Positions 1 through 64,000 of a DNA stretch of 64,000 bases are shown here, piece after piece. The stretch is from NCBI RefSeq assembly GCF_024609325.1, contig NZ_JANHMQ010000001.1, positions 372,001-436,000 of the forward strand, read 5' to 3'. A model generated the notes under the pieces. That model was given only the letters and a program-made list of their open reading frames with translations, did not search any database and had not been told where the DNA came from. Origin of the DNA: Geothrix fuzhouensis. Its GTDB lineage: Bacteria > Acidobacteriota > Holophagae > Holophagales > Holophagaceae. The position numbers and the translations under genes were made by a program. How positions within the stretch are numbered: the first letter of the stretch is position 1; every line of letters begins with the position of its first letter.

Positions 1-414
1 GTGTCCGGCATTCACGCCGGCGTAGTGCAATCCTTGAACTATGCGAAGGTCATCGCGGAGCACGGCGAAGTCGAGGCGCTGACCGTCGACTTCACAGATG
101 ATCACGGCCGGGACAGTGCCACGCTGGAGAAACTGCGATCCGACTGGCCGAGGTACAGCGAAGGGATTCCCCTCCGGGCCCTCCGAAGCCCGTACCGGAA
201 GGTGGTCGAGCCCATCGTGGACGAGCTGGAGCGCATGCGGCAGGCAGAGCCGGAATACACCATCACGGTCATCCTTCCCGAGTTCGTCACCGGGCACTGG
301 TGGGCAAACCTGCTCCACAACCAGACGGCCATGAGGATCAAGGGCACGTTGCTGCTCATGCCCAAGATCATCGTGATCTCCATCCCCTACCACGTGGAGC
401 CGCTGGTGGAGTGA
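1..414 (+). CDS. APC-family amino acid permease, C-terminal cytoplasmic part (5' end outside window)
   Basis: Only the last 137 codons are in the window, so the GTG at base 1 is an internal codon rather than a demonstrated start. The peptide has no membrane segments. It matches the soluble C-terminal domain that follows the 12 transmembrane helices in long APC-superfamily permeases: an opening stretch on control of flux (VEALTVDF), then ERMRQ, a FVTGHWWANLLHNQTA segment and a closing VISIPYHVE. The substrate cannot be read from this portion. The gene converges on clcA with no intervening base: its TGA is immediately followed by the reverse stop codon of clcA. The family assignment is fairly secure; transport specificity is unknown. 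Confidence 0.75.
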   Translation: MSGIHAGVVQSLNYAKVIAEHGEVEALTVDFTDDHGRDSATLEKLRSDWPRYSEGIPLRALRSPYRKVVEPIVDELERMRQAEPEYTITVILPEFVTGHWWANLLHNQTAMRIKGTLLLMPKIIVISIPYHVEPLVE

Positions 415-2250
415 CTACCTGATCTGGAAGGTTCGTGCCGGAACCTCTGAGGAAGCCAGCCTTGCCGTGTGGGCCTCCAGCAGGTCGCTCCGCGTGAGGA
501 TGCCGACCAGCCTGGACTCCGCGTCCAGGACGGGAAGGCGTCCCACGGCCTCGCGGACCATATGGTCGGCCGCCTGGCGGAGCGAGTTGCCCCCGAAGGC
601 CACGGCCAGGTCCCGGTGGATCAGGTCCCGGATCGGCGCCTCCGGAGGATGAGAGGCCTCCAGTAGGTCCCGCCGCGTGAGCACGCCGATCACGGAGCCA
701 TCTCCATCGACCACGGGAAACCCGTGGTGGGAGGCACCGTCGGCTCCCGCTTCGATCCAGCGTCGTACCGAGCCGAGCGGCTGGTCTGCCTCCAGGGTCA
801 CCACGGGGTTCGAGGCCGCATCCTTGACCAGGACCTGATCCAGGAAGTCCGCGGAGTACTCCCCGGGGACCCGGATGCCGCGCCGGGCGAGCTTCTCCGT
901 CATGATGCTGTTCCGCATCATCAGGGCCGAAATCAAGTAGGCGGCGGAGCATCCGCCCAGCAGGGGCAGCAGGCCCAGGGGCTGCAGGGTCGTCTCGAAG
1001 GCGAACACGGCTGAGGCGAGCATGGCCCGGGAAGCGCCCGCGAAGATGGCGGCCATGCCGACCAGCGCGCAAATTCGTGGGTCCACGCCTGCCTCCGGGA
1101 ATGCCGCGGCGATGAGGCCGCCCAGGAGGGCGCCCAGGGCGCCACCGAGGGTGAAGAGGGGAGCCAACGTTCCGCCGGACGTGCCGCTGCCGAGGGCGAT
1201 GGACCAGGAGAGGAACTTGGCCAGGCACAGGACCAGAAGGCCGGTCCCGAGGAGGTTCGCCGAAAGGATGGCCTGGATGTTGTCGTAGCCCACGCCCATG
1301 GTGTGGGGGACGAAGTAGCCGATGCCGCCGACGCCAAGGCCACCGAGGGCGGGCCACCACATCCAGTGGATGGGTAGATGCTCGAATCCGTCCTCGATCC
1401 AGTAGATGGCCCGGGTCACGTAGACCGAGGCCAGACCCACCAGGGCGCCGAGGGCGATGTAGATGGCCAGGGCGGCCCCGCCGGGGGTGCCCAGAGTGGG
1501 CATGGGGAAGACCGGCCGGATGCCGACCAGCGAGAAACGGACGCCGGTGGCGGCGACGCTGGCCAGGGCCACGGGGATGATGGAGCGCGGCCGCATCTCG
1601 AAGAGCAGCAGCTCCACGGCGAGGAGCACCGCCGAGACCGGGGACCCGAAGGTGGCCGCCATGCCGGCCGCTGCGCCCGCCGCCAGCAGCGTCTTGCGCT
1701 CCAGCGCCGTGGTCGAGAGGACCTGCCCGAGGAGGGAGCCGAGGGCGCCGCCGGTGGCGATGATGGGGCCCTCAGCGCCGAAAGGGCCACCGGTGCCGAT
1801 GGCGATGGCGGCGGAGAGGGGCTTGAGGAAGGTGATGCGGGCCGGGATGCGGCTCTCGTTGAGCAGGACCTGTTCTATCGCCTCGGGGATGCCGTGCCCC
1901 CGGATCGCCCGGGATCCGTACCGGGCCATCAGGCCGACGAGGATGCCTCCCGCGGCCGGGATGAAGATGGCCGGCCAGCCGAGGTGGTGTCCGGCCGGCG
2001 AGGCGAACTCCGTCGAGAAGCGATGGTGGTAGGCGAGGTTAGTGACCAGCCCGATGAGCCGGACGAGCAGCTCCGCGAGGTACCCCGCGGCCACGCCCAG
2101 GACGAGGGCGAGCAGGCTGATGAGGGCGACCCGGCCATCGACGATGGCCCGCTCGAGGGGGATCCGGGCCTGCTCTAGGGTGGGTGCGAGGCTGGGGGCC
2201 ACGGGGAGGCCTTCCACGGGTTGCTGCAACGGTGGCGGCTCGCCCGTCAT
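415..2250 (-). CDS. clcA: CLC-type chloride channel / H+-Cl- exchanger with C-terminal CBS pair
   Basis: A 611-residue CLC protein. The core (about residues 35-440) is hydrophobic and carries the selectivity-filter regions: RGHGIPEAIE near the first, GGPFGAEGPI at the second (the gating glutamate is kept, although the usual GREGP arginine is alanine) and GTSGGTLAPLF at the third. The FEMRPR segment keeps the glutamate that corresponds to the internal proton-transfer Glu of exchangers, so proton-coupled antiport is more likely than a passive channel (inference). Two CBS motifs follow (about residues 470-600), suggesting nucleotide or ionic control. The ATG overlaps the stop of the upstream marR gene by 4 bp (ATGA), so the two are co-transcribed and probably translationally coupled. 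Likely role: chloride/pH homeostasis, perhaps acid resistance. Confidence 0.9.
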   Translation of the reverse strand: MTGEPPPLQQPVEGLPVAPSLAPTLEQARIPLERAIVDGRVALISLLALVLGVAAGYLAELLVRLIGLVTNLAYHHRFSTEFASPAGHHLGWPAIFIPAAGGILVGLMARYGSRAIRGHGIPEAIEQVLLNESRIPARITFLKPLSAAIAIGTGGPFGAEGPIIATGGALGSLLGQVLSTTALERKTLLAAGAAAGMAATFGSPVSAVLLAVELLLFEMRPRSIIPVALASVAATGVRFSLVGIRPVFPMPTLGTPGGAALAIYIALGALVGLASVYVTRAIYWIEDGFEHLPIHWMWWPALGGLGVGGIGYFVPHTMGVGYDNIQAILSANLLGTGLLVLCLAKFLSWSIALGSGTSGGTLAPLFTLGGALGALLGGLIAAAFPEAGVDPRICALVGMAAIFAGASRAMLASAVFAFETTLQPLGLLPLLGGCSAAYLISALMMRNSIMTEKLARRGIRVPGEYSADFLDQVLVKDAASNPVVTLEADQPLGSVRRWIEAGADGASHHGFPVVDGDGSVIGVLTRRDLLEASHPPEAPIRDLIHRDLAVAFGGNSLRQAADHMVREAVGRLPVLDAESRLVGILTRSDLLEAHTARLASSEVPARTFQIR

Positions 2251-2759
2251 GGCTTCCTCCCTCCCCGTGCCGGGCGCGGTGGGTCCTCGAAGAACATCGG
2301 CCGGGCCTCCAGGCTTGGTGGAACCAGGTGCTCGAGCAACTCGGCCAGCCGGCCCCGGTCCCCGGGCTCCAGGCCGGCGATGCGCCGGATCAACAGGTCC
2401 TGGACCGTCGGAGGGGTCTGCCCAGTCAGGCGCTGCCCGGCGGCCGTCAGGGACAGCTCCAGCCGGCGCGCATCCTCGGTGGAGACCCCCTTTTGGACTA
2501 GACCCTTCTCCTGGAGCTTCCGGACCACGACCGATACGGAGCTCTGGTCCGTGACCGTACGGGCCGCCACTTCGCCCAGGCTCATGCCCGGCTGGTCGCG
2601 GAGGGCCTGAAGGACGAACAGCTGGGCGGCGCTCAGACCGAACTGTTTCTCACAGGAAGTCGAGGCCAGGCGCAGATCCCGGACGATGGCGCGCAGGGCC
2701 TGGAAGACCCGCCGGGTGGTCGGGTCGCTGCCTGGAGGTGATTTCGTTTGGGATCCCAT
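2247..2759 (-). CDS. MarR-family transcriptional regulator
   Basis: A 170-residue winged-helix regulator: alpha-helical N-terminus (RRVFQALRAIVRDLRLAS), then FGLSAAQLFVLQAL, the recognition region SLGEVAARTVTDQSSVSVVV and the wing with KGVSTEDARRLELSLT, as in MarR proteins. The start is placed at 2759 (MGSQTKS). The frame stays open a further 127 codons upstream, but that stretch overlaps the divergent gnd gene and does not resemble a protein. A promoter predicted just upstream would give an almost leaderless transcript, which fits the lack of a Shine-Dalgarno sequence. It is the first gene of an operon with clcA and probably controls it together with its own promoter; the effector is unknown. 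Members of the family usually act as dimers on palindromes. Confidence 0.88.
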   Translation of the reverse strand: MGSQTKSPPGSDPTTRRVFQALRAIVRDLRLASTSCEKQFGLSAAQLFVLQALRDQPGMSLGEVAARTVTDQSSVSVVVRKLQEKGLVQKGVSTEDARRLELSLTAAGQRLTGQTPPTVQDLLIRRIAGLEPGDRGRLAELLEHLVPPSLEARPMFFEDPPRPARGGRKP

Positions 2760-2767
2760 ATAATTGG

Positions 2768-2797
2768 AGCATAGCCCCCGTGGGGACGCTGTGGCAA
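2768..2797 (-). promoter_or_regulatory. Predicted sigma70-type promoter of marR-clcA
   Basis: On the minus strand TTGCCA (2792-2797) and TATGCT (2768-2773) are separated by 18 bp. A start site about 7 nt after the -10 would fall at about 2761, only a couple of bases before the marR ATG at 2759, implying a leaderless or nearly leaderless mRNA. Prediction from sequence only. Confidence 0.4.
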
Positions 2798-2809
2798 CAC
2801 CGTTGCACA
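2790..2809. promoter_or_regulatory. Candidate MarR operator palindrome
   Basis: GCAAC-ACC-GTTGC (2794-2806) is a perfect inverted repeat, with TGTG and CACA outside it. It overlaps the predicted -35 of the marR-clcA promoter and lies between the divergent marR and gnd genes. Autoregulation through such a site is typical of MarR proteins; binding here is inferred. Confidence 0.35.
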
Positions 2810-2856
2810 TGGGCTCACCATTCATGGAGCTTGAATCGAACCCAAGGAGCGCCACC

Positions 2857-3762
2857 ATGGACATCGGCATGATCGGACTGGGCAGGATGGGTGCGGGTAT
2901 GGCCCGGCGCCTGGCGGGAGCCGGCCACCGCGTGGTGGGCTTCGACCCGGATGGCGTGGCCCGCGGCCGCCTGCAAGGGCACGGGCTCGACGTCGCCGGG
3001 TCCTTGGAGGCGCTGGCGGGCGGTCTGCCGGGGCCGCGGGTCTTCTGGCTGATGGTGCCCGCCGGGGAGAAGGTGGACCAGACGATCGACGCTCTGCTGC
3101 CGTTGCTCTCGGCAGGGGACGTGATCATCGACGGGGGCAATTCACATTACAAGGACACGCTGCGCCGGGCAGCGACGGTGGCGGGAAGGCAGATCCACTT
3201 CCTGGACTGCGGGACGAGCGGAGGCGTCTGGGGGCTCACCGAAGGCTACTGCCTGATGGTGGGGGGCGATCCGGCGGTGATCGAGCGGCTGCGGCCGATC
3301 TTCGGGAGTCTGGCTCCCGAAGGAGGCGGCGGCTGGGGCCGGGTCGGTCCGTGCGGTGCGGGCCACTTTGCCAAGATGGTCCACAACGGCATCGAATACG
3401 GGCTGATGCAGGCGTACGCGGAAGGCTTCTCGATCCTCCGCCACAAGGAGGCATTCGGATTGGATGTGCGCCAGATCGCCGAGATCTGGCGGCACGGGAG
3501 CGTGGTGCGCTCCTGGCTGCTGGACCTGGTTGCCAGCGCGCTGGCGAAGCCGGGCGGCCTGGTCGGCATCGCCCCCTATGTGGCGGATTCCGGGGAGGGC
3601 CGGTGGGCGGTGGACGAGGCGATCGATCTGGATGTGCCGGCGCCCGTGATCACCCAGGCGCTGATTCAGCGGCTGCGCTCGCGCGATGCCGAGTCGTTCT
3701 CGGACCGGCTGGTGGCGGCGATGCGCCACGAATTTGGTGGGCACCCAGTCAAAGAAGAATGA
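2857..3762 (+). CDS. gnd: 6-phosphogluconate dehydrogenase (decarboxylating), short NAD-type
   Basis: Catalyses oxidative decarboxylation of 6-phosphogluconate to ribulose 5-phosphate. The 301 residues match the short GntZ/YqeC-type enzyme rather than the 470-residue dimeric form. Visible features: Rossmann fingerprint GLGRMGAGMARRL near the N-terminus; an acidic residue after the second strand (FDPDG), which favours NAD over NADP; the substrate loop DGGNSHYKDT; the FLDCGTSGGVWG signature; and the catalytic segment CGAGHFAKMVHNGIEYG with its Lys and Asn. The start at 2857 has AAGGAG eight bases upstream and begins directly with the cofactor-binding strand (MDIGMIGLG). Earlier in-frame codons were rejected because they lie in the divergent promoter region. 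It is divergent from marR-clcA, with no adjacent pentose-phosphate partner. Confidence 0.92.
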   Translation: MDIGMIGLGRMGAGMARRLAGAGHRVVGFDPDGVARGRLQGHGLDVAGSLEALAGGLPGPRVFWLMVPAGEKVDQTIDALLPLLSAGDVIIDGGNSHYKDTLRRAATVAGRQIHFLDCGTSGGVWGLTEGYCLMVGGDPAVIERLRPIFGSLAPEGGGGWGRVGPCGAGHFAKMVHNGIEYGLMQAYAEGFSILRHKEAFGLDVRQIAEIWRHGSVVRSWLLDLVASALAKPGGLVGIAPYVADSGEGRWAVDEAIDLDVPAPVITQALIQRLRSRDAESFSDRLVAAMRHEFGGHPVKEE

Positions 3763-4060
3763 AGGCGGTTTCTGTTGGTTGTGGTTCCGGCCTGGTTCTC
3801 GAGAGCAGACAGAGGTTCTTCGTCATGGTGGGGATGGCGTCGAGGGGGGGCCAACCGGCGGCCGAGCCCTCGATCCCAGTGCTGGGCGAGCAGCGAGCCA
3901 GAGGTCCGGATCGCCCATAACATCGGAGCGTTTATGGGGCTCTGATCTTCGACCCTGTGCGAGATCGTGTCCGTTCAGGACCTGCCTACTTCGGAAGGAT
4001 GCCGCCCCAGAAACAAAACGCCCGGCGGTTGCCGGGCGTTTGCATGGAAACGGGTCAGGT
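3763..4060. other. Intergenic region between gnd and sdhB
   Basis: About 300 bp between convergent genes. Apart from the sdhB terminator at its right end, no tRNA, small RNA, repeat or convincing open reading frame was found. The short open frames lack ribosome-binding sites and do not resemble proteins. Confidence 0.6.
4016..4041 (-). terminator. Rho-independent terminator of sdhCAB
   Basis: Perfect 11-bp stem AAACGCCCGGC / GCCGGGCGTTT with a 4-nt loop, 20 bp past the sdhB stop. Read on the minus strand it is followed by a T-rich tail (TTTTGTTT). Confidence 0.85.
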
Positions 4061-4846
4061 TCAGCCTGCGCCGCCACCGACGGTGGCGGGACGGTAGGTG
4101 AGGCTGGCCTTGATGAAGTCGCGGTTCATGCGCGCGATGTTCTCCATCTTGATGCCCTTGGGGCAGGCGGCTTCGCACTCGCCATGGTTGGTGCAGGTGC
4201 CGAACTGCTCAGCGTCCATCTGCGCCACCATGTCGCGAACGCGGAGGTAGCGTTCGGGCTGGCCCTGGGGCAGCAGGCCCAGGTGGGTGACCTTGGCGGA
4301 CAGGAACAGCATGGCGCTGGCATTGGGGCAGGCGGCCACGCAAGCCCCACACCCGATGCAGGCGGCGGCGTCCATGGAAAGTTCAGCCTTTTCCTTGGGA
4401 ATCGGCAGGGCGTTGGCGTCCTGCGGTGAGCCGGTTGGCACACTGATGAAGCCGCCGGCGGCGATGATGCGATCGAAAGCACCGCGGTCCACCATCAGAT
4501 CCTTGATGACCGGGAAGGCCTCGGCGCGCCAAGGCTCGATGGTGACGCTGTCGCCATCCTTGAAGCTGCGCATGTGCAGCTGGCAGGTGGTGGTGCGCTC
4601 GCGGGGGCCGTGGGGGCGCCCGTTGATCACCATGCTGCAGGTGCCGCAGATGCCCTCGCGACAATCGTGGTCGAAGGTGATGGGTTCCTCACCCTTGCGG
4701 ATGAGGCCCTCGTTCACGATGTCGAGCATCTCCAGGAAGGACATGTCGGGGCTGATGTTCTCGGCGGGGTACTCGACGAACTTGCCGTCGCACTTGGCGT
4801 TCTTCTGCCGCCACACATGAAGGGTGAGATTGAGGTCTTTGGACAT
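4061..4846 (-). CDS. sdhB: Succinate dehydrogenase / fumarate reductase iron-sulfur subunit
   Basis: Electron-transfer subunit (261 residues) that passes electrons between the flavin of SdhA and the haem/quinone site of SdhC at the inner membrane. The N-terminal ferredoxin domain holds the 2Fe-2S ligands C62, C67, C70 (CREGICGTC) and C88. The C-terminal domain has [12 protein letters not shown] for the 4Fe-4S cluster and [14 protein letters not shown] for the remaining ligands, including those of the 3Fe-4S cluster. It is the last gene of sdhC-sdhA-sdhB, 11 bp after sdhA, and is followed by a strong terminator. Subunits of this type in anaerobic respirers can work in either direction; direction here cannot be decided from sequence. 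Confidence 0.95.
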
Positions 4847-4857
4847 GGCTCAGTTCC

Positions 4858-6777
<1,920 letters not shown>

Positions 6778-6793
6778 GGAGCGCTCCCTGGGA

Positions 6794-7489
6794 TCAGTGG
6801 ATGAAGCCGGTCAGGACGGCGATGGGGTAGGAGATGTTCACGCCCACCACGAGGACGGTCAGGCCGGTGGCGAAGTTGCGCCGGAGCCTGTCGTAGCGGG
6901 GATGGGCCAGACCAAGGCTCTGGGTGAAGCTCCACACGCCGTGCCACATGTGCAGACCGAGGCACAGCTGGGCCACGATGTAGAAACCCGAGGCGGCAGG
7001 CACCTTGAAGCCATTGACGAAGTTCGCGTACGGATTGGTGGGATCGAAGTTGGGGTGGACCGTGCCCGTGGTCAGGTGCAAAAGGTGGTAGATGATGAAG
7101 GCGGCGAGGATGACACCGCTCCAGCGCATGGTCCGGGAAGACCAGGTGGAGGCGACATTCTGCTGGGCGCGATAACCCGTGGGACGGGCGGCCATGTTGT
7201 CGAGGGTGAGGGTCGTGGCGGCCCAGATGTGGAGGCCCACGGCGGTCAGCAGCACGGCGCGGAAGATCCAGATGCCTCCGCCGTGGATCATGGTGTGCAG
7301 GAACTCGGCGTAGTGGTTCATCGCCGTGACACCCAGGTAGGACGTGAGGTTCCCCAGCATATGGACGGTGACGAACCCGAAGAGGATGACGCCGGTGGCC
7401 GCCATGACGACCTTCCGGCCGACCGAGGAAGCCAGGAAACCGTGGCCGCGTGCTTCCGCGCCCGCGATGCTCTGTTCAGCAACGGACAT
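6794..7489 (-). CDS. sdhC: Succinate dehydrogenase / fumarate reductase cytochrome b subunit
   Basis: Membrane anchor of the complex (231 residues, five predicted helices) that binds the haem groups and the quinone. Histidines within or near helices that can serve as axial haem ligands are visible in [33 protein letters not shown] and LGLHMWHG, as expected for a type B di-haem cytochrome b that replaces separate SdhC and SdhD proteins. It is the first gene of the operon, with a strong AAGGAG site 7 bp before the ATG and a predicted promoter about 95 bp upstream. The di-haem form can couple the reaction to the membrane potential; this is known of the family and inferred here. Confidence 0.92.
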
Positions 7490-7581
7490 AGGGGGACTCC
7501 TTTGAAAAACGGGGAGATGGATCGGAGCGCCCGCGATCTGCGGCGGGGCCCGCTTTCAACGACAAGGCCATATCTGACCCG

Positions 7582-7609
7582 ATTATCTTCGGACGCTCGT
7601 CGATTCCAA
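7582..7609 (-). promoter_or_regulatory. Predicted promoter of sdhCAB
   Basis: Minus-strand TTGGAA (7604-7609) and GATAAT (7582-7587) with a 16-bp spacer, about 95 bp upstream of the sdhC start. Prediction from consensus only. Confidence 0.4.
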
Positions 7610-7698
7610 GCGCTAATGCTGAGCCAAGGGAAGCTGTGACAATGTGCATCTTCGGTTCCACGCGGGTGGAACCCGTGTGGTTGCCGCGGCCTGAAGTC

Positions 7699-7728
7699 TT
7701 GCGGTTACAACCCCACGTCCGCTAAAAT
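7699..7728 (+). promoter_or_regulatory. Predicted promoter of hppA
   Basis: TTGCGG (7699-7704) and TAAAAT (7723-7728) with an 18-bp spacer, giving a leader of about 135 nt that contains a small GC-rich hairpin. Prediction from consensus only. Confidence 0.45.
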
Positions 7729-7868
7729 CAAGCCCGATCTAGACCTGATCTTTGGTGGAGCGCCCCCGGGTGGGGGCTTGTGTCGCTTTCATGCAGGCCG
7801 CCATGATCCGTTCCCAGCCGCTTCAACTCTCCAGTCTCCCTCTCCTTAACCCAAACGGAGGAACCACC

Positions 7869-10316
7869 ATGGTGACGATGAAACGTCTCCTCGACTCTCT
7901 GGCGTCGACCAGACTCTTCAAGTGGGGGATGACGGCGCTCTTCGCCTTTGTTCTCGCCCCTCCGGCCTTTGCCGGTGGCGAGGCGGAGCTGAAGATTCCC
8001 TCGTTGAAGGACCCGGCGCAGCAGTTCATGGGAACGACGGGGCACAATCTGCTGCTCATCGGCCTCTTCATCTGTCTGTTGGGCATTGCCTTCGGTCTGG
8101 TGCAGTACTCCCAGATCCGGAAGCTCGCAGTCCACAAGTCCATGCTGGAAATCTCTGAACTGATCTACGAGACCTGCAAGACCTATCTGGTCACCCAGAT
8201 CAAGTTCATCTCCGTGCTCTGGGCATTTATCGCGGTCATCATCGTCGCCTACTTCAAATTCCTGGCCCACACGCCCATGGGTTGGGGCCAGGTGATCGTG
8301 ATCCTGCTGTTCTCGATCATCGGCATCCTCGGTTCCCTGTCGGTGGCCTGGTTTGGCATCCGCATCAATACCTTTGCCAACTCCCGCACGGCCTTCGCCA
8401 GCCTGGGCGGCAAACCCTTCCCGACCATGGAGATTCCCCTGAAGGCCGGCATGTCCATCGGCATGCTGCTGATCTCCGTCGAGCTGTTCCTCATGCTCGC
8501 GATCCTGCTCTTCATTCCCGGTGATGCCGCCGGCCCCTGCTTCATCGGCTTCGCCATCGGCGAGTCTCTGGGTGCCGCCGCCCTCCGCATCGCGGGCGGC
8601 ATCTTCACCAAGATTGCCGACATCGGCTCCGACCTCATGAAGATCGTCTTCAAGATCAAGGAAGACGATGCCCGCAACCCCGGCGTCATCGCCGACTGCG
8701 TCGGTGATAACGCTGGCGACTCCGTGGGCCCCACGGCGGACGGCTTCGAAACCTACGGCGTCACGGGCGTCGCGCTCATCACCTTCATCCTGCTGGCGGT
8801 TCCCCAGCCTGCCATCCAGGTGGCGCTGTTGGTGTGGATTTTCGTCATGCGTGTCGGCATGATCGTGACCTCCGCTGCGTCCTACTGGATCAACGGGCTC
8901 TGGGCGAAGGCCAAGTACGGTGCCGCCACCAAGTTCAATTTCGAGACCCCGCTGACCACGCTCGTCTGGTTGACTTCGGTCCTTTCGATCGTGATGACCT
9001 ATGTCCTGTCCTGGGTGCTCATCGGGAATCTCCCCGACCACCTCTGGTGCAAGCTCTCCACCATCATCACCTGCGGAACCCTGGCCGGCGCCCTCATCCC
9101 CGAGTTGGTGAAGGCCTTCACTTCCACCAACTCCGGCCATGTGCGTGAGGTCGTGACGGCCTCCAAGGAAGGCGGCGCTTCGCTCAACATCATCTCTGGC
9201 TTGGTGGCGGGCTACTTCTCCGCCTACTGGATGGGTCTCACCATCGTCGCCCTGATGGCTGCCGCCTATTTCGTGTCCACCTTCGGCCTGGCCGGCTTCA
9301 TGGCCGCCCCGGCGATCTTCTCCTTCGGTCTGGTGGCCTTCGGCTTCCTGGGCATGGGCCCCGTCACCATTGCCGTGGACTCCTACGGTCCTGTGACGGA
9401 CAACGCCCAGTCCGTCTACGAACTCTCCACCATTGAAGAAATCCCCGGCATCGAGGCGGAGATCCGGAAGGATTTCGGCTTCAAACCCGATTTTGAAAAC
9501 GGGAAGATGTACCTGGAAGAGAACGATGGTGCGGGCAACACCTTTAAGGCGACTGCCAAGCCCGTGCTGATCGGCACCGCCGTCGTAGGCGCCACCACCC
9601 TGATCTTCTCCATCATTCAGGTGCTGAACGGCAAGTTCGGCGCCCTGAAGGTGGTCGAGGGGCTGTCCATCATCAACCCCCTCTTCCTCCTCGGCATCAT
9701 CACCGGCGGCGCCATCATCTTCTGGTTCTCCGGCGCGGCCTGTCAGGCCGTCGCCACGGGTGCCTATCGCGCCGTGGAGTTCATCAAGCAGAACATCAAC
9801 CTCGACGCGGGTGCCACCAAGGCCTCCGTGGAGGACTCCAAGAAGGTCGTGGAGATCTGCACCCAGTACGCCCAGAAGGGCATGTTCAACATCTTCCTGG
9901 CGGTGTTCTTCTCGACCCTCGCCTTCGCTTGCGCGAATCATTACTTCTTCATCGGCTACCTGATCTCCATCGCCGTCTTCGGCCTCTACCAGGCCATCTT
10001 CATGGCCAATGCCGGTGGCGCCTGGGACAACGCGAAGAAGCTCGTGGAAACCGAGCTGAAGGCCAAGGGCACCCCCCTCCACGATGCCTGCGTCGTGGGC
10101 GATACCGTGGGTGACCCCTTCAAGGACACCTCCTCGGTGGCCATGAATCCGGTCATCAAGTTCACGACCCTCTTCGGCCTCCTGGCTGTCGAATTGGCCA
10201 TCGAACTGAATCCGGCCACTGCCCACATCGCCGCCCTGGTCTTCTTCCTGATCTCTGCGGTCTTCGTGTGGCGTTCCTTCTACGGGATGCGCATTCCTGT
10301 GCTGGAAACCAAGTAG
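7869..10316 (+). CDS. hppA: Membrane-bound ion-translocating pyrophosphatase, divergent K+-independent type
   Basis: Hydrolyses pyrophosphate in the cytoplasm and pumps H+ (or Na+) across the inner membrane. The 815 residues contain about 16 hydrophobic helices. The PPi-binding acidic motifs are present: EDDARNPGVIADCVGDNAGD in the middle and VVGDTVGDPFKDT near the C-terminus, with NAGGAWDNAKK before it. Residue 560 is Lys in GNTFKA, the signature of potassium-independent enzymes. Unusual for the family are a longer acidic loop before that motif (about residues 520-555), DTSSVAMNP where DTSGPALN is usual, and an N-terminal extra hydrophobic segment resembling a signal peptide. The ATG at 7869 follows GGAGG. 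The gene is monocistronic, with a promoter and a terminator of its own. It recycles biosynthetic PPi as membrane energy. Confidence 0.93.
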   Translation: MVTMKRLLDSLASTRLFKWGMTALFAFVLAPPAFAGGEAELKIPSLKDPAQQFMGTTGHNLLLIGLFICLLGIAFGLVQYSQIRKLAVHKSMLEISELIYETCKTYLVTQIKFISVLWAFIAVIIVAYFKFLAHTPMGWGQVIVILLFSIIGILGSLSVAWFGIRINTFANSRTAFASLGGKPFPTMEIPLKAGMSIGMLLISVELFLMLAILLFIPGDAAGPCFIGFAIGESLGAAALRIAGGIFTKIADIGSDLMKIVFKIKEDDARNPGVIADCVGDNAGDSVGPTADGFETYGVTGVALITFILLAVPQPAIQVALLVWIFVMRVGMIVTSAASYWINGLWAKAKYGAATKFNFETPLTTLVWLTSVLSIVMTYVLSWVLIGNLPDHLWCKLSTIITCGTLAGALIPELVKAFTSTNSGHVREVVTASKEGGASLNIISGLVAGYFSAYWMGLTIVALMAAAYFVSTFGLAGFMAAPAIFSFGLVAFGFLGMGPVTIAVDSYGPVTDNAQSVYELSTIEEIPGIEAEIRKDFGFKPDFENGKMYLEENDGAGNTFKATAKPVLIGTAVVGATTLIFSIIQVLNGKFGALKVVEGLSIINPLFLLGIITGGAIIFWFSGAACQAVATGAYRAVEFIKQNINLDAGATKASVEDSKKVVEICTQYAQKGMFNIFLAVFFSTLAFACANHYFFIGYLISIAVFGLYQAIFMANAGGAWDNAKKLVETELKAKGTPLHDACVVGDTVGDPFKDTSSVAMNPVIKFTTLFGLLAVELAIELNPATAHIAALVFFLISAVFVWRSFYGMRIPVLETK

Positions 10317-10344
10317 AAACCTTCGCCTTCAGAGCGATCCACGC

Positions 10345-10376
10345 AAGAAGAGGGACCCAGTGAGGTCCCTCTTCTT
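10345..10376 (+). terminator. Rho-independent terminator of hppA
   Basis: Perfect 13-bp stem AAGAAGAGGGACC / GGTCCCTCTTCTT with a 6-nt loop, 28 bp after the hppA stop. The pyrimidine-rich descending arm replaces a clean T-run. It lies before the ptrB start, so an upstream ptrB start at 10360 is unlikely. Confidence 0.75.
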
Positions 10377-10407
10377 CTGTGATACCTTGTGCCGTGAGGT
10401 CTCCACG

Positions 10408-12531
10408 ATGTGCCGATTATTTCTCCTTCCTGCCACCCTGTTCGCCTGTGTGAGTCTCATGGCTGCCGATCCTGCCCAGACACCCCCCAGGGCGCCCCAG
10501 AAGGAGCATATGAGCCTCTGGCATGGCCAGAAGGTGAATGACCCCTGGTTCTGGCTGAGAGAGAAGGCCAATCCTGAAGTTGTGGCTTACCTCAATGCGG
10601 AGAATGCCTACACCGAGGCCATGACCAAGGACCTTCAGCCCTTTTCGGAGGCCCTCTACAAGGAGATGCTGGGGCGCATCAAGCAGACCGACCTGAGCGT
10701 GCCCGTGCGCCGAGGCGCCTTCTACTACTACGCTCGCACTGAGGAAGGGAAGCAGTATCCCATCCAGTGCCGCCGGGCGGCTGGGAAGGGCGGGACCTAT
10801 GACGAGAAAGCCACAGAGCAGGTCCTGTTGGATCAGAACGAACTGGCGAAGGGCCTGAAGTTCCTCAGCCTGGGTGGCATGGCGGTGAGCGATGACGACC
10901 ACACGCTGCTGTTCAGCACTGACGCGACCGGGTTTCGCCAGTACAAGCTCTTCACGAAGGATCTGGCCACGCGCAAGGTGGAAGGTCCCCTCGCCGAGCG
11001 GGTGACCTCCTTCACGTGGGCGTCGGATTCCCGCCACCTGTTCTTCGTCACCGAAGACGATGTCACGAAGCGCTCCAATCAGCTCTGGCGGTTGGATCTC
11101 AAGGAGGGCAAGCCGGAGCTGGTGTTCGAGGAAAAGGATGAGCTCTACCGGCTTGGGGTGGGCCGCACCAAGGACCGCAAATACATCTTGGTAGAGAGTC
11201 AGTCCACAGACACCTGGGAGACCCGGTACCTGGAAGCCTCCAAGCCAGCTGGAACCTTCAAGGTGCTGCTGCCCCGCGAGAAGGGCCACAAGTACGAACT
11301 GGAGCATCGAGAGGGGACTTTCTACATCCGCACCAACAAGGGCGCCAAGAATTTCCGCCTGGTTACGGCGCCTGAAGCCACCCCGGATCCAAAACATTGG
11401 AAGACGTTCATTCCCCATCGGGCCGATGTGCTGATCGAGGGCCTGGAACCCTTCCAGAACTTCCTGGTGGTGGCTGAGAAGCGCGAGGGCCTGGACCGGT
11501 TCCGCATCCAGGACATCCACACCGGCGCCTGGAAGGATGTCACCTTCCCCGAGAGCGTCTACGCCGCCTTCCCCGGTGGTACCCCCGAGTACACCTCCAG
11601 GGCCTTCCGGTTCTCCTACCAGTCCATGGTGACGCCCCAGAGCGTGTACGACTGCGATATGGCCACCGGGAAGCAGACCCTGCTCAAGGAAACCGAGGTG
11701 CTCGGCGGCTATGACAAGACCCAGTACGTCACTGAACGCCTCTGGGCTACGGCCAGGGATGGCGTGAAGGTGCCCCTCTCAGTGGTGTACAAGAAGGGCT
11801 TGAAGCGGAATGGCAGCGCGCCCCTCTTCCTGTATGCCTATGGCTCCTATGGCTTCGGCATGCCCGCCAGCTTCTCCATCCCCCGTCTCAGCCTGCTGGA
11901 TCGGGGTATGGTCTACGTCATCACGCACATCCGGGGTGGCAACGAAATGGGCGAGGCCTGGCATGACGACGGCATGCTCATGAAGAAGATGAACACCTTT
12001 ACCGATTTCATCGACTCCGCCGACTACCTGGTGAAGGAGAAGTGGACGAGCAAGGATCGCCTGGTCATCGAGGGCGGCAGCGCCGGCGGTCTGCTCATGG
12101 GCGCCGTCACCAACCTGCGGCCCGACTTGTTCAAGGCCGTGCATAGCGCCGTACCCTTCGTGGACGTGATGAACACCATGATGGATGCCAGCCTGCCGCT
12201 GACGGTGGGCGAGTATCTGGAGTGGGGGAATCCCAACGAGAAGGCGGCCTTCGACTACATGCGGGCCTACAGCCCCTACGACAACCTGGCGAAGCAGGCC
12301 TATCCGGCCATCCTCGTCACCACCAGCTTCAACGACAGCCAGGTGATGTACTGGGAACCCGCAAAGTACGTCGCCAAATTGCGCACTCTCAAGACCGATA
12401 CCAACCCCCTGCTCCTGAAGATCAAGATGGATCCCGCCGGCCATGGCGGTGCCTCCGGTCGCTACGATGCGCTGAAGGACAAGGCCTTCGAAACAGCGTG
12501 GATGCTGAAGCAGGTTGGGATCACCAAGTAG
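10408..12531 (+). CDS. ptrB: Oligopeptidase B-like serine peptidase (S9A), exported
   Basis: A prolyl-oligopeptidase-family enzyme (707 residues) that cleaves short peptides, in this subfamily typically after basic residues. The N-terminal part (HGQKVNDPWFWLRE onward) forms the seven-bladed propeller that limits substrate size. The alpha/beta-hydrolase domain holds the triad S558 (GGSAGG), D643 (FNDSQVMYWEP) and H679 (AGHGGASGRYD); the last two motifs are diagnostic of oligopeptidase B rather than prolyl oligopeptidase. Unlike the cytosolic E. coli enzyme it begins with a probable signal peptide (MCRLFLLPATLFACVSLMA), so a periplasmic or surface location is inferred. A lipobox ending at Cys14 is a weaker alternative. 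The start at 10408 follows GAGGT; the frame extends upstream only into the hppA terminator. Confidence 0.88.
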   Translation: MCRLFLLPATLFACVSLMAADPAQTPPRAPQKEHMSLWHGQKVNDPWFWLREKANPEVVAYLNAENAYTEAMTKDLQPFSEALYKEMLGRIKQTDLSVPVRRGAFYYYARTEEGKQYPIQCRRAAGKGGTYDEKATEQVLLDQNELAKGLKFLSLGGMAVSDDDHTLLFSTDATGFRQYKLFTKDLATRKVEGPLAERVTSFTWASDSRHLFFVTEDDVTKRSNQLWRLDLKEGKPELVFEEKDELYRLGVGRTKDRKYILVESQSTDTWETRYLEASKPAGTFKVLLPREKGHKYELEHREGTFYIRTNKGAKNFRLVTAPEATPDPKHWKTFIPHRADVLIEGLEPFQNFLVVAEKREGLDRFRIQDIHTGAWKDVTFPESVYAAFPGGTPEYTSRAFRFSYQSMVTPQSVYDCDMATGKQTLLKETEVLGGYDKTQYVTERLWATARDGVKVPLSVVYKKGLKRNGSAPLFLYAYGSYGFGMPASFSIPRLSLLDRGMVYVITHIRGGNEMGEAWHDDGMLMKKMNTFTDFIDSADYLVKEKWTSKDRLVIEGGSAGGLLMGAVTNLRPDLFKAVHSAVPFVDVMNTMMDASLPLTVGEYLEWGNPNEKAAFDYMRAYSPYDNLAKQAYPAILVTTSFNDSQVMYWEPAKYVAKLRTLKTDTNPLLLKIKMDPAGHGGASGRYDALKDKAFETAWMLKQVGITK

Positions 12532-12541
12532 TCGTTCCTGG

Positions 12542-12571
12542 CTCCAAAGGGCGCTGGGGCGCCCTTTGGAG
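12542..12571 (+). terminator. Stem-loop after ptrB, terminator-like
   Basis: Perfect 13-bp stem CTCCAAAGGGCGC / GCGCCCTTTGGAG with a TGGG loop, 10 bp past the ptrB stop. There is no T-run on the plus strand, so it may act as an mRNA 3' end or attenuator rather than a classical terminator. Confidence 0.5.
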
Positions 12572-12592
12572 ATCGCTGAATCATGGAGGTGG

Positions 12593-13024
12593 ATGGTGGT
12601 CGAGCCGATTCCTGCGGGGTACCACACGGTCACGCCTTACCTGGTCGTCGCGGACGGGGAGGCGTTCCTGACCTTCCTCCGGGCGGCCTTCCAGGGGGAG
12701 GAACTGAGCCGCACTGTCCGCCCCGATGGGTCGATCGCCAATGCGGAGATCCGCATGGGTGATTCCATGGTGATGGTGGCCCAGGCCAAGGAGCCCTGGA
12801 AGCCCATGCCTACAGGTTTCTATCTCTATGTGCCCGATACCGACGCCACCTATGCGGCCGCCTTGGCGGCCGGTGGGGCCTCACTCCTGGAACCTTCGGA
12901 CCAGTTCTATGGGGACCGCAACGCTGGAGTGCAGGATCCCTGGGGCAACAACTGGTGGATCGCCACCCACATCGAGGATGTGGACGAGGCCGAGATCCAG
13001 CGGCGGATGGCGGCCCGGGGTTGA
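12593..13024 (+). CDS. VOC-superfamily protein, PhnB/glyoxalase-like
   Basis: A 143-residue protein of the vicinal oxygen chelate fold (paired beta-alpha-beta-beta-beta modules). It opens with IPAGYHTVTPYLVVADGEAF and closes with FYGDRNAGVQDPWGNNWWIAT, both standard in PhnB-type VOC proteins; the final Asp-Pro-Trp-Gly strand is the most conserved part. Such proteins range from antibiotic-binding to metal-dependent enzymes, so no reaction is assigned. The start at 12593 has GGAGGTGG directly adjacent; the neighbouring in-frame GTG at 12596 is better spaced and would shorten the protein by one residue. It may be expressed separately from ptrB because a stem-loop lies between them. Confidence 0.8.
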   Translation: MVVEPIPAGYHTVTPYLVVADGEAFLTFLRAAFQGEELSRTVRPDGSIANAEIRMGDSMVMVAQAKEPWKPMPTGFYLYVPDTDATYAAALAAGGASLLEPSDQFYGDRNAGVQDPWGNNWWIATHIEDVDEAEIQRRMAARG

Positions 13025-13094
13025 GTCCCGGGCCCAGTCCCGGGACAATGGACAAGCGCGGCCTTCCGCCGCGCTTTGTCATGTCTGGGAAATC

Positions 13095-14663
13095 ATGGTT
13101 CTTATTGAAGAAATCCAGCGGCGGCGCACCTTCGCCATCATCAGCCATCCCGACGCCGGCAAGACCACGCTGACGGAGAAACTGCTGCTCTACGGCGGCG
13201 CCATCGACCGGGCCGGCTCCGTGAAGGCCCGGGAGGGCGGCGCGGCGGCCCACTCGGACTGGATGAGCATCGAACAGGAGCGTGGCATCAGCGTCACCTC
13301 GGCGGCCATGCAGTTCGAGTACCTGGGCCGGGCCATCAACCTGCTCGACACGCCGGGTCACCAGGATTTCAGCGAGGACACCTATCGGGCCCTCACAGCG
13401 GCGGATTCGGTCGTGATGCTCCTGGACTGTGCCAAGGGTGTGGAAGAGCAGACCAAGAAGCTCTTCCGCGTGGCCAGCGAGCGCAAGCTCCCCATCTTCA
13501 CCTTCGTGAACAAGCTCGACCGCCCCGGCCGTGAGCCCGTGGAGCTCATCGACGAAGTGGAGGAGCTCTTCGGCCTCCACGCCGTGCCTATGACTTGGCC
13601 CATTGGATCCGGCACCGACTTCAAGGGCGTGTACGTGCGCGCCACGGGGCAGATCCAGGTGTTCGAGCGCGCCAAAGCGGGCCGGAAGGCCCGGGTGGCC
13701 GGGCAGGGTGGGCTGGACGATCCCGAGATCGCGGCCCTGCTGACCCCGGCTGAGCTGCAGCAGCTCAAGGACGATGTGGACCTCATGAACCACGTGCTGC
13801 CCGCCTTTGACCGGGAGGCTTTCCTGCGCGGCGAGCAGTCGCCCATGTTCTTCGGCTCGGCCGTGAACAACTTCGGCGTGGCCGAGTTCCTGGAGGAATT
13901 CCTGGAACTGGCGCCCTCGCCCGGCCCGCGCCCTCTCATGAAGGGCGGCGAGGTGGACCCCGAACAGCCCTTCACGGCCTTCGTGTTCAAGGTTCAGGCC
14001 AACATGAACAAGGCTCATCGCGACCGCGTGGCCTTCGCGCGCATCGTGTCCGGGCGGTTCGAGCGGGGCATGGACGCCCTCCACGTGCGCGAGAAGAAAT
14101 CCATCAAGCTGAACTACCCCCACATGTTTTTCGGGCGGGAGCGGCAGATTGTGGACGAGGCCTATCCTGGCGACATCCTGGGACTCATCAACCCCGGCCT
14201 CTTCCGCATCGGGGACGTGCTCAGCGCCGCGGGGCCCATCGAGTTCCATGCGGTGCCGCGCTTCTCGCCCGAGCAGTTCGCCTCGGTGCGCTTGGCGGAT
14301 CCTGGTGCTCGCAAGGGTTTTCTCAAGGGCCTAAGCCAGATCGCGGAAGAGGGTGTGGTGCAGGTCTTCTGGCCCAAGGGCGGGGCACCTTTGCCCATCC
14401 TTGGCGCCATCGGCCGCCTCCAGTTCGAGGTGCTCCAGCACCGCCTGAAGGAGGAGTACGCCAGCCCCGTGCTCCTGGAGCCCCGCGCCTTCCAGATGGC
14501 GCGCTGGATCGAGGGCGGCTGGCCCGAACCCAGCCGGTTCTGGGGCGAGCTGGTGGAAGACACCGAGGGCAACCCCGCCATCCTCTTCGAGAACGACTGG
14601 CAGCGAAGGACCACAGCGGAGAAGTCACCAGATCTGAGGTTCCTCGAACATCCAGCCAAATAG
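13095..14663 (+). CDS. prfC: Peptide chain release factor 3
   Basis: GTPase (522 residues) that recycles RF1/RF2 from the ribosome after termination. G-domain motifs: SHPDAGKTTLTE (P-loop) near residue 18, the switch segment QERGISVTSAAM, DTPGHQDF (G3), NKLDR (G4), then domain II/III sequences ending with the RF3-specific LQFEVLQHRLKEEY and an ARWIEGG segment. Length and order match RF3 and not EF-G (about 690 residues). The start MVLIEEI at 13095 matches the usual N-terminus; a second stem-loop (13051-13080) sits just upstream and the ribosome-binding site is weak (GGGA). It converges on fba with a shared bidirectional terminator. Confidence 0.95.
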   Translation: MVLIEEIQRRRTFAIISHPDAGKTTLTEKLLLYGGAIDRAGSVKAREGGAAAHSDWMSIEQERGISVTSAAMQFEYLGRAINLLDTPGHQDFSEDTYRALTAADSVVMLLDCAKGVEEQTKKLFRVASERKLPIFTFVNKLDRPGREPVELIDEVEELFGLHAVPMTWPIGSGTDFKGVYVRATGQIQVFERAKAGRKARVAGQGGLDDPEIAALLTPAELQQLKDDVDLMNHVLPAFDREAFLRGEQSPMFFGSAVNNFGVAEFLEEFLELAPSPGPRPLMKGGEVDPEQPFTAFVFKVQANMNKAHRDRVAFARIVSGRFERGMDALHVREKKSIKLNYPHMFFGRERQIVDEAYPGDILGLINPGLFRIGDVLSAAGPIEFHAVPRFSPEQFASVRLADPGARKGFLKGLSQIAEEGVVQVFWPKGGAPLPILGAIGRLQFEVLQHRLKEEYASPVLLEPRAFQMARWIEGGWPEPSRFWGELVEDTEGNPAILFENDWQRRTTAEKSPDLRFLEHPAK

Positions 14664-14689
14664 AAAAACGGCGCGAAAGCGCCGTTTTT
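14664..14689. terminator. Bidirectional terminator between prfC and fba
   Basis: AAAAACGGCGC / GCGCCGTTTTT, a perfect 11-bp stem with a GAAA tetraloop. A-run on the left and T-run on the right serve both converging genes; it starts at the base after the prfC stop codon. Confidence 0.9.
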
Positions 14690-14721
14690 CCTATCTCGGA
14701 ACGCGAAGCGTTCCGAGCCGA

Positions 14722-15642
14722 TTACGCCTTCTTGTAGAAATCCATCACCGCATGCAGCAACTCGATAGCCTCGGCCTTCGGCCGCTGGAAGGCGTTGCGG
14801 CCCATGATGGAACCAAACGCGCCGCCCGCCGCGATCTCAGCCACTTCCTTCAGGACCTCCTCGGTGCCCTTGGCCTCGCCACCGCTGAAGATGACGATGC
14901 GGCGGCCGTTGAAGGCACTCTGCACCACGTGGGCGATGCGGTCCTTCAGGGTGGCGGTGGGGATGGCGTACTTCTCGTAGACCTTCTTGGCCTCGGCCTG
15001 CTCCACGTGATCCTTGGGCGGCTTCACCTTGATGATGTGGGCACCGAGCTGGGCAGCGGTGTGGGCGGCATAGGCCACCACGTCCACGGCGGTCTCGCCT
15101 TCCTTGCTGAGCCCCGCGCCTCGCGGATAGGCCCAGAGCACGGTGGGCAGGCCCACGGCCTTAGCCTCGAGGATCAGTTCGCGCAGGTCTTCGTACTGGA
15201 TGTTGCGGTCGCCGCTGCCGGGATAGATGGTGTAGCCAATGGCGGCACAGCCCAGGCGCAGGGCGTCTTCCACGCTGCCGGTGATGGCGCTGCAGGGCTC
15301 GTTGCCCTTGCTCAGGCTGTCGCTGTTGTTGAGTTTGAGAATGAGCGGGATGTCTCCGGCATAGTCCGACGCCACGTGTTCGATGAAGCCGAGCGGGGCC
15401 GCGTAGGCATTGCAGCCGGCCTCGATGGCCAGCTCCACGTGGTAGCGGGGGTCGTAGCCGCCGGGGTTCGGCGCGAAGCTGCGGGCGGGGCCATGCTCGA
15501 ACCCCTGGTCCACGGGCAGGATCACGAACTTGCCAGTACCGGCGAGGCGGCCCGTGTTCATGATGCGGGCAAGGTTGGCCTTCACGCCGGGGTTTTCAGA
15601 GCTGTACCAGGACAGGATCTCGCGGACTTTCGCTGTAGCCAT
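14722..15642 (-). CDS. fbaB: Fructose-bisphosphate aldolase, class I (DhnA/FbaB type)
   Basis: Interconverts fructose 1,6-bisphosphate with dihydroxyacetone phosphate and glyceraldehyde 3-phosphate through a lysine Schiff base. The 306 residues match the archaeal-type/DhnA class I aldolase: GKFVILPVDQGFEHGP near the N-terminus, LILKLNNSDSL, GYTIYPGSGDRNIQYEDL, LWAYPRGAG, the HIIKVKPP strand with the probable Schiff-base Lys, and RRIVIFSGGEAKG for the phosphate-binding end. The start at 15642 (MATAKV) follows GAGGTGA; an ATG eight codons earlier lacks a good site. It is preceded on the same strand by hbd at 73 bp, so an operon is possible but not certain. Together with gap and pyk in this window it supplies lower glycolysis. 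Confidence 0.92.
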   Translation of the reverse strand: MATAKVREILSWYSSENPGVKANLARIMNTGRLAGTGKFVILPVDQGFEHGPARSFAPNPGGYDPRYHVELAIEAGCNAYAAPLGFIEHVASDYAGDIPLILKLNNSDSLSKGNEPCSAITGSVEDALRLGCAAIGYTIYPGSGDRNIQYEDLRELILEAKAVGLPTVLWAYPRGAGLSKEGETAVDVVAYAAHTAAQLGAHIIKVKPPKDHVEQAEAKKVYEKYAIPTATLKDRIAHVVQSAFNGRRIVIFSGGEAKGTEEVLKEVAEIAAGGAFGSIMGRNAFQRPKAEAIELLHAVMDFYKKA

Positions 15643-15714
15643 GACTTCACCTCGCAAGGAATACAAACAGCCATTCTACCTGGGGAGGGCTGGAAACGGC
15701 CCGTCAGGCTCGTT

Positions 15715-16572
15715 TCAGGCCTTACTGTAGTCGTAGAAGCCGCGCCCGCTCTTCTTGCCAAGCCAGCCGGCATCCACGTATTTGATGAGCAGGGGACAGG
15801 GGCGGTACTTGGGATCACCCAGGCCCTCATGCAGCACGTTGAGGATAAACAGGCAGGTGTCCAGGCCGATGAAATCCGCCAGGGTGAGCGGGCCCATGGG
15901 GTGGTTCATGCCGAGCTTCATGATGCCGTCGATGCTCTCCACGGAGGCGACGCCTTCGTAGAGGGCGTAGATGGCCTCGTTGATCATGGGCAGCAGCACG
16001 CGGTTGCTGACGAAGCCAGGGAAGTCGTTGCAGTGGATGGGGGTCTTGCCCAGCTTCTTCGACAGCTGCATCACCGCGTCGAAGGTGGCCTCGCCCGTGG
16101 CCAGGCCGCGGATGACCTCGATGAGCTGCATCACCGGAACCGGGTTCATGAAGTGCATGCCGATGAAGGCCTCGGGGCGCTTGGTGACCGCGGCCAGTTT
16201 GGTGATGGAGATGCTGCTGGTGTTGCTGGCCAGGATCGCGCCGGGCTTGCAGACCTTGTCGAGGGTCTCAAAGATCTGCTTCTTGACCTCCCACTTTTCG
16301 GTGGCGGCCTCGATGACGATGTCGCAGGCGGCGAGTTCCTCAAGCTTGGTGGTGGTGCGGACCCGGCCCAGGACGGCGGTCTTCTCCTCGGCCGTCATCT
16401 TGCCCTTGTCCACGCCCCGCTGGAGGTTCTTGTCGATGGTGGCCACGCCCTTGGCGGCGAAGGCCTCGCTGATGTCCTGCATCAGCACACTGAAGCCCGC
16501 CTGGGCGAAGACATGGGCGATGCCGTTGCCCATCTGGCCCGCGCCGATGACGCCGATGTTCTGGATGCTCAT
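15715..16572 (-). CDS. hbd: 3-hydroxybutyryl-CoA dehydrogenase
   Basis: NAD(P)-dependent oxidation/reduction of 3-hydroxyacyl-CoA and acetoacetyl-CoA. The 285-residue length is that of the single-function short-chain enzyme. Visible: Rossmann motif [19 protein letters not shown], acidic residue after the second strand (LMQDIS), the [12 protein letters not shown] loop, the catalytic His-Glu region [35 protein letters not shown], and [17 protein letters not shown] with the C-terminal dimerisation part ending in KSGRGFYDY. With crotonase (27270-28046) and acyl-CoA dehydrogenase (30736-31875), also here though not contiguous, it could run a butyryl-CoA cycle for fermentation or for beta-oxidation. 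Confidence 0.94.
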
Positions 16573-16715
16573 AACGACCTCTCCATTGGAAATGGTGAAC
16601 AGGGGGATGTGTGTGATGGGGCTTCAAAGCCCTTGCCGGGAGAGGTCTCGCGTATCCGCAGAGCGGATACCAAGATTGGGAATCCTCCAACCCCCAATCA
16701 TAGCGGAGGACGGGG

Positions 16716-17403
16716 TCACCAGCCTGCGAGGAGACCTGGCAGGTCCCGGATGGATTCGAGCACGGGGAAGGGGGCTTCCACCGGACTGGGGACCACCTCG
16801 TGCGCCCAGGTCAGATGGTACGGGATGTGGATGGCCCGGCCACCCAGGGCCAGCACGGGGAGGATGTCGGACTTCACGGAGTTGCCCACCATCGTGAAGG
16901 CGCCGGGCCGGATGCCGTGGCGCTGGGAGCACGGCGAGGTAGGCGGCCTCATCCTTCTCCGAAACGATCTCCACCTTCGAGAAGTGGCCGCCCAGGCCCG
17001 ATTTCACCAGCTTCGTCTCCTGGTCGAACAGGTCGCCCTTGGTGATCACCATGAGGTCGAAGGTCTCCGCCAGCTCTGCCAGCACCTCGGTCACGCCGGG
17101 CAGGGGCTCCACGGGCTTGTCCAGCATGGCCTTGCCCAGCTCAAGCACCTGCCTGAGACCGGCACCGTCGAGCCGGTTCTCGGTGAGTTCCAGGGCCGTT
17201 TCGAGCATCGAGAGGGTGAACCCCTTGATGCCATAGCCATAGCTTCGGAGGTTGCGCATCTCCGTGTCATGGAGGCGCGCATCGATCCACGCATCGTCGT
17301 GGAAGGGACGCAGCAGCGCCCGGAAGGCCTCTTGGGTCTCCGCATAATGGGTTTCGTTGTGCCAGAGGGTGTCATCGGCGTCGAAAGCAAGGGTGGGGCG
17401 CAT
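16716..17403 (-). pseudogene. HAD-family hydrolase interrupted by a frameshift
   Basis: The first frame (17403 downward) encodes motif I DADDTLW, a helical cap and motif II VITKGD up to EKDEAAYLAVL. The rest of the enzyme, including motif III MVGNSVKSD and the ending AIHIPYHLTWAHE, continues in another frame to a stop at 16716. Deleting one C from the CCC at 16925-16927 (GGG on the plus strand) joins the two as VLQRHGIRPGAFTMVGNS and restores a normal HAD phosphatase of about 228 residues. This may be a true recent inactivation or a sequencing error in a short homopolymer; both halves are otherwise intact. Without repair the first frame would read on to about 16624 as non-homologous sequence. 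Predicted role of the intact form: a small-molecule phosphatase, substrate unknown. Confidence 0.85.
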
Positions 17404-17456
17404 GGCGGTCCTGTTGTCAGGTTCCCAGCCTACAATGAAGGATTCCCGAGGATTCC

Positions 17457-17813
17457 ATGGCTGCTTCCAAGACCCGCACCGACTGGGCCCTCCTCCTGCT
17501 TCGCCTGGCCGTGGGCGGCATGGCAGTGGTGCAGGGTTTCGAGGTGCTTCGCCGCGCCCACGGGGCCATCAGCATGGCCCACGCCTCCACCTGGGGCTTG
17601 GCCCTGGGCGAGCTGGCCTGCGGCGCCCTGATCCTCCTCGGCATCTGGGTGCCCTTGGCCGGTGGCCTTCTTGTGGCCGTGCTGGGCTGGCCCCTGGTGC
17701 ATGGTTGGATCCACGGCGCTGGCCCGCTGGCTAACCTTCCAGCCCTCTTCCGTCTGCTCGTGGGCCTGGCCTGCGCCGTGGGCGGCGGGGGCAAGTGGGC
17801 CCTGGAGAAGTAG
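17457..17813 (+). CDS. Small DoxX-like membrane protein
   Basis: A 118-residue protein with about four hydrophobic helices: WALLLLRLAVGGMAVVQG, LALGELACGALILLGIWVPLA, GGLLVAVLGWPLVHGW and LFRLLVGLACAVGG. The layout resembles the DoxX/DoxD superfamily of small membrane proteins, whose functions are mostly unknown. The ATG at 17457 is divergent from the HAD gene, and the stop is 2 bp before the next gene, so it is probably co-transcribed with the exonuclease. No catalytic residues can be named; family assignment is moderate. Confidence 0.6.
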   Translation: MAASKTRTDWALLLLRLAVGGMAVVQGFEVLRRAHGAISMAHASTWGLALGELACGALILLGIWVPLAGGLLVAVLGWPLVHGWIHGAGPLANLPALFRLLVGLACAVGGGGKWALEK

Positions 17814-17815
17814 CC

Positions 17816-18631
17816 ATGCTGCGCCCCCCACATCCTCTGATCTTCGCTTTCGACGCCGAATGGGTGCCGGATCCCGCCACGGGGCGGCGGGTGCTTGATC
17901 TACCGAAGGAGATGTCGGATGAGGAGGTGACCGAGCGCCTTTGGGCCTACGGGGGCGCCACGGAGGCGGAGCCCCGGCCCTACCTCAAGACCATTCTTTG
18001 CCGCGTGGTGTCCATCGCGGCGGTGATCCGCATGGTGAAGCACGGCGAGGTGCACCACAAGCTGTTCGCTCTTCCGGAAACGCCGGAGGCGCTTCCGGAG
18101 GATGACCTTCTCCGCCGCTTCCTGGTGGCCCTCGGGGACCGGAAGCCCCAGTTGGTGGGCTTCAACTCCCGGGACGCCGATATGCCCATCCTCGTGCAGC
18201 GCGCCATGGTCCATCGCCTGTCCATCCCGGGCCTGGGTCGCAGCGCGGAGAAGTGGGCACCCGGCGACTTCTTCGACCGCTACGGCAACCAGCACATTGA
18301 TCTTCGTGAGATCACCGGCGCCTGGGGCAAGGCCTCGTCCACCCTGCATGAGCTGGCCACGGCCTGCGGCATTCCCGGCAAGCTGGGCACCGACGGCAAG
18401 AGCGTCATCGACCTCTGGCGGGCCGGAGACATCGCCGGCATTGTCCGCTACAACCAGTTCGACGCCCTCACCACCTTCCTGGTGTGGCTGCGGGCCATGA
18501 CGCTCTCGGGCCACCTGACGCCCGAGCAGATGGAGGCCGAGGAGGCTCAGATCCGCGCCCTGGTCCAGCAGAAGATGACCACGGATCCAGTCTTCGGGCT
18601 GTTTCTCGACGGATGGACGCGACTGTCCTGA
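17816..18631 (+). CDS. Predicted 3'-5' exonuclease related to the PolB exonuclease domain
   Basis: A 271-residue DEDD-type nuclease. The three metal-binding motifs are visible: FAFDAEWV near residue 12 (Asp and Glu), [13 protein letters not shown] about residue 115, and [11 protein letters not shown] about residue 210 (Tyr and Asp), the set typical of stand-alone proteins similar to the proofreading domain of DNA polymerase B (Pfam DNA_pol_B_exo2). The [14 protein letters not shown] and [17 protein letters not shown] segments also belong to this family. The start at 17816 is two bases after the stop of the preceding small membrane protein; a GTG/ATG seven codons upstream would overlap that gene. 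Biological role (repair, RNA or DNA turnover) is not established. Confidence 0.82.
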
Positions 18632-18716
18632 CCGCCGGTACTTGAATCCGCCTCGGAGGCGGCTAGACTGGGCCCGATCTTCCGGTCATAGCCTGTTTCT
18701 TCCCAAAGGGGGCATT

Positions 18717-19394
18717 GTGAGCAAGCGTCTGGTTGCAGAATTTTTCGGAACCCTCTGGTTGGTGTTGGGCGGTTGCGGCAGCGCCGTGCTGGCCGCAACC
18801 TTCCCGGGCGTGGGCATCGGCTTCCTCGGTGTCGCCTTGGCCTTCGGGCTCACCGTGCTGACCATGGCCTTCGCCATCGGTCCCATCTCGGGCTGCCACC
18901 TCAACCCGGCCGTGACCCTAGGGCTGGCGGTGGGCGGGCGCTTCCCCTACAAGGACGTGGCCGGCTACTGGCTGGCTCAGGTGCTGGGGGCCGTGGCTGC
19001 GTCCCTGATCCTCTACGTCATCGCCACAGGCAACGGTTCCTCCATTGGCGGCTTCGCGGCCAACGGGTACGCGGACCACTCCCCGGGCAAGTACGGGCTG
19101 GGTGCGGCCTTCCTGACGGAAGTGGTGATGACCTTCTTCTTCTTGATGGTGATCCTGGGCAGCACCGCCAAGAAAGCCGCCGCGGGTTTCGCCCCCATCG
19201 CCATCGGCCTCTGCCTCACCCTTATCCATCTCATCAGCATCCCGGTCACGAACACGTCCGTGAACCCCGCCCGCAGCACGGGTCCGGCCCTGTTCGTGGG
19301 CGGCTGGGGCCTCGGGCAGCTCTGGCTCTTCTGGGTGGCGCCGCTGCTCGGTGCCGCCCTGGCTGGCCTGCTGTTCCCGAAAATGGAGGAGTGA
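18717..19394 (+). CDS. aqpZ: Aquaporin Z
   Basis: Inner-membrane water channel (225 residues, six helices and two half-helices). Closely follows E. coli Aqp[22 protein letters not shown] at the N-terminus, the first NPA box in [33 protein letters not shown], and the second box in [12 protein letters not shown] with the selectivity Arg. The start is taken as GTG at 18717 (VSKRLVAEF), with AAAGGGGG just upstream; the frame is open for 25 more codons but those do not resemble the family. The first pore loop reads GPISGCH rather than GHISGGH, a minor change. It stands alone between unrelated genes; role in osmotic adjustment. Confidence 0.94.
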
Positions 19395-19416
19395 GGGCCG
19401 GCCTTCCTTCAGCGGC

Positions 19417-20187
19417 TCAAAGCCGCCGGAGGATTCGCTCGATGCTGGTCGCCTTGCGGCCCTCGGTGGTGACCAGCACCGCGTGGAGCTGCAGGTCACC
19501 TTCGGCGACTTCGTACTTGGGACGTTGCACCCTGAGGAAGCGGCCGATGCTGGCTTCTTTCTTCATGCCGATGACCCCGTCGTAGGGGCCGGTCATACCG
19601 ATGTCGGTGACGTAGGCTGTGCCGCCAGACAGCACCTTGGCGTCCAGGGTGGGCACGTGGGTGTGGGTGCCCAGGACGGCCGTCGCCCGGCCCTCCAGGT
19701 GGAAGCCCATGGCCTGGGCCTCGCTGGTGGCCTCGGCGTGCATGTCCACGATCACGAGGTCGGCTCGTTCCTTCTGGAGGATGCTGTCCACGCCCCTGAA
19801 GGGGCAATCGCAGGCGGGCATGTGTACCCGGCCCATGAGGTTGATGACGAGCACCTCGGCGCCAGAAGGTGTGTGCAGCTTCACCCACCCGTTCCCTGGC
19901 GTGTCGGGGGGGTGGTTGGCGGGTCGCAGCAGGCGGGGTTCCTGGCGGAAGTAGCTTTCGATCCCCTTCACGTCGAAGGCGTGGTTGCCCGTGGTGATGA
20001 CGTCCACGCCGAAGCGGTCGAACCACTCCCGGGCGATGGTGTCGGTGATGCCGTGGCCGTGGGCGGCGTTCTCGCCGTTCACGATCACGAGATCAGCCCC
20101 GGTCTCCCGCCGCAGCTCGGGCACGAAGGCCTCCACCAGCCGCCGTCCCGGTTCCCCCACCACATCGCCCAGCGCCAGGATCTTCAT
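19417..20187 (-). CDS. ymdB: YmdB-family metallophosphoesterase (TIGR00282)
   Basis: Calcineurin-like phosphoesterase (256 residues) of the YmdB family, whose Bacillus member hydrolyses 2',3'-cyclic nucleotides and affects RNA turnover and developmental choices. The binuclear metal ligands are all visible: LGDVVGEPGR at the N-terminus, IVNGENAAHG, VITTGNHAFD, IVDMHAEATSE and LGTHTHVPT. The C-terminal strand FLRVQRPKYEVAEGD completes the family pattern. The ATG is at 20187; the ribosome-binding site is weak (CCCTGG). It converges with aqpZ and is upstream of the TonB receptor gene, separated from neither by much, but a terminator at 20206-20233 separates it from the receptor transcript. Confidence 0.9.
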   Translation of the reverse strand: MKILALGDVVGEPGRRLVEAFVPELRRETGADLVIVNGENAAHGHGITDTIAREWFDRFGVDVITTGNHAFDVKGIESYFRQEPRLLRPANHPPDTPGNGWVKLHTPSGAEVLVINLMGRVHMPACDCPFRGVDSILQKERADLVIVDMHAEATSEAQAMGFHLEGRATAVLGTHTHVPTLDAKVLSGGTAYVTDIGMTGPYDGVIGMKKEASIGRFLRVQRPKYEVAEGDLQLHAVLVTTEGRKATSIERILRRL

Positions 20188-20205
20188 GGAACCAGGGTAA
20201 ATGAA

Positions 20206-20233
20206 AAAGGGCGGCGCTGGTGCGCCGCCCTTT
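20206..20233 (-). terminator. Rho-independent terminator of the TonB receptor gene
   Basis: Perfect 12-bp stem AAAGGGCGGCGC / GCGCCGCCCTTT with a TGGT loop. On the minus strand it is followed by a T-run (TTTTT), 20 bp past the receptor stop codon. Confidence 0.88.
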
Positions 20234-20253
20234 CGTGGGTGGGACAGGTTCAG

Positions 20254-23157
20254 CTAGAACGCGAGCCTAGCGCCGAGCTGGACCTGACGGGCCGAGCCGA
20301 TCCAGTTCTGCTGAGCCTGGAGGTTCGGTGCGGCATCTATCGACGCGCTCGTGGGCCGGTAGGACAGGTAGGTGTCCTGCCGGTTGAGGAGGTTGAAGAT
20401 ATCGGCGGAGAGGGTGGCCTTCACCTTTCCGTAAATCTTGAAGTCGCGCCGCAGGCCCAGATCCATGTAAAGCACGGAGCCGGCCCGCTGGGTGTTCCGT
20501 CCCGAGTCCTGGCCGTTGACGAAGTAACGGTCATTGCCGGTGTTGCGATCCCCATTCACATCCTTGGTGTACATCAGGGTGTAGGGATTTCCGGTCTGGT
20601 AGCGGAGGGAGAGGGAAGACAGGATGCCAGTGTAGTTCTTCTCCAGGTAGCTCACGTACCCGGTCAGCACTTGACGCCGGTCAGTGTCCGCGTAGCCCCA
20701 CTGACCGCCCAGGTTGGCAGGGTCCTGGATGCTCACGCCAGAGTAGTTGCGCTCGTTGGAGTCACTGTCCTTGTTGATGCTGTAGGTGTAGTACAGCTGA
20801 GCGTCGAGGGCGCTGTCGTCCTTGTGGTACTTCAGGCTGACCGTGTAGGCATGGTAGATGCTGGTGGCATCGGACATGTAGTAGCCCATGCGCAGGTAGT
20901 TTGCATTGGGCCGGGTGCTCGAATAGAGGATGCGGCCCTGGGCGCTCACGCCGGTGGGGGCGCCGAGGTTCAGGTCAGCCGTGCGCTCCAGCTGGTTGCC
21001 CTTCGCGTAGGTGCCCGACACGCCCAGCACGATGTCCCGGAAGAAGGGACGCTCCGCGCCCAGGTTGACACGGTCGGTGTAGGGATTCTTGAAGTTCTGG
21101 GAGAAGGACCAGATGTCGACCGTGGGGGTCGTGGCGCCGGTGGGGAAGGAGGGGAACCAGAAGAGGTTGTTGGGATCGAAGGAGGCGCCGCGGGGGATGC
21201 CGAAGGTGGCAGCCTGGGCGGGTTGGAAGTCCACTGAGCCGGTCCGCATGCTGTTCGCCGCGTAGACCTGGTAAAGGAAGACGGAGGGTGTGGTGCTCAC
21301 ATATCGACCAAGGCTGCCGCGAACGACCGTCTTGCCCTGGTCGAAGGCGGGGGTCCAGGTGAAGGAGACCCGGGGTGAGAACTGGCTGTCGTTGGGAATT
21401 CGGGCCGTGAGGGGCATGGACGCGGCAAGAGGATTGCTGAAGTCCAGGATGGCGTAATCAGGATTCTCTTGGCGGTCCCAGCGCAGGCCGAGGCCCAGCT
21501 TGAAGGTGTCCGTCAGGCGCCAGTCGGCCTGGACGAAGGCGGCTTCCTGTTTCTCCGTGGCGCTGAACTGGCCCGCCTGCTGGACGGGGCCGCTCAGGCC
21601 GAAGTTCTGGCGGTAGTAGGACCAGTTGCCGGCCCGGTAGTTGGCCAGAGAGCTGAAGCTGTAGACGCCGCGCCAGTTGCCGGCGAAGAACTCAGAGACA
21701 TCGATGCTGTTGTAGTCAAGGCCGGCCTTCACCTGGAGGGTGGGCGTGACGTAGCTGATGTTCTCCTGGATCTGGGTGCGCTTGGTGTTGTAGGTGCGGT
21801 CGAAGGGGTAGGCGCCGAAGTAGCCGACGTTGGAGATGCTGACTTCAGGCGTGGTGGAGTAGGGTGTCCGGGGCATGTCGTCCTTGGTGTAGTTCACCCG
21901 GACTTCATTCAGCCAGTTGGCGTTGATCACCCAGTTCCACTGCAGCACGTAGGAATCCGTGGTGATGGTGTCGGACGAGAGGTTCTCGTAGGCGGCCATG
22001 GCGCCCGCGCCCACATCGCCGCTGAACTTCGAGTGGTTGATGCGCAACTGGAGGTTCTGGTCGACGTTGATGTTCCAGTCAAAGCGGGCGAACATCGTGT
22101 CGGAATCACCCTTGCTGGAGTAGTTGCCCGCACGGGAGATCAGGGCGGCATCGTTGGGGTAGGTGGCGGCATCCAGGGTCACGGGGGTATTCCCACCCCA
22201 GACCTGGTTGGTGGGAGTCTTCAGGCGCTGAGCGTCGTAGGCCACGAAATAGAAGAGCTTGTCCTTGAGGATCGGGCCCCCCACGCTGAACCCGAACTGC
22301 TGCTGGTCGAAATCGCCCACAGGATTCCTGGTGATAGCGCCGCTGGGCTGAACGAGGGTCGGACCCGCAGCGACCAGGCTCTTGGGGCGCTTGTAGTAGA
22401 AGAGGCTGCCAGTGAGGTCATTGGTGCCGTTCTTGGTGATGGCGTTCACGTAGCCGCCACCCATGCGGCCGAACTCGGCGCTGGCACCGTCGGTGATGAC
22501 CTGGTACTCGCGGATGGCCTCGATGGAGATGGTGAAGGGGGTCTTGCCTTCGCCGCCGCCGACCGCTCCGCCGAAGAAGGGTTCGTTGTTGTCGCCCCCG
22601 TCGATGTTGATGGAGGTGTTCACCCCCCGCTGTCCCGCGATGGCAAGGTTGTTACGGCTGCCTTCCACCACGACCTGGGGGGCCAGGGTGGCGAGGTTGG
22701 TGAAGGACCGGTTGAAAACGGGCAGCTCAACCAGGTTGTCCGGGGAGATGATGGCGGCGGCACTGGCGCGCTCGCTGTCCACCTGCGAGGACACGGCCAC
22801 CACTTCCACCACGGCGCCGGTGATGGGGGCCAGCCTGATGGTCAGGGGGGCGGCGTCGCCCAGGTTCAGGTTCACCTTCACATTGCTGGCGGTCTGGAAC
22901 CCGGCCTTGGTGACGGTGACGTTGTAGGGGCCAACGGGCAGCAGGGTGGCCAAATAGCGGCCTTCGCCGTTGGTCTGCAGGGTGCGGGTGAGGCCGGTTT
23001 CAGTGTTCCGGATGACCACCGTGGCCCCGGTGATGCCAGCGCCAGAGTTGTCCAGAACACGGCCACCCAGTTGGGTGGAAACACCCTGGGCCATGATGGG
23101 GGCGGCTGCCACGAGCAGGGCCACAAGGGATGAGCCGGCGAAATGCCTTGATCGCAT
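20254..23157 (-). CDS. TonB-dependent receptor, Oar-like with carboxypeptidase regulatory domain
   Basis: A 967-residue outer-membrane receptor. Signal peptide at residues 1-24 (RHFAGSSLVALLVAAAPIMAQ), then a carboxypeptidase-regulatory-like beta-sandwich (GGRVLDNSGAGITGATVVI to about residue 115), the plug with RNNLAIAGQRGVNTSINIDG and IEAIREYQVI, and a large barrel ending in QVQLGARLAF with terminal Phe. Proteins with this layout are abundant in Acidobacteria and in Myxococcus (Oar) and carry large substrates or assembled complexes; the ligand is unknown. The start at 23157 follows GGAGG. It is divergent from the S55 gene and ends in its own terminator. A GSGGTSG-type TonB box cannot be picked out with confidence. 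Confidence 0.9.
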   Translation of the reverse strand: MRSRHFAGSSLVALLVAAAPIMAQGVSTQLGGRVLDNSGAGITGATVVIRNTETGLTRTLQTNGEGRYLATLLPVGPYNVTVTKAGFQTASNVKVNLNLGDAAPLTIRLAPITGAVVEVVAVSSQVDSERASAAAIISPDNLVELPVFNRSFTNLATLAPQVVVEGSRNNLAIAGQRGVNTSINIDGGDNNEPFFGGAVGGGEGKTPFTISIEAIREYQVITDGASAEFGRMGGGYVNAITKNGTNDLTGSLFYYKRPKSLVAAGPTLVQPSGAITRNPVGDFDQQQFGFSVGGPILKDKLFYFVAYDAQRLKTPTNQVWGGNTPVTLDAATYPNDAALISRAGNYSSKGDSDTMFARFDWNINVDQNLQLRINHSKFSGDVGAGAMAAYENLSSDTITTDSYVLQWNWVINANWLNEVRVNYTKDDMPRTPYSTTPEVSISNVGYFGAYPFDRTYNTKRTQIQENISYVTPTLQVKAGLDYNSIDVSEFFAGNWRGVYSFSSLANYRAGNWSYYRQNFGLSGPVQQAGQFSATEKQEAAFVQADWRLTDTFKLGLGLRWDRQENPDYAILDFSNPLAASMPLTARIPNDSQFSPRVSFTWTPAFDQGKTVVRGSLGRYVSTTPSVFLYQVYAANSMRTGSVDFQPAQAATFGIPRGASFDPNNLFWFPSFPTGATTPTVDIWSFSQNFKNPYTDRVNLGAERPFFRDIVLGVSGTYAKGNQLERTADLNLGAPTGVSAQGRILYSSTRPNANYLRMGYYMSDATSIYHAYTVSLKYHKDDSALDAQLYYTYSINKDSDSNERNYSGVSIQDPANLGGQWGYADTDRRQVLTGYVSYLEKNYTGILSSLSLRYQTGNPYTLMYTKDVNGDRNTGNDRYFVNGQDSGRNTQRAGSVLYMDLGLRRDFKIYGKVKATLSADIFNLLNRQDTYLSYRPTSASIDAAPNLQAQQNWIGSARQVQLGARLAF

Positions 23158-23335
23158 AAGAAGTTCCTCCGTATGCCAAAAGAATAGCCACGGGTGGTAT
23201 CGCATTAAAAGGGATCCGTTGGTCAAGGAACGAAAAAGTCACAAATAGCACTTGGAATTCACAGGGGCGCCGGCCGGCGGCCGTCCCGGATTCCGGGACA
23301 GTCCTGCTAGGCTTCATTTATTCCTTGAGATATCG

Positions 23336-25075
23336 ATGAGACTGGTCGCCCTCGCCTTCGCCCTCCTTTCCCTGGCTCCCCTGGCTGGCCAGGGGCCCGC
23401 CACCCTGGCCGTTTCCGAGATCCGGTCCGGCATGAAGGGCTATGGCCGGACCGTGTTCCAGGGCGGGAAGATCGAGCGCTTCGATTTTGAAGTGCTGGGG
23501 GTGCAGCGGAACGCAGCGCCAGGCAAAAGCCGCATCATGGTCCGGGCTTCGGGTGGGCCTTTGGCGGACACGGGCATCCTGGCCGGCATGAGCGGCAGCC
23601 CCTGTTACATCGACGGGAAGCTCATCGGGGCCTTGAGCACGGGCATCCTCTTCGAGAAAGAGGCCATTGGCGGCATCACCCCCATCGCGGAGATGTTGGA
23701 CCAGCTCCGGGATATCCCCGAGACCGCACCGAGCCGCACCCCCCTGATCCTGCCCAAGCTGGAGCCGCCGAAGGTCCTCAAGGCCGCGCTTTCCGGAAAG
23801 ATGCTCGACTTCCAGACCCTGATGGGAGAGGCGGATCCTCAGGCTCTTCCGATGTCCATTGTTGGCAGCGCCCTGGGACCTGAGGCGCAGCGACTGTGGG
23901 CGGGACTTCCCATCGCCTTCGTCGCCGCGCCGATCCTGTCCGGAGGGCGGGAGGAGGCCAGCCCCATCGAACCAGGTGGCATGGCGGCCATCACCCTGAT
24001 GCAGGGGGACCTGGACTTGGCCGCGGCGGGTACCATCACCTTCATTTCGGGAAAGCGGGTGCTGCTCTTTGGGCATCAGCTGTTCAACCTGGGCGCGGTG
24101 GACCTGCCCCTTTGGTCCGCGACCGTGGCCAGCACGGTCGCCAGCTACCAAAGCTCCTTCAAGATGGCCATGCCGGTGGCACCGATCGGCGCCCTGCGGT
24201 TGGACCGCAGCTCCGGCGTGGCGGGCCTGCTAGGGGCCGAGGCGCACATGGTGCCGTTGCGGATCGGCCTGAACCTGGCGGGCAAACGCACCCTGAATTT
24301 CCGTTTCGAACTGATGGACCATCCGGTAGCCACGCCAGCCCTGGTGGCCACGGCCGTGGCCCAGACGCTGGATGCCCATACCCGGGGTCTTGGACTCCAG
24401 AGCCTGTCCATGCAGGGCAACATCAAGCTCGCTGGGCAACCCGCCATCCTGATCGAGAACGTCATCGCCGACTTGAACCCCTCGCGCATGTCCCAGTACA
24501 TCGGGGCCATGCTCCAGGCGATCACCCTCAATCCCTTCGAAAAACCGGTGTTCGAGGGCATCTCCCTCACCATCAAGGCGGAGGAACGGCTGGACCTGTC
24601 AGGCATCGCCGGCGTACGCCTGCTGAAGGCCCGGGCCAAGCGGGGCGAAGTACTGCCGGTGCTCGTGACCCTCCAGAACATCCAGGGGGTGCGGGAGACG
24701 GCCACCTTCAACATTCAGGTTCCCTCCTCGGCCGCCAAGGGCAAGGCCACCCTCATGGTGGGAGACGGCTTCAGCCTCATGGCCGCCGATCCGGACGAGC
24801 GCATGATCGAGGTGGCCAATCTTGGGGATGTGGTGCGCCTCCTGAACGGAGCCCTCCGGAACAACCACGCCTACGCGCTGCTGGTGCAGAGCCAGCCCGG
24901 AGCCGGGCTCCGCGGGAGCCGTATCGAGGGCATCCCGCCCACGGTGGCCAGTCTGGTCAGTGGCGATGGGGCGAGCAGCGACAATAAACTCCAGCGGCGC
25001 ATCGTGGGGCGGGCCGTCCTGCCCCTGGATCGCGAGGTAAGAGGTCTCAGCCAGCTGGAAGTTGAAATCGAGTGA
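23336..25075 (+). CDS. Secreted SpoIVB-type (S55) peptidase domain protein
   Basis: A 579-residue exported protein with a signal peptide (MRLVALAFALLSLAPLAGQ). The domain of the SpoIVB/S55 family is recognised by IRSGMKGYGRTVFQG, GMSGSPCYIDGKLIGAL with the probable catalytic Ser86, and GTITFISGKRVLLFGHQLF with the probable His247. In Bacillus SpoIVB the His motif precedes the Ser motif; here the order is reversed, as in other Acidobacteria and deltaproteobacterial members I recall. The remaining C-terminal 330 residues are beta-rich and uncharacterised. The start at 23336 gives a clean signal peptide. It overlaps the next gene by one base (TGATG), implying coupled synthesis of the two secreted proteins. 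Activity is inferred. Confidence 0.8.
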   Translation: MRLVALAFALLSLAPLAGQGPATLAVSEIRSGMKGYGRTVFQGGKIERFDFEVLGVQRNAAPGKSRIMVRASGGPLADTGILAGMSGSPCYIDGKLIGALSTGILFEKEAIGGITPIAEMLDQLRDIPETAPSRTPLILPKLEPPKVLKAALSGKMLDFQTLMGEADPQALPMSIVGSALGPEAQRLWAGLPIAFVAAPILSGGREEASPIEPGGMAAITLMQGDLDLAAAGTITFISGKRVLLFGHQLFNLGAVDLPLWSATVASTVASYQSSFKMAMPVAPIGALRLDRSSGVAGLLGAEAHMVPLRIGLNLAGKRTLNFRFELMDHPVATPALVATAVAQTLDAHTRGLGLQSLSMQGNIKLAGQPAILIENVIADLNPSRMSQYIGAMLQAITLNPFEKPVFEGISLTIKAEERLDLSGIAGVRLLKARAKRGEVLPVLVTLQNIQGVRETATFNIQVPSSAAKGKATLMVGDGFSLMAADPDERMIEVANLGDVVRLLNGALRNNHAYALLVQSQPGAGLRGSRIEGIPPTVASLVSGDGASSDNKLQRRIVGRAVLPLDREVRGLSQLEVEIE

Positions 25076-27207
25076 TGGGTATGAGACGAAAGGGTTCTAT
25101 GCGCTGGGTGACCATCCTTCTTTCCGCCGCCGTGGGTGTGGCTGCCCTGGCGGGCCAGCCCATGGCCACCTTCTCTGGGTTCAACGACTGGCTGGGCTCC
25201 GAGACCCGTGGCGTCCGCATCGGTGCTGACGGCCGCCTGCGCTTGGCGCCGAGCCTGCGTCGCGTGGGCCAGCTCCCCGAAGGTGTGATCTGGGCGGCGG
25301 TACCAGATGGTTCCGGTGGCGCCTACCTGTCTGCCGGTACCGAGGGCAAGCTGTTCCACTACACCGGTAGCCAGGTGAAGCCCCTGGGTCAGGTCAAGGG
25401 CGGCATCGTGTTCACCTTGGCGCGCCTGGGGCAGGATCTGATCGTGGCGCCCACGGGGGAGGGCAAGCTGCTGCGTGTGTCACCCAACGGCGACGTGAAG
25501 CCCTTCGCGGACATCGAGGCCCGAATCGTCTGGGCCCTGGCTGTGGAGGGGGATGCGGTGATCGCGGCCGGCGGCTCTGAGAAAGGTGCTGTGCTGGTGC
25601 AGGCCCGGGCAGGGTCCAGCCGCCGCCTGGCGGAACTGGCCGACGAAACGGCCTTCACTGCCCTGACGCCCGACGGGCAGGGCGGATGGTACCTGGGCAG
25701 CCACGGCCGGGGCCTGGTGCTCCGCTACAACCGCCAAGGCGACCGTTTGGAGACCCTGATGGACACGCCCTTTGAAGAGGTGCGTGCCCTGGCCGTGGTC
25801 GATGGGCAGCTCTACATTGGGGCTGACAACGGGCTCACACCCAAGTTCAGTACCGGACAATTGGAACGGCGGGAGGGCTACCTTCAGGCGGAAACCACCG
25901 TCGCCGCCCGTTCCGCGGTCATCCGCCTGGACAAGGAGCGCGTCCCCGAAACCCTATGGCAGAGCGCCCAGAGCCAGGTTTATGCCCTGGCCGCCTGGAA
26001 GGGGCAACTGCTGGTGGGCACAGGCAATCGCTCGCGCCTATTCTCGCTGCCCCTGGGTAAGGTTCGGGACACGGATCCTTTTGCCGTGGTGCAGGAACTG
26101 GGCACGGCCCAGGCCACGGCCTTCCTGCCCTCTGGTGGAGATCTCCTGGTGGTGGGCTCGAATCCTGCGGAGTTGCACCTGCTATCCGAGGCCCAGGCCA
26201 CCGAGGGCACGCTGGAATCCATGATCCTCAAGGGAGCACCTCTCGCGGACTGGGGCCGGGCCTACCTGGATGCGGAAACGCCCACGGGCACCAATGTGGA
26301 GTTCCAATTCCGCACCGGGAGCACCGAGACGCCGGATGCCACCTGGAGCCCCTGGACACCGCCCCTGCGCAGCGGCGAGCGACCGGCTCTGCCCCCCTCG
26401 CGGTTCGCCCAGTTTCGCCTGCGCCTCAGCAGCACCCGGGGAGGCGCCACACCGGTGGTGGAGACCGTCACCATGCACTGGGCCCATCGCAACCTGGCGC
26501 CAGTTTGGGAAGGTGTGGACATCATGCCGCCGGGCCTGATCATCACCCGCACCGCACCACCCGACGACATCGGCATTGAGCGGGTACCCCTGGAGACCCA
26601 GAAGCTCATTCCGGCCCTTGGCTACATGGGTGCAGAGAAGCGCAGCTTCCGTCGCGCCGGCCAGAGTTTCGTCTTCCGGGTGAACGATCCCAACGCCGAC
26701 ACCCTCGAGTTCACCATCCGGCTGGTGCCTGACCGGGGCGCGCCGCTCCTCCTGGAGAAAGCCTGGAAGGAGAAGTTCTTCAGTTTCGACACCCTGCCGG
26801 TGCCCGATGGCCGCTACCGCCTGGAAGTGACCGCCTCCGATGCACCCTCCGCCGCCTTCAATGCCGCCCTCACCAGCACCTGGCGCACGGCGCCCTTCCT
26901 CATCGACCACACGCCTCCGGTCATCTCCGAGCTCAGCGCGGCCTCCGAAAGCGAGGGCGCCCGGGTCCGGTTCGTGGCCCGGGACGAAACCTCCACCCTG
27001 AAGGAGGCCGCCATCAGTGCTGATGGCGAACATTGGCTCCAGATCGTGCCCGAGGACCGGGTGTTCGACCAGAAGGAGGAGCGCTTCGATGTGCTCGTGC
27101 CCCGCGACGCCTTGCGCGGCGACCGCGTCCTCGTCAAGGTTGCGGATCAGAGCAGCAATGAACAGACGGCAGCCGTGACGATCGGCGCCGCTGGCGCCAA
27201 GCGATAG
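25075..27207 (+). CDS. Secreted beta-propeller protein of unknown function
   Basis: About 710 residues. Positively charged start (RRKGSMR) and hydrophobic stretch WVTILLSAAVGVAALAGQ form a signal peptide. Residues 60-390 contain repeated strands with small-residue turns (PDGSGGAYLSAGTEGKLF, PDGQGGWYLGSHGRGLV, VVDGQLYIGADNG), typical of a beta-propeller. The remainder holds a WSPWTPP segment and two or more Ig/fibronectin-like parts (NDPNADTLEFTIRLV, DHTPPVISELS). No catalytic motif is visible. The ATG at 25075 overlaps the S55 stop (TGATG); ATGs at 25081 and 25099 are alternatives. Being coupled to the S55 gene, it could be its substrate, scaffold or partner (inference). It ends at a strong terminator. 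Confidence 0.75.
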   Translation: MGMRRKGSMRWVTILLSAAVGVAALAGQPMATFSGFNDWLGSETRGVRIGADGRLRLAPSLRRVGQLPEGVIWAAVPDGSGGAYLSAGTEGKLFHYTGSQVKPLGQVKGGIVFTLARLGQDLIVAPTGEGKLLRVSPNGDVKPFADIEARIVWALAVEGDAVIAAGGSEKGAVLVQARAGSSRRLAELADETAFTALTPDGQGGWYLGSHGRGLVLRYNRQGDRLETLMDTPFEEVRALAVVDGQLYIGADNGLTPKFSTGQLERREGYLQAETTVAARSAVIRLDKERVPETLWQSAQSQVYALAAWKGQLLVGTGNRSRLFSLPLGKVRDTDPFAVVQELGTAQATAFLPSGGDLLVVGSNPAELHLLSEAQATEGTLESMILKGAPLADWGRAYLDAETPTGTNVEFQFRTGSTETPDATWSPWTPPLRSGERPALPPSRFAQFRLRLSSTRGGATPVVETVTMHWAHRNLAPVWEGVDIMPPGLIITRTAPPDDIGIERVPLETQKLIPALGYMGAEKRSFRRAGQSFVFRVNDPNADTLEFTIRLVPDRGAPLLLEKAWKEKFFSFDTLPVPDGRYRLEVTASDAPSAAFNAALTSTWRTAPFLIDHTPPVISELSAASESEGARVRFVARDETSTLKEAAISADGEHWLQIVPEDRVFDQKEERFDVLVPRDALRGDRVLVKVADQSSNEQTAAVTIGAAGAKR

Positions 27208-27226
27208 TTGGTGCCGACTCAAAAAT

Positions 27227-27254
27227 AGGCGGGCCATCCGGCCCGCCTTTTTTT
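27227..27254. terminator. Bidirectional terminator after the propeller gene
   Basis: AGGCGGGCC / GGCCCGCCT stem with an ATCC loop, preceded by AAAAAT and followed by seven T. It serves the plus-strand secreted pair and also the converging crotonase gene. Confidence 0.9.
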
Positions 27255-27269
27255 GAAGGCAATGGACGG

Positions 27270-28046
27270 CTACAAACCCTTGAACTGGGCTTGGCGCTTC
27301 TCCATGAAGGCGCCCATGCCCTCCTGCATGTCCTGCGTGGCGGCCAGGAGGCCGAAGAGGGCAGCTTCGTACTGAAGGCCCTGGTCCTGGGGCATCTCGA
27401 TGCCTTCGTTCACGGCGGCCAGGGCGCTGCGCAAGGCCAGGGGGCCGCGCGAGAGAATGGTCTTGGCCAGCTTCTCGGCGGTGGCCTTCAAGTCGGCCTG
27501 GGGTACCACGCGGCTCACGAGGCCCATGCGGAGGGCGTCGGTGGCGGAGGTCATCTCGGCGCTGAGGATCATGTCCAGAGCCACGCCTTTGCCCACGAGA
27601 CGCGGCAGGCGCTGGGTGCCCCCGTAGCCGGGGATGATGCCGAGGCTCACCTCGGGCAGGCCGAACTTGGCGTTTTCGCTGGCGATGCGGATGTGGCAGG
27701 CCAGGGCCAGCTCGCAGCCGCCGCCCAGGGCGAAGCCGTTCACGGCGGCGATGACGGGCTTGGGCATGGCTTCGATGCGCTGGTAGACGGCCTGGCCACG
27801 CAGAGCCTGGACCCGGGCGCTGGTCGTGTCGAGAGTCTTCAGCTCAGCGATATCGGCGCCGGCCACGAAGGCCTTCTCCCCGGCGCCCGTCACCACCACG
27901 ACGCCCACGCTGGTGTCGTGTTCCAGCTCCGCGAAGACCTGTTCGAGCTCCTTCAACACCTCGTTGTTCAGCGCGTTGAGTTTCTCGGGCCGGTTGAGGG
28001 TGACCCAGGCGATGCGATCAGTTTTCTCTACGAGGACAAAGGACAT
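27270..28046 (-). CDS. Enoyl-CoA hydratase (crotonase)
   Basis: Hydrates trans-2-enoyl-CoA, most likely crotonyl-CoA, to the 3-hydroxyacyl-CoA. The 258 residues show the full crotonase signature: NRPEKLNALN, the oxyanion-hole region AFVAGADIAEL, GFALGGGCELALACHIRIA with the first catalytic Glu, and FGLPEVSLGIIPGYGGTQRL with the second catalytic Glu, so it is a true hydratase and not an isomerase-only relative. The start at 28046 follows AGGAG. It is divergent from nadC and converges with the secreted propeller gene, so it is transcribed alone. It complements hbd and the acyl-CoA dehydrogenase elsewhere in the window. Confidence 0.93.
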   Translation of the reverse strand: MSFVLVEKTDRIAWVTLNRPEKLNALNNEVLKELEQVFAELEHDTSVGVVVVTGAGEKAFVAGADIAELKTLDTTSARVQALRGQAVYQRIEAMPKPVIAAVNGFALGGGCELALACHIRIASENAKFGLPEVSLGIIPGYGGTQRLPRLVGKGVALDMILSAEMTSATDALRMGLVSRVVPQADLKATAEKLAKTILSRGPLALRSALAAVNEGIEMPQDQGLQYEAALFGLLAATQDMQEGMGAFMEKRQAQFKGL

Positions 28047-28093
28047 GGGGTCTCCTGGTTTGGGATCATTCTATGCTGAGTCTGGAGTGACCG

Positions 28094-28942
28094 ATGTTCC
28101 ATCCGCCGCATCCCGAGACCTACCGCGACCAGCTGCGTGCCTTCCTGCGCGAAGACTGGGGCACCCAGGACTGGAGCACCGCCGCGGTGCCCGACCGGCC
28201 CATGAGGGCCCGGGTGATGGCCAAGGGAGACCTCGTCCTGGCGGGACTCCCCATGGCGATGGAAGTCCTGAAATTGACTTGCACCACGCTGTCGGCGGAA
28301 CCAGTCCGTCACGATGGCCAGAAAATGGCGGCGGGAACTGAGGTGCTGCGGCTGCGAGGCTCAAGCCACGGCATCCTCCTGGCCGAGCGGGTGATGCTGA
28401 ACCTGCTCCAGCGGCTCTCGGGAACGGCGACTCTCACACGACGATTCGTTGATGCCATTGAGGGCACTGGTGCCTGCATCCTCGATACGCGCAAGACCAC
28501 ACCAGGCCTGAAGCTGCTGGAGAAGTACGCGGTCCGCTGTGGGGGAGGGGTGAACCATCGGCTGACCCTGGGTGATGGTGTGCTGCTGAAAGAGAACCAC
28601 CTCGCAGCCGCGGGCGGTGTTCGGGCCGCCGTGGAGGCCGCCCGGCATGCGGCGCCAAACCTGCTGAAAATCGAAGTCGAAGTGGAGACTCTCGGCCAGC
28701 TGAAGGCCTGCCTGGACTTGCCGGATGTGGACGGTGTCCTGCTGGACAACATGGCCCTGGAGCAGATGCGCGAGGCGGTAGCTCTGCGGGATCGCAGCGG
28801 ACGGCGCCTCTTCCTTGAGGCCAGCGGCAACATCACCCTTGAGCGGGCCCGGCCCGTGGCGGAAACCGGGGTCGATTTCCTCAGCGTGGGCGCCCTCACG
28901 CACAGCGCACCCGGGGCGGATCTCAGCCTGCGGATGGACTGA
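28094..28942 (+). CDS. nadC: Nicotinate-nucleotide pyrophosphorylase (quinolinate phosphoribosyltransferase)
   Basis: Converts quinolinate and PRPP to nicotinate mononucleotide in de novo NAD synthesis. The 282 residues show AERVMLNLLQRLSGTAT, ILDTRKTTPGLKLLEKYAV with the PRPP/quinolinate-binding Arg-Lys pair, CGGGVNHRLTLGDGVLLKENH, EVEVETLGQLKACL, VLLDNM and EASGNITLERA, all standard for NadC. The start at 28094 (MFHPPHPETYRDQL) lies 47 bp from the divergent crotonase start. No nadA or nadB is adjacent. It ends at a long bidirectional hairpin. Confidence 0.95.
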   Translation: MFHPPHPETYRDQLRAFLREDWGTQDWSTAAVPDRPMRARVMAKGDLVLAGLPMAMEVLKLTCTTLSAEPVRHDGQKMAAGTEVLRLRGSSHGILLAERVMLNLLQRLSGTATLTRRFVDAIEGTGACILDTRKTTPGLKLLEKYAVRCGGGVNHRLTLGDGVLLKENHLAAAGGVRAAVEAARHAAPNLLKIEVEVETLGQLKACLDLPDVDGVLLDNMALEQMREAVALRDRSGRRLFLEASGNITLERARPVAETGVDFLSVGALTHSAPGADLSLRMD

Positions 28943-28975
28943 CCGTCCTTCCAACTCCGCCCTGCTCGGTGGAGA

Positions 28976-29017
28976 CAGTTGAAAAACGGGCCCCGGATGG
29001 GGCCCGTTTTTCAACTG
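28976..29017. terminator. Long bidirectional terminator between nadC and the TolC-like gene
   Basis: Perfect 19-bp stem (28976-28994 with 28999-29017) and a GGAT loop. The core is AAAAACGGGCCCC / GGGGCCCGTTTTT. It lies 10 bp before the end of the converging TolC-like gene. Confidence 0.9.
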
Positions 29018-29027
29018 GGAACGGATC

Positions 29028-30587
29028 TTATTTGACTTCCAGCTTCCGTGCTTCCAACAGATGCCCCAGGGCCTTTTCCAGAGCGGTGACGGCCTTGGCG
29101 TAGGTGATTTTGGATTGGAGTTCGTTGCTCTTGGCAGTGTTCAGGTCATTGAGCTTCGAGAGCACGAGGAAGTTGGTGCTCATGCCGTTCTCGAATTTCT
29201 TCTGCTCGGCTTCGAGGTCCTTTTCGCGGAAGATCCGGGTCTTCTCGGCGGCGACCACGCCCTTGCCGGAGGCGTCCAGGTTGCGGAAGGCTTGACGAAC
29301 CTCGAGGGTGATGCCGAGCTCCAGGTCACGCAGGTTCAGTTCGCTCTGGCGACGGTTGGCTCGGGCCTGGGCCTGATTGCCACGGGCGGCGCGGTTCTGG
29401 ATGGGCATGGCGAACTGGAGGCCCACCGTGTATCCAGGATAGGCGCCCTTGGTGAGATCCTTGTTGACGGCGGCAAGGCCCTCCGAGGGAATTTGGGAGG
29501 CGGCGTTGCCGTTGTAGGTGGCGAAGGCATCCAACTGGGGCAGGGTGCGGTTGTTGGCGGCGGTCTCCAGGGCCTGCTTCGACTCCAGGTCGAGACGGGC
29601 AGCCTTTAGCTCCAGGCGGCTGGCCAGAGCCTGTTTCTCGGCAGTGGCCTCCTCCATCTCCAGGGGCTTGATGCTGGGGGCGTCGGCCGGTTCCAGGTTC
29701 AGTGGGCGCTCGGAGGAGGGATAGAGGGCGCGGATGAGGGCGTCCTTGGCATTGTAGAGTTGGGCCTCGGCCGAGATGATGTCCTGCTGGGCCTGGGCGA
29801 CCGAGGCTTCGGAGGAGGTGACCTCAATGGGCGCGAGGGTGCCGACCTGGACGCGGATCTGGTTTTCGTTGAGCTGCTTCTGGGCCAGGGCCAGGGCCTG
29901 CTGCTTGTTCTCCAGGTTCCGCTGGGCGAAGACAACATCCCAGTAAAGCGATTCCGTGCTGGCCACGAGGTTGATGATGGAAAGCTGGAAGGTCAGGTCC
30001 GCGGCCTGGGCGCTCTTGCGAGCCACAATGAGGCGGCTTTCCGTCGCATCCCGGCCGAAGTTTCTCAGCAGGCTCTGAGAATAGGTGGCCGAGAAACTAC
30101 CGTCATAGGGATTGGTGGTGAAGGGGGCCTCTGGTCCACCGTTGACCGTGCCCTTGCTAAAGCGGTAGGTGGGGGCGTAGTTCAGGCTCAGGTTGCCGCC
30201 CCAACCGAAGGCCTTCGTGGAACCCAGGGTGAAGTTCCGGCTGAACGTCGTCGTCTCAGAAGCCGTCAGCGGGCCACCGGGGAAGTTCTGGCCTCGGGTG
30301 GCGTCTTCGGTTTTGCCAATGCTCAGGCTGCTGGTGAGATTCCAGTCGAAGGCACCCTGTTCGATCGTCAACCCTGCCCGCGTGAAGTCCCGGGTCTCGA
30401 CGGCGATTTGCACCTGCAGGTTGTTCTTCAGGGAGGTCTCGATGGCGTTCTGAAGGGTCAGCTTCATGGCCGTCGGCTGGGTGGCACCGGCCTTAGGTAC
30501 CACCTGCCCCGCAGGTCCCGTGGGAGCCTCCTGGCCGACCAGGGAGAAGGCCACGAGCAGGGCCGGGAGGATCGGGGGACGCATCAT
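29028..30587 (-). CDS. TolC-family outer-membrane efflux protein
   Basis: A 519-residue outer-membrane factor. Signal peptide (MMRPPILPALLVAFSLVGQ), then the tandem OEP domains: LTLQNAIETSLKNNLQV opens the first alpha-barrel repeat, QSLLRNFGRDATESRL follows the barrel strands, and the second half holds long coiled-coil helices (LENKQQALALAQKQLNENQ; EARAKQ-like KTRIFREKDLEAEQKKFENG) and ends in SKITYAKAVTALEKALG. It would form the trimeric exit duct for a tripartite pump or type I secretion system; no adaptor or inner-membrane pump gene is adjacent. The ATG at 30587 is 5 bp after AGGAG; the next ATG at 30584 is an equal choice. The sequence 30588-30735 upstream contains no gene. Confidence 0.9.
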   Translation of the reverse strand: MMRPPILPALLVAFSLVGQEAPTGPAGQVVPKAGATQPTAMKLTLQNAIETSLKNNLQVQIAVETRDFTRAGLTIEQGAFDWNLTSSLSIGKTEDATRGQNFPGGPLTASETTTFSRNFTLGSTKAFGWGGNLSLNYAPTYRFSKGTVNGGPEAPFTTNPYDGSFSATYSQSLLRNFGRDATESRLIVARKSAQAADLTFQLSIINLVASTESLYWDVVFAQRNLENKQQALALAQKQLNENQIRVQVGTLAPIEVTSSEASVAQAQQDIISAEAQLYNAKDALIRALYPSSERPLNLEPADAPSIKPLEMEEATAEKQALASRLELKAARLDLESKQALETAANNRTLPQLDAFATYNGNAASQIPSEGLAAVNKDLTKGAYPGYTVGLQFAMPIQNRAARGNQAQARANRRQSELNLRDLELGITLEVRQAFRNLDASGKGVVAAEKTRIFREKDLEAEQKKFENGMSTNFLVLSKLNDLNTAKSNELQSKITYAKAVTALEKALGHLLEARKLEVK

Positions 30588-30735
30588 CACCACTCCTTAG
30601 AGAATCGAAAAGAACCGCCATAGGGACATGGTGCCTACGCACAGGTCCGGGGCCTGGTTTAGATGGCCCCAAGAAGCAGCATGCCCACCTCGCATGATGA
30701 GGGCAAGAGGTATTTCACCATGCGTTGAAAAGACC

Positions 30736-31875
30736 CTATTTCAGGATCTCCCTGGCGATGACCATGCGCTGGATCTCGCTGGTGCCTTCGTAGATGGTGG
30801 TCACGCGCACGTCCCGGTAGAGCCGCTCGACGGTGTATTCGCGGGAGTAGCCATAGCCGCCGTGGATCTGCACGGCCCGGTCACAGATCCACACGGCGCT
30901 TTCGGTGGTGAACAGCTTGGCGGTGGCGGCCTCCACCGTGCAGGTTCTCCCGGCCCCCTTCAGGGCGGCGGCCCGGTAGACCAGCAAGCGAGCGGCCTGG
31001 AGGCGGGCTTCCATCTCCGCCAGGTAGGTCTGGATCATCTGGTGCTCGCCGATGGGCTTGCCGAAGGAAACGCGGGCCTTCGCGTAGGCCACGCTCTCAT
31101 CCATGGCCCGTTGGGCGATGCCCAGGGCCTGAGCCGAAATGCCGATGCGCCCCCCATCCAAGCCGCCGAAGGCCACCTTCAGGCCGTCGCCGGGCTTGCC
31201 GAGGATGGCGTCCTCGGGCACGAAGGCATCTTCCAGGGCCACCATCACGGTCTTGCTGGAGCGCAGGCCCATCTTCTCTTCGGGCCGGCCCATGATCACG
31301 CCGGGCTGCTCCGCATCGAGAATGAAGGCGCTGATGCCACGCTTCCCCTTGTCTGGGTCCGTGCGGGCCATGGTCACGAAGTACCGGGCCACGCCGCCGT
31401 TGGTGATCCAGGCCTTGGCTCCGTTCAGCCGCCAGCCGCCGTCCACCTTGGTGGCGCGGGTCTTGAGGGCCGCCGCGTCAGAACCGGCATCGGGCTCGGT
31501 GAGCATGAAGCCGCCCAGCACCTCGCCGCTGGCCAGGGGTTTCAAGTATTTCTGTTTCTGCGCCTCAGTGCCGAAGGACAGGATGGGCGCGCAGGCCACG
31601 GAATTGTTCACGCTCATGGCCACGGCCACGGAAGCGTCGGCGTAGGCGACCTGTTCGAGCGCCAGGATGTAGCTCATGAAGTCCACACCCGCGCCACCGT
31701 AGCTTTCCGGCACCGTCATGCCCAGGAAGCCCATCTCGCCCAGCTGCTGCAGGATGTCCTTGGCGAATTCCCCGCTGGCATCGCGGGCCGCCGCGCCCGG
31801 GGCGATCTCCGTTTGGGCGAAGTCCCGGGCGGCTTCGCGGACAGCGGTCTGATCATCGGTGAACATGGGGAACAT
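30736..31875 (-). CDS. Acyl-CoA dehydrogenase, short-chain (butyryl-CoA) type
   Basis: FAD enzyme (379 residues) introducing the 2,3 double bond into acyl-CoA. Signatures: MTVPESYGGAGVDFMSY, GGFMLTEPDAGSDAAAL at the FAD/substrate site, AWITNGGVA, and the C-terminal catalytic base in TTIYEGTSEIQRMV (Glu), with QIHGGYGYSREY before it. The Glu position is that of short/medium-chain enzymes. Residues contacting ETF cannot be judged and no etfAB is adjacent. Start at 31875 (MFPMFTDD), preceded by TGGAG; the second ATG at 31866 is possible. It fits the butyryl-CoA pathway with hbd and crotonase. The 169 bp between it and the next gene hold only GC-rich potential stem-loops. Confidence 0.93.
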   Translation of the reverse strand: MFPMFTDDQTAVREAARDFAQTEIAPGAAARDASGEFAKDILQQLGEMGFLGMTVPESYGGAGVDFMSYILALEQVAYADASVAVAMSVNNSVACAPILSFGTEAQKQKYLKPLASGEVLGGFMLTEPDAGSDAAALKTRATKVDGGWRLNGAKAWITNGGVARYFVTMARTDPDKGKRGISAFILDAEQPGVIMGRPEEKMGLRSSKTVMVALEDAFVPEDAILGKPGDGLKVAFGGLDGGRIGISAQALGIAQRAMDESVAYAKARVSFGKPIGEHQMIQTYLAEMEARLQAARLLVYRAAALKGAGRTCTVEAATAKLFTTESAVWICDRAVQIHGGYGYSREYTVERLYRDVRVTTIYEGTSEIQRMVIAREILK

Positions 31876-32044
31876 GGGCGCTCCAGGGGACGATCCCAGG
31901 TTAGCCGCCCCGCCTGGGGGTCCTCCGGAACCCCGGTCGCAGCGTGCCGCGGATCACAGACCGCGGGCGGGCGAAAGGTCCACCCGCGATCCAGAAGCTC
32001 CCAGGTCTGCGGGATCACAGTGGCCCCCAGGGGGCGGCCGTGAC

Positions 32045-33190
32045 TTAGCCGTGGATTAGCCAGGCTTCCAGGAGTTTCAGGGAGGCCTTGGCACCTTCCC
32101 ACTTCATCAAGCCGTAGGCCTCGGCGAGCCCACACCACTTGAATTCACTGTGCTCCAGGGGCTCCAGGCGAACCTGAGCCTCGGCGGGGACTTCCATGGA
32201 GAAACAGGTCTCAGTGTTGAATCGGGGTTCCGCGTCCGGGAAGTGCACGATGGTGGGATCCACCCAGAAGCTGTGGGAGAGGCCCAGGGGCCGCAACGTG
32301 CCCGTGAGTCCTGTCTCTTCCCTGAGCTCACGATGAGCGGTCTGCTCGGGCGTTTCTCCGGGCTCCATCATGCCGGTGACGCTCTGCCACCAAAGCCCGT
32401 GCTCGGGGACGCGCAGCATCATGAGGATCTCCGGCCCGTTGGCGGCGTGGCGCCAGGTCATGGCCGACACGCTGCGGCTGGGCTGCCGCACGGGCTGGAG
32501 ATCCAGAGCCAGGTAGGCCGTGAGATGGGCCTGGAGCCGATCCGCGGCCTCGTCCCAGGTAGGGGCACTCGCGCCCAGCAGTGACTGGAGGCTGCACACG
32601 CCCTTATCCGTGAAGCCGCAAGGGGTGATCCAACGGAAGTGATCGAGGTTGGGGCACACGTTGAAGGCAATGCCGTGAGTGGTGATCCAACGGCTGAGGT
32701 GGAGGCCGATGGCGCCAAGCTTCTCGAGGCCTCCACCCTTTCGGTAGGGGGCTGTTTCCACCCAGATTCCCGGCGCGCCCTTGAGGCGATCGGCCATCAC
32801 CCCGAATTCGGCCGCGGTGCGGATCATGGCCTCTTCGAGACCCCGCACCAGACGCCCGACATCCTCCCGACCGCCCCGCAGGTTGCAGATGGGATAGGCG
32901 ACGATCTGGCCGGGCCCGTGGTAGGTCACCTCGCCGCCCCGGTCCGTGCGGTGGACGCTCACGCCTTGCGCAGCGAGGAAGTCGTCGCTCATGTGAATGT
33001 CGGCGGGCGTGGCGTTTCTGCCCAGCGTGAAGACAGGGTCGTGTTCGAGGATCACAAGCTGGTCGGGATTTCCCTCCTGGCTGACATGGGCCGCCAGGGC
33101 CTTCTGCAGGCGGAGTCCGGCGGGGTAGAACACCCGCCCGAAGCGGCGGAGCTGGGCTGGGCGGGAAACAGAGAAACCGACTTCAGACAT
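32045..33190 (-). CDS. lipB: Octanoyl transferase LipB fused to a NUDIX hydrolase domain
   Basis: A 381-residue fusion. Residues 1-230 are LipB, which moves octanoyl from ACP to lipoyl domains: HDPVFTLGRNA, RTDRGGEVTYHGPGQIVAYP, catalytic Lys157 in LEKLGAIGLHLSRWITTHG and catalytic Cys191 in ITPCGFTDKGV. After a short linker (residues 231-245), residues 246-381 form a NUDIX fold with a complete box at 273-295 (GMMEPGETPEQTAHRELR continuing EETGL). The later part (FNTETCFSM, LEHSEFKW, AKASLKLLEAW) resembles NudB, the dihydroneopterin triphosphate pyrophosphatase of folate synthesis. Normal LipB ends near residue 225, and no stop or frameshift separates the parts. The start at 33190 is family-typical; the frame is open 91 codons further upstream but overlaps the divergent kinase. 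No lipA is nearby. Confidence 0.9.
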   Translation of the reverse strand: MSEVGFSVSRPAQLRRFGRVFYPAGLRLQKALAAHVSQEGNPDQLVILEHDPVFTLGRNATPADIHMSDDFLAAQGVSVHRTDRGGEVTYHGPGQIVAYPICNLRGGREDVGRLVRGLEEAMIRTAAEFGVMADRLKGAPGIWVETAPYRKGGGLEKLGAIGLHLSRWITTHGIAFNVCPNLDHFRWITPCGFTDKGVCSLQSLLGASAPTWDEAADRLQAHLTAYLALDLQPVRQPSRSVSAMTWRHAANGPEILMMLRVPEHGLWWQSVTGMMEPGETPEQTAHRELREETGLTGTLRPLGLSHSFWVDPTIVHFPDAEPRFNTETCFSMEVPAEAQVRLEPLEHSEFKWCGLAEAYGLMKWEGAKASLKLLEAWLIHG

Positions 33191-33248
33191 GCTTCGAGTG
33201 TAGCCGGGGCATCGGATGAGCCCAGCCTCTGGCATGATCGGTGGAAGG

Positions 33249-34694
33249 ATGAGTCTGGATCCTTCCACCATCGGCCGCTTCAAGGTCCTGGGTACCCTCG
33301 GCTTCGGCGCGATGGGCACGGTGTACCTGGCGGAAGATCCCTTGCTCAAGCGCGCGCTGGCCATCAAGGTGGTCCGCGAGGGTACCGGCGACGCCGAGGT
33401 GCTGCTCCGTTTCAAGCGCGAGGCCGAGATCTCGGCGCGGCTGAACCATCCCAACGCCATCACGGTCTTCGATGTGGGCGAAGCCCAGGACCTGGGGCCC
33501 TACCTGGTCATGGAGTACGTGGAGGGGGAATCTCTTTCGGACCGGATCCATCGCGGCCGGCTGGACCCGGACGAAGCCATGGGCCTGCTGATCCAGGCGG
33601 CCGATGCCCTGGAGGCGGTTCACGGCCTGGGGATTCTCCACCGGGACATCAAGCCCGACAATTTCATGGTGGCCAAGGACGGCCGCCTGAAGCTCATGGA
33701 CTTTGGCATCGCCCGGGGGGACCAGGGGCGCCTGACCACGAGTTCCGCTTTCCTCGGCACGCCGGCCTATGCGGCGCCCGAGGTGCTGAACGGCGCCAAG
33801 GCCACGCCGGCCTCCGACCAGTGGGCACTGGTGCTCACGGCCTTCGAGATGCTGACGGGCACGCTGCCCTTCGCAGGCGATAGCGTGGGCGCGACCCTCT
33901 ATCGCATCGTGCACGAAGCGCCGGTGTGGCCACCCGATTTTCCGCAAGGCCTAGCTGCGGTCTTCGCGAAGGCCCTGGACAAGGATCCAGGGAAACGGTT
34001 TGCCGATCTCCCTTCCTTTCTCCGTGCCCTGATCGAGGCCCTTCCCCTGGAGCCGGAGCCGCGGGCAGCCCACCTCGCCCAGCTCGCCTCCACCGCGCCG
34101 GTAAAGGGCACGGGCACCCTGCGGATCGAGCGCATGGTCGCACCTGTCACCCCGCGGAACCGCTGGCTCTGGGGTGGTGGTGCCCTCCTGGCGGCCCTGG
34201 CGCTCGGCTTCCTTGTCCTCCGGCCCGAGTCCAGCCGGGTTCTGTCGATCGAATCGAAACCTGGTGGTGCCGAGGTGTTCCTGGATGGAACGCCACTGGG
34301 GCGGACGCCGCTTCGCCAGGTGGTGGTGAAGGGCAAAGCGAATCTGCTCCGCCTGGAGAAGCCTGACTTCGTGCCATTGGGATACCACCTTAAGGCGGAG
34401 GACAAGGACCTGTCCCTGCGTCTCCTGCCGGCACCGTTCCAGGTCCAGGTCGTCAGTGAGCCGCCGGGCGCAGAGATCTTCCTGGACGGTGTCTCGAAGG
34501 GTAAGGCCCCCGCTGCCGTCGAGATTTCCGGCGAAGGCAGCCATCAATTGCGGCTCGACCTGGACGGGTACCAGTCCTGGATCGTCGTCCCGGAACGCCA
34601 CCGGCCCCTGCCGGATCCCATCCGCCTCCAGAAACACCGGGTCAAGCAGGGCGGCGGCAAGATCAAGAAGTTCTTCAAGGGCATCTTCCAATAG
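33249..34694 (+). CDS. Membrane-anchored Ser/Thr protein kinase with two PEGA domains
   Basis: A 481-residue Hanks-type kinase. Catalytic domain at residues 10-275: glycine loop GTLGFGAMG, Lys40 in ALAIKVV, Glu60, HRDIKPDN with Asp133, DFG with Asp151, and GTPAYAAPEVL at the activation segment. A single membrane helix (about 302-322) is followed by two PEGA repeats outside the membrane: SKPGGAEVFLDGTPLG and SEPPGAEIFLDGVSKG, ending in a Lys-rich tail. PEGA domains are thought to contact the cell surface or extracellular ligands, so this is probably a sensor kinase; substrates are unknown. The start at 33249 (MSLDPS) has GGAAGG immediately adjacent; upstream ATGs at 33234 and 33216 are alternatives. 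It is divergent from lipB. Confidence 0.9.
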   Translation: MSLDPSTIGRFKVLGTLGFGAMGTVYLAEDPLLKRALAIKVVREGTGDAEVLLRFKREAEISARLNHPNAITVFDVGEAQDLGPYLVMEYVEGESLSDRIHRGRLDPDEAMGLLIQAADALEAVHGLGILHRDIKPDNFMVAKDGRLKLMDFGIARGDQGRLTTSSAFLGTPAYAAPEVLNGAKATPASDQWALVLTAFEMLTGTLPFAGDSVGATLYRIVHEAPVWPPDFPQGLAAVFAKALDKDPGKRFADLPSFLRALIEALPLEPEPRAAHLAQLASTAPVKGTGTLRIERMVAPVTPRNRWLWGGGALLAALALGFLVLRPESSRVLSIESKPGGAEVFLDGTPLGRTPLRQVVVKGKANLLRLEKPDFVPLGYHLKAEDKDLSLRLLPAPFQVQVVSEPPGAEIFLDGVSKGKAPAAVEISGEGSHQLRLDLDGYQSWIVVPERHRPLPDPIRLQKHRVKQGGGKIKKFFKGIFQ

Positions 34695-34761
34695 GGGGCT
34701 GACAGCAGTCAGTCAAAGCCAATACCTGATAGCTGACAGCCGGTTCCGCCATGATGGAACC

Positions 34762-35991
34762 ATGGTGAGTGTGATCGTGGTGGGTGGGGGTGCGGCTGGG
34801 CTGGTGGCGGCCTGGCGGGCGGCCTCGCTGGGGCATGTCGTCACGCTGCTGGAGGCCAACGGTCGCCTGGGGGTGAAGCTCCGGATCAGCGGCGGCGGCA
34901 AGTGCAACATCACCCACGCCGGCCCGCCCAAAGCCCTGATGGCGGCCTTTCCCGTGGAGCAGGCCCGCTTCCTGCGGCCGTCGCTGCATGCCTTCGACAA
35001 CCAGGCGGTGCTCGACCTATTGCGCCGGGAGGGCGTGGCGACGTACACCCGCGAGAATGGCCGCGTGTTCCCCCTGGATCGCCCGGGGAGCGCGGCGGCG
35101 GTCGTGGCCGCCTTCGAGACCCTGGCGCATCGGGTGGGTGTGGACGTGCGTACGGGTGTCCGCGTGACGGCGTTGGAGGGCAGGGCGCCCCGCCTGAAGG
35201 CCTTGTGCCTGGGCGACGAGCGGATCACCGCGGATGCCTTCATCCTCGCCACCGGGGGTGCCAGCTATCCGGAGACTGGCACCCGGGGCGAAGTGCTGGG
35301 GTGGCTGAACCAGCTGGGTGTGCCTGTCCAGGCCTGGTTCCCGGCCCTGGCCCCCATCCCCCTGGTGCGCCCCCGTCCCGCCTGGGAGGGCGTGGCCCTG
35401 CGCGATGGCGAGCTGCGTCTGAGCGCGGGGACGGAAGGCCGTCGCCTGGGTGCTTTCGCGGGGGACGTTGTGTTCACGAAGACGGGTATCAGCGGCCCCG
35501 CGGCGTTGGAATTGAGTCAGGCCGTGGAGCGTGCGCGTCGCGCCGGGATGGCGTGGCTCGTCTACGCGTCGATCCGGGATGCACCGGAAGGCGTGGAGAG
35601 GTCGCTCCTGGCGGAAGTTCGCGCCAATCCTCGCCTCCTCGCAGCCACCTGGTTGCAGCGGCATTTGCCGGAACGGCTGGTGGATCCATTGCTGGAGGAA
35701 GCCGGGATCATCCGCAGCCTCATGCTGAAGGATCTCTCGAAGGCCGCCCGGAAAGTGCTGGTGGCCCTGGTCACGGCCTTGCCCCTGGGCGAGCCCCAGC
35801 CGGTGCCCCTGGCCCGGGGCGAGGTGGCCGCGGGTGGCGTGGACCTGACGGCCGTGGATCCTCACACCATGGTCCTGAAGGGGTGGGAGAACCTGCGCGT
35901 CTGCGGCGAATTGCTGGATATCGACGGTCCGGTGGGTGGCTACAACCTCCAGGCGGCCTTCAGCACCGGCTACGTGGCCGGTTCCATCTAG
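34762..35991 (+). CDS. HI0933/BaiN-like NAD(P)/FAD-dependent oxidoreductase
   Basis: A 409-residue flavoprotein. It has the FAD-binding fold IVVGGGAAGLVAAWRAA at the N-terminus, the family-specific RISGGGKCNITH, a TRENGRVFPL segment, ILATGGASYPETGTRG, TKTGISGPAALELSQ, and the C-terminal GGVDLTAVDPHTM and CGELLDIDGPVGGYNLQAAFSTG, which close the flavin site. All are standard for the HI0933 (YhiN/BaiN) family; BaiN acts in bile-acid reduction in gut clostridia, but most homologues have unknown substrates. The ATG at 34762 lacks a strong ribosome-binding site. The preceding 67 bp contain a repeated GCTGACAGC (34699 and 34732). Its stop codon overlaps that of the converging gap paralogue within CTAG. 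Confidence 0.88.
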   Translation: MVSVIVVGGGAAGLVAAWRAASLGHVVTLLEANGRLGVKLRISGGGKCNITHAGPPKALMAAFPVEQARFLRPSLHAFDNQAVLDLLRREGVATYTRENGRVFPLDRPGSAAAVVAAFETLAHRVGVDVRTGVRVTALEGRAPRLKALCLGDERITADAFILATGGASYPETGTRGEVLGWLNQLGVPVQAWFPALAPIPLVRPRPAWEGVALRDGELRLSAGTEGRRLGAFAGDVVFTKTGISGPAALELSQAVERARRAGMAWLVYASIRDAPEGVERSLLAEVRANPRLLAATWLQRHLPERLVDPLLEEAGIIRSLMLKDLSKAARKVLVALVTALPLGEPQPVPLARGEVAAGGVDLTAVDPHTMVLKGWENLRVCGELLDIDGPVGGYNLQAAFSTGYVAGSI

Positions 35992-36998
35992 ATCCGTCCG
36001 GCCAGCTCCACCACCAGGTCGCAGAGCCGCGCGGCATAACCCGTCTCGTTGTCGTGCCAACCGAAGACCTTCACGAAGCGCGGGCCGAGCATCATGGTGA
36101 GGTCCAGGTCCATCAGCACGCTCTCCGGCCGCCCGGTGATGTCGCAGCTGACCGCGTGGGGATGCGCCAAGCCGACGAGATTCCTCCAGTGGCCGGCGGC
36201 CGCGGCTTCGTAGGCGGCGTTCACGGAGGTGGCATCCGCATCGCGGCGGAGGGTGGCCACCAAGTCCACCAGGTTGACGTTGAGGGTGGGCACCCGGAGG
36301 GCCACTCCGTCGAAGGCCCGGGGCAGGCCCGGCATGGCGCGGTGCAGGGCGCCGAAGGCGCTTGAGGTGGTGGGGATGATGCTCTTGAAGGCTGCCCGGG
36401 CCCGGCGGAGGTCCTTGTGGGGCAGGTCTAGCAGGCGTTGGTCGTTGGTGACCACGTGCACCGTGCTCATGCCGGCATGCTCGAGGCCGAAGGCATCGTC
36501 CAGGATCTTCAGCATGGGTGCGGTCGCATGGGCGGTGCAGCTGGCGTTGGAGATCACCCGGTGCAGGCCAGGATCAAGCTCGGCGCCGTTGACCGGGGCG
36601 ATGACCGTGAAATCGGCGTCAGGACTGGGGGCGCTGATGACCACATGGGAGACACTCCCCTTCAGGTGCCGGGCGGCATCGGCCCGGTGCGTGAAGCGTC
36701 CGCTAGCCTCCACCACCAGGCGCGTGGGCGCCGGGAAGGGGATCTCCGCTGGATTGCTGGCATGAAAGAGCGGCACGCGATGGTCGCCCAGCAGGAGGAA
36801 GTCTTGCCCCCCTTCAGTGAAGCCTTCGATGGGCTTGTCACTGGGCCCATGGACGGAATCGTACCGGAGCAGATGGACGAGCTGGTCGATGGGCGCTGGA
36901 TCGTTCACGGCGCCCAGGAGTCCAGGCCGTGTGCCGCCCAGTCGACGCACCAGCAACCGGCCGATGCGGCCCAGGCCATTCAGAGCTAGGGTATTCAT
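35988..36998 (-). CDS. Divergent glyceraldehyde-3-phosphate dehydrogenase paralogue
   Basis: A 336-residue GAPDH homologue lying 3 bp after a canonical gap gene. The Rossmann motif NGLGRIGRLLVRRL and catalytic Cys154 and His181 (TVHVVTNDQ) are kept, and LDLPHKDLRRARAAF is nearly identical to its neighbour. However the catalytic loop reads SNASCTAHATAP where the canonical form is SCTTNC, and the phosphate-site sequence is IPTTSSAFGAL in place of IPTSTGAAKAI. The lost Thr/Asn and Lys positions normally contact substrate phosphate, inorganic phosphate and the nicotinamide. It could act on another phosphorylated aldehyde (for example erythrose 4-phosphate), be non-phosphorylating, or regulate/assemble with the canonical subunit. 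Tandem duplication followed by divergence is the likely origin. It ends overlapping the converging BaiN-like gene. Confidence 0.85.
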   Translation of the reverse strand: MNTLALNGLGRIGRLLVRRLGGTRPGLLGAVNDPAPIDQLVHLLRYDSVHGPSDKPIEGFTEGGQDFLLLGDHRVPLFHASNPAEIPFPAPTRLVVEASGRFTHRADAARHLKGSVSHVVISAPSPDADFTVIAPVNGAELDPGLHRVISNASCTAHATAPMLKILDDAFGLEHAGMSTVHVVTNDQRLLDLPHKDLRRARAAFKSIIPTTSSAFGALHRAMPGLPRAFDGVALRVPTLNVNLVDLVATLRRDADATSVNAAYEAAAAGHWRNLVGLAHPHAVSCDITGRPESVLMDLDLTMMLGPRFVKVFGWHDNETGYAARLCDLVVELAGRI

Positions 36999-37001
36999 CG
37001 G

Positions 37002-38006
37002 CTAGATGCGCTCCAGCACATGCACGCAGAGATCCTTCAAGCGGGCGGCATAACCGAACTCGTTGTCGTACCAGGCGAAGACCTTGACCAGACGGGGCCC
37101 CAGAATCTTCGTGAGGTAGGGATCATAGAGGGTACTGGCGGTCCGTCCTGCCAGGTCCGCACTCACAAGTTCGGCATCGAGAACTTCGAGGTAAGGGGCC
37201 AAGGGGCCGCTGGCAGCGGCTTTGCGGAAGGCCTCCTGCACGGTTGCCAGGGTGGCATCGGATTTGAGGGTGGCGGTGAGGTCCACGATGCTCACGTCGG
37301 GGGTCGGGACTCGAATGGCAAGGCCATCGAGGCGCCCCTTGAGGTGGGGCAGCACCAGCCCGATGGCCTTCGCAGCGCCGGTGCTGGTGGGAATCATGCT
37401 GAGGGCCGCCGCCCGGGCCCGGCGGAGGTCCTTGTGGGGCAGGTCAAGCAGGCGCTGGTCGTTGGTGTAGCTGTGCACCGTGGTCATAAAGCCGTAGTCG
37501 ATGCCGAAGGTGTCATCCATGACCTTCACGACCGGCCCAAGGCAGTTGGTCGTGCAGCTGGCATTGGAGATCACATGTTCGGTGGCTGGGACCAGCGTCG
37601 TTTCGTTCACGCCCATGACCACGGTGCGGTCCGCATCATCGGACGGGGCGCTGATGATCACGTGGCTCACACTGCCTTGAAGGTGGAGGGCGGCACGGTC
37701 GCGCTTGGTGAATTTTCCCGTGCACTCCAGCACCACCTGGGCCCCTTGGGCGCCGAAGGGGATGAGTTGGGGGTCCTTCTCGGCGTAGACGCGGATCCGC
37801 CGGCCATCCAGCACGAGGTAGTTCCCGTCGGAAGCCACGGGGAAGTCCGCGGGGCCGTGGACGGAGTCGTATTTCATGAGATGGGCGAGCGTGTGGGCGT
37901 CGGTGAGGTCGTTCACGGCCACCACGCGGACATGGGGAACCTTCATCAGGTGTCTCAGCACCAGCCGTCCGATCCGCCCCAACCCATTGATGGCCACCTT
38001 TTTCAT
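37002..38006 (-). CDS. gap: Glyceraldehyde-3-phosphate dehydrogenase, type I
   Basis: The canonical glycolytic enzyme (334 residues) oxidising glyceraldehyde 3-phosphate to 1,3-bisphosphoglycerate with NAD. Visible: NGLGRIGRLVLRHL, AVNDLTD (acidic residue at the end of strand two, NAD preference), FTKRD, catalytic Cys151 in SNASCTTNCLGP, His178 in TTVHSYTNDQ, IPTSTGAAKAI, and WYDNEFGYAARL at the C-terminus. It is the first gene of a two-gene unit with the altered paralogue downstream. The start at 38006 begins directly with the Rossmann strand. The gene upstream on the same strand is a small Fis-type protein 120 bp away, with a terminator between them. Confidence 0.95.
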   Translation of the reverse strand: MKKVAINGLGRIGRLVLRHLMKVPHVRVVAVNDLTDAHTLAHLMKYDSVHGPADFPVASDGNYLVLDGRRIRVYAEKDPQLIPFGAQGAQVVLECTGKFTKRDRAALHLQGSVSHVIISAPSDDADRTVVMGVNETTLVPATEHVISNASCTTNCLGPVVKVMDDTFGIDYGFMTTVHSYTNDQRLLDLPHKDLRRARAAALSMIPTSTGAAKAIGLVLPHLKGRLDGLAIRVPTPDVSIVDLTATLKSDATLATVQEAFRKAAASGPLAPYLEVLDAELVSADLAGRTASTLYDPYLTKILGPRLVKVFAWYDNEFGYAARLKDLCVHVLERI

Positions 38007-38078
38007 GGCGCCCTCCGAACCCTATGTTGTACCTGCCCCGGTACCTGCTGTCGAAAGAAAAGGAGGGCGGTATGCGAA

Positions 38079-38109
38079 ATGAAAAACCCGGCACAGCCGG
38101 GTTTTTCAT
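38079..38109 (-). terminator. Terminator of the Fis-type gene
   Basis: ATGAAAAACCCGGC / GCCGGGTTTTTCAT, a 14-bp stem with an ACA loop, extended by further pairing with one bulge. It separates the small HTH gene from the gap operon; the A- and T-runs would work in both directions. Confidence 0.82.
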
Positions 38110-38128
38110 TCGCAGGCAGGGCAGAAGG

Positions 38129-38353
38129 TCAGCTCGCGAGGCTCACGCGCCTGAGCCGACTGGGCGGCGCCTCCAGCTTCTTGGCGAGGGTGTTCCGGTG
38201 GATGCCCAACTCGCGGGCGGCGGCGCTGTGATTGCCCTGGTGGGCCGACAGCACTTCCTCCAGGTACACTCGCTCGAACTCGCGGCAGGCCAGATCCAGA
38301 GGGACGCCGCCACGCACCATTTCGGCCACGAGGATACGCAGCTTTTCGCGCAT
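38129..38353 (-). CDS. Stand-alone Fis-type helix-turn-helix protein
   Basis: A 74-residue protein consisting almost only of a Fis/NtrC-type DNA-binding domain: FERVYLEEVLSAHQGNHSAAARELGIHRNTLAKKL, with the GNHSAAARELGIHRNTL recognition helix-turn-helix. There is no receiver or sigma54-interaction domain. It resembles the C-terminus of NtrC-like activators or E. coli Fis (98 residues), and could be a nucleoid-associated or local regulator. It is divergent from pyk (start codons 113 bp apart) and upstream of the gap operon, so control of lower glycolysis is a plausible guess only. ATG at 38353. Confidence 0.75.
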   Translation of the reverse strand: MREKLRILVAEMVRGGVPLDLACREFERVYLEEVLSAHQGNHSAAARELGIHRNTLAKKLEAPPSRLRRVSLAS

Positions 38354-38466
38354 TCAATCTTCTCCATCAACCGTATCGGGATCAAAAAGGTAGCACCGCG
38401 ATGACAAGAGCGAAAGCCCCGTGACAACTTCAAAACGCACGCGCAGACTGTGGAAAAGTTTGTGGA

Positions 38467-39915
38467 ATGCCTGTGCAGGCGACGGGAGCTGATGTGCGCA
38501 AGACCAAACTCGTGATGACCTTGGGCCCCGCGATGATGCAGGGCGATCGGTTGCGGGAAGCGCTCCGCGAGGCCGATGCCGTGCGATTGAATGCCAGTCA
38601 CGGAGACCCCGAGACCCGCCTGGAAGCCCTCCAGAAGGTTCGCACCGTGGCCGCAGAGCTGGGCCGATCCATCCCCGTCTTTCTGGATCTCCAGGGCCCG
38701 AAGTGGCGGATCGGCCTGTTGGAGGCCTCGTTGGACCTGGCTGATGGCAGCGAAGGCGCCTTCTACGCCGCAGGCAGGACGGCCCCAACCGGCCTGGCCT
38801 GGGCCGCGCCGCTGCCTCATCCGGAGCTGTTCGAAGGCGCCAGGCCCGGGCAGCGTTGGCTGCTGGACGACGGCGCCATCTCCTTGGAGATCATTCAGAA
38901 GTCCGCTGACCTGATTAAGGTCCGCGTGCTCGTCGGCGGGCCCCTGAAGAGCCGCAAGGGCATCCATCCCATCGGTATGGAGCTGAACATGGATCCCCTC
39001 ACCGAGAAGGATCATGTGGACATCCGGTGGGGCGTGGAGCACGCGGTGGACCTCTTCGCGCAGAGCTTTGTCCGGCGCGCGTCGGATGTCCAGCAGCTGC
39101 AGGCCATCATCCAGCACCTGGGAGGCACCCAGCCCATCATCGCCAAGATAGAGCACCCCACGGCCCTCTCCCACCTGGGCGAGATCCTCGATGTGTGCTG
39201 GGGCGTGATGGTGGCCCGTGGCGACCTGGGCGTGGAGCTGGGCGTGGAGCGCGTCCCCGGCCTGCAGAAACAGATCATCTCGGCCGCCCGCAAGGCCCTG
39301 AAACCCGTGATCACCGCCACTCAGATGCTGGAGAGCATGATCGAGCACGCCCAGCCCACCCGTGCCGAGGCGAGCGACGTGGCCAACGCCATCTGGGACG
39401 GCACCGACGCCGTGATGCTCAGCGCCGAGAGCGCCACCGGCGCCCATCCCGTGGAAGCCGTCCAGTGGCTCGCGCGCATCGCCGCGGAGGCTGACGCCAA
39501 CGTGAAACAGCGCACGCCCACGCTGCCCGATGAGCTGGCCGAGAAGGTGCTCTCCCGCACGGACATCTCGGTGGCCTTCGCCGCCTGTCGCACGGCGGAC
39601 GAGATCAACGCCCGCTGGATCGTGGCGTTCACGGAGGGCGGCGGCACGGCCCGCATGGTGAGCCGGCTCGCGGGTCGCACGCCGGTGCTGGGCGCCACCG
39701 TGGATGAGGTCACAGCCCGGCGCATGGGCCTGCTCCGGGGTGTCACCGCGTTGATGATCCCCCGGGTGAGCAACACCGACGAGATGGTCGCGGTGGTTCG
39801 CGAACTGCTGGTGGCCAAGCACGAATTGAAGAGCCTTGACCGTGTCGTCATGACCATGGGCCTGCCCTTGTGGAAGACCGGCAGCACGAACACCATGAAG
39901 GTGATGACCTTCTAG
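38467..39915 (+). CDS. pyk: Pyruvate kinase
   Basis: Transfers phosphate from phosphoenolpyruvate to ADP. The 482 residues (473 from the alternative start) show RKTKLVMTLGP at the N-terminus, VRLNASHG, DLQGPKWRIG, IIAKIEHPTAL with the catalytic Lys, MVARGDLGVELGVERVP with the metal-binding acidic residues, TATQMLESMI and SDVANAIWDGTDAVMLSAESA. Departures from consensus are VRLNASHG (usually NFSHG), GPKWRIG (usually GPKIRTG) and KGIHPIG (usually KGINLPG). An in-frame GTG at 38494 with GGGAG five bases upstream gives the more typical N-terminus VRKTKLVM and may be the true start. It is followed at 16 bp by a DinB-fold gene. Confidence 0.93.
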   Translation: MPVQATGADVRKTKLVMTLGPAMMQGDRLREALREADAVRLNASHGDPETRLEALQKVRTVAAELGRSIPVFLDLQGPKWRIGLLEASLDLADGSEGAFYAAGRTAPTGLAWAAPLPHPELFEGARPGQRWLLDDGAISLEIIQKSADLIKVRVLVGGPLKSRKGIHPIGMELNMDPLTEKDHVDIRWGVEHAVDLFAQSFVRRASDVQQLQAIIQHLGGTQPIIAKIEHPTALSHLGEILDVCWGVMVARGDLGVELGVERVPGLQKQIISAARKALKPVITATQMLESMIEHAQPTRAEASDVANAIWDGTDAVMLSAESATGAHPVEAVQWLARIAAEADANVKQRTPTLPDELAEKVLSRTDISVAFAACRTADEINARWIVAFTEGGGTARMVSRLAGRTPVLGATVDEVTARRMGLLRGVTALMIPRVSNTDEMVAVVRELLVAKHELKSLDRVVMTMGLPLWKTGSTNTMKVMTF

Positions 39916-39931
39916 CCTCCAGGAGTTTCCC

Positions 39932-40459
39932 ATGACCTTGAGCCGCCCACTTCGCGACGAGTACGCCGAAGGATACGCGCCGTACATCGCCGCCGCCGAC
40001 GAAGGCGACGTACTGGATCTGCTGCAGGCGCAGATGGAGGACATCGCCACCCTGTTCGGAGGATTCTCCGAAGCCCAGGGCGCCTTCCGCTACGCCCCGG
40101 GCAAGTGGAGTCTGAAGGACCTGCTTCAGCACCTCTGCGACGCGGAGCGCATCTTCGCCTACCGCTGCCTGCGCATCGGACGGGGTGACGCCACCCCGAT
40201 GCCGGGCTTCGAGGAGGACCCCTACGCCGTGGCTGCCAAAGCCGACGCCCGCGCGATGGCTGACTTGGTGGCCGACTGGCGTGCCGTGCGCACGGCCAGC
40301 CTTACCCTCTTCCGCAGCCTTCCGGAGGCGGCCTGGCTGAACCAGGGCACCACCAACAACCGCTCCATCACCGCCCGCTGCATTCCCTTTATCTCCTTGG
40401 GCCACGCGGCCCATCACCTGGCGGTGATCCGGGAGCGCTACTTGCCGGCGCTGAAGTAG
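39932..40459 (+). CDS. DinB-superfamily protein
   Basis: A 175-residue four-helix-bundle protein of the DinB/YfiT type, named after a DNA-damage-inducible gene; most members are thiol S-transferases or of unknown function. The three histidines that bind divalent metal in the family can be seen: His67 in KDLLQHLCDAERIF and the pair in SLGHAAHHLAVIRERY near the C-terminus. FRYAPGKWSLKDLL is the standard first-helix end. The start follows CAGGAG. It is likely in one unit with pyk. Its last 22 bp overlap the 3' end of the converging gene at 40438-40734. Confidence 0.85.
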   Translation: MTLSRPLRDEYAEGYAPYIAAADEGDVLDLLQAQMEDIATLFGGFSEAQGAFRYAPGKWSLKDLLQHLCDAERIFAYRCLRIGRGDATPMPGFEEDPYAVAAKADARAMADLVADWRAVRTASLTLFRSLPEAAWLNQGTTNNRSITARCIPFISLGHAAHHLAVIRERYLPALK

Positions 40460-40734
40460 TCCTTCCAACCCTCGAGGGCATCCGCCAGCTTCTCGAGCTG
40501 GGCGGTCTCGGTGGTGCGGAAGCGGCTCACCAGCTTCCAGCCCTGGGCTACTTTCTGGTAGCGGTGAAGCCAGAGGAAGGGCCCTTCCCAATCGCCTTCG
40601 GGGTCCGTCTTCGTGCGCACGAGGAAGACCACCGTGGTCCAGGGGCCCCGCGCCAGAAACCGCCGGCCCAGCTCCTGGATGCCAGATTCCTCGTCGGATT
40701 CCAAAACCAGGTCGTCCAGGTCTGGAATGATCAT
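40438..40734 (-). CDS. Conserved-type hypothetical protein
   Basis: A 98-residue soluble protein that I cannot place in a family. It is acidic at the start (IIPDLDDLVLESDEESG) and aromatic in the middle (GPFLWLHRYQKVAQGWKLVSRF). A GAGGTG site 7 bp before the ATG, coding-like base composition at third positions and a sensible amino acid mix support it as a real gene despite overlapping the converging dinB by 22 bp. No signal peptide or membrane segment. It is divergent from the small membrane protein at 40784. Confidence 0.6.
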   Translation of the reverse strand: MIIPDLDDLVLESDEESGIQELGRRFLARGPWTTVVFLVRTKTDPEGDWEGPFLWLHRYQKVAQGWKLVSRFRTTETAQLEKLADALEGWKDYFSAGK

Positions 40735-40783
40735 GGGAACACCTCGCGCAGTTCCCTCATCCTAGATCCCTGGAGGCCTCTTC

Positions 40784-40948
40784 GTGGAAAAGCTCATGGG
40801 CTTTATCGGCGCCACCTTGGGCAGCCTGGTCGGCTGGTACCTGGGCGCCCTCATCGGGGTGTCGACCGGGGTCGTACTCAGCATGGTGGGCACGGGCGCT
40901 GGCATCTGGGCGGGACGCTGGGCGACGCGGCAGTGGCTGGAGTCGTGA
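40784..40948 (+). CDS. Small glycine-zipper membrane protein, 54 residues
   Basis: Short gene starting with GTG at 40784 and ending at TGA 40946-40948. GGAGG lies 7 bp upstream. The product begins MEKLMGFIGATLGSLVGWYL and continues with GALIGVSTGVVLSMVGTGAG and a basic end IWAGRWATRQWLES. GxxxG spacing across two hydrophobic segments suggests a helical hairpin in the membrane. Similar short proteins are common in bacteria and their function is unknown. It precedes cinA by 41 bp and may be the first gene of the cinA-corA run. Confidence 0.65.
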   Translation: MEKLMGFIGATLGSLVGWYLGALIGVSTGVVLSMVGTGAGIWAGRWATRQWLES

Positions 40949-40989
40949 CCGGCCTTTGAGCTTTCACCATCGTCGTGGTTCCATCAGTC

Positions 40990-42216
40990 ATGCGCATCGA
41001 ATGCATCGCCATCGGAACCGAGCTGCTCACCACGCGGCGCCTGGATACCAACTCGGTGTGGCTGGGGGAGCGCCTGGCGGCTCTGGGCCTGGCCTTTCAC
41101 CGGAAGACCGCCGTGGGGGACAGCCATGAGGATTTGGCCGCACTCTTCCGCGAGGCCCTGACGCGGTCCGACCTCATCGTGACCACCGGCGGGCTGGGGC
41201 CCACCTTCGACGACTTCACCAAGGAGTGCTTCGCGGAAGTCCTGGGCGCGGAATTGCGGGAGGACGCACAGAGCCGCGAGGACATGCTGGCCTTCTACGC
41301 AGCCCGCAAGCGGGTTCCGCCCGAGTCGAACTTCAAGCAGGCCTTGCTGCCCGAGGGGGCTGAGGCTCTGCGCAACCCCGTGGGCACCGCGCCCGGCGTC
41401 TGGTGGGAGGATCCGAAAGAGCATCCCGGCGTGCGCATCGTGATGCTGCCCGGCGTGCCACGCGAGATGAAGCGCATGTGGGAGGAGCAGGTGGAGCCGC
41501 GTCTGCGCGCCCTGGCCGGCGAGTCCGTCCGCACCCTGCGCATGGTCGTGGCGGGGGTGCCGGAAAGCGCTCTGGACGAACGGATCCGCGAAGTACGCGA
41601 GCGGCACCGCCAGCTGGATTGGACCATCCTGGCTAGCCTCACCCAGGTGGAATTGTTGGCGCGGGGGGCGGATCCCGCCGCCCTGGAGGCGGCCCGAGCC
41701 GACTTCCTGCCCGTGTTGGGCGAGGATCTGGTGGGCGTGGGGGATGGCAACCTCGAAGATGCCGTGCTGGGGAGCCTGAAGGCCCGCGGCGAGACCCTTG
41801 CCATCGCCGAGAGCATGACCGGCGGTCTGCTGGCGGCCAGGCTCACGGCCATTCCCGGCGCCAGCGAGGTGTTCCTCGGGGGTGCCACGGTCTATTCGGC
41901 CAAGGCCAAGATCGCCCTCTTGGGCCTGGGGGCTGGGCGTCTGCTCCATGAAGGCACCGTGTCCGAAGCTACCAGCAGAGCCCTGGCGGAAGCCGTCCGC
42001 CTCAAGCTTGGCGCCACCTGGGGTCTGGGGCTCACGGGCAATGCCGGCCCCGGCGCTGAAGGGGAAGCGCCCCTGGGCACCGTGTTCATTGCCCTGGCGG
42101 GACCAGATGGCACCGAAGCCAAGGCCTACACGCTGCCGGGCGATCGGGCGGACGTGCAGCTGCGTGCCACGGCCTGGGCCCTGGACCTCCTGCGGCGGAC
42201 CATCCGGAACGGCTGA
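40990..42216 (+). CDS. cinA: CinA: MoCF-like domain plus nicotinamide mononucleotide amidase domain
   Basis: A 408-residue two-domain protein. The N-terminal molybdopterin-binding-like domain (residues 1-170) has GTELLTTRRLDTNS, TTGGLGPTFDDFTKE and VIMLPGVPREM-type VMLPGVPREMKRMW; in CinA it is an ADP-ribose/FAD-type pyrophosphatase domain. The C-terminal domain (about 250-408) is the NMN deamidase of pyridine-nucleotide recycling: AESMTGGLLAARLTAIPGAS, TGNAGPG and GTVFIAL. Met replaces the common Cys in ESCTGG, a usual variation. The start at 40990 (MRIECIAIG) is family-typical. It is followed by plsY after 12 bp, beginning an apparent operon. Confidence 0.92.
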   Translation: MRIECIAIGTELLTTRRLDTNSVWLGERLAALGLAFHRKTAVGDSHEDLAALFREALTRSDLIVTTGGLGPTFDDFTKECFAEVLGAELREDAQSREDMLAFYAARKRVPPESNFKQALLPEGAEALRNPVGTAPGVWWEDPKEHPGVRIVMLPGVPREMKRMWEEQVEPRLRALAGESVRTLRMVVAGVPESALDERIREVRERHRQLDWTILASLTQVELLARGADPAALEAARADFLPVLGEDLVGVGDGNLEDAVLGSLKARGETLAIAESMTGGLLAARLTAIPGASEVFLGGATVYSAKAKIALLGLGAGRLLHEGTVSEATSRALAEAVRLKLGATWGLGLTGNAGPGAEGEAPLGTVFIALAGPDGTEAKAYTLPGDRADVQLRATAWALDLLRRTIRNG

Positions 42217-42228
42217 TACACTGCGTCC

Positions 42229-42894
42229 ATGTCCTCAACGTCCCTGCCTTCCCCGGTTCTCTGGTGCCTTGCGGCCTTCCTGTGCGGCAGCATCCCCTTC
42301 GGTCTTCTGCTGGTGAAGCTGGCCGGGAAGGGGGATGTCCGTGCCCACGGCAGCGGCAACATCGGCGCCACCAATGTGAGCCGGGTCGGAGGCAAGGCCC
42401 TGGGCGTTGTCACGCTGCTGCTGGACATCGCCAAGGGCTTCCTGCCGGTCTTTCTGGCGAAACGGGCCGGGCTGAGCGTCGACCTGTTGGCCCTCATGGC
42501 CCTGGCGGCGGTGCTGGGCCATGTGTTCACGCCCTGGCTGAAATTCCAAGGTGGCAAAGGGGTGGCCACGGCCCTGGGCGTGATCCTCGCTGCCGACGCC
42601 TCCATGGTCCTGCTGCCCATGGGCACTTTCCTCTTCGTCCTCTGGCTCACGCGCCATGTGAGCCTGGGCAGCATCTTGGCAGCGGCCATGGTGCCCGTAC
42701 AGCTCTTCCTGAACCGGGGAGTCCATCACCCTGTGGAAGAGCTGCTGGGTCACGGACCGGCACCGGTCCTGCCCTGGGCTGCGCTGGTGATCCTGGTGAT
42801 CTGGAAGCACCGCGAGAACATCCTGCGCCTCCAGGCGGGGACGGAATCCAAGCTCTGGGGCGACAAAAAGGAGGACGCGAATGTCCAAGGTTGA
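42229..42894 (+). CDS. plsY: Acyl-phosphate:glycerol-3-phosphate acyltransferase
   Basis: Inner-membrane enzyme (221 residues, five to six helices) that acylates glycerol 3-phosphate from acyl-phosphate, the first committed step of phospholipid synthesis. Signatures: GSIPFGLLL, the cytoplasmic loop GSGNIGATNVSRVGG, ILVK-type TLLLDIAKGFLPV, and FQGGKGVATALG. It is directly followed by gpsA, which makes the substrate glycerol 3-phosphate, and overlaps it by 14 bp, so the two are coupled. The last 20 residues (ESKLWGDKKEDANVQG) extend slightly beyond the usual end because of the overlap. Confidence 0.94.
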   Translation: MSSTSLPSPVLWCLAAFLCGSIPFGLLLVKLAGKGDVRAHGSGNIGATNVSRVGGKALGVVTLLLDIAKGFLPVFLAKRAGLSVDLLALMALAAVLGHVFTPWLKFQGGKGVATALGVILAADASMVLLPMGTFLFVLWLTRHVSLGSILAAAMVPVQLFLNRGVHHPVEELLGHGPAPVLPWAALVILVIWKHRENILRLQAGTESKLWGDKKEDANVQG

Positions 42895-43879
42895 CATCGG
42901 CGTCTTCGGTTCCGGAGCCTGGGGCACGGCCCTGGCCATCACCTGGGCCCGGGCGGGCGCCAACGTCGCCCTCTGGGGCAGCTTCCCCGACGAGATGGCG
43001 CAGATGGCCGCCACGCGGCGGCACCTGCGCCTGAAGGATGTCGAATTTCCGGCCGGGCTTCAAACCTCTGATGATCCCACCGCAGCCTTTACCGCGCCCC
43101 TCTGGATTTCCGCCATGCCCACGCAGGTGACGCCCGACGCCTGGCGCAACCTCCGGCCGAAGGCGCCCAAGGCTCCCGAACTGGTGATCCACGTGAGCAA
43201 GGGCATCCTGCAGAGCACGCACCAGACGCTCTCCCAGGCGTTGACGGGCGTGTTGGATGTGCCCGTGGGCGTGCTCTCAGGGCCCACCTTCGCCGATGAA
43301 GTCAGTCGCGGGGTGCCTTCCGCCATTGTCCTGGCCCTTCCGGGCACGGTTTCCCATGACCGTGCCAAGGCCCTCCAGGCCCACTTGTCCTCCGAGAAAC
43401 TGCGCATCTACCTCAGCCGCGATGTCGTGGGTACCGAACTCTGCGGTGCCCTCAAGAACGTTCTCGCCATCGCTGCGGGCTTGGTGGATGGCCTGAAACT
43501 GGGCTACAACGCCCGTGCGGCCCTCATCACCCGGGGCCTGGCCGAAATGGCCCGCCTGGTGGAAGTGCTGGGTGGCCAGCCTTCCACGGTGATGGGCTTG
43601 GCTGGCATGGGCGACCTGCTGCTCACGGCCACGGGCCCGCAAAGCCGGAACCGCACCTTCGGGGAGCTGGTGGGGCAGGGGAACAGCGTCGACGCTGCTC
43701 GGAACGCCCTGGGCGGCCAGGTGATCGAAGGCATGTTCACCACCGAGGCGGCTCTGGCTCTGGCCAAGGAACACGGCCTCGAACTGCCCATCGCCACCGA
43801 AGTGCAGCGCCTCCTCAACGGCGAGCGCCCCGAACAGGCCGTGCGCCGGCTGATGACGAGGTCGTTGAAGTCCGAATAG
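42881..43879 (+). CDS. gpsA: NAD(P)H-dependent glycerol-3-phosphate dehydrogenase
   Basis: Reduces dihydroxyacetone phosphate to glycerol 3-phosphate for phospholipid synthesis. The 332 residues show VFGSGAWGTALAITWA at the N-terminus, WISAMPTQV, KGILQSTHQTLSQ, VLSGPTFADEVSRGVPSAI, ELCGALKNVLAIAAGLVDGL with the catalytic Lys, NARAALITRGLAEM, and GLAGMGDLLLTATGPQSRNRTFG; all are diagnostic of GpsA. The ATG at 42881 lies within plsY and has AAGGAGGA upstream. The next gene follows after 9 bp. Confidence 0.95.
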   Translation: MSKVDIGVFGSGAWGTALAITWARAGANVALWGSFPDEMAQMAATRRHLRLKDVEFPAGLQTSDDPTAAFTAPLWISAMPTQVTPDAWRNLRPKAPKAPELVIHVSKGILQSTHQTLSQALTGVLDVPVGVLSGPTFADEVSRGVPSAIVLALPGTVSHDRAKALQAHLSSEKLRIYLSRDVVGTELCGALKNVLAIAAGLVDGLKLGYNARAALITRGLAEMARLVEVLGGQPSTVMGLAGMGDLLLTATGPQSRNRTFGELVGQGNSVDAARNALGGQVIEGMFTTEAALALAKEHGLELPIATEVQRLLNGERPEQAVRRLMTRSLKSE

Positions 43880-43888
43880 GAGGCCGCC

Positions 43889-44953
43889 ATGGTTGAGCCG
43901 TTCCGTTTCCGCGTGAACCAGCATGGCCCCGCAGGCTCGCCCGTCCGCGAGCCCTTCGCGGCTGCCGAGCCAAAGCCGGGCTGGGTTCGCCTTGAACTGA
44001 AGGCCATGGCCCTTAACCGCTTGGATCTCTGGACCACGGGGGGCTTGCCGGGCTTCCCACTGCCCTTGCCGCTGACGCCGGGCTCCGACGGGGCGGGCGT
44101 GATCGAGGCCGTGGGCGAGGGGACGGTCCTGCCCCCGGGCCTGGAAGCGGGAAGCAGCGCGATGATCGCGCCCGGGCTCAGCTGCGGCGTCTGCCCAGCC
44201 TGCCTTCGCGGCGACGACATGCTCTGTCCCACCTATGGCATTTTGGGCCACGCCTGCGATGGTACCGCTGCCACCCATGTCCTGGTACCCGCGGCCAACC
44301 TGTTGCCCATTCCCCAGAACTGGGACTTCGAGCAGGCGGCGGCCTTCCCGCTGGTGTTTCTCACGGCCTGGGAGATGCTCGTCCACAAGGCGGCCCTGCG
44401 GCCTGGCGAGACCGTGCTGGTCTGGGGCGGAGGCAGCGGGGTGGGCAGCGCAGCCATCCAGCTGGTCAAAGCCCTGGGAGGCTCGGCCATCGCTGTGGTG
44501 GGCAGCGAGGCCAAGGCCATGCGTTGCTGGGACCTGGGCGCCGAGCATGTGCTGGTCCGGGACGAGCTGAAGGCCCTGGCGGCCAAGGTGCGCGAGCTGA
44601 CGGGCAAGCGGGGCGTGGAGGTGGTCTTCGAGCACACCGGCGCCACCACTTGGAACACCAGCCTCGCGGTCTGCGCGCGGGGCGGGCGCATCGTCACCTG
44701 TGGCGCCACCACGGGCCGGGAAACCACCTTCGATCTGCGCACCCTCTTTGCCAAGCAGATTCAGATCCGAGGCTCGTACATGGGTCGCCGGGAACACCTC
44801 TGGACGCTGCTCGCCCTGTTGAAACGCAACCCCACCAATCCGCCTTTCCGTCCCGTGATCGAGCGCGTCTTCGGCCTGGCCGAGTATCCCGAGGCCCAGC
44901 GCCACCTCGAAGCCGGCCAGGGCTTCGGCAAAGTGGTCTGCCGAGTGCCCTGA
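43889..44953 (+). CDS. Medium-chain dehydrogenase/reductase with structural zinc only
   Basis: A 354-residue MDR (alcohol dehydrogenase/quinone oxidoreductase superfamily). The structural-zinc lobe is complete (C99, C102, C105, C113 in CGVCPACLRGDDMLC) and the cofactor motif VWGGGSGVGSAAIQLVKALG is normal. The catalytic-zinc ligands are altered: the CGxD position reads ALNRLDL (Asn43) and the GHE position reads PGSDGAG (Asp67). Such enzymes usually act as zinc-independent NADPH:quinone or enone reductases, so alcohol dehydrogenase activity is unlikely. Substrate unknown. GGAGG precedes the ATG. The stop overlaps the corA start (TGATG), tying it to the cinA-plsY-gpsA run. Confidence 0.87.
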   Translation: MVEPFRFRVNQHGPAGSPVREPFAAAEPKPGWVRLELKAMALNRLDLWTTGGLPGFPLPLPLTPGSDGAGVIEAVGEGTVLPPGLEAGSSAMIAPGLSCGVCPACLRGDDMLCPTYGILGHACDGTAATHVLVPAANLLPIPQNWDFEQAAAFPLVFLTAWEMLVHKAALRPGETVLVWGGGSGVGSAAIQLVKALGGSAIAVVGSEAKAMRCWDLGAEHVLVRDELKALAAKVRELTGKRGVEVVFEHTGATTWNTSLAVCARGGRIVTCGATTGRETTFDLRTLFAKQIQIRGSYMGRREHLWTLLALLKRNPTNPPFRPVIERVFGLAEYPEAQRHLEAGQGFGKVVCRVP

Positions 44954-45855
44954 TGCTGCGCAACCTGCCCCTTCCAGAAGGCTCCACCTTCACCTGGGTG
45001 GATCTGGTGGATCCCACGACTGCCGAGATGGCGGAGGTGGCCGACCGCTACGGGCTGCATCCCGCCGCGGTGCGGGATCTCCTCAATCAGCCCCATCTCC
45101 CCAAATACGAGCGGCTGCCGGGCCAGCAGCTCCTCATCCTCCGGGCCTACGACGAGGTGGCCAAGCGAGGCGACACCATCCAGGCCATGACTCGCCGTCT
45201 GGTGGTGCTGATGCTGGACGGCGCCATCATCACCGTTCATCGCCGGGAACAACCCTTCTTCGCCGAAGCCGCGCAGCGGGCCGCGACGGGGCAGGCCCTC
45301 CGGTCGGAGCAGCTGGTACTTTCCCTCTGTGCGAAGGCCGTGGCCTCTTTCGACGAGCCCCTTCGGGAGAGCGAGGAAAGCCTCGATCTGATCGAGACCG
45401 CCCTCTTCCACCGCAAGCTTCCGCATCAGGGCATCCGGCAGGTCTACGGGCTCAAACGTCGTTGCGCCGTCATCAAGCGGACCCTGGGGCGTATCTCCAC
45501 GGCCCTGGGTCCGCTCAAGGAGCAGGCTCGTGACGACCAGGGGTTGCTGGCGGACGTGGTGGAAGAGGCCGACCGCCTACATACCTGGGCGGACGAATTG
45601 TTGGAGAACGCCACCCACCTGATGAACCTGGAGATCAACCTGGCCAGTCAGCGCACCAACGAGGTCATGCGGGTGCTCACTGTCTTCAGTGCCTTTTTTT
45701 TGCCGCTCACCTTCATTGCCGGGGTCTACGGCATGAACTTCAGGCGGATGCCGGAGCTGGAGCACCGCTTCGGGTATCCCCTGGTGATCGGCGCCATGGC
45801 CCTGACGGCCCTCGTCATCTGGATCTGGTTCCGGCGCAAGGGCTGGCTGCGTTAA
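44953..45855 (+). CDS. corA: CorA-family Mg2+/divalent cation transporter
   Basis: A 300-residue channel subunit. Large cytoplasmic N-terminal domain (WVDLVDPTTAEMAEVADRYGLHP; NQPHLPKYERLPGQQLLILRAY), a long helix, then two C-terminal membrane helices: VLTVFSAFFLPLTFIAGVYGMNF, which ends in the family-defining GMN selectivity loop, and YPLVIGAMALTALVIWIWF. Pentameric in the family. The short variant lacks part of the E. coli N-terminus, as in the Thermotoga/CorA-II group. It starts on the stop codon of the MDR gene (TGATG). Last gene of the cinA-corA run. Confidence 0.92.
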   Translation: MLRNLPLPEGSTFTWVDLVDPTTAEMAEVADRYGLHPAAVRDLLNQPHLPKYERLPGQQLLILRAYDEVAKRGDTIQAMTRRLVVLMLDGAIITVHRREQPFFAEAAQRAATGQALRSEQLVLSLCAKAVASFDEPLRESEESLDLIETALFHRKLPHQGIRQVYGLKRRCAVIKRTLGRISTALGPLKEQARDDQGLLADVVEEADRLHTWADELLENATHLMNLEINLASQRTNEVMRVLTVFSAFFLPLTFIAGVYGMNFRRMPELEHRFGYPLVIGAMALTALVIWIWFRRKGWLR

Positions 45856-45915
45856 TCACCTGCTGCCGCCTTGGTGTCAAGCGGTTAGACTGATACGTTT
45901 GCGCAAGGAGCCTCT

Positions 45916-46968
45916 GTGAAAGTCCTCATCCTGGGTGTCAATGGTTTCATCGGTTCCCACCTGGTGGACCGCATCATGCAGGACACGGACTGGGAGGTCT
46001 ATGGCCTGGATCTGGGCACCCACAAGGTATCGGATCACCTGACCAACCCCCGCTTCCACTTCGTGGAGGGGGACGTGACCATCTCCAAGGAATGGATCGA
46101 ATACCACATCAAGAAGTGCGACGTGGTGCTGCCCCTGGTGGCCATTGCGACACCCAAGGTCTATGTCACCGACCCCCTGCGCGTCTTCGAGCTCGACTTC
46201 GAGGAGAACCTCCGTGTGGTACGCCAGTGCGTGAAGTACAAGAAGCGCGTGGTGTTCCCCAGCACCTCCGAGGTCTACGGCATGTGCCCGGACACTGAGT
46301 TCGACGAGTACGAGTCGCCCTTGGTGACGGGCCCCATCCCCATGAACCGCTGGATCTACAGCACCAGCAAGCAGCTGCTTGACCGCGTGATCTGGGCCTA
46401 TGGCTTCCAGCAGGGCCTCAAGTTCACGCTGTTCCGTCCCTTCAATTGGATGGGCCCCAAGCTCGACAGCCTGAACACCGCCAAGGAGGGCAGCAGCCGC
46501 CTGGTGACCCAGTTCAGCTGGAACCTGTTCAACGGGGAGCCCCTGCAGCTGGTGGACGGCGGTACCGCCCGCCGCTGCTTCATCGACGTGGCCGACGCCA
46601 TGGATGGCCTCATGGCCGTGCTGCGCAACGAGGGTGGGAAGGCCGATGGCCAGATCTTCAACATCGGCAACCCCGTCAACGACTTCAGCGTTCGCGAGAT
46701 CGCTGAAATGATGATCGCCATCTGGAAGGATCACCCCTTCCGCCTTGAGCGCGGCATTCCCGAAGGCCGCATGGTGGAGACCGGCAGCGGCGAGTTTTAT
46801 GGCAAGGGCTACCAGGATGTGGCCCGACGCACCCCCAGCATCAAGCGCATGCAGGAAACCTTCGGCTTCCAGCCCAAAGTCTCCATGAAGGATTCCCTCA
46901 AGAAGGCCATGGACTTCTTCATCGAAGAGCACAAGTCGCTGGAGAAAGTCGTCGAGACCGAGAACTAG
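45916..46968 (+). CDS. UDP-glucuronate decarboxylase (ArnA C-terminal domain type)
   Basis: NAD-dependent extended SDR (350 residues) that oxidises and decarboxylates UDP-glucuronate, as the C-terminal half of E. coli ArnA does to give UDP-4-keto-pentose. The similarity runs the full length: ILGVNGFIGSHL, HFVEGDVTISKEWIEYHI, VLPLVAIATP, FPSTSEVYGMC with Ser118-Glu119, WIYSTSKQLLDRVIWAYG with Tyr148 and Lys152, FRPFNWMGPKLD, and GKGYQDVARRTPSI with the Arg that corresponds to the decarboxylation residue of ArnA. The N-terminal formyltransferase half of ArnA is absent. Start 45916 is GTG with AAGGAG upstream. It heads a cluster with two ArnT-like transferases and an ArnE/F-like protein. Confidence 0.92.
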   Translation: MKVLILGVNGFIGSHLVDRIMQDTDWEVYGLDLGTHKVSDHLTNPRFHFVEGDVTISKEWIEYHIKKCDVVLPLVAIATPKVYVTDPLRVFELDFEENLRVVRQCVKYKKRVVFPSTSEVYGMCPDTEFDEYESPLVTGPIPMNRWIYSTSKQLLDRVIWAYGFQQGLKFTLFRPFNWMGPKLDSLNTAKEGSSRLVTQFSWNLFNGEPLQLVDGGTARRCFIDVADAMDGLMAVLRNEGGKADGQIFNIGNPVNDFSVREIAEMMIAIWKDHPFRLERGIPEGRMVETGSGEFYGKGYQDVARRTPSIKRMQETFGFQPKVSMKDSLKKAMDFFIEEHKSLEKVVETEN

Positions 46969-46990
46969 CTTTTTCGGACTGCAACGGATC

Positions 46991-47064
46991 ACCACCAAGA
47001 CACCGAGACACCAAGAAAAAATGAAGTGCTTTTGCAGTTCTTGGTGTCTTGGAATCTTGGTGGT
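46991..47064. repeat. Imperfect 27-bp inverted repeat of the CACCAAGACACCAAG type
   Basis: Left arm 46991-47017 (ACCACCAAGACACCG...) and right arm 47038-47064 are inverted copies with a few mismatches, separated by 20 bp. The base composition and the period-9-like ACACCAAG wording differ from the surrounding genes. Fills most of the gap between the ArnA-like gene and the ArnT-like gene. Confidence 0.75.
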
Positions 47065-47094
47065 CAGATTTATCTTCAGGGATTTCTGAAGCTC

Positions 47095-48759
47095 ATGACG
47101 CGCCGCGAACGCACTTCCCTCCTCGCCCTCTGGTTCTTCCTGGGGCTGCTACCCCTGCTGGTGCGGCCGCTCTGGGAGCCGGACGAGGGGCGCTACGCGG
47201 AGATCCCGCGGGAGATGCTTGCCACCGGCGACTGGCTGACGCCGCGAGTCAACGGAGTGCTCTACTTCGAGAAGCCGCCCCTCCAATACTGGCTGTCGGC
47301 CATCAGCATGAAGCTTTTCGGCCTGAACGGCGCCGCGGCTAGGCTGCCCCTGGCCCTGGCCTCGGGCCTCATGATCTGGGCCGCCTGGCGGCTGGCCAAA
47401 CGCCTCGGCGCCCGGGATGCCCGCTGGGCACCCTTCATGGCAGCCACAGGCCTGCTGGCCTTCGTGGTGGGTCAGATCCTCACCCTTGATGCGCTCTTTA
47501 GTGCCTTCCTCGTCGCGGCCCTGGCGGCCTTCATAGAGGCGGTGGCACGGCGCAGGGAAGGACAGGGTGGCCTGGGCTGGACGTTGGCGGCCTTCGCCTT
47601 CATGGCTGGCGCCATGCTCACGAAGGGACTAGCCCAGGCGATCCTGATGGGCGGCATCCTGGTGTTCTCACTGCCCTTCGCCTGGAAGGATGGAGCCCTC
47701 CGCCGGGCCGTGCTGCGTACTGGGTTCAGTCCCCTGGGATGGCTGCTCTACCTGATCCTGGTGACGCCTTGGTTCTGGCTGGTGGACAGGGCCAATCCAG
47801 GCCATGCGCAGTTTTTCTTCATCCACGAGCACTTCACCCGCTTCCTCACCCATGAGCACGCGCGCCAGGGATCCAACAACTGGCTGCTCGACAAACTCTA
47901 CTTCCTCGGGGTACTTGGTGTGGGCCTGCTGCCCTGGCTGTCCGCCACGGTCATCGGCCTGAAGCGCACCTGGGCCTTCCTCCTGGGACGGGGGCCCCGG
48001 GGTGCGGACCATCTCGCCCGGTGGATCGTCGGGGCCAGTGTCGTGGCCTTCCTCTGGCCCGTGGCCTTCTTCAGCCTGTCGGGCTCCAAGCTGCCCCCCT
48101 ACATTTTGCCGGTCCTGGTGCCCCTGGCGGCGTTGGCCTGCGCCTTCGAGCGGGAGGGCGAGGAGCCCGCAGCCCTGCGCCGCATGGGTTGGGAGCTGCT
48201 GGTGCTCGGGGGGATCTACCTCGTGGGTGCCGCGATCTTCCGCAAGGATCTCAGTGGGTTCGCGTGGATGATCGCCTTGGGTGCGGCCTTCGCCGGCCTG
48301 GGCCTCTGGGCCCTACGACCCAAGGGCCTGACCGCCTCTCGCCTGATGGTTTCAATTGGCGCCGCCCTGTGGCTGCTGGTCCTGACAGCTCAGACCGCTG
48401 CGGGCCCCGGCAAGTCCGTGGCCGACCTTGCGCGACTCGCTCCACCCGGGGCGCAGTGGATCAGCTACGGCACCTACTTTCATGGGCTGCCCTTCTACGC
48501 CCGCACCCGGGCGGTGGTCGTGGCCGGAACCGGAGAGCTGGCCTATGGGCGCGATCACCTGGTTGGCGCGGAGAGGTGGTTCAACGAGGACCCGGCCGCT
48601 TTGGGCAGAGTGGCTGACCGCATGAAGCAGGAGGAACCCTCCCGGCCCATCTTCGTCATGGCCAAGGCTGCCAACTGGAAGCAACTCAGCCCGGAAGAGA
48701 AGGCCGGCTGGCAGGAAGTGGCGCGCAACCCCAGCGCCGTGGTGGCACGGCGGCGGTAG
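47095..48759 (+). CDS. ArnT-like glycosyltransferase (GT83/PMT superfamily), first copy
   Basis: A 554-residue integral membrane glycosyltransferase with about 12 helices. The first periplasmic loop has the family signature WEPDEGRYAEIPREML followed by GDWLTPRVNGVLYFEKPP, containing the catalytic/metal-binding acidic residues, as in ArnT, which moves 4-amino-4-deoxy-L-arabinose from undecaprenyl phosphate to lipid A. LTLDALFSAFLVAAL and FFSLSGSKLPPYILPVL also fit. The ATG at 47095 removes 23 dubious upstream codons that lie within the inverted repeat. A second family member follows at 49191. Donor sugar is unknown but probably a polyprenyl-phosphate sugar made with the UDP-glucuronate decarboxylase upstream. 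Confidence 0.87.
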   Translation: MTRRERTSLLALWFFLGLLPLLVRPLWEPDEGRYAEIPREMLATGDWLTPRVNGVLYFEKPPLQYWLSAISMKLFGLNGAAARLPLALASGLMIWAAWRLAKRLGARDARWAPFMAATGLLAFVVGQILTLDALFSAFLVAALAAFIEAVARRREGQGGLGWTLAAFAFMAGAMLTKGLAQAILMGGILVFSLPFAWKDGALRRAVLRTGFSPLGWLLYLILVTPWFWLVDRANPGHAQFFFIHEHFTRFLTHEHARQGSNNWLLDKLYFLGVLGVGLLPWLSATVIGLKRTWAFLLGRGPRGADHLARWIVGASVVAFLWPVAFFSLSGSKLPPYILPVLVPLAALACAFEREGEEPAALRRMGWELLVLGGIYLVGAAIFRKDLSGFAWMIALGAAFAGLGLWALRPKGLTASRLMVSIGAALWLLVLTAQTAAGPGKSVADLARLAPPGAQWISYGTYFHGLPFYARTRAVVVAGTGELAYGRDHLVGAERWFNEDPAALGRVADRMKQEEPSRPIFVMAKAANWKQLSPEEKAGWQEVARNPSAVVARRR

Positions 48760-48827
48760 GGTAGGGCTTCAGTCAGATGGGAACATGTTCGTGGCGACCC
48801 TCCAGGCCGCGCCAATTCTCCAGACTG

Positions 48828-49136
48828 CTACTTCACTGCCTCTTTGACGCCGCGCCCGGCTTCCTTGGCACCCTTGGCGACGCCCTTGCCGGCGGTCTTG
48901 GCACCGTGGCCCACGGCCTTGCCACCCTCCTTGGCCGCCTGACCCACGGCTTTGCCACCCTTCTTGGCGGCTTGGCCCACGGCTTTGCCACCTTCCTTGG
49001 CGGCGTGGCCCACAGCCTTACCGCCTTCCTTGGCGCCATGGCCGATCTGCTTGGCGGCCTGCTTGATGTCCTCTTTCACGCCATCGGGGGCAACCGGGGC
49101 AGCGATGAGCAGGAGGGCAAGGAGGGCGGGGACCAT
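48828..49136 (-). CDS. Small exported protein of 11-residue LEA-like repeats
   Basis: A 102-residue protein. A short signal-like segment (MVPALLALLLIAAPVA) precedes six consecutive 11-residue repeats of the form AAKEGGKAVGQ (about residues 34-99), rich in Ala, Lys and Gly and lacking hydrophobic core residues. The period of 11 with alternating Lys/Glu and Ala is that of group 3 late-embryogenesis-abundant proteins, which are disordered in solution and become amphipathic helices on drying or at membranes. This is a resemblance of pattern, not demonstrated homology. No database family could be assigned from sequence. The gene is monocistronic and runs opposite to its neighbours; its start is 54 bp from the divergent second ArnT-like gene. 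Confidence 0.65.
   Translation of the reverse strand: MVPALLALLLIAAPVAPDGVKEDIKQAAKQIGHGAKEGGKAVGHAAKEGGKAVGQAAKKGGKAVGQAAKEGGKAVGHGAKTAGKGVAKGAKEAGRGVKEAVK
48908..49039. repeat. Tandem repeat with 33-bp period inside the LEA-like gene
   Basis: Four consecutive 33-bp units beginning at 48908, 48941, 48974 and 49007 (GGCCCACGGC-TTGCCACC type), coding for the 11-residue repeats. Synonymous differences between units show that selection acts on the peptide rather than on the DNA. Confidence 0.8.
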
Positions 49137-49190
49137 GGAACGATTCTACCCCCTTGGGCGAGAGGGCCCATTCCAGGCGAAGATGGAAGG

Positions 49191-50894
49191 ATGGATGGAA
49201 CTCCGACTCAGCCACCCCAGCGTGACTCGAAAGCTCTGGCCCGCCTTGCCGGCTGGTTGCGCGCCCATGCGCCCGAACTGCTTCTCGCCCTGTTGTTGCT
49301 GGCGGTGCTGCCCATGCGCGACCTCTGGGCGCCGGATGAGCCGGACTTCGCCCAATGCGTCAAGGAGATGCGCCTGCGGGGCGACTGGCTGCTGCCCTAC
49401 CTGAACGGGGTGCCCTACAGTGAGAAGCCTATCCTGTACTACTGGGTGATGAAGGCGTCCTCTGTCCTGTTCGACACGCTCACGGGGGGCCTGGGCTTCA
49501 CGCAGGGCGTGGCTGCCTGGGCCCTGCGCCTGCCCTCGGTGATCGCGGCCGTGGCCTTTCTGTCGGCGTTCCGGCGCTGGGCCGTCCGCTTCCTGGAGCC
49601 GGGCACGGCGGAGCCCGCGGCGTTGATCCTCGCCACCACGCCCCTTTGGTTCTGGCAGGGCCAGTTCATCCAGATCGACATGCTCTTTGCGGCCCTGCTG
49701 GCCTGGAGTTGGCTGGCCTGGTTGGGTGGCTACCTCCTGCTTCGAGAAGATCACTCCGAAGCCGTGCCTGGGGAACACCGCCGCTGGTTCCTGAAGGCCT
49801 ATTTCTGGCTGGCCCTGGCCTTTCTGGCCAAGGGACCGCTGGCGCCAGTCCTGTCAGTGCTGGTGCTGGCTGCCTTCCTGGCTTGGCAGCGGGATCTCGC
49901 CGTGCTGCGCAGGGCGGGTATCGTCGCCGGCCTCAGCATCACACTGCTGCTGGTAACGCCCTGGTACGTGGCCGCGGGCTTGAAGGGCGGGGCCCACTAC
50001 GCCTATGAGCTGATCATCTTCCAGAACTTCCAACGCGCCACACACGCCTGGGACCACATCCAACCCTGGTGGCGGTACTTCGAGTACGTCTTGGGTGACT
50101 TCTTCCCCTGGGTGCTCCTGCTGCCAGCCTTGGCCCTGCACCTGCGCCGCGAACGCAGCCTGGGCCATCCCGCGAAGCGGTTTCTCCTGCTGGCCTTCGT
50201 GATGCCTTTCGCCTTCCTCAGTGCTGTGCAAAGCAAGCAGGGGAAGTACCTGCTGATGAGCTACCCCTTCCTGGCTCTGCTGCTGGGAGACTTGTTCCGC
50301 CGGATGGAAGGTGTCCGGGCCCGTCGCCTGGGGCTCCTGCTAGCGGCCGGTCTCGCCCTGCCAACCTTCGCCTTGATTGCCTTGGCTCAAGGCGTAGGTG
50401 GCGCGAAGCTGCAGGACCAAGTGATTCCCTTCCTTGGTCCCATCCGACTCATGGCCCTCTTCATGGTCGGTGGAACGCTCATCGTGGCTGCCCAGGCGTG
50501 GCGGCAACGGGTGGGCAGCCTGGTTCCCGCTGCCGCCTTTAGTTTGGGCCTGCTCTACCTGGTGGGTGGCACCTGGGGCTTCCGCCTGCTCGACCCTGCG
50601 AAGAATTACCGGCGCTGGACAGCGACTGTCCAACCGCTAATCGCCGAGCGGCAGGTCTTCTACTGGCAGACCATCCGCAGCGGGGTCATGGTCTATACGG
50701 ACCACCTCATGCCTGAACTGCGCAGCGCCGCTGCTTTGGAACGCCTGGATTCCGAAGCCCGCCTGGTGGCCCAGCGCGGCGAGTGGGAGCAGGACGCCTG
50801 GGGTATGACCCCGGCCCTGCGCGCCCGCTTCGAGGTGCTGGCCGCCGTGCCGACGGGTGGCGGCGAGATCCTTCTCCTGAAAAAGAAGCCATGA
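49191..50894 (+). CDS. ArnT-like glycosyltransferase (GT83/PMT superfamily), second copy
   Basis: A 567-residue multi-spanning transferase with the same first-loop signature as the first copy: WAPDEPDFAQCVKEMRLRGDW followed by LPYLNGVPYSEKPI; FIQIDMLFAALLAW and AVQSKQGKYLLMSYPFLALLL follow. Sequence is only moderately similar to the first copy, so the two probably handle different sugars or acceptors. The start is placed at 49191 (MDGTPTQPP); GGAAGG lies immediately adjacent, an unusually short spacing, and the frame is open far upstream through the opposing LEA-like gene, which argues against an earlier start. It overlaps the GT9 gene by 4 bp (ATGA). Confidence 0.86.
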   Translation: MDGTPTQPPQRDSKALARLAGWLRAHAPELLLALLLLAVLPMRDLWAPDEPDFAQCVKEMRLRGDWLLPYLNGVPYSEKPILYYWVMKASSVLFDTLTGGLGFTQGVAAWALRLPSVIAAVAFLSAFRRWAVRFLEPGTAEPAALILATTPLWFWQGQFIQIDMLFAALLAWSWLAWLGGYLLLREDHSEAVPGEHRRWFLKAYFWLALAFLAKGPLAPVLSVLVLAAFLAWQRDLAVLRRAGIVAGLSITLLLVTPWYVAAGLKGGAHYAYELIIFQNFQRATHAWDHIQPWWRYFEYVLGDFFPWVLLLPALALHLRRERSLGHPAKRFLLLAFVMPFAFLSAVQSKQGKYLLMSYPFLALLLGDLFRRMEGVRARRLGLLLAAGLALPTFALIALAQGVGGAKLQDQVIPFLGPIRLMALFMVGGTLIVAAQAWRQRVGSLVPAAAFSLGLLYLVGGTWGFRLLDPAKNYRRWTATVQPLIAERQVFYWQTIRSGVMVYTDHLMPELRSAAALERLDSEARLVAQRGEWEQDAWGMTPALRARFEVLAAVPTGGGEILLLKKKP

Positions 50895-51910
50895 TCCCCA
50901 CTGGCGCCCATTGGATCCGGATGCCCCGCTTCGTGGGCGATGCCATCTTGATGCACCAGGCGGCGGCGCCCCTCCTGGCCGAAGGCCTGCCCCTGGTGGC
51001 CTGGGGACCTGCTGCCACCGTAGAACTCTTCGAGGGCTCCCAGGGCTATGTCGGGGCTTGTGCTGATCCGGCGCAAAAAACAAGCTTGCTGGCAGGCGCC
51101 CGGCTCCTGCGGGCTCACCGGCCCGCTTCCATCCTGGCTCTGGCCAAGAGTCTGCGCGCCCCCGCCGCCGCCTTCGTCGCCCGGGTGCCCCGCCGAGTGG
51201 GTTGCGGGGATGGGGGCGCCTCGTTCTTGCTGACGGCCAGCCTTCCTTACTGGGGCCGGGACGACCACTCGTTGGATCGCTACCGGAATATCGTGCGCCT
51301 GGGCTATCCGGAGTTGGGGCCACCCACCTTCCTGCCGTTCCGTCCCAGGCCGGAAAGTGCCGAGGCAGTGGCGGCAGCGCTTCAGGCAAATGGGTTCGAC
51401 CGGGGCCCTTACCTGGCCTTCGCCATCGGCGCCGCCGCCGGGGCCAAACGTCTCGGGCTTGAGGTGCTGGTGAAGCTGGCCCGTCAGGCCCTTGCCCAGG
51501 GCCTCCGCATCGTGGTGTTGGGAGGCCCCGGCGACGATGTGCTCTGGGGTGGGCGGCTCCAAGAGCGGGTGCCTGAGGTGCTGAACCTCACGGCGCAGAT
51601 CCCGTGGTCCCAGAGTGCCGCCTGGCTGGCGGGTGCCGCCGCCGTGCTGGCCAATGATTCGGGTCTGGCCCATCTGGCCGCAGCCTGCGGTGTGCCCGTA
51701 GTCACGGTGTTCGGCCCCACCATCCCCCGCCACACGGCACCCCAGGGACCGCAGGTGACCGTGGTGCGCAAGGAAGACCTCGCCTGTCTCGAGTGCCAGC
51801 AGTGGCACTGCCCCCTGCCGGATCATCCGTGCATGACCCAGGTGCCCGCAGAAACCATCTGGACCGCCCTCGCAGCCCATCTCGCCATCCCAGTCCCGGA
51901 GATCCCATGA
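50891..51910 (+). CDS. Glycosyltransferase family 9 (LPS heptosyltransferase-like)
   Basis: A 339-residue GT-B enzyme of the WaaF/WaaC type that adds heptose from ADP-heptose to the LPS inner core. N-terminal WIRMPRFVGDAILMHQAA carries the acceptor-side Asp; SILALAKSLRAPAAAFVA and RRVGCGDGG follow; the C-terminal half has AIGAAAGAKRLG, the nucleotide-site VLGGPGDD, and the signature ANDSGLAHLAAACGVPVVTVFGPT. Four closely spaced cysteines near the end (LACLECQQWHCPLPDHPC) could bind a metal and are common in WaaF-type proteins. Translationally coupled on both sides by ATGA overlaps, so it is made together with the second ArnT-like protein and the SMR protein. Confidence 0.88.
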   Translation: MIPTGAHWIRMPRFVGDAILMHQAAAPLLAEGLPLVAWGPAATVELFEGSQGYVGACADPAQKTSLLAGARLLRAHRPASILALAKSLRAPAAAFVARVPRRVGCGDGGASFLLTASLPYWGRDDHSLDRYRNIVRLGYPELGPPTFLPFRPRPESAEAVAAALQANGFDRGPYLAFAIGAAAGAKRLGLEVLVKLARQALAQGLRIVVLGGPGDDVLWGGRLQERVPEVLNLTAQIPWSQSAAWLAGAAAVLANDSGLAHLAAACGVPVVTVFGPTIPRHTAPQGPQVTVVRKEDLACLECQQWHCPLPDHPCMTQVPAETIWTALAAHLAIPVPEIP

Positions 51911-52284
51911 GCCCCAACTTGAAGGCCATCCCCCTCATCGTGCTCGGCGTGCTGCTCAACGCGGCGGCACAAATCTGCCTCAAGAAAGGGCTCCAGGCTG
52001 CCGGGGGGATGCAGCTCGCCGCCGGCCCGCTGGTGAGGCTCATGCTGGAGCCCTGGGTGATCGCCGGCCTCGCCTGCTACGCCGTGAGCGTGGTGGTGTG
52101 GCTGGGCGCGCTCTCCATGGTGCAGGTGAACTACGCCTACCCCTTCCTCGCCCTCGGCTTCATCGCCAATGCCCTCATGGCCCGCGCCTTCCTCGGCGAG
52201 GCCATGACCCCCATGCGCTGGGTGGCCCTGTTCATCATCGTGATCGGTGTGGGATTGCAGGCCTTGAGCGGACGAGGACAGTGA
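51907..52284 (+). CDS. SMR/EamA small transporter, ArnE/ArnF-like
   Basis: A 125-residue four-helix membrane protein. LIVLGVLLNAAAQICLKKGL is the first helix of the SMR/EamA type (the drug-transport Glu14 of EmrE is absent), and VNYAYPFLALGFIANALMARAFLGEAMTP is close to the flippase-type ArnE/ArnF pattern, which moves undecaprenyl-phosphate aminoarabinose across the inner membrane. As only one subunit is present, it might work as a homodimer. Start overlaps the GT9 stop (ATGA). Drug efflux is the less likely alternative given its neighbours. Confidence 0.8.
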   Translation: MSPNLKAIPLIVLGVLLNAAAQICLKKGLQAAGGMQLAAGPLVRLMLEPWVIAGLACYAVSVVVWLGALSMVQVNYAYPFLALGFIANALMARAFLGEAMTPMRWVALFIIVIGVGLQALSGRGQ

Positions 52285-52357
52285 TCGCTGGTTTACCTTG
52301 GGCGAAGCTCCGGGTGCGCTGTGCTTCCGGTTGCCACGGCGAGGCGGCCCCACAGGG

Positions 52358-54361
52358 CTAGAACCTGAACCGGGCTTCGAGCGAATAGCTGGGCGGGGCG
52401 GCGGGATAGCCGTCGATGATGTAGGCGTCGTTCTGCCCTTCGCGCGAAGCGGTCAACCACTGGTCCGGGGTGGTCCTGGGCTGGAGCAGGTGCTCACCCC
52501 GGACGATGAAGGTCCAGTGCTGGCCGGCCGTCACGGAGGTCGACATGCCGAGGTCCCGGTAGACCACCTGGGTGGCGCGGATGACGGGCGGTAGGCCGTT
52601 CGCCGCCGCGCGGCCCCCGCCGTCGCCGAAAGAGGAGTACTGGTGGCCCTGGAGCGTGTAGTGGACTTCTGTCTGCACTTGACTCCAGCCCATGAAGCCC
52701 TTGAGGCCGTGGGTGGAAAAGGGTCGCCGTTGCGAGGCCGAGGTGCTGAACTGCTGGCCATCGGGAGCATTGAGATCCCGAGCTTCCTGGGCCCGGACGA
52801 AGGCTTCCAGGCCCAGCTTCTTCGCCGTGTGCCAGCCGAAGGCGGCATCGGTCCCGCGTACCCGGACACGGTCCTGGTTCGCATAGGCCAGGCCACTGGG
52901 ACCGATGAGATCCTTGCCACTCTGTTGCTGGCTTTCCAATCTGCCGTACCAGTTGCCTTGACCCCAGCCGAGGCCGACCTGCAGGGAAGTGACCTGTTCC
53001 ATGCGGAGCGGCGCAGTGCCGGGACTCCGGCTGTTACGCAGCTGCTGCAGGAGGGTTGGTGCTGTGCGACCGGTTCCTCCTGCGGCATAGACGCGGAAGC
53101 CGCCACCGAGTTCCTGGTTGAACCCCAGCCGAAGGGTGTGCCCCGAGGCGCTGAGCACCTCCGCGTCAGTGCCTCCCTGAACGAGGGACTGGCGGTCCCG
53201 GGTTCCCCGAGCCTGGCCCAGGAAGCGCGTTCCGGGCAAGGGCTCGAAGGTCCATTCGAGACCGAGGCCGACCTGGGTGCCTTTCGCGGCGCCGAGTATC
53301 GCTGGATCCACATCCCCGTCCTGGCGCGTGTCCTGGCCCTCAAGTCGGAAGCTCAATCCTGACCGGGGACCGGTCGTGAGGCGCAGGGTTGACTGGAAGC
53401 GCGTCTCGCGGCCTTCGAAATGCGTGGGCAGGGCAGCCCCCGTCTCGGGCTGATCGTGTCGGAATCTGGCGAGGCCGAGGCTCGTCTCGAGGTTCAGACC
53501 TGCCCCCAGGGCCCAGTCGACACGCAGCTGACCGCTGTCACTCCGTTGACGGCTCTCCCGTGCTGGGTTGTAGATGCGGAGGGTATCCGAGACCTCCTGA
53601 AAGGGCTCCGGAACACCGAAGGAGGTACCGCGCCACGCGACCGTCCACACGGTCGGTCCCCAGGCCTGTCCCAGGCCAAGGAAGTTGGTGACCTGGCGGT
53701 AGGGCCGGTCCGCGGGTGTGACCTGCTTCTCCTCGGCGCTGAGGTTTCCTCCGCGAAGATAGCCACCGGCCCAGGCAAAGCCCGGGGTGGCCGTGCTCTG
53801 CCCCTGGCCGTTGTTGCCGCCAAGGCCGCTCAGGTCGCCGGAGGCGCCAGGTTTGACGGGCTTGCCCGTGAAGAGGGCGATGGTGCCACCCTGGCCGCTG
53901 GGGCCCGAGCCGGGTGAGCCGGTGATGACCTCCACGCGGGTGATGCCAAGGAGGGGCACCTCGCTGAGGTCTTGGCCCAGGCGGCCGGGATCCATCAGGG
54001 GCATGCCATCGATCATCACGAGCGTGTCGTGCGGGCGGCTGCCTCCGAGGTAGATGCGGGAGGGCAGCCCTGGTCCGCCCTGGTTCTGGACCTGGGCGGG
54101 CAGCTCGCGGAGGAGGAACTCACCCAAAGTGCGGGCGCCAGACCGCTGGATGTCCTCCTCATCGAAGATGGCCACCTGTCCCGGCGTCCGGCTCACCGAT
54201 ACGGGCCGGGATTCCGCCGCCCAGGACTCTTTGTGCTCATCTTTCGGCGGTTCGCCCGGGGCCCCCTGAACCGGCGGTACCGGCGCTTGAGCGGCCAGGG
54301 CCAGGGTCAACGCCGACAATAGGACGATCCGTCCCGCTGTCGCAGGCCGCGTGATGATCAT
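52358..54361 (-). CDS. TonB-dependent receptor, plug plus barrel
   Basis: A 667-residue outer-membrane receptor with signal peptide (ATAGRIVLLSALTLALAAQA). Plug domain: VSRTPGQVAIFDEEDIQ, RTLGEFLLRELPAQVQ, RIYLGGSRPHDTLVMIDG and ITRVEVITGSPGSGPSGQGG. The barrel runs from about residue 210 and ends with SYSLEARFRF. There is no carboxypeptidase-like N-terminal domain, in contrast to the receptor at 20254-23157, so it is closer to the BtuB/cobalamin-siderophore type. No transport partners are adjacent to reveal the substrate. The ATG at 54361 follows GGAGCA; 20 further upstream codons are open but lack signal-peptide character. Confidence 0.88.
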   Translation of the reverse strand: MIITRPATAGRIVLLSALTLALAAQAPVPPVQGAPGEPPKDEHKESWAAESRPVSVSRTPGQVAIFDEEDIQRSGARTLGEFLLRELPAQVQNQGGPGLPSRIYLGGSRPHDTLVMIDGMPLMDPGRLGQDLSEVPLLGITRVEVITGSPGSGPSGQGGTIALFTGKPVKPGASGDLSGLGGNNGQGQSTATPGFAWAGGYLRGGNLSAEEKQVTPADRPYRQVTNFLGLGQAWGPTVWTVAWRGTSFGVPEPFQEVSDTLRIYNPARESRQRSDSGQLRVDWALGAGLNLETSLGLARFRHDQPETGAALPTHFEGRETRFQSTLRLTTGPRSGLSFRLEGQDTRQDGDVDPAILGAAKGTQVGLGLEWTFEPLPGTRFLGQARGTRDRQSLVQGGTDAEVLSASGHTLRLGFNQELGGGFRVYAAGGTGRTAPTLLQQLRNSRSPGTAPLRMEQVTSLQVGLGWGQGNWYGRLESQQQSGKDLIGPSGLAYANQDRVRVRGTDAAFGWHTAKKLGLEAFVRAQEARDLNAPDGQQFSTSASQRRPFSTHGLKGFMGWSQVQTEVHYTLQGHQYSSFGDGGGRAAANGLPPVIRATQVVYRDLGMSTSVTAGQHWTFIVRGEHLLQPRTTPDQWLTASREGQNDAYIIDGYPAAPPSYSLEARFRF

Positions 54362-54420
54362 AGATGCTCCAGTGCGTGAGAACTTTCCCCTCATTGAAAC
54401 AGAGATGGAAAGAAACGGCA

Positions 54421-55410
54421 CTAGCTCTTCGCCAGAGCCCCTGCCTTCAAGGCGGAAGCACTGTAGACGCTCCGATCCAGCACGAGGCTGGTGACGAGGT
54501 CCACAGGCGTGACGTCGAAGCTGGGGTTCCAGGTGGGCATGGCTTCCGGCGCCCAGCGCAGCTTCCCGTAGCCGCGCACCTCGGTGGCATCGCGCAGCTC
54601 GATGGGGATGGCCGCGCCGTTCGGGCAGGCCAGATCCACGGTGGAAAAGGGGGCCACCGGATGGAAGGGCACACCGTGGTACCGCGCCTGCACCGCGACG
54701 CCGTAGGTGCCCACCTTGTTGGCGAAGTCGCCGTTGGCGGCCACGCGGTCCGCGCCCACCAGGACGCGCTGCACCTTGCCGTCCCGCATAAGCAGGGCCG
54801 CCATGCTGTCGGTGATGAGGGTGGAAGGAATGCCCAGCTTCTGTAATTCCCAGGTTGTGAGCCGGCCACCCTGCAGCAGGGGGCGTGTTTCGTCGGCATA
54901 GACGTGGATGTGCTTGCCCTGCTCATGCGCGCGACGGATGACGCCCAGAGCCGTGCCGATGCCCGCGGTGGCGAGTCCACCGGTGTTGCAATGGGTGAGG
55001 ATGCCCTCGCCATCCTGGATGAGCGCGGCGCCGCGGATGGCCATGCCTTCGCAGAGCCGCACATCCTCCTCGAAGATGGCTTGGGCCTCGGTCACGGGGG
55101 TGCTGGCGGCCTTCATGCGATCCATGGCCCACATGAGGTTCACGGCCGTGGGTCGGGCCGCCCGTAGGGCCGCGCAGGCGGCGGCGTACTCGGAAGCGGA
55201 GGCGCCCCGGTGCGCGAAGGTGGCCAGGCTCGCCGCCGCCGCCACGCCGATGAGCGGCGCCCCGCGCACGGCCAGGCGCTTGATGAGGCCCACCATGACC
55301 GCCGGATCGCTGCCGTCCAGCCACACCTCCGCGTCCGGAAGCTGCGTCTGGTCCAGCACCCAGAGCGCGCGGCCATCGTGTTTCAGGCCCAGAGATTCGA
55401 AGGCGTTCAT
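54421..55410 (-). CDS. mtnA: S-methyl-5-thioribose-1-phosphate isomerase
   Basis: Isomerises 5-methylthioribose 1-phosphate (and, in related systems, 5-deoxyribose 1-phosphate) to the ribulose form. The 329 residues show RGAPLIGVAAAASLA, NLMWAMDRM, the catalytic Cys141 in ILTHCNTGGLATAG, DETRPLLQG, and the catalytic Asp221 in VLVGADRVAANGDFANKVGTY; these distinguish MtnA from eIF2B-like relatives. The start overlaps the stop of the class II aldolase by one base (TGATG). No mtnB, C, D or K gene lies next to it. Together with the aldolase it suggests a DHAP-type disposal of methylthioribose (see the aldolase entry). Confidence 0.93.
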   Translation of the reverse strand: MNAFESLGLKHDGRALWVLDQTQLPDAEVWLDGSDPAVMVGLIKRLAVRGAPLIGVAAAASLATFAHRGASASEYAAACAALRAARPTAVNLMWAMDRMKAASTPVTEAQAIFEEDVRLCEGMAIRGAALIQDGEGILTHCNTGGLATAGIGTALGVIRRAHEQGKHIHVYADETRPLLQGGRLTTWELQKLGIPSTLITDSMAALLMRDGKVQRVLVGADRVAANGDFANKVGTYGVAVQARYHGVPFHPVAPFSTVDLACPNGAAIPIELRDATEVRGYGKLRWAPEAMPTWNPSFDVTPVDLVTSLVLDRSVYSASALKAGALAKS

Positions 55411-56060
55411 CAGATGATCCTCGGCCCGATTTTCGCCCTCAGGGCCCGGAGTTCGGTGAGCTCGGATTCGGCCAGGGGTTTGGCTCCGCCGAGGGCCTCG
55501 GCCCTCCATAGGATCTGGGCCACCTGCTCTAGGCGCTCGAGGCCGCCCACGGCCTCGTCCAGGTGCTCGCCCCAGCAAAGGCCGCCGTGGCGGGCCAGGA
55601 TGAGGAGGCGGTGCTCGGGCAGGAAGGGCAGGAGGTTCGAGCCCATGGCCTCGGTGCCGGGGGTGGCCATGGGTACGATGGGGATGCGCCCGGCGGCGAG
55701 GATCACTTCCGGCAGGCCGTCCGCAGGCAGTTCCTTTAATGCGGGGCGCGCCAGGGACCAGGCGATGGCCGTGGGCGGGTGGGCGTGGACCACGGCCTTC
55801 GCTTCCGGCACCGCCCGGTAGATGGCCAGGTGCATTGCTCGCTCGCTGCTGGGACGGCCCGAAAGGATCTCCCCCTCCAGCGTGAGGTGGGCCAGGTCCT
55901 CCAGGCGCACCTTGGCCTTGGGGACGCCGCTGGGCGTCATGGCGATGAGGCCGTTGGGCAGGCGCACCGAGAGGTTGCCGTCCGAGGCCGCCAGCAACCC
56001 CGCGGCATGGAGCCGCCGGCAGCCGTCGAGGAGATCGTGGAGTGGGCCGGTGGCGTCCAT
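55410..56060 (-). CDS. Class II aldolase (fuculose-phosphate aldolase/adducin family)
   Basis: A 216-residue zinc aldolase. ASDGNLSVRLPNGLIAMTPSG is the phosphate-binding start. The zinc/catalytic set Glu73 (SGRPSSERAMH), His92 and His94 (VVHAHPPTA) occupies the same numbering as in E. coli FucA, and His158 (LARHGGLCWG) completes the metal site. The gene is coupled to mtnA by a TGATG overlap. In several bacteria such an aldolase follows MtnA and cleaves the ribulose 1-phosphate product to dihydroxyacetone phosphate and an aldehyde; this is the DHAP shunt, or the equivalent 5-deoxyribose disposal. MtnB (dehydratase), a homologous family, is the alternative, but the classical downstream enzymes are missing here. 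Confidence 0.85.
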   Translation of the reverse strand: MDATGPLHDLLDGCRRLHAAGLLAASDGNLSVRLPNGLIAMTPSGVPKAKVRLEDLAHLTLEGEILSGRPSSERAMHLAIYRAVPEAKAVVHAHPPTAIAWSLARPALKELPADGLPEVILAAGRIPIVPMATPGTEAMGSNLLPFLPEHRLLILARHGGLCWGEHLDEAVGGLERLEQVAQILWRAEALGGAKPLAESELTELRALRAKIGPRII

Positions 56061-56106
56061 GACGGGATTATCGCCTGAGGATGGACGGGAATTGGCCTGT
56101 GCTCCC

Positions 56107-56526
56107 CTATGGTTTTGCTTTTTTCGAAGATTTCGACTTGCCGGCGATGTTGAGCATGACCGCTCGGCGAATTAGGGCCTTGAAGGCGGACGCGTCGATC
56201 TCGTCTCCCTCGTGGATGTCGATGGCGCGGCGAGCGTTCCCCTCGAGGCTCGAGTTGAAGAGATGGTCCGGATCTTCCAGAGACGCGCCCTTGATGAAGG
56301 TGAGTTTCACGGCCTTCTTGTACGATTCGCCCGTGCAGATGATGCCGTCGTGCGACCAGACGGGCGTGCCCATCCATTTCCACTCCTCGACGACCTCCGG
56401 GTCGGCCTCCTTGATGAGCTTGCGTATCTTGTCCAGGGTTTTCCCCCGCCAGCCACCGAGCTCGGCGATCCGTTCCGAGATGAGTTCCGAGGCCGACTGG
56501 CCTTGATTCGCGTCTGTCTTTTTCAT
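56107..56526 (-). CDS. DUF1801 / YdhG-like protein
   Basis: A 139-residue soluble protein of the DUF1801 fold, related to iron-chaperone-like frataxin folds. Typical features are the opening IAELGGWRGKTLDKIRKLIKEADPEVVEEWKW, VWSHDGIICTGESYKKAVKLTF, and FNSSLEGNARRAIDIHEGDEID. Basic C-terminal tail (KSKSSKKAKP). Function unknown. The start at 56526 has GGATGAG upstream. Single gene; the gap to the TPR gene (79 bp) has nothing recognisable. Confidence 0.85.
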   Translation of the reverse strand: MKKTDANQGQSASELISERIAELGGWRGKTLDKIRKLIKEADPEVVEEWKWMGTPVWSHDGIICTGESYKKAVKLTFIKGASLEDPDHLFNSSLEGNARRAIDIHEGDEIDASAFKALIRRAVMLNIAGKSKSSKKAKP

Positions 56527-56605
56527 GGGCTCATCCTGGAAGGTCGGGACAAGTCACGGGCAGGGAGGCAGGGGATGGTCATGGCATGCCTCGGAATGAC
56601 CGAGC

Positions 56606-57454
56606 CTAGCGCTGCTTGGTTGCGGGCATGGCGGCGTAGCGCTCGGCCTGGCGGAGGTTCTCGACGATCACGGGGTTGTCAGGCTGCAGGGAGAGGGCCG
56701 CGCGGAAGTCGTCCCGGCTCTCCTGGTAGCGCTTCAGCTCGAACCGGGCCCGGCCCCGGTTGAAGAGCGCCTCAAGCTGGTTCGGCTCCAAGGCCAGCGC
56801 ATGGTTCAAGGCGTCGTCGGCCTCGGCCCAGGCCTTCCGTTCGTTCAGGCAGCGGCCCAGGTTGTTCCAGGCGTACGCGATTCCGGGATCCTTCGCCACC
56901 GCCTCCTTGAGGAAGGGCTCGGCCTCGGGGAAGCGGTCCACGCGGGCCAGGGCCTCGCCCTTCCAGGCGGTGGCCGTGGCGTTCCCCGGCCGCAGGGCCA
57001 GCAGGGTCTCCGCGTGGGTGAGCAGCGCGGGCCAATCCTGGGCCATCCGGTCCTCGGCGCAGGCGTTGGGGTACCCGTCCGGATGGCCGAGCCTTCCGTT
57101 TTCTGCATGGGCCGCGGCCGCCTCGCGGTGGCGGCCGAGCTGGCTCAGGGCCTGGGCGCGATAGAGGCGGCAGGTGCCCAGCTGGGGGCCGGTCCTTGCC
57201 TCGAGCTGCGGCTGGACAGCCTCGTACACTTCAAGCAGGCGGCTCCACCGCTGGCTGCGGTTGAGGCAGCGCATCCAGAGCTCGTAGTGCGTTCCGCGCA
57301 GGGCTGGCGAGACCGTTTCGAACCAGTCGGCGAGGCCCCCCCAGTCCTGGGCCTTGAACAGGGCCTCCGCCGGAGGGGGCAGGGGCATGACGAGTCCCTG
57401 GGTTTGGACCTGGGCCATGAGAATCGGAGGCAGCAGAGGCGGTAGAGGCAGCAT
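56606..57454 (-). CDS. Tetratricopeptide repeat protein
   Basis: A 282-residue protein with at least five TPR-like helix pairs. The clearest units are in the C-terminal half: AYAWNNLGRCLNERKAWAEADDALNHALALEPN, followed by QLEALFNRGRARFELKRYQESRDDF, plus GEALARVDRFPEAEPFLKEA. The N-terminus (LPPLLPPILMAQVQTQG) is Pro/Leu-rich and might be a signal sequence. TPR proteins act as scaffolds; no partner can be named. The start at 57454 is preferred over the GTG at 57490. It lies 67 bp downstream of the TonB-C protein and may be in the same transcript. Confidence 0.78.
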   Translation of the reverse strand: MLPLPPLLPPILMAQVQTQGLVMPLPPPAEALFKAQDWGGLADWFETVSPALRGTHYELWMRCLNRSQRWSRLLEVYEAVQPQLEARTGPQLGTCRLYRAQALSQLGRHREAAAAHAENGRLGHPDGYPNACAEDRMAQDWPALLTHAETLLALRPGNATATAWKGEALARVDRFPEAEPFLKEAVAKDPGIAYAWNNLGRCLNERKAWAEADDALNHALALEPNQLEALFNRGRARFELKRYQESRDDFRAALSLQPDNPVIVENLRQAERYAAMPATKQR

Positions 57455-57521
57455 GGGCGGTCGTCCGGGATGAAAACCCCAAGCTAGCACAGGACAGCGG
57501 GCGGATCCGAACGGTACGGCC

Positions 57522-58691
57522 TCAGATCCTCAACCGGAAGGGCATGGTGAGGCGGAACCGGGTGGTCTGGGGAACTCCGTTCAGCTTCGCGGGGTGGAAT
57601 TGCCAGCGGAGGCCATACGCCACACCCACCGGGGCGAAGAATCCCAGCCAGGGCCCTGGCCTGGGATGGCAGGAAACGGGTTTGCCCTCGGGATCCACCA
57701 CGATCTCGAGAACAAGATTGGTCATCATCTTCCGCGCCCTGGCCTCATGTGGATAGGAAGGCGGAGGTGGCTGGTGGAGGACACGGATCTGGCTGAAATC
57801 GAAGGTGGTGGGCAACGTGGGTGGAAGGGAAACGGAATTTGATGGGGGCGTTCCGGCAGGGGGGTAGGGAATCTGCCGGGTCTCCAGGAGGACTGGCGGC
57901 TTGGTCGTGAAGAATCCCGGAATGGCTTCGAGGGGCTGAATGGCCCGATCGAATGCGGCTCTGGGAAGCCCCTGCTTCAGAGCGGAACGGATGGCGCCGA
58001 GATCTGCCTCGGTTCCCCAGGCGATAGCCCAGTCGAGGACGATCCAGAAGCGCGGATCATTCCAGGGGTCCGACGCCTGGTTCCGGACGGTTGGATGGGC
58101 GTCCGCCCGGGCGGCCAGTTCCAGGATCAGGTCCTTTTGGTCCGGATGGGTGCCGAAACACCAGATCGCGTACATCCCCCCATCGAGATTCCAGTCCGGA
58201 GTGGTTTGGAGGGTCTTTCTCAGGGAGCGCCAGAAGACGCTTTCATGGTCCAGCCGCAGGGTCTCGGGCATCAGGAATCCACGGAGCGCGGCCGTCGGTG
58301 GATCGGTAAGGATGCGATCATCCCTCCCGCTACCAGGCCTCGAAATGCCCAGCAGGTGCGCGATGAGGGCCTCCTGCAAGGCCGGGTATGCGGCGTAGTC
58401 GCCCGCCTCCACCCGGCGGGCGAGTGCCCAGGCCTTGAGGTTGGGATGGCTGGAGGCCTCCAATCCCTTCAGCCAGGCGGACCACTTCGGCTGCCGACCG
58501 GCTCCAAGATCCGCTTGCCGGTCGGCCAGGAAAGCTTCCAACTGCTCCCGGGTGAATCCCTGCTGGGTGGCGCCGGGCCCGGCCCAGCGCTGGATGAGGG
58601 CGAACCCCATCTCGGGGGTGGATGTCACGGCCTGGCCCGCCATCAACAGGCAGGGCGCCAGAAGGCCGAGGGGAAGACATTTTGAAGTCAT
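57522..58691 (-). CDS. Exported protein with C-terminal TonB-like domain
   Basis: A 389-residue protein with a signal peptide (LPLGLLAPCLLMAGQ), a mostly helical middle without recognised domain, and a C-terminal segment of the TonB_C type: PPPPSYPHEARARKMM, VVDPEGKPVSCHP, and YGLRWQFHPAKLNGVPQTTRFR. The normal N-terminal membrane anchor and long Pro-rich span of energy-transducing TonB are absent, and only a short Pro-rich stretch precedes the domain. It is therefore probably a periplasmic TonB-C protein rather than an energy transducer, though its function cannot be settled. The ATG at 58691 has AGGA eight bases upstream; the ATG at 58700 lies on the site itself. Confidence 0.7.
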   Translation of the reverse strand: MTSKCLPLGLLAPCLLMAGQAVTSTPEMGFALIQRWAGPGATQQGFTREQLEAFLADRQADLGAGRQPKWSAWLKGLEASSHPNLKAWALARRVEAGDYAAYPALQEALIAHLLGISRPGSGRDDRILTDPPTAALRGFLMPETLRLDHESVFWRSLRKTLQTTPDWNLDGGMYAIWCFGTHPDQKDLILELAARADAHPTVRNQASDPWNDPRFWIVLDWAIAWGTEADLGAIRSALKQGLPRAAFDRAIQPLEAIPGFFTTKPPVLLETRQIPYPPAGTPPSNSVSLPPTLPTTFDFSQIRVLHQPPPPSYPHEARARKMMTNLVLEIVVDPEGKPVSCHPRPGPWLGFFAPVGVAYGLRWQFHPAKLNGVPQTTRFRLTMPFRLRI

Positions 58692-58746
58692 GGATCGCAT
58701 CCTGGCGCTTCAGCTCGAGGTGGTTGCAGGACCCGAGCCCAGCAGG

Positions 58747-58765
58747 AAAAGGCGGCTTGGCCGCC
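58747..58765 (-). terminator. Terminator of the SPFH gene
   Basis: GGCGGC / GCCGCC stem with a TTG loop, 22 bp past the stop codon. Four A on the plus strand give a T-run (TTTTCC) on the minus strand. Confidence 0.6.
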
Positions 58766-58787
58766 CCTTCCCACGAGACCTTCGGAC

Positions 58788-60821
58788 CTACTTCGTGAGG
58801 TTCTGCCTCAGGGCTGCTTTCAGGGCTTCGGCCTCGGGGTTGGCCGCCGTGGGCACCACGCCCGCCAGCTGCCCGGCCTTCTCACTGAGCAGGAGGCCCA
58901 GCAGGCTCTCGATAAGGCTGCCGCCGCCCTTGTCGCCGCCGCCCATGTGGATCTTGGGGACGACGTCCACCTGGGACTTCTCGATGGCCTCGGCGAAGCG
59001 GTTCATGACCTGCTGCACCAACTGGAACTGCGGGCCGCCGTAGGCTCGGACCTGCTCCTCGATGGCCATGGCCTGGGCGATGCCCACGCGGGCCGCCTGC
59101 TCGGCCTGGGCTTCAGCCATGACCTTGATGCGCTTGGCCTCGCCTTCGCCCATGAGGCGCACCTTCTCCGCCTCGGCGCCGGCGAGCGTCTGGATCTGCG
59201 CCGCCTGCTGCTGGGCCTTGGCGTACTCGGCCTTGCCCTGATTGCTCTGCACCTCGATGCCGATGGCGGATTCCGTCAGCAGGGTCTGCTGCTTGGCCCG
59301 GGCTTCGGCCTCGCGCAGCTCCCGCTCCTTCACCGCCGCGCTCTGCTGGCGGCCGTAGGTCTCCACCTGCTCGTCGGCGATCTGGCGGCTGCGGAGCTGG
59401 ACGAGGATCTGCTCAATCTGCCCGCCGGGCGCGCCGCTGGTGGGCGTGCCGATGAGGACTTCCTGCAGCTCGAGGTTGTACTGGGCGAACTTCTCCTTCA
59501 TCTGGGTGCCGCTCTGCTCCTGGATGGCGCTGCGGTCCTGAATGAGCTGGATGAGGGTGCGGGTCTGGCCGATGTTCTTGAAGTAGGCGCTGACCATGGG
59601 ATCGAGGGTCTGCTCCACCAGTTTCTTGATGTCGCCAAAGCGCTGGATGACGAGGGGCGCCTTCCGGTAATCGATGTGGACCACCACGGACAGCGGCAGG
59701 CTGGGTTCGAAGGCGTCCTTGGTGATGAGGCTCACCTCGGTCAGGTTCTCGTCGAACTTATGGCTGCCCACCTCGCCCTTGGACCACTTCAGGATGAAGT
59801 TGGTGGTGGGCACCATGAGTACCTTGCCGGCGTAGGTATTGAAGGCGTATTTGCCGGGCAGGAGCGGGTCGCTCCAGACGCCGCGTTGGCCCATGGTGAC
59901 CAGCTCGCCATGGCGGTAGTCGAGGCCACTGATATCGGCGCCCTTGGCGCCGGTATAGCTCACCACCACCCCCACCGTGCCCACATCCACCACCGTCTTG
60001 GGGATCAATTCCACGGTCGCGAACAGGCGGTTGATGTAGTAGGTGCCTTCCACCAGCACCTGGTACTGGCGCCCGCGCTGGCCGCCCGCCGCCAGGAACT
60101 TGTCCGCGTCCTGGAAGTTGTTGTGGTAAGTGGCGGCCTGGTGCGGGTCCTCGCCCACGGTGGAGGCGATGATCTCGCCGCTGGCCAGGGAAGGGCCGTC
60201 GTGCACGGTCACGATGCCCACGGCGTCGTCCGTGCCCTTGATGATCACGGGGCGCCAGCCGCCACGCTCGGCGATGATGGCGCTCATTTTCTGGAAGGTT
60301 TCCACCTCACTCTTGTCCAACGGCAAGTAGTAGACCTGGTCTTCGGTCAGCACCACGAATTGGACCAGGTTGATGGCGTACATGCCCTCGCGGAGGATCT
60401 GCCGCTGAGGGCCCTTTTCCCCGCCCCCTTGAATGAAGGCCAGCACATCCTGGAAGTCCGCGCCCCGGGCGTTGCTGGCCAGGGCCTGGGAGGAGGGCAG
60501 GTCCTTGCCGTCCCGGGCGAACACGTAACCGATCTTGCCCTGGGGGATGGTGACCAAGGGCATCTTGTGGATGCGGTACTGGAAAGGTGTGAGGAAGTGC
60601 CAGCCACCACGCAGGAGCTGGGGCTGGAAGCCAGCTTCGCCGCCAAGGGCGATGAGGCCAGTCTTGACGGACCCCTTGCCGCTGATGAGCTTCTCGACGA
60701 TACCCACGCGGTTGTTGGGGATATAGCGGATCCACTTGCTGAGGAGGATCACCGCGAAGGCGATGACGAGAAGGCTGAGCAGACTCAGGCCGGGGTTGGC
60801 GGAAAGCCAGGTGAGGTCCAT
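58788..60821 (-). CDS. SPFH/Band 7 domain membrane protein, flotillin-like
   Basis: A 677-residue protein with one N-terminal membrane helix (LSLLSLLVIAFAVILLSKWI), a long region with SPFH character (PNNRVGIVEKLISGKG; RYPLVTIPQGKIGYVFA-like region; LPLSVVVHIDYRKAPLVIQRFGDI), and a coiled coil with EAEARAKQQ-type heptads (AVKERELREAEARAKQQTLL, AGAEAEKVRLMGEGEAKRIK), ending with a Gly-rich stretch and SLIESLLGLLLSEKAG. Such proteins assemble into ring-like oligomers that order membrane microdomains or hold proteases. It is longer than FloA/YqiK because of an extra region between about residues 80 and 280. No NfeD or protease gene is adjacent. The start at 60821 follows GGAG; earlier codons lie in the inverted-repeat element. 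Confidence 0.85.
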   Translation of the reverse strand: MDLTWLSANPGLSLLSLLVIAFAVILLSKWIRYIPNNRVGIVEKLISGKGSVKTGLIALGGEAGFQPQLLRGGWHFLTPFQYRIHKMPLVTIPQGKIGYVFARDGKDLPSSQALASNARGADFQDVLAFIQGGGEKGPQRQILREGMYAINLVQFVVLTEDQVYYLPLDKSEVETFQKMSAIIAERGGWRPVIIKGTDDAVGIVTVHDGPSLASGEIIASTVGEDPHQAATYHNNFQDADKFLAAGGQRGRQYQVLVEGTYYINRLFATVELIPKTVVDVGTVGVVVSYTGAKGADISGLDYRHGELVTMGQRGVWSDPLLPGKYAFNTYAGKVLMVPTTNFILKWSKGEVGSHKFDENLTEVSLITKDAFEPSLPLSVVVHIDYRKAPLVIQRFGDIKKLVEQTLDPMVSAYFKNIGQTRTLIQLIQDRSAIQEQSGTQMKEKFAQYNLELQEVLIGTPTSGAPGGQIEQILVQLRSRQIADEQVETYGRQQSAAVKERELREAEARAKQQTLLTESAIGIEVQSNQGKAEYAKAQQQAAQIQTLAGAEAEKVRLMGEGEAKRIKVMAEAQAEQAARVGIAQAMAIEEQVRAYGGPQFQLVQQVMNRFAEAIEKSQVDVVPKIHMGGGDKGGGSLIESLLGLLLSEKAGQLAGVVPTAANPEAEALKAALRQNLTK

Positions 60822-61419
60822 GAGGACTCCAGGAGACGGGTTAAGAGTGCCAAACAAAACCCTCACGGGGCCGCGCGAGGGCCGCCGGGCGAGCGAGGCG
60901 AGGAAGGCGAGGAGACGCGTAGCGGGTACTACGCGCGACGGAGCCTCCGGCTCTGCGAACCGGAGGCGAGCAGGAGCGGCGCATGGCGTCGCGATAGCTG
61001 GAGGTGACGCGGCATCGCCCTCCACCTGACGGGCCCTGCCCCGCAGGGCCCTCCCGCTCGTTCCTCGCGGAGGCGAAGCCTCCCCGCCGGCCCCCGCCCG
61101 GAGGGATGAAGCCAGGCTGGGGCTCCGCGGCGTCAGGGCCCTTGAACAACGAACCACGTTGCCCTGCGGGCCCTTCCTTGCGGTGCATCCAGCCTGGCAT
61201 CATCGCGGCCTCGTCAGGGTTTTGTTTGGCACTCTGAGCATACCGGCCCCGGGCGCCGTCCCGCCGGGATTCCGGAGTTCGTCCGCGGTCCCGCACCCGC
61301 ACGCCTGGGGGGGTGGGCAACTGGGATCCGACGCGGAAAGAACCATACGAAGGCTCAGATCATAGTCAGGTCCGGGGGTTGCGCCGTGACGGGCATCACC
61401 ATTCCGCCTAGGCTGGGGC
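60822..61419. other. Intergenic region with inverted-repeat element
   Basis: About 600 bp without a supported gene. The left two thirds are a 392-bp element bounded by inverted repeats (separate entry). The right part (61236-61419) is the divergent promoter region of the outer-membrane protein gene, where no clear -10/-35 pair stands out. Open frames across it are GC-rich shadows with Arg/Pro-biased translations. Confidence 0.6.
60844..61235. mobile_element. 392-bp element with 32-bp terminal inverted repeats, MITE-like
   Basis: Ends at 60844-60875 and 61204-61235 are inverted copies: AGAGTGCCAAACAAAACCCT, then CACGGGGCCGCG on the left against GACGAGGCCGCG (as reverse complement) on the right, i.e. 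30 of 32 match. Interior secondary symmetries include GCCAGGCTGG (about 61116) with CCAGCCTGGC (about 61189), and GGGCCCTGCC/CCGCAGGGCCC. No transposase gene or target duplication is visible. Interpreted as a non-autonomous element or a structured repeat. Confidence 0.55.
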
Positions 61420-63069
61420 ATGGAAATCTTCCCGAAACGAGGGCGGGGCCAGGGAGACCACCGCGACCTGGCCGTGGTTCTGGCCATCTTGGCGAGTTCC
61501 AGCCTCGTTGCTCAGGCCATACCTACTTGGGAGGAACTGGAGGCGAAGCAGGCGCGCATCGCGACCATTGATCTCCGCATCGGCGATGTGTTCGATCTCT
61601 CGCTGCCCAAGGAAAACCACTGGATCGGGCGTGCGGCAAACTTCCTGCATATCGAAACACGGGAACAGGTGGTGCGTCGGGAGCTCCTTTTCCATCCCGG
61701 CGAGACCGTGAATGCCCGCCTGATCCATGAGACTGAAAGGAATCTGCGGACTTTTCGATTTCTGAAAGATGCCCAGATCGATCCCCAGGTAGACGAGGCC
61801 GGAGCGGTCAGGGCGGTGGTCCGCACCCGGGATGCGTGGACCCTGAAGGGCAGCGCCGGCTTCACGCAGGTGGGCGGCCAACGGAATTTCGGATTCTCCA
61901 TCCACGAAGCCAACCTGCTGGGTTACGGCAAGGACCTTATCCTGGCCCACGAGAAAACCCCCGAACGGTCCATCGACACCGTGCAGTACCTGGACCGCCA
62001 GATCCTGGGAACCCAGTGGACCTTGGACACCCGCTACCAAGTGCTCTCGGACGGGAAGACGCGCTTCCTTGAGCTGGCGAAGCCCTATCGTGGGCTGGAA
62101 ACCCCCTGGTCCATGACCTTCCGTGCCTCGTCCTCGGACGCCATCGAATCGGTCTATAACCTGGAGCAGACCGCCTACACGTTCCCCTCCCGACAGGAGA
62201 GCGCCCTTGTCGGAGGGTCGATGGCGACGGCCGTGCTGGACGGCCGGGCGTTGCGTCTGGGTGGGGGCTTGGACCTCAAGCAGTCGGAATATGGTCCCAT
62301 GCAGACGCTGACCGCCGGGGGTCTGCCCGTTCCCCAGCTGCGGGATCGCCTGCTGCGGGGCGTCCATGTCTCGTGGAGTCTGTACGAAGACCGGTTCCGC
62401 GCTTTCGTGGATCTGGTTGGCATGACCCACCCCGAGGACTTCAACCTCGGCTGGGAGGCGACCGTCAGCGTGGGATCCTACTTGAGAATCCTCGGGAGTG
62501 ACGTCGCCTCGCCCTTCCTGCGGGCGAACGCCTCCAAGGGGTGGGCCCCGGGCCCCAGTTCCCTCCTGTTGCTGCGAACTCAGGGTGCTGCCCGCCATGA
62601 GGCCGACGGCTGGCAGGACGTGGCGCTCAACCTGAATCTCACCGCCTACTTTCAGGGATTCCGCTACCAGACCCAGGCCGCCTACGCGCAGCTGGACGCA
62701 GTTCACCGACCCGACCCCAGCTCCTACCTCTACCTCGGCGGCATGGATGGCATGAGGGGGTACGGGAATCACCTGCTGCTGGGTGATCGTCGCTGGATGA
62801 CCTCCCTAGAGGAGCGTGTGAACACGCCCTATGACTGGCTTGGCATCCTCCGGCTAGGGTTCGTGGCGTACGCGGATATTGGGGCCATCCGTCGAACCGA
62901 CACCGGACGCTGGAGCCGCACCTACGCGGATGTGGGCGGGGGCTTGCGTCTGGGTAACCTGAAGAGCTCGGTCGGACGGGTGTTCCTGTTGACCGTTGCC
63001 TACCCATTGGTTCGAGATCCGGGGACGGAACACCATCAATTCATCGTCAGCGATGTCGTGAAATTCTGA
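61420..63069 (+). CDS. Outer-membrane beta-barrel protein of the BamA/Omp85 type
   Basis: A 549-residue exported protein. An N-terminal signal segment (LAVVLAILASSSLVAQA) is followed by one POTRA-like module (REQVVRRELLFHPGETVNARLIHETERNLRTFRFLKDAQI), whose pattern of strands matches BamA POTRA units, and then a barrel of alternating hydrophobic residues. The strand SYLYLGGMDGMRGYGNHLLLGDR is the conserved barrel turn seen in the Omp85 surface-antigen family (usually GGxxxxRGY). Ends at VVKF with terminal Phe. One POTRA is fewer than the five of BamA, so it is more like TamA/two-partner-secretion or a stand-alone insertase. Start ATG at 61420. Its partner is unknown. Confidence 0.8.
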   Translation: MEIFPKRGRGQGDHRDLAVVLAILASSSLVAQAIPTWEELEAKQARIATIDLRIGDVFDLSLPKENHWIGRAANFLHIETREQVVRRELLFHPGETVNARLIHETERNLRTFRFLKDAQIDPQVDEAGAVRAVVRTRDAWTLKGSAGFTQVGGQRNFGFSIHEANLLGYGKDLILAHEKTPERSIDTVQYLDRQILGTQWTLDTRYQVLSDGKTRFLELAKPYRGLETPWSMTFRASSSDAIESVYNLEQTAYTFPSRQESALVGGSMATAVLDGRALRLGGGLDLKQSEYGPMQTLTAGGLPVPQLRDRLLRGVHVSWSLYEDRFRAFVDLVGMTHPEDFNLGWEATVSVGSYLRILGSDVASPFLRANASKGWAPGPSSLLLLRTQGAARHEADGWQDVALNLNLTAYFQGFRYQTQAAYAQLDAVHRPDPSSYLYLGGMDGMRGYGNHLLLGDRRWMTSLEERVNTPYDWLGILRLGFVAYADIGAIRRTDTGRWSRTYADVGGGLRLGNLKSSVGRVFLLTVAYPLVRDPGTEHHQFIVSDVVKF

Positions 63070-63108
63070 CCTGGATCATTCCCCCCGTGCCCAAGGTAGC
63101 CTTGTCCC

Positions 63109-63744
63109 ATGGATGAATCGCTGGAGTGGCTTCGGGAACGCTGGGGAAGGCTGGCGCTCTCGGTCTTGGTAGGTTTGGGAGGGCTCTGGTGGTGGTCGGG
63201 TCGGGCCGTGACCCAGCCGCCGGGCATCCTCGCGCCGGGGGATCCAGTGCAGACTCAGCCGGAAACGGCGGCGACCTGGACTTACCGGAATCACACCCTC
63301 ACATCGCTCGCGGCCTTCGAGATCCATGCCCGGGTGTTGAGCGCTGAGCGCTACCGCTTCGACCGGGCCGCGGAGTTATCCCCCGTGGACCTGGCCCTGG
63401 GTTGGGGTTCCATGTCCGATTCGCGCGTCCTCGAGGCCTTCAGCATCGAGCAGCGGGACCGTTGGTACTTCTGGCGGTCAGCCCATATGCCCATCCCAGA
63501 AGCCGAGGTCATCGACCACAGCGCCAACATGCACATGATCCCCGCAAACGAAGGCATTGCCCGGCGCCTGAAGGCGGCCAGGGTAGGGCAGGTGGTCGAT
63601 CTGAAAGGCCAGCTCGTGCGTGCCGATGGGAAGGATGGCTGGCATTGGGTCAGCAGCCTGAGTCGGACGGATACCGGGGATGGCTCCTGCGAGGTGATCT
63701 GGGTGGAGTCGGCCCGGGTCGCAGACCACTCACCGGATATGTGA
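63109..63744 (+). CDS. Membrane-anchored periplasmic protein of unknown function
   Basis: A 211-residue protein: a single N-terminal helix (ALSVLVGLGGLWWWSGRAV) anchors a probably periplasmic domain. That domain includes RYRFDRAAELSPVDLALGWGSMSD, RWYFWRSAHMPIPEAEVI, HSANMHMIPANEGIARRL, VGQVVDLKGQLVRA, and RTDTGDGSCEVIWVE. The conserved look of these segments (Asp-Leu-Ala-Leu-Gly-Trp-Gly, Asn-Met-His) suggests a real family, but I cannot name it. It is 39 bp after the Omp85-like gene on the same strand and could work with it. Confidence 0.65.
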   Translation: MDESLEWLRERWGRLALSVLVGLGGLWWWSGRAVTQPPGILAPGDPVQTQPETAATWTYRNHTLTSLAAFEIHARVLSAERYRFDRAAELSPVDLALGWGSMSDSRVLEAFSIEQRDRWYFWRSAHMPIPEAEVIDHSANMHMIPANEGIARRLKAARVGQVVDLKGQLVRADGKDGWHWVSSLSRTDTGDGSCEVIWVESARVADHSPDM

Positions 63745-63819
63745 CCGCCTGATCGGCAAAATAGAATCCTCTGGCTGCTAGACTCAGCGAGGTAAGGCCT
63801 TCCAAGCCCTTGGAGCCCC

Positions 63820-64000
63820 ATGTTTGACATCGAAGCGTCCCTCGACAGCCGATTGCTGGCCGTGCCCCGGAACCGTCCCACGGTGATGTTTCCGGAGGCC
63901 CTGGACCCACGCACCCTCGAAGCCGCCTGCTTCCTGGGCCGGTTCATCCGCCCGGTCTTCCTGGCGCCAGAGGCCGAGGTTCGGGCCGTGGCCGCTCAGC
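63820..64000 (+). CDS. Phosphate acetyl/butyryltransferase, N-terminal part (3' end outside window)
   Basis: The first 60 codons of a gene that continues beyond the window. RPTVMFPEALDPRTLEAACFL and the following hydrophobic strand PVFLAPE match the N-terminus of the PTA_PTB family (Pta, Ptb), which transfers acetyl or butyryl groups between CoA and phosphate. TTGGAG precedes the ATG. If it is a Ptb it would connect with the butyryl-CoA enzymes in this window; the family member cannot be decided from this piece. Confidence 0.7.
   Translation, partial: MFDIEASLDSRLLAVPRNRPTVMFPEALDPRTLEAACFLGRFIRPVFLAPEAEVRAVAAQ

Follow-up and report, generated by a model that had tools for sequence, protein, structure and literature searches.

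An in-frame fusion of the octanoyltransferase LipB with a NudB-like NUDIX domain in Geothrix fuzhouensis and other Acidobacteriota

The minus strand of the window, that is, of the whole 64,000-nucleotide stretch of Geothrix fuzhouensis DNA that was analysed, contains a gene that encodes an octanoyltransferase (LipB) joined to a NUDIX domain resembling the dihydroneopterin triphosphate (DHNTP) pyrophosphatase NudB. The reading frame extends from 33190 to 32048, is closed by a stop codon at 32045-32047 and translates into 381 residues with no internal stop. The gene, its parts and its conserved downstream neighbour are located as follows.

32045..33190, minus strand: lipB-NUDIX fusion gene, 381 aa plus stop, ATG at 33190
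32516..33190, minus strand: LipB octanoyltransferase part, residues 1-225 (Pfam LplA-B_cat at 25-223; NCBIfam; fold)
32720..32722, minus strand: Lys157, LipB catalytic lysine, invariant in 18/18 aligned fused proteins
32618..32620, minus strand: Cys191, LipB catalytic cysteine, invariant in 18/18 aligned fused proteins
32474..32515, minus strand: short linker, residues 226-239, the gap between both family matches
32048..32473, minus strand: NUDIX part, residues 240-381, NudB-like (Pfam NUDIX at 251-370)
32306..32374, minus strand: Nudix box, residues 273-295, with RExxEE in 74/74 distinct fused frames
32210..32212, minus strand: Glu327, aligned with E. coli NudB Glu100, a predicted pterin-ring contact; invariant in 18 fused proteins
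32153..32155, minus strand: Glu346, aligned with E. coli NudB Glu117, a metal ligand; invariant in 18 fused proteins
30736..31875, minus strand: acyl-CoA dehydrogenase-like gene (models below their own cut-offs), conserved downstream neighbour outside the fusion

Elsewhere in the window, two tandem glyceraldehyde-3-phosphate dehydrogenase genes occur on the minus strand (35988-38006), one of them scoring above the GAPDH-I cut-off (396 bits) and the other below it (291.7 versus 367.2).

The initial annotation had described a complete LipB that continues in the same frame into an equally complete NUDIX domain, and this architecture is borne out by the uninterrupted frame and by Pfam, which places LplA-B_cat at residues 25-223 (E 1e-40) and NUDIX at residues 251-370 (E 3.1e-17; 63.3 bits for PF00293 against a cut-off of 21.1), both above their curated cut-offs. 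AlphaFold2 likewise returned a confident two-domain model of the whole protein (pLDDT 92.9, pTM 0.89). The residues named at the outset, Lys157, Cys191 and a Nudix box at 273-295, were also recovered as claimed. The box reads G273-x5-E279-x7-R287-E288-xx-E291-E292-x-G294 and, when 18 diverse fused proteins are aligned, these residues prove invariant apart from G294, which at least 90% of the proteins retain. Invariant positions include K157, C191, E279, R287, E288, E291, E292, E327, E346, H347, W352 and W364. The RExxEE core is common to all 74 distinct fused frames and the canonical spacing of the box to 71 of them; in G096, G106 and G287 the box of the LipB-fused domain contains two extra residues. 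Pairwise dN/dS values of the window gene against its relatives range from 0.06 to 0.19 for the LipB half (15 relatives) and from 0.06 to 0.27 for the NUDIX half (14 pairs, the 15th being saturated), and purifying selection thus acts on both halves.

The LipB half exceeds the cut-offs of two NCBIfam models, NF010925 (168.9 bits versus 155) and TIGR00214 (142.3 versus 83.55), and falls below those of the other three of the five LipB models matched. In Foldseek it superimposes on 2qhs (TM 0.91 over the target), a structure of LipB, for which a Cys/Lys catalytic dyad has been described (PMC9307952, in part). Gene order in family f24, in which five genomes carry the fusion, was inspected in four loci (G274 being left out): lipA follows the fusion gene directly in all four, and an E2 acyltransferase gene precedes it in three (L187, L188, L189) and was not found before it in the fourth (L191). 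The same E2-lipB-lipA order also surrounds an unfused lipB (L200). These neighbours support real lipoylation work of the LipB half and say nothing about the NUDIX half. Of 45 Holophagaceae loci, 36 show an acyl-CoA dehydrogenase-like gene downstream of the fusion gene and in the same orientation, 22 of them within 400 bases. In five of the remaining nine, the downstream sequence is shorter than 1.7 kb, and in four (L110-L113) more than 5 kb is present and lacks such a gene.

Relatives with two separate genes divided by a stop codon, named beforehand as the sign of an assembly error, were not found among the Holophagales genomes searched: no stop codon occurs inside the fusion match in any genome of a 77-genome search, and the fusion stands. 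A full-length or nearly full-length match, beginning at query residue 10 or earlier and ending at 371 or later, is present without a stop in 70 of the 77 genomes. Any match at all was obtained in 73, three of which end at a contig end (G022, G343, G309), and the four genomes with no match (G034, G328, G350 and G352) are 77, 84, 89 and 69% complete, respectively. Single-contig genomes such as G033 and G134 are among these 70, and the fusion also occurs in 12 genomes of four other families. An artefact in which a lost stop or a frameshift joined two genes during assembly is refuted by this recurrence, no point was found in its favour, and it can be dismissed almost with certainty.

To the level of the phylum, occurrence was analysed in 297 Acidobacteriota genomes at least 85% complete, using an 18-row profile of the fusion (A1), some rows of which come from the genomes recovered. 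Full-length fused matches were obtained in 41 genomes, with E-values up to 3.7e-135, and are separated by a gap from the LipB-only matches, which begin at 2.2e-97 and grow weaker from there. The host's own family contributes 29 of the 41 (30 were sampled, the remaining one, G309, being cut by a contig end) and the other 12 are distributed among f31 (5), f24 (5), f77 (1) and f39 (1). Since the LipB model matches in 212 of the 297 genomes, fused LipB is the minority form. Two reduced genomes of 1.2 Mb (G202, G327) retain the fusion at 47-48% identity. A search of named genomes with exact eight-residue patterns, a method that finds close relatives only, recovered Geothrix and other Holophagaceae, and none of the 56 plasmid records with a match covers 80% of the query. 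The fusion is an old, conserved pairing in members of the Acidobacteriota. As a separate observation, the reduced Holophagaceae genomes (L108, L109) carry NACG at the LipB catalytic cysteine, as opposed to PCG in the other A1 rows.

Phylogenies of the two halves are compatible both with a single old fusion followed by losses and with several fusions. In the NUDIX tree, the fusion halves of the Holophagaceae form one supported clade (96/94) and those of the other families another (95/89), while a third clade (94/88) gathers three FolP-fused domains, two standalone proteins from f12 and a Bathyarchaeota Nudix protein (L072). When reference proteins are included, E. coli NudB joins the group of FolP-fused and f12 standalone domains on a long branch, and the rows from the reduced genomes (L108, L109) branch separately from the remaining Holophagaceae. 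The NUDIX halves of the LipB fusions do not group with the FolP-fused domains, the f12 standalone proteins or E. coli NudB, and the AU test does not reject their union in a single clade (p-AU 0.502). Fused LipB halves appear in four places of the LipB tree (4 changes), and here also one clade is not rejected (p-AU 0.254).

The likeness of the NUDIX half to NudB, proposed in the initial annotation, holds at the level of nearest relatives. As a single sequence, its best PDB match is NudB (2.5e-9), and a profile of 18 NUDIX halves ranks E. coli NudB first (80.9 bits, 7e-22), followed by a functionally uncharacterised Nudix protein of Listeria (3son, 71.2 bits) and human Ap4A hydrolase (56.7 bits). 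The best NCBIfam match is also the NudB model (NF006961), with 71.3 bits, which does not reach the curated equivalog cut-off of 103. Throughout 27 fusion genomes the LipB-fused domains score between 52 and 80 bits against this model, compared with 101 and 92 bits for the FolP-fused domains of G106 and G096 and 140 and 125 bits for the standalone proteins of G061 and G279; by these scores, the LipB-fused domains are the most diverged from NudB. A check for another nudB in the host genome, suggested beforehand, identified the fused domain as the sole match to the NudB model at E <= 0.001. It is likewise the best match in 25 of the 27 fusion genomes, and is second to the FolP-fused domain in the other two (G096, G106).

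Docking of DHNTP to NudB predicts polar contacts with Arg29, Gln37, Thr40, Tyr91, Glu100, Ser135 and Lys7 and places Phe35, Phe84, Ile85 and Leu87 around the ring, and Glu117 is a metal ligand of the E. coli enzyme (PMC5526541, in part). These positions were compared in 22 distinct aligned rows (18 LipB-fused, 2 FolP-fused and 2 standalone). All 22 share with NudB the metal ligands Glu56, Glu60 and Glu117 and, of the predicted contacts, Arg29, Thr40 and Glu100. Tyr91 is found in the two FolP-fused and the two standalone rows and in 0/18 LipB-fused ones. No row has a lysine directly before the Arg8 column, the NudB stretch of the alignment beginning at residue 8 and the Lys7 column being inferred. 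Position 37 is Gln or Ser and position 35 Phe or Trp; neither Phe84 nor residue 85 is conserved, and each of the 22 rows has Trp in the Ser135 column. Two members added afterwards show further variation: in the FolP-fused domain of G244, Thr40 is replaced by Ser and Glu100 by Gln, so that these two residues are not fixed even in FolP-fused members, and in the standalone protein of G062 Arg29 is replaced by Tyr. In the profile alignment, human Ap4A hydrolase has Lys in place of Thr40 and is gapped at Arg29 and Glu100. Given a score below the cut-off and the loss of two named substrate-binding residues, Lys7 and Tyr91, membership of the LipB-fused domain in NudB proper is not established.

The structural model of the NUDIX half alone is of high confidence (pLDDT 93.3), and Foldseek places this second half on Nudix hydrolases including E. 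coli NudB. Comparison of the model with individual structures gave Z 19.5 for the Ap4A hydrolase 1ktg_A (rmsd 1.7, 133 residues aligned), Z 19.0 for NudB 2o1c_B (rmsd 2.3, 137 aligned) and Z 18.8 for MutT1; the modelled fold, with Z of about 19 for each, does not separate NudB from Ap4A hydrolases or MutT1. A viral structure library returned matches to NUDIX and ligase types only, none of them informative for this question.

Domains of the same NUDIX subfamily are also fused to a folate enzyme. In three Acidobacteriota genomes (G096, G106 and G244) the domain is joined to dihydropteroate synthase (FolP), with Pfam Pterin_bind and NUDIX matched in all three proteins:

L192:5030-6397, plus strand: NUDIX-FolP fusion (Pfam)
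L194:4749-6110, minus strand: NUDIX-FolP fusion (Pfam)
L233:6981-8312, plus strand: NUDIX-FolP fusion (Pfam)

G096 and G106 carry both the FolP-fused and the LipB-fused NUDIX domains, and G244 has no full-length match to the LipB fusion. Over the 297 Acidobacteriota genomes, matches to the subfamily better than 1e-25 comprise 41 LipB-fused, 3 FolP-fused and 3 standalone domains; those of G096, G106, G061 and G279 were part of the search profile and match by construction, and those of G244 and G062 were not. The standalone copies of G061 and G279 lie above the NudB cut-off and that of G062 (64.7 bits) below it. The FolP fusions favour a folate role for the LipB-fused domain. A 2007 paper described most bacterial genomes as lacking the gene for DHNTP pyrophosphatase (PMC1971073, in part), and neither a LipB-NUDIX nor a NUDIX-FolP fusion was found reported in the titles and abstract beginnings searched, a scope outside which most subscription papers fall.

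GTP cyclohydrolase I is above its cut-off in 25 of the 27 fusion genomes (none in G315, a fragment at a contig end in G334) and HPPK is present in 26 (none in G202), while the reduced 1.2 Mb genome G327 keeps both together with the fusion. DHNTP should thus be available as a substrate, since GTP cyclohydrolase I, its maker, and HPPK occur in most fusion genomes. Whether the fusion is there or not, HPPK is found in 39/40 genomes and GTP cyclohydrolase I also in 39/40 (38/40 above the cut-off), the two genome lists differing in 3. Because HPPK and FolE are equally common where the fusion is absent, folate synthesis does not need the fusion, and co-occurrence of folate genes was discarded as a non-discriminating test of the NUDIX role.

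Two observations on these pathway genes are recorded separately. GTP cyclohydrolase I is mostly more divergent in fusion genomes (about 1e-39 to 1e-50 against PF01227; for example L253:10032-10592, minus strand) than in genomes devoid of the fusion (1e-64 to 1e-76), kinship being uncorrected in this comparison; four genomes (G274, G253, G244, G310) have both kinds, and G287 combines the fusion with the usual kind only. Also, in the host genome folK overlaps queF and queC is nearby (L201:8473-9376 and 12792-13589, both minus strand; Pfam HPPK, QueF and QueC), so that genes of folate and queuosine synthesis, which share DHNTP, adjoin.

Juxtaposition of lipB and a NUDIX gene also occurs in Pseudomonadota, with a different type of NUDIX protein. 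In a profile survey of 398 genomes, 382 of which gave a match, and considering the best rows, no match listed covers the whole fusion profile; eight of those listed extend into the NUDIX region, a stop codon intervening in seven. Eleven loci were examined, namely these eight and three chosen for their E-value or long frame, and in ten (L267-L276) a NUDIX gene follows lipB directly, once fused in frame (L270). Two of these NUDIX proteins were scanned and score only 24 and 26 bits against NudB, their best NUDIX model being NtrR, far below its cut-off. NtrR is an ADP-ribose-responsive repressor. As lipB and a NUDIX gene can thus come to adjoin with no NudB involved, any argument from LipB-NUDIX pairing alone is weakened. 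Side features of these loci are a lipA gene upstream in L269 and a trypsin/PDZ protease gene downstream in L267 (Pfam).

From these features we infer both activities, the substrate of the NUDIX half and the reason for the fusion. The preferred reading, offered tentatively and with a confidence somewhat short of even, is that of a bifunctional protein with two predicted activities, octanoyl transfer and pyrophosphate removal from DHNTP, joined for co-expression. The LipB half would transfer octanoate from octanoyl-ACP, via Cys191 with the participation of Lys157, to the lysine of lipoyl domains, and the NUDIX half would be a catalytically intact Nudix hydrolase of NudB type, the two active sites working independently. 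Since octanoyl transfer and the DHNTP step have no metabolite in common, the fusion would most likely ensure that two enzymes of cofactor synthesis are expressed together in a fixed ratio, channelling being less likely. The glycine cleavage system requires both lipoyl and tetrahydrofolate cofactors, and the products of the two halves would meet there as lipoyl-GcvH and tetrahydrofolate, making this system a possible link between lipoylation and pterins. A more specific proposal, that the NUDIX half is the DHNTP pyrophosphatase of these Acidobacteriota and that its fusion to LipB ties together the supplies of both glycine-cleavage cofactors on one polypeptide, the lipoyl group of the H protein and the tetrahydrofolate of the T protein, appears unlikely. 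In G096 and G106, which have a FolP-fused copy and an insertion in the Nudix box, the LipB-fused copy may do something else.

The main rival retains the same protein and changes the substrate: the NUDIX half would hydrolyse another nucleotide, such as Ap4A-like dinucleoside polyphosphates or damaged or excess NTPs, have no relation to folate, and owe its junction with LipB to a chance gene arrangement that was subsequently retained. This is a serious possibility, although one that falls well short of probable. It gains from the tie between Ap4A hydrolases and NudB in fold comparison, from the absence of Tyr91 and of the Lys7 site in the LipB-fused domains, from a published Nudix phylogeny that places NudB itself amid ApnA hydrolases (PMC5389931, in part) and from the Pseudomonadota loci, 10 of 11 of which set a different NUDIX beside lipB, so that the pairing is not tied to one substrate. 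Against it, the profile score of NudB exceeds that of the best Ap4A hydrolase by 24 bits, the human Ap4A hydrolase lacks the three NudB contact residues that are identical in 18/18 LipB-fused rows, and domains of the same subfamily are fused to FolP.

Further alternatives give the NUDIX half other roles. It could be a regulatory or structural domain that binds a pterin or nucleotide, or that stabilises LipB somewhat like the accessory LplB, as its C-terminal position on the LipB fold and the defined packing suggested by the pTM would allow; lipoate ligases have gained the LplB unit (PMC10332631, in part) and some proteins of the Nudix clan are non-enzymatic (PMC5389931, in part). However, a pure scaffold would need neither the metal-binding glutamates, kept in 18/18 fused proteins, nor RExxEE, kept in 74/74 frames, and we regard this role as improbable. 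Clearance of an inhibitory by-product of lipoylation, also raised in the initial annotation, finds no support, given that LipB is not known to produce a nucleotide diphosphate and that the CoA-Nudix motif precedes the box in 0/74 distinct fused frames. FPGG is likewise absent from all 74, and no CoA diphosphatase model figures among the 11 NCBIfam matches of the protein. These motif and model results weigh against cleavage of octanoyl-CoA or CoA to phosphopantetheine products that would feed, or clear, the donor site of LipB, a very remote alternative that the missing motif led us to reject as the main reading. In its favour, octanoyl-CoA is the one diphosphate-containing donor that E. coli LipB reportedly accepts, the enzyme recognising mainly the phosphopantetheine arm (PMC9307952, in part), and an acyl-CoA dehydrogenase-like gene is a frequent downstream neighbour in the Holophagaceae.

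If the preferred reading of a bifunctional, folate-related protein is correct, the NUDIX half could fill a gap in the vitamin B9 pathway of members of the Acidobacteriota. The LipB-NUDIX and NUDIX-FolP fusions point to one NUDIX subfamily as a candidate DHNTP pyrophosphatase in part of this phylum, and the evidence of two fusions makes the assignment directly testable there. Whatever its substrate, a lipoylation enzyme is stably joined to another enzyme in five families, reduced 1.2 Mb genomes included, and naming the protein by the LipB model alone would miss its NUDIX half.

Both domains are known, and the LipB-NUDIX architecture was not found in the literature searched (titles and abstract beginnings). 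In comparison with LipB (TIGR00214; PDB 2qhs, 1w66), the fusion shares the whole catalytic domain, the Cys/Lys dyad, the fold (TM 0.91 and 0.84 over the respective targets) and, in family f24, the lipA and E2 neighbours, and differs in about 155 extra residues that include the NUDIX domain. With NudB/FolQ (NF006961; PDB 2o1c), its best PDB relative, it has in common the Nudix box, the three metal ligands and the predicted contacts Arg29, Thr40 and Glu100, whereas its score stays under the cut-off, the Lys7 site and Tyr91 are missing and the domain is joined to LipB. Asymmetric Ap4A hydrolases (PDB 1ktg, 3u53) have the same fold, with a Z-score tied to that of NudB, but are weaker relatives by profile, the human enzyme being devoid of equivalents of those three contacts. 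The Pseudomonadota lipB-NUDIX pairs resemble the fusion in having NUDIX directly after lipB, once in frame, and differ in NUDIX type and in their low NudB scores. Finally, the NUDIX-FolP proteins contain the same NUDIX subfamily, also joined to a cofactor-synthesis enzyme, although in these the NUDIX domain is N-terminal, the partner is dihydropteroate synthase, the score is closer to NudB and the tree group is a separate one.
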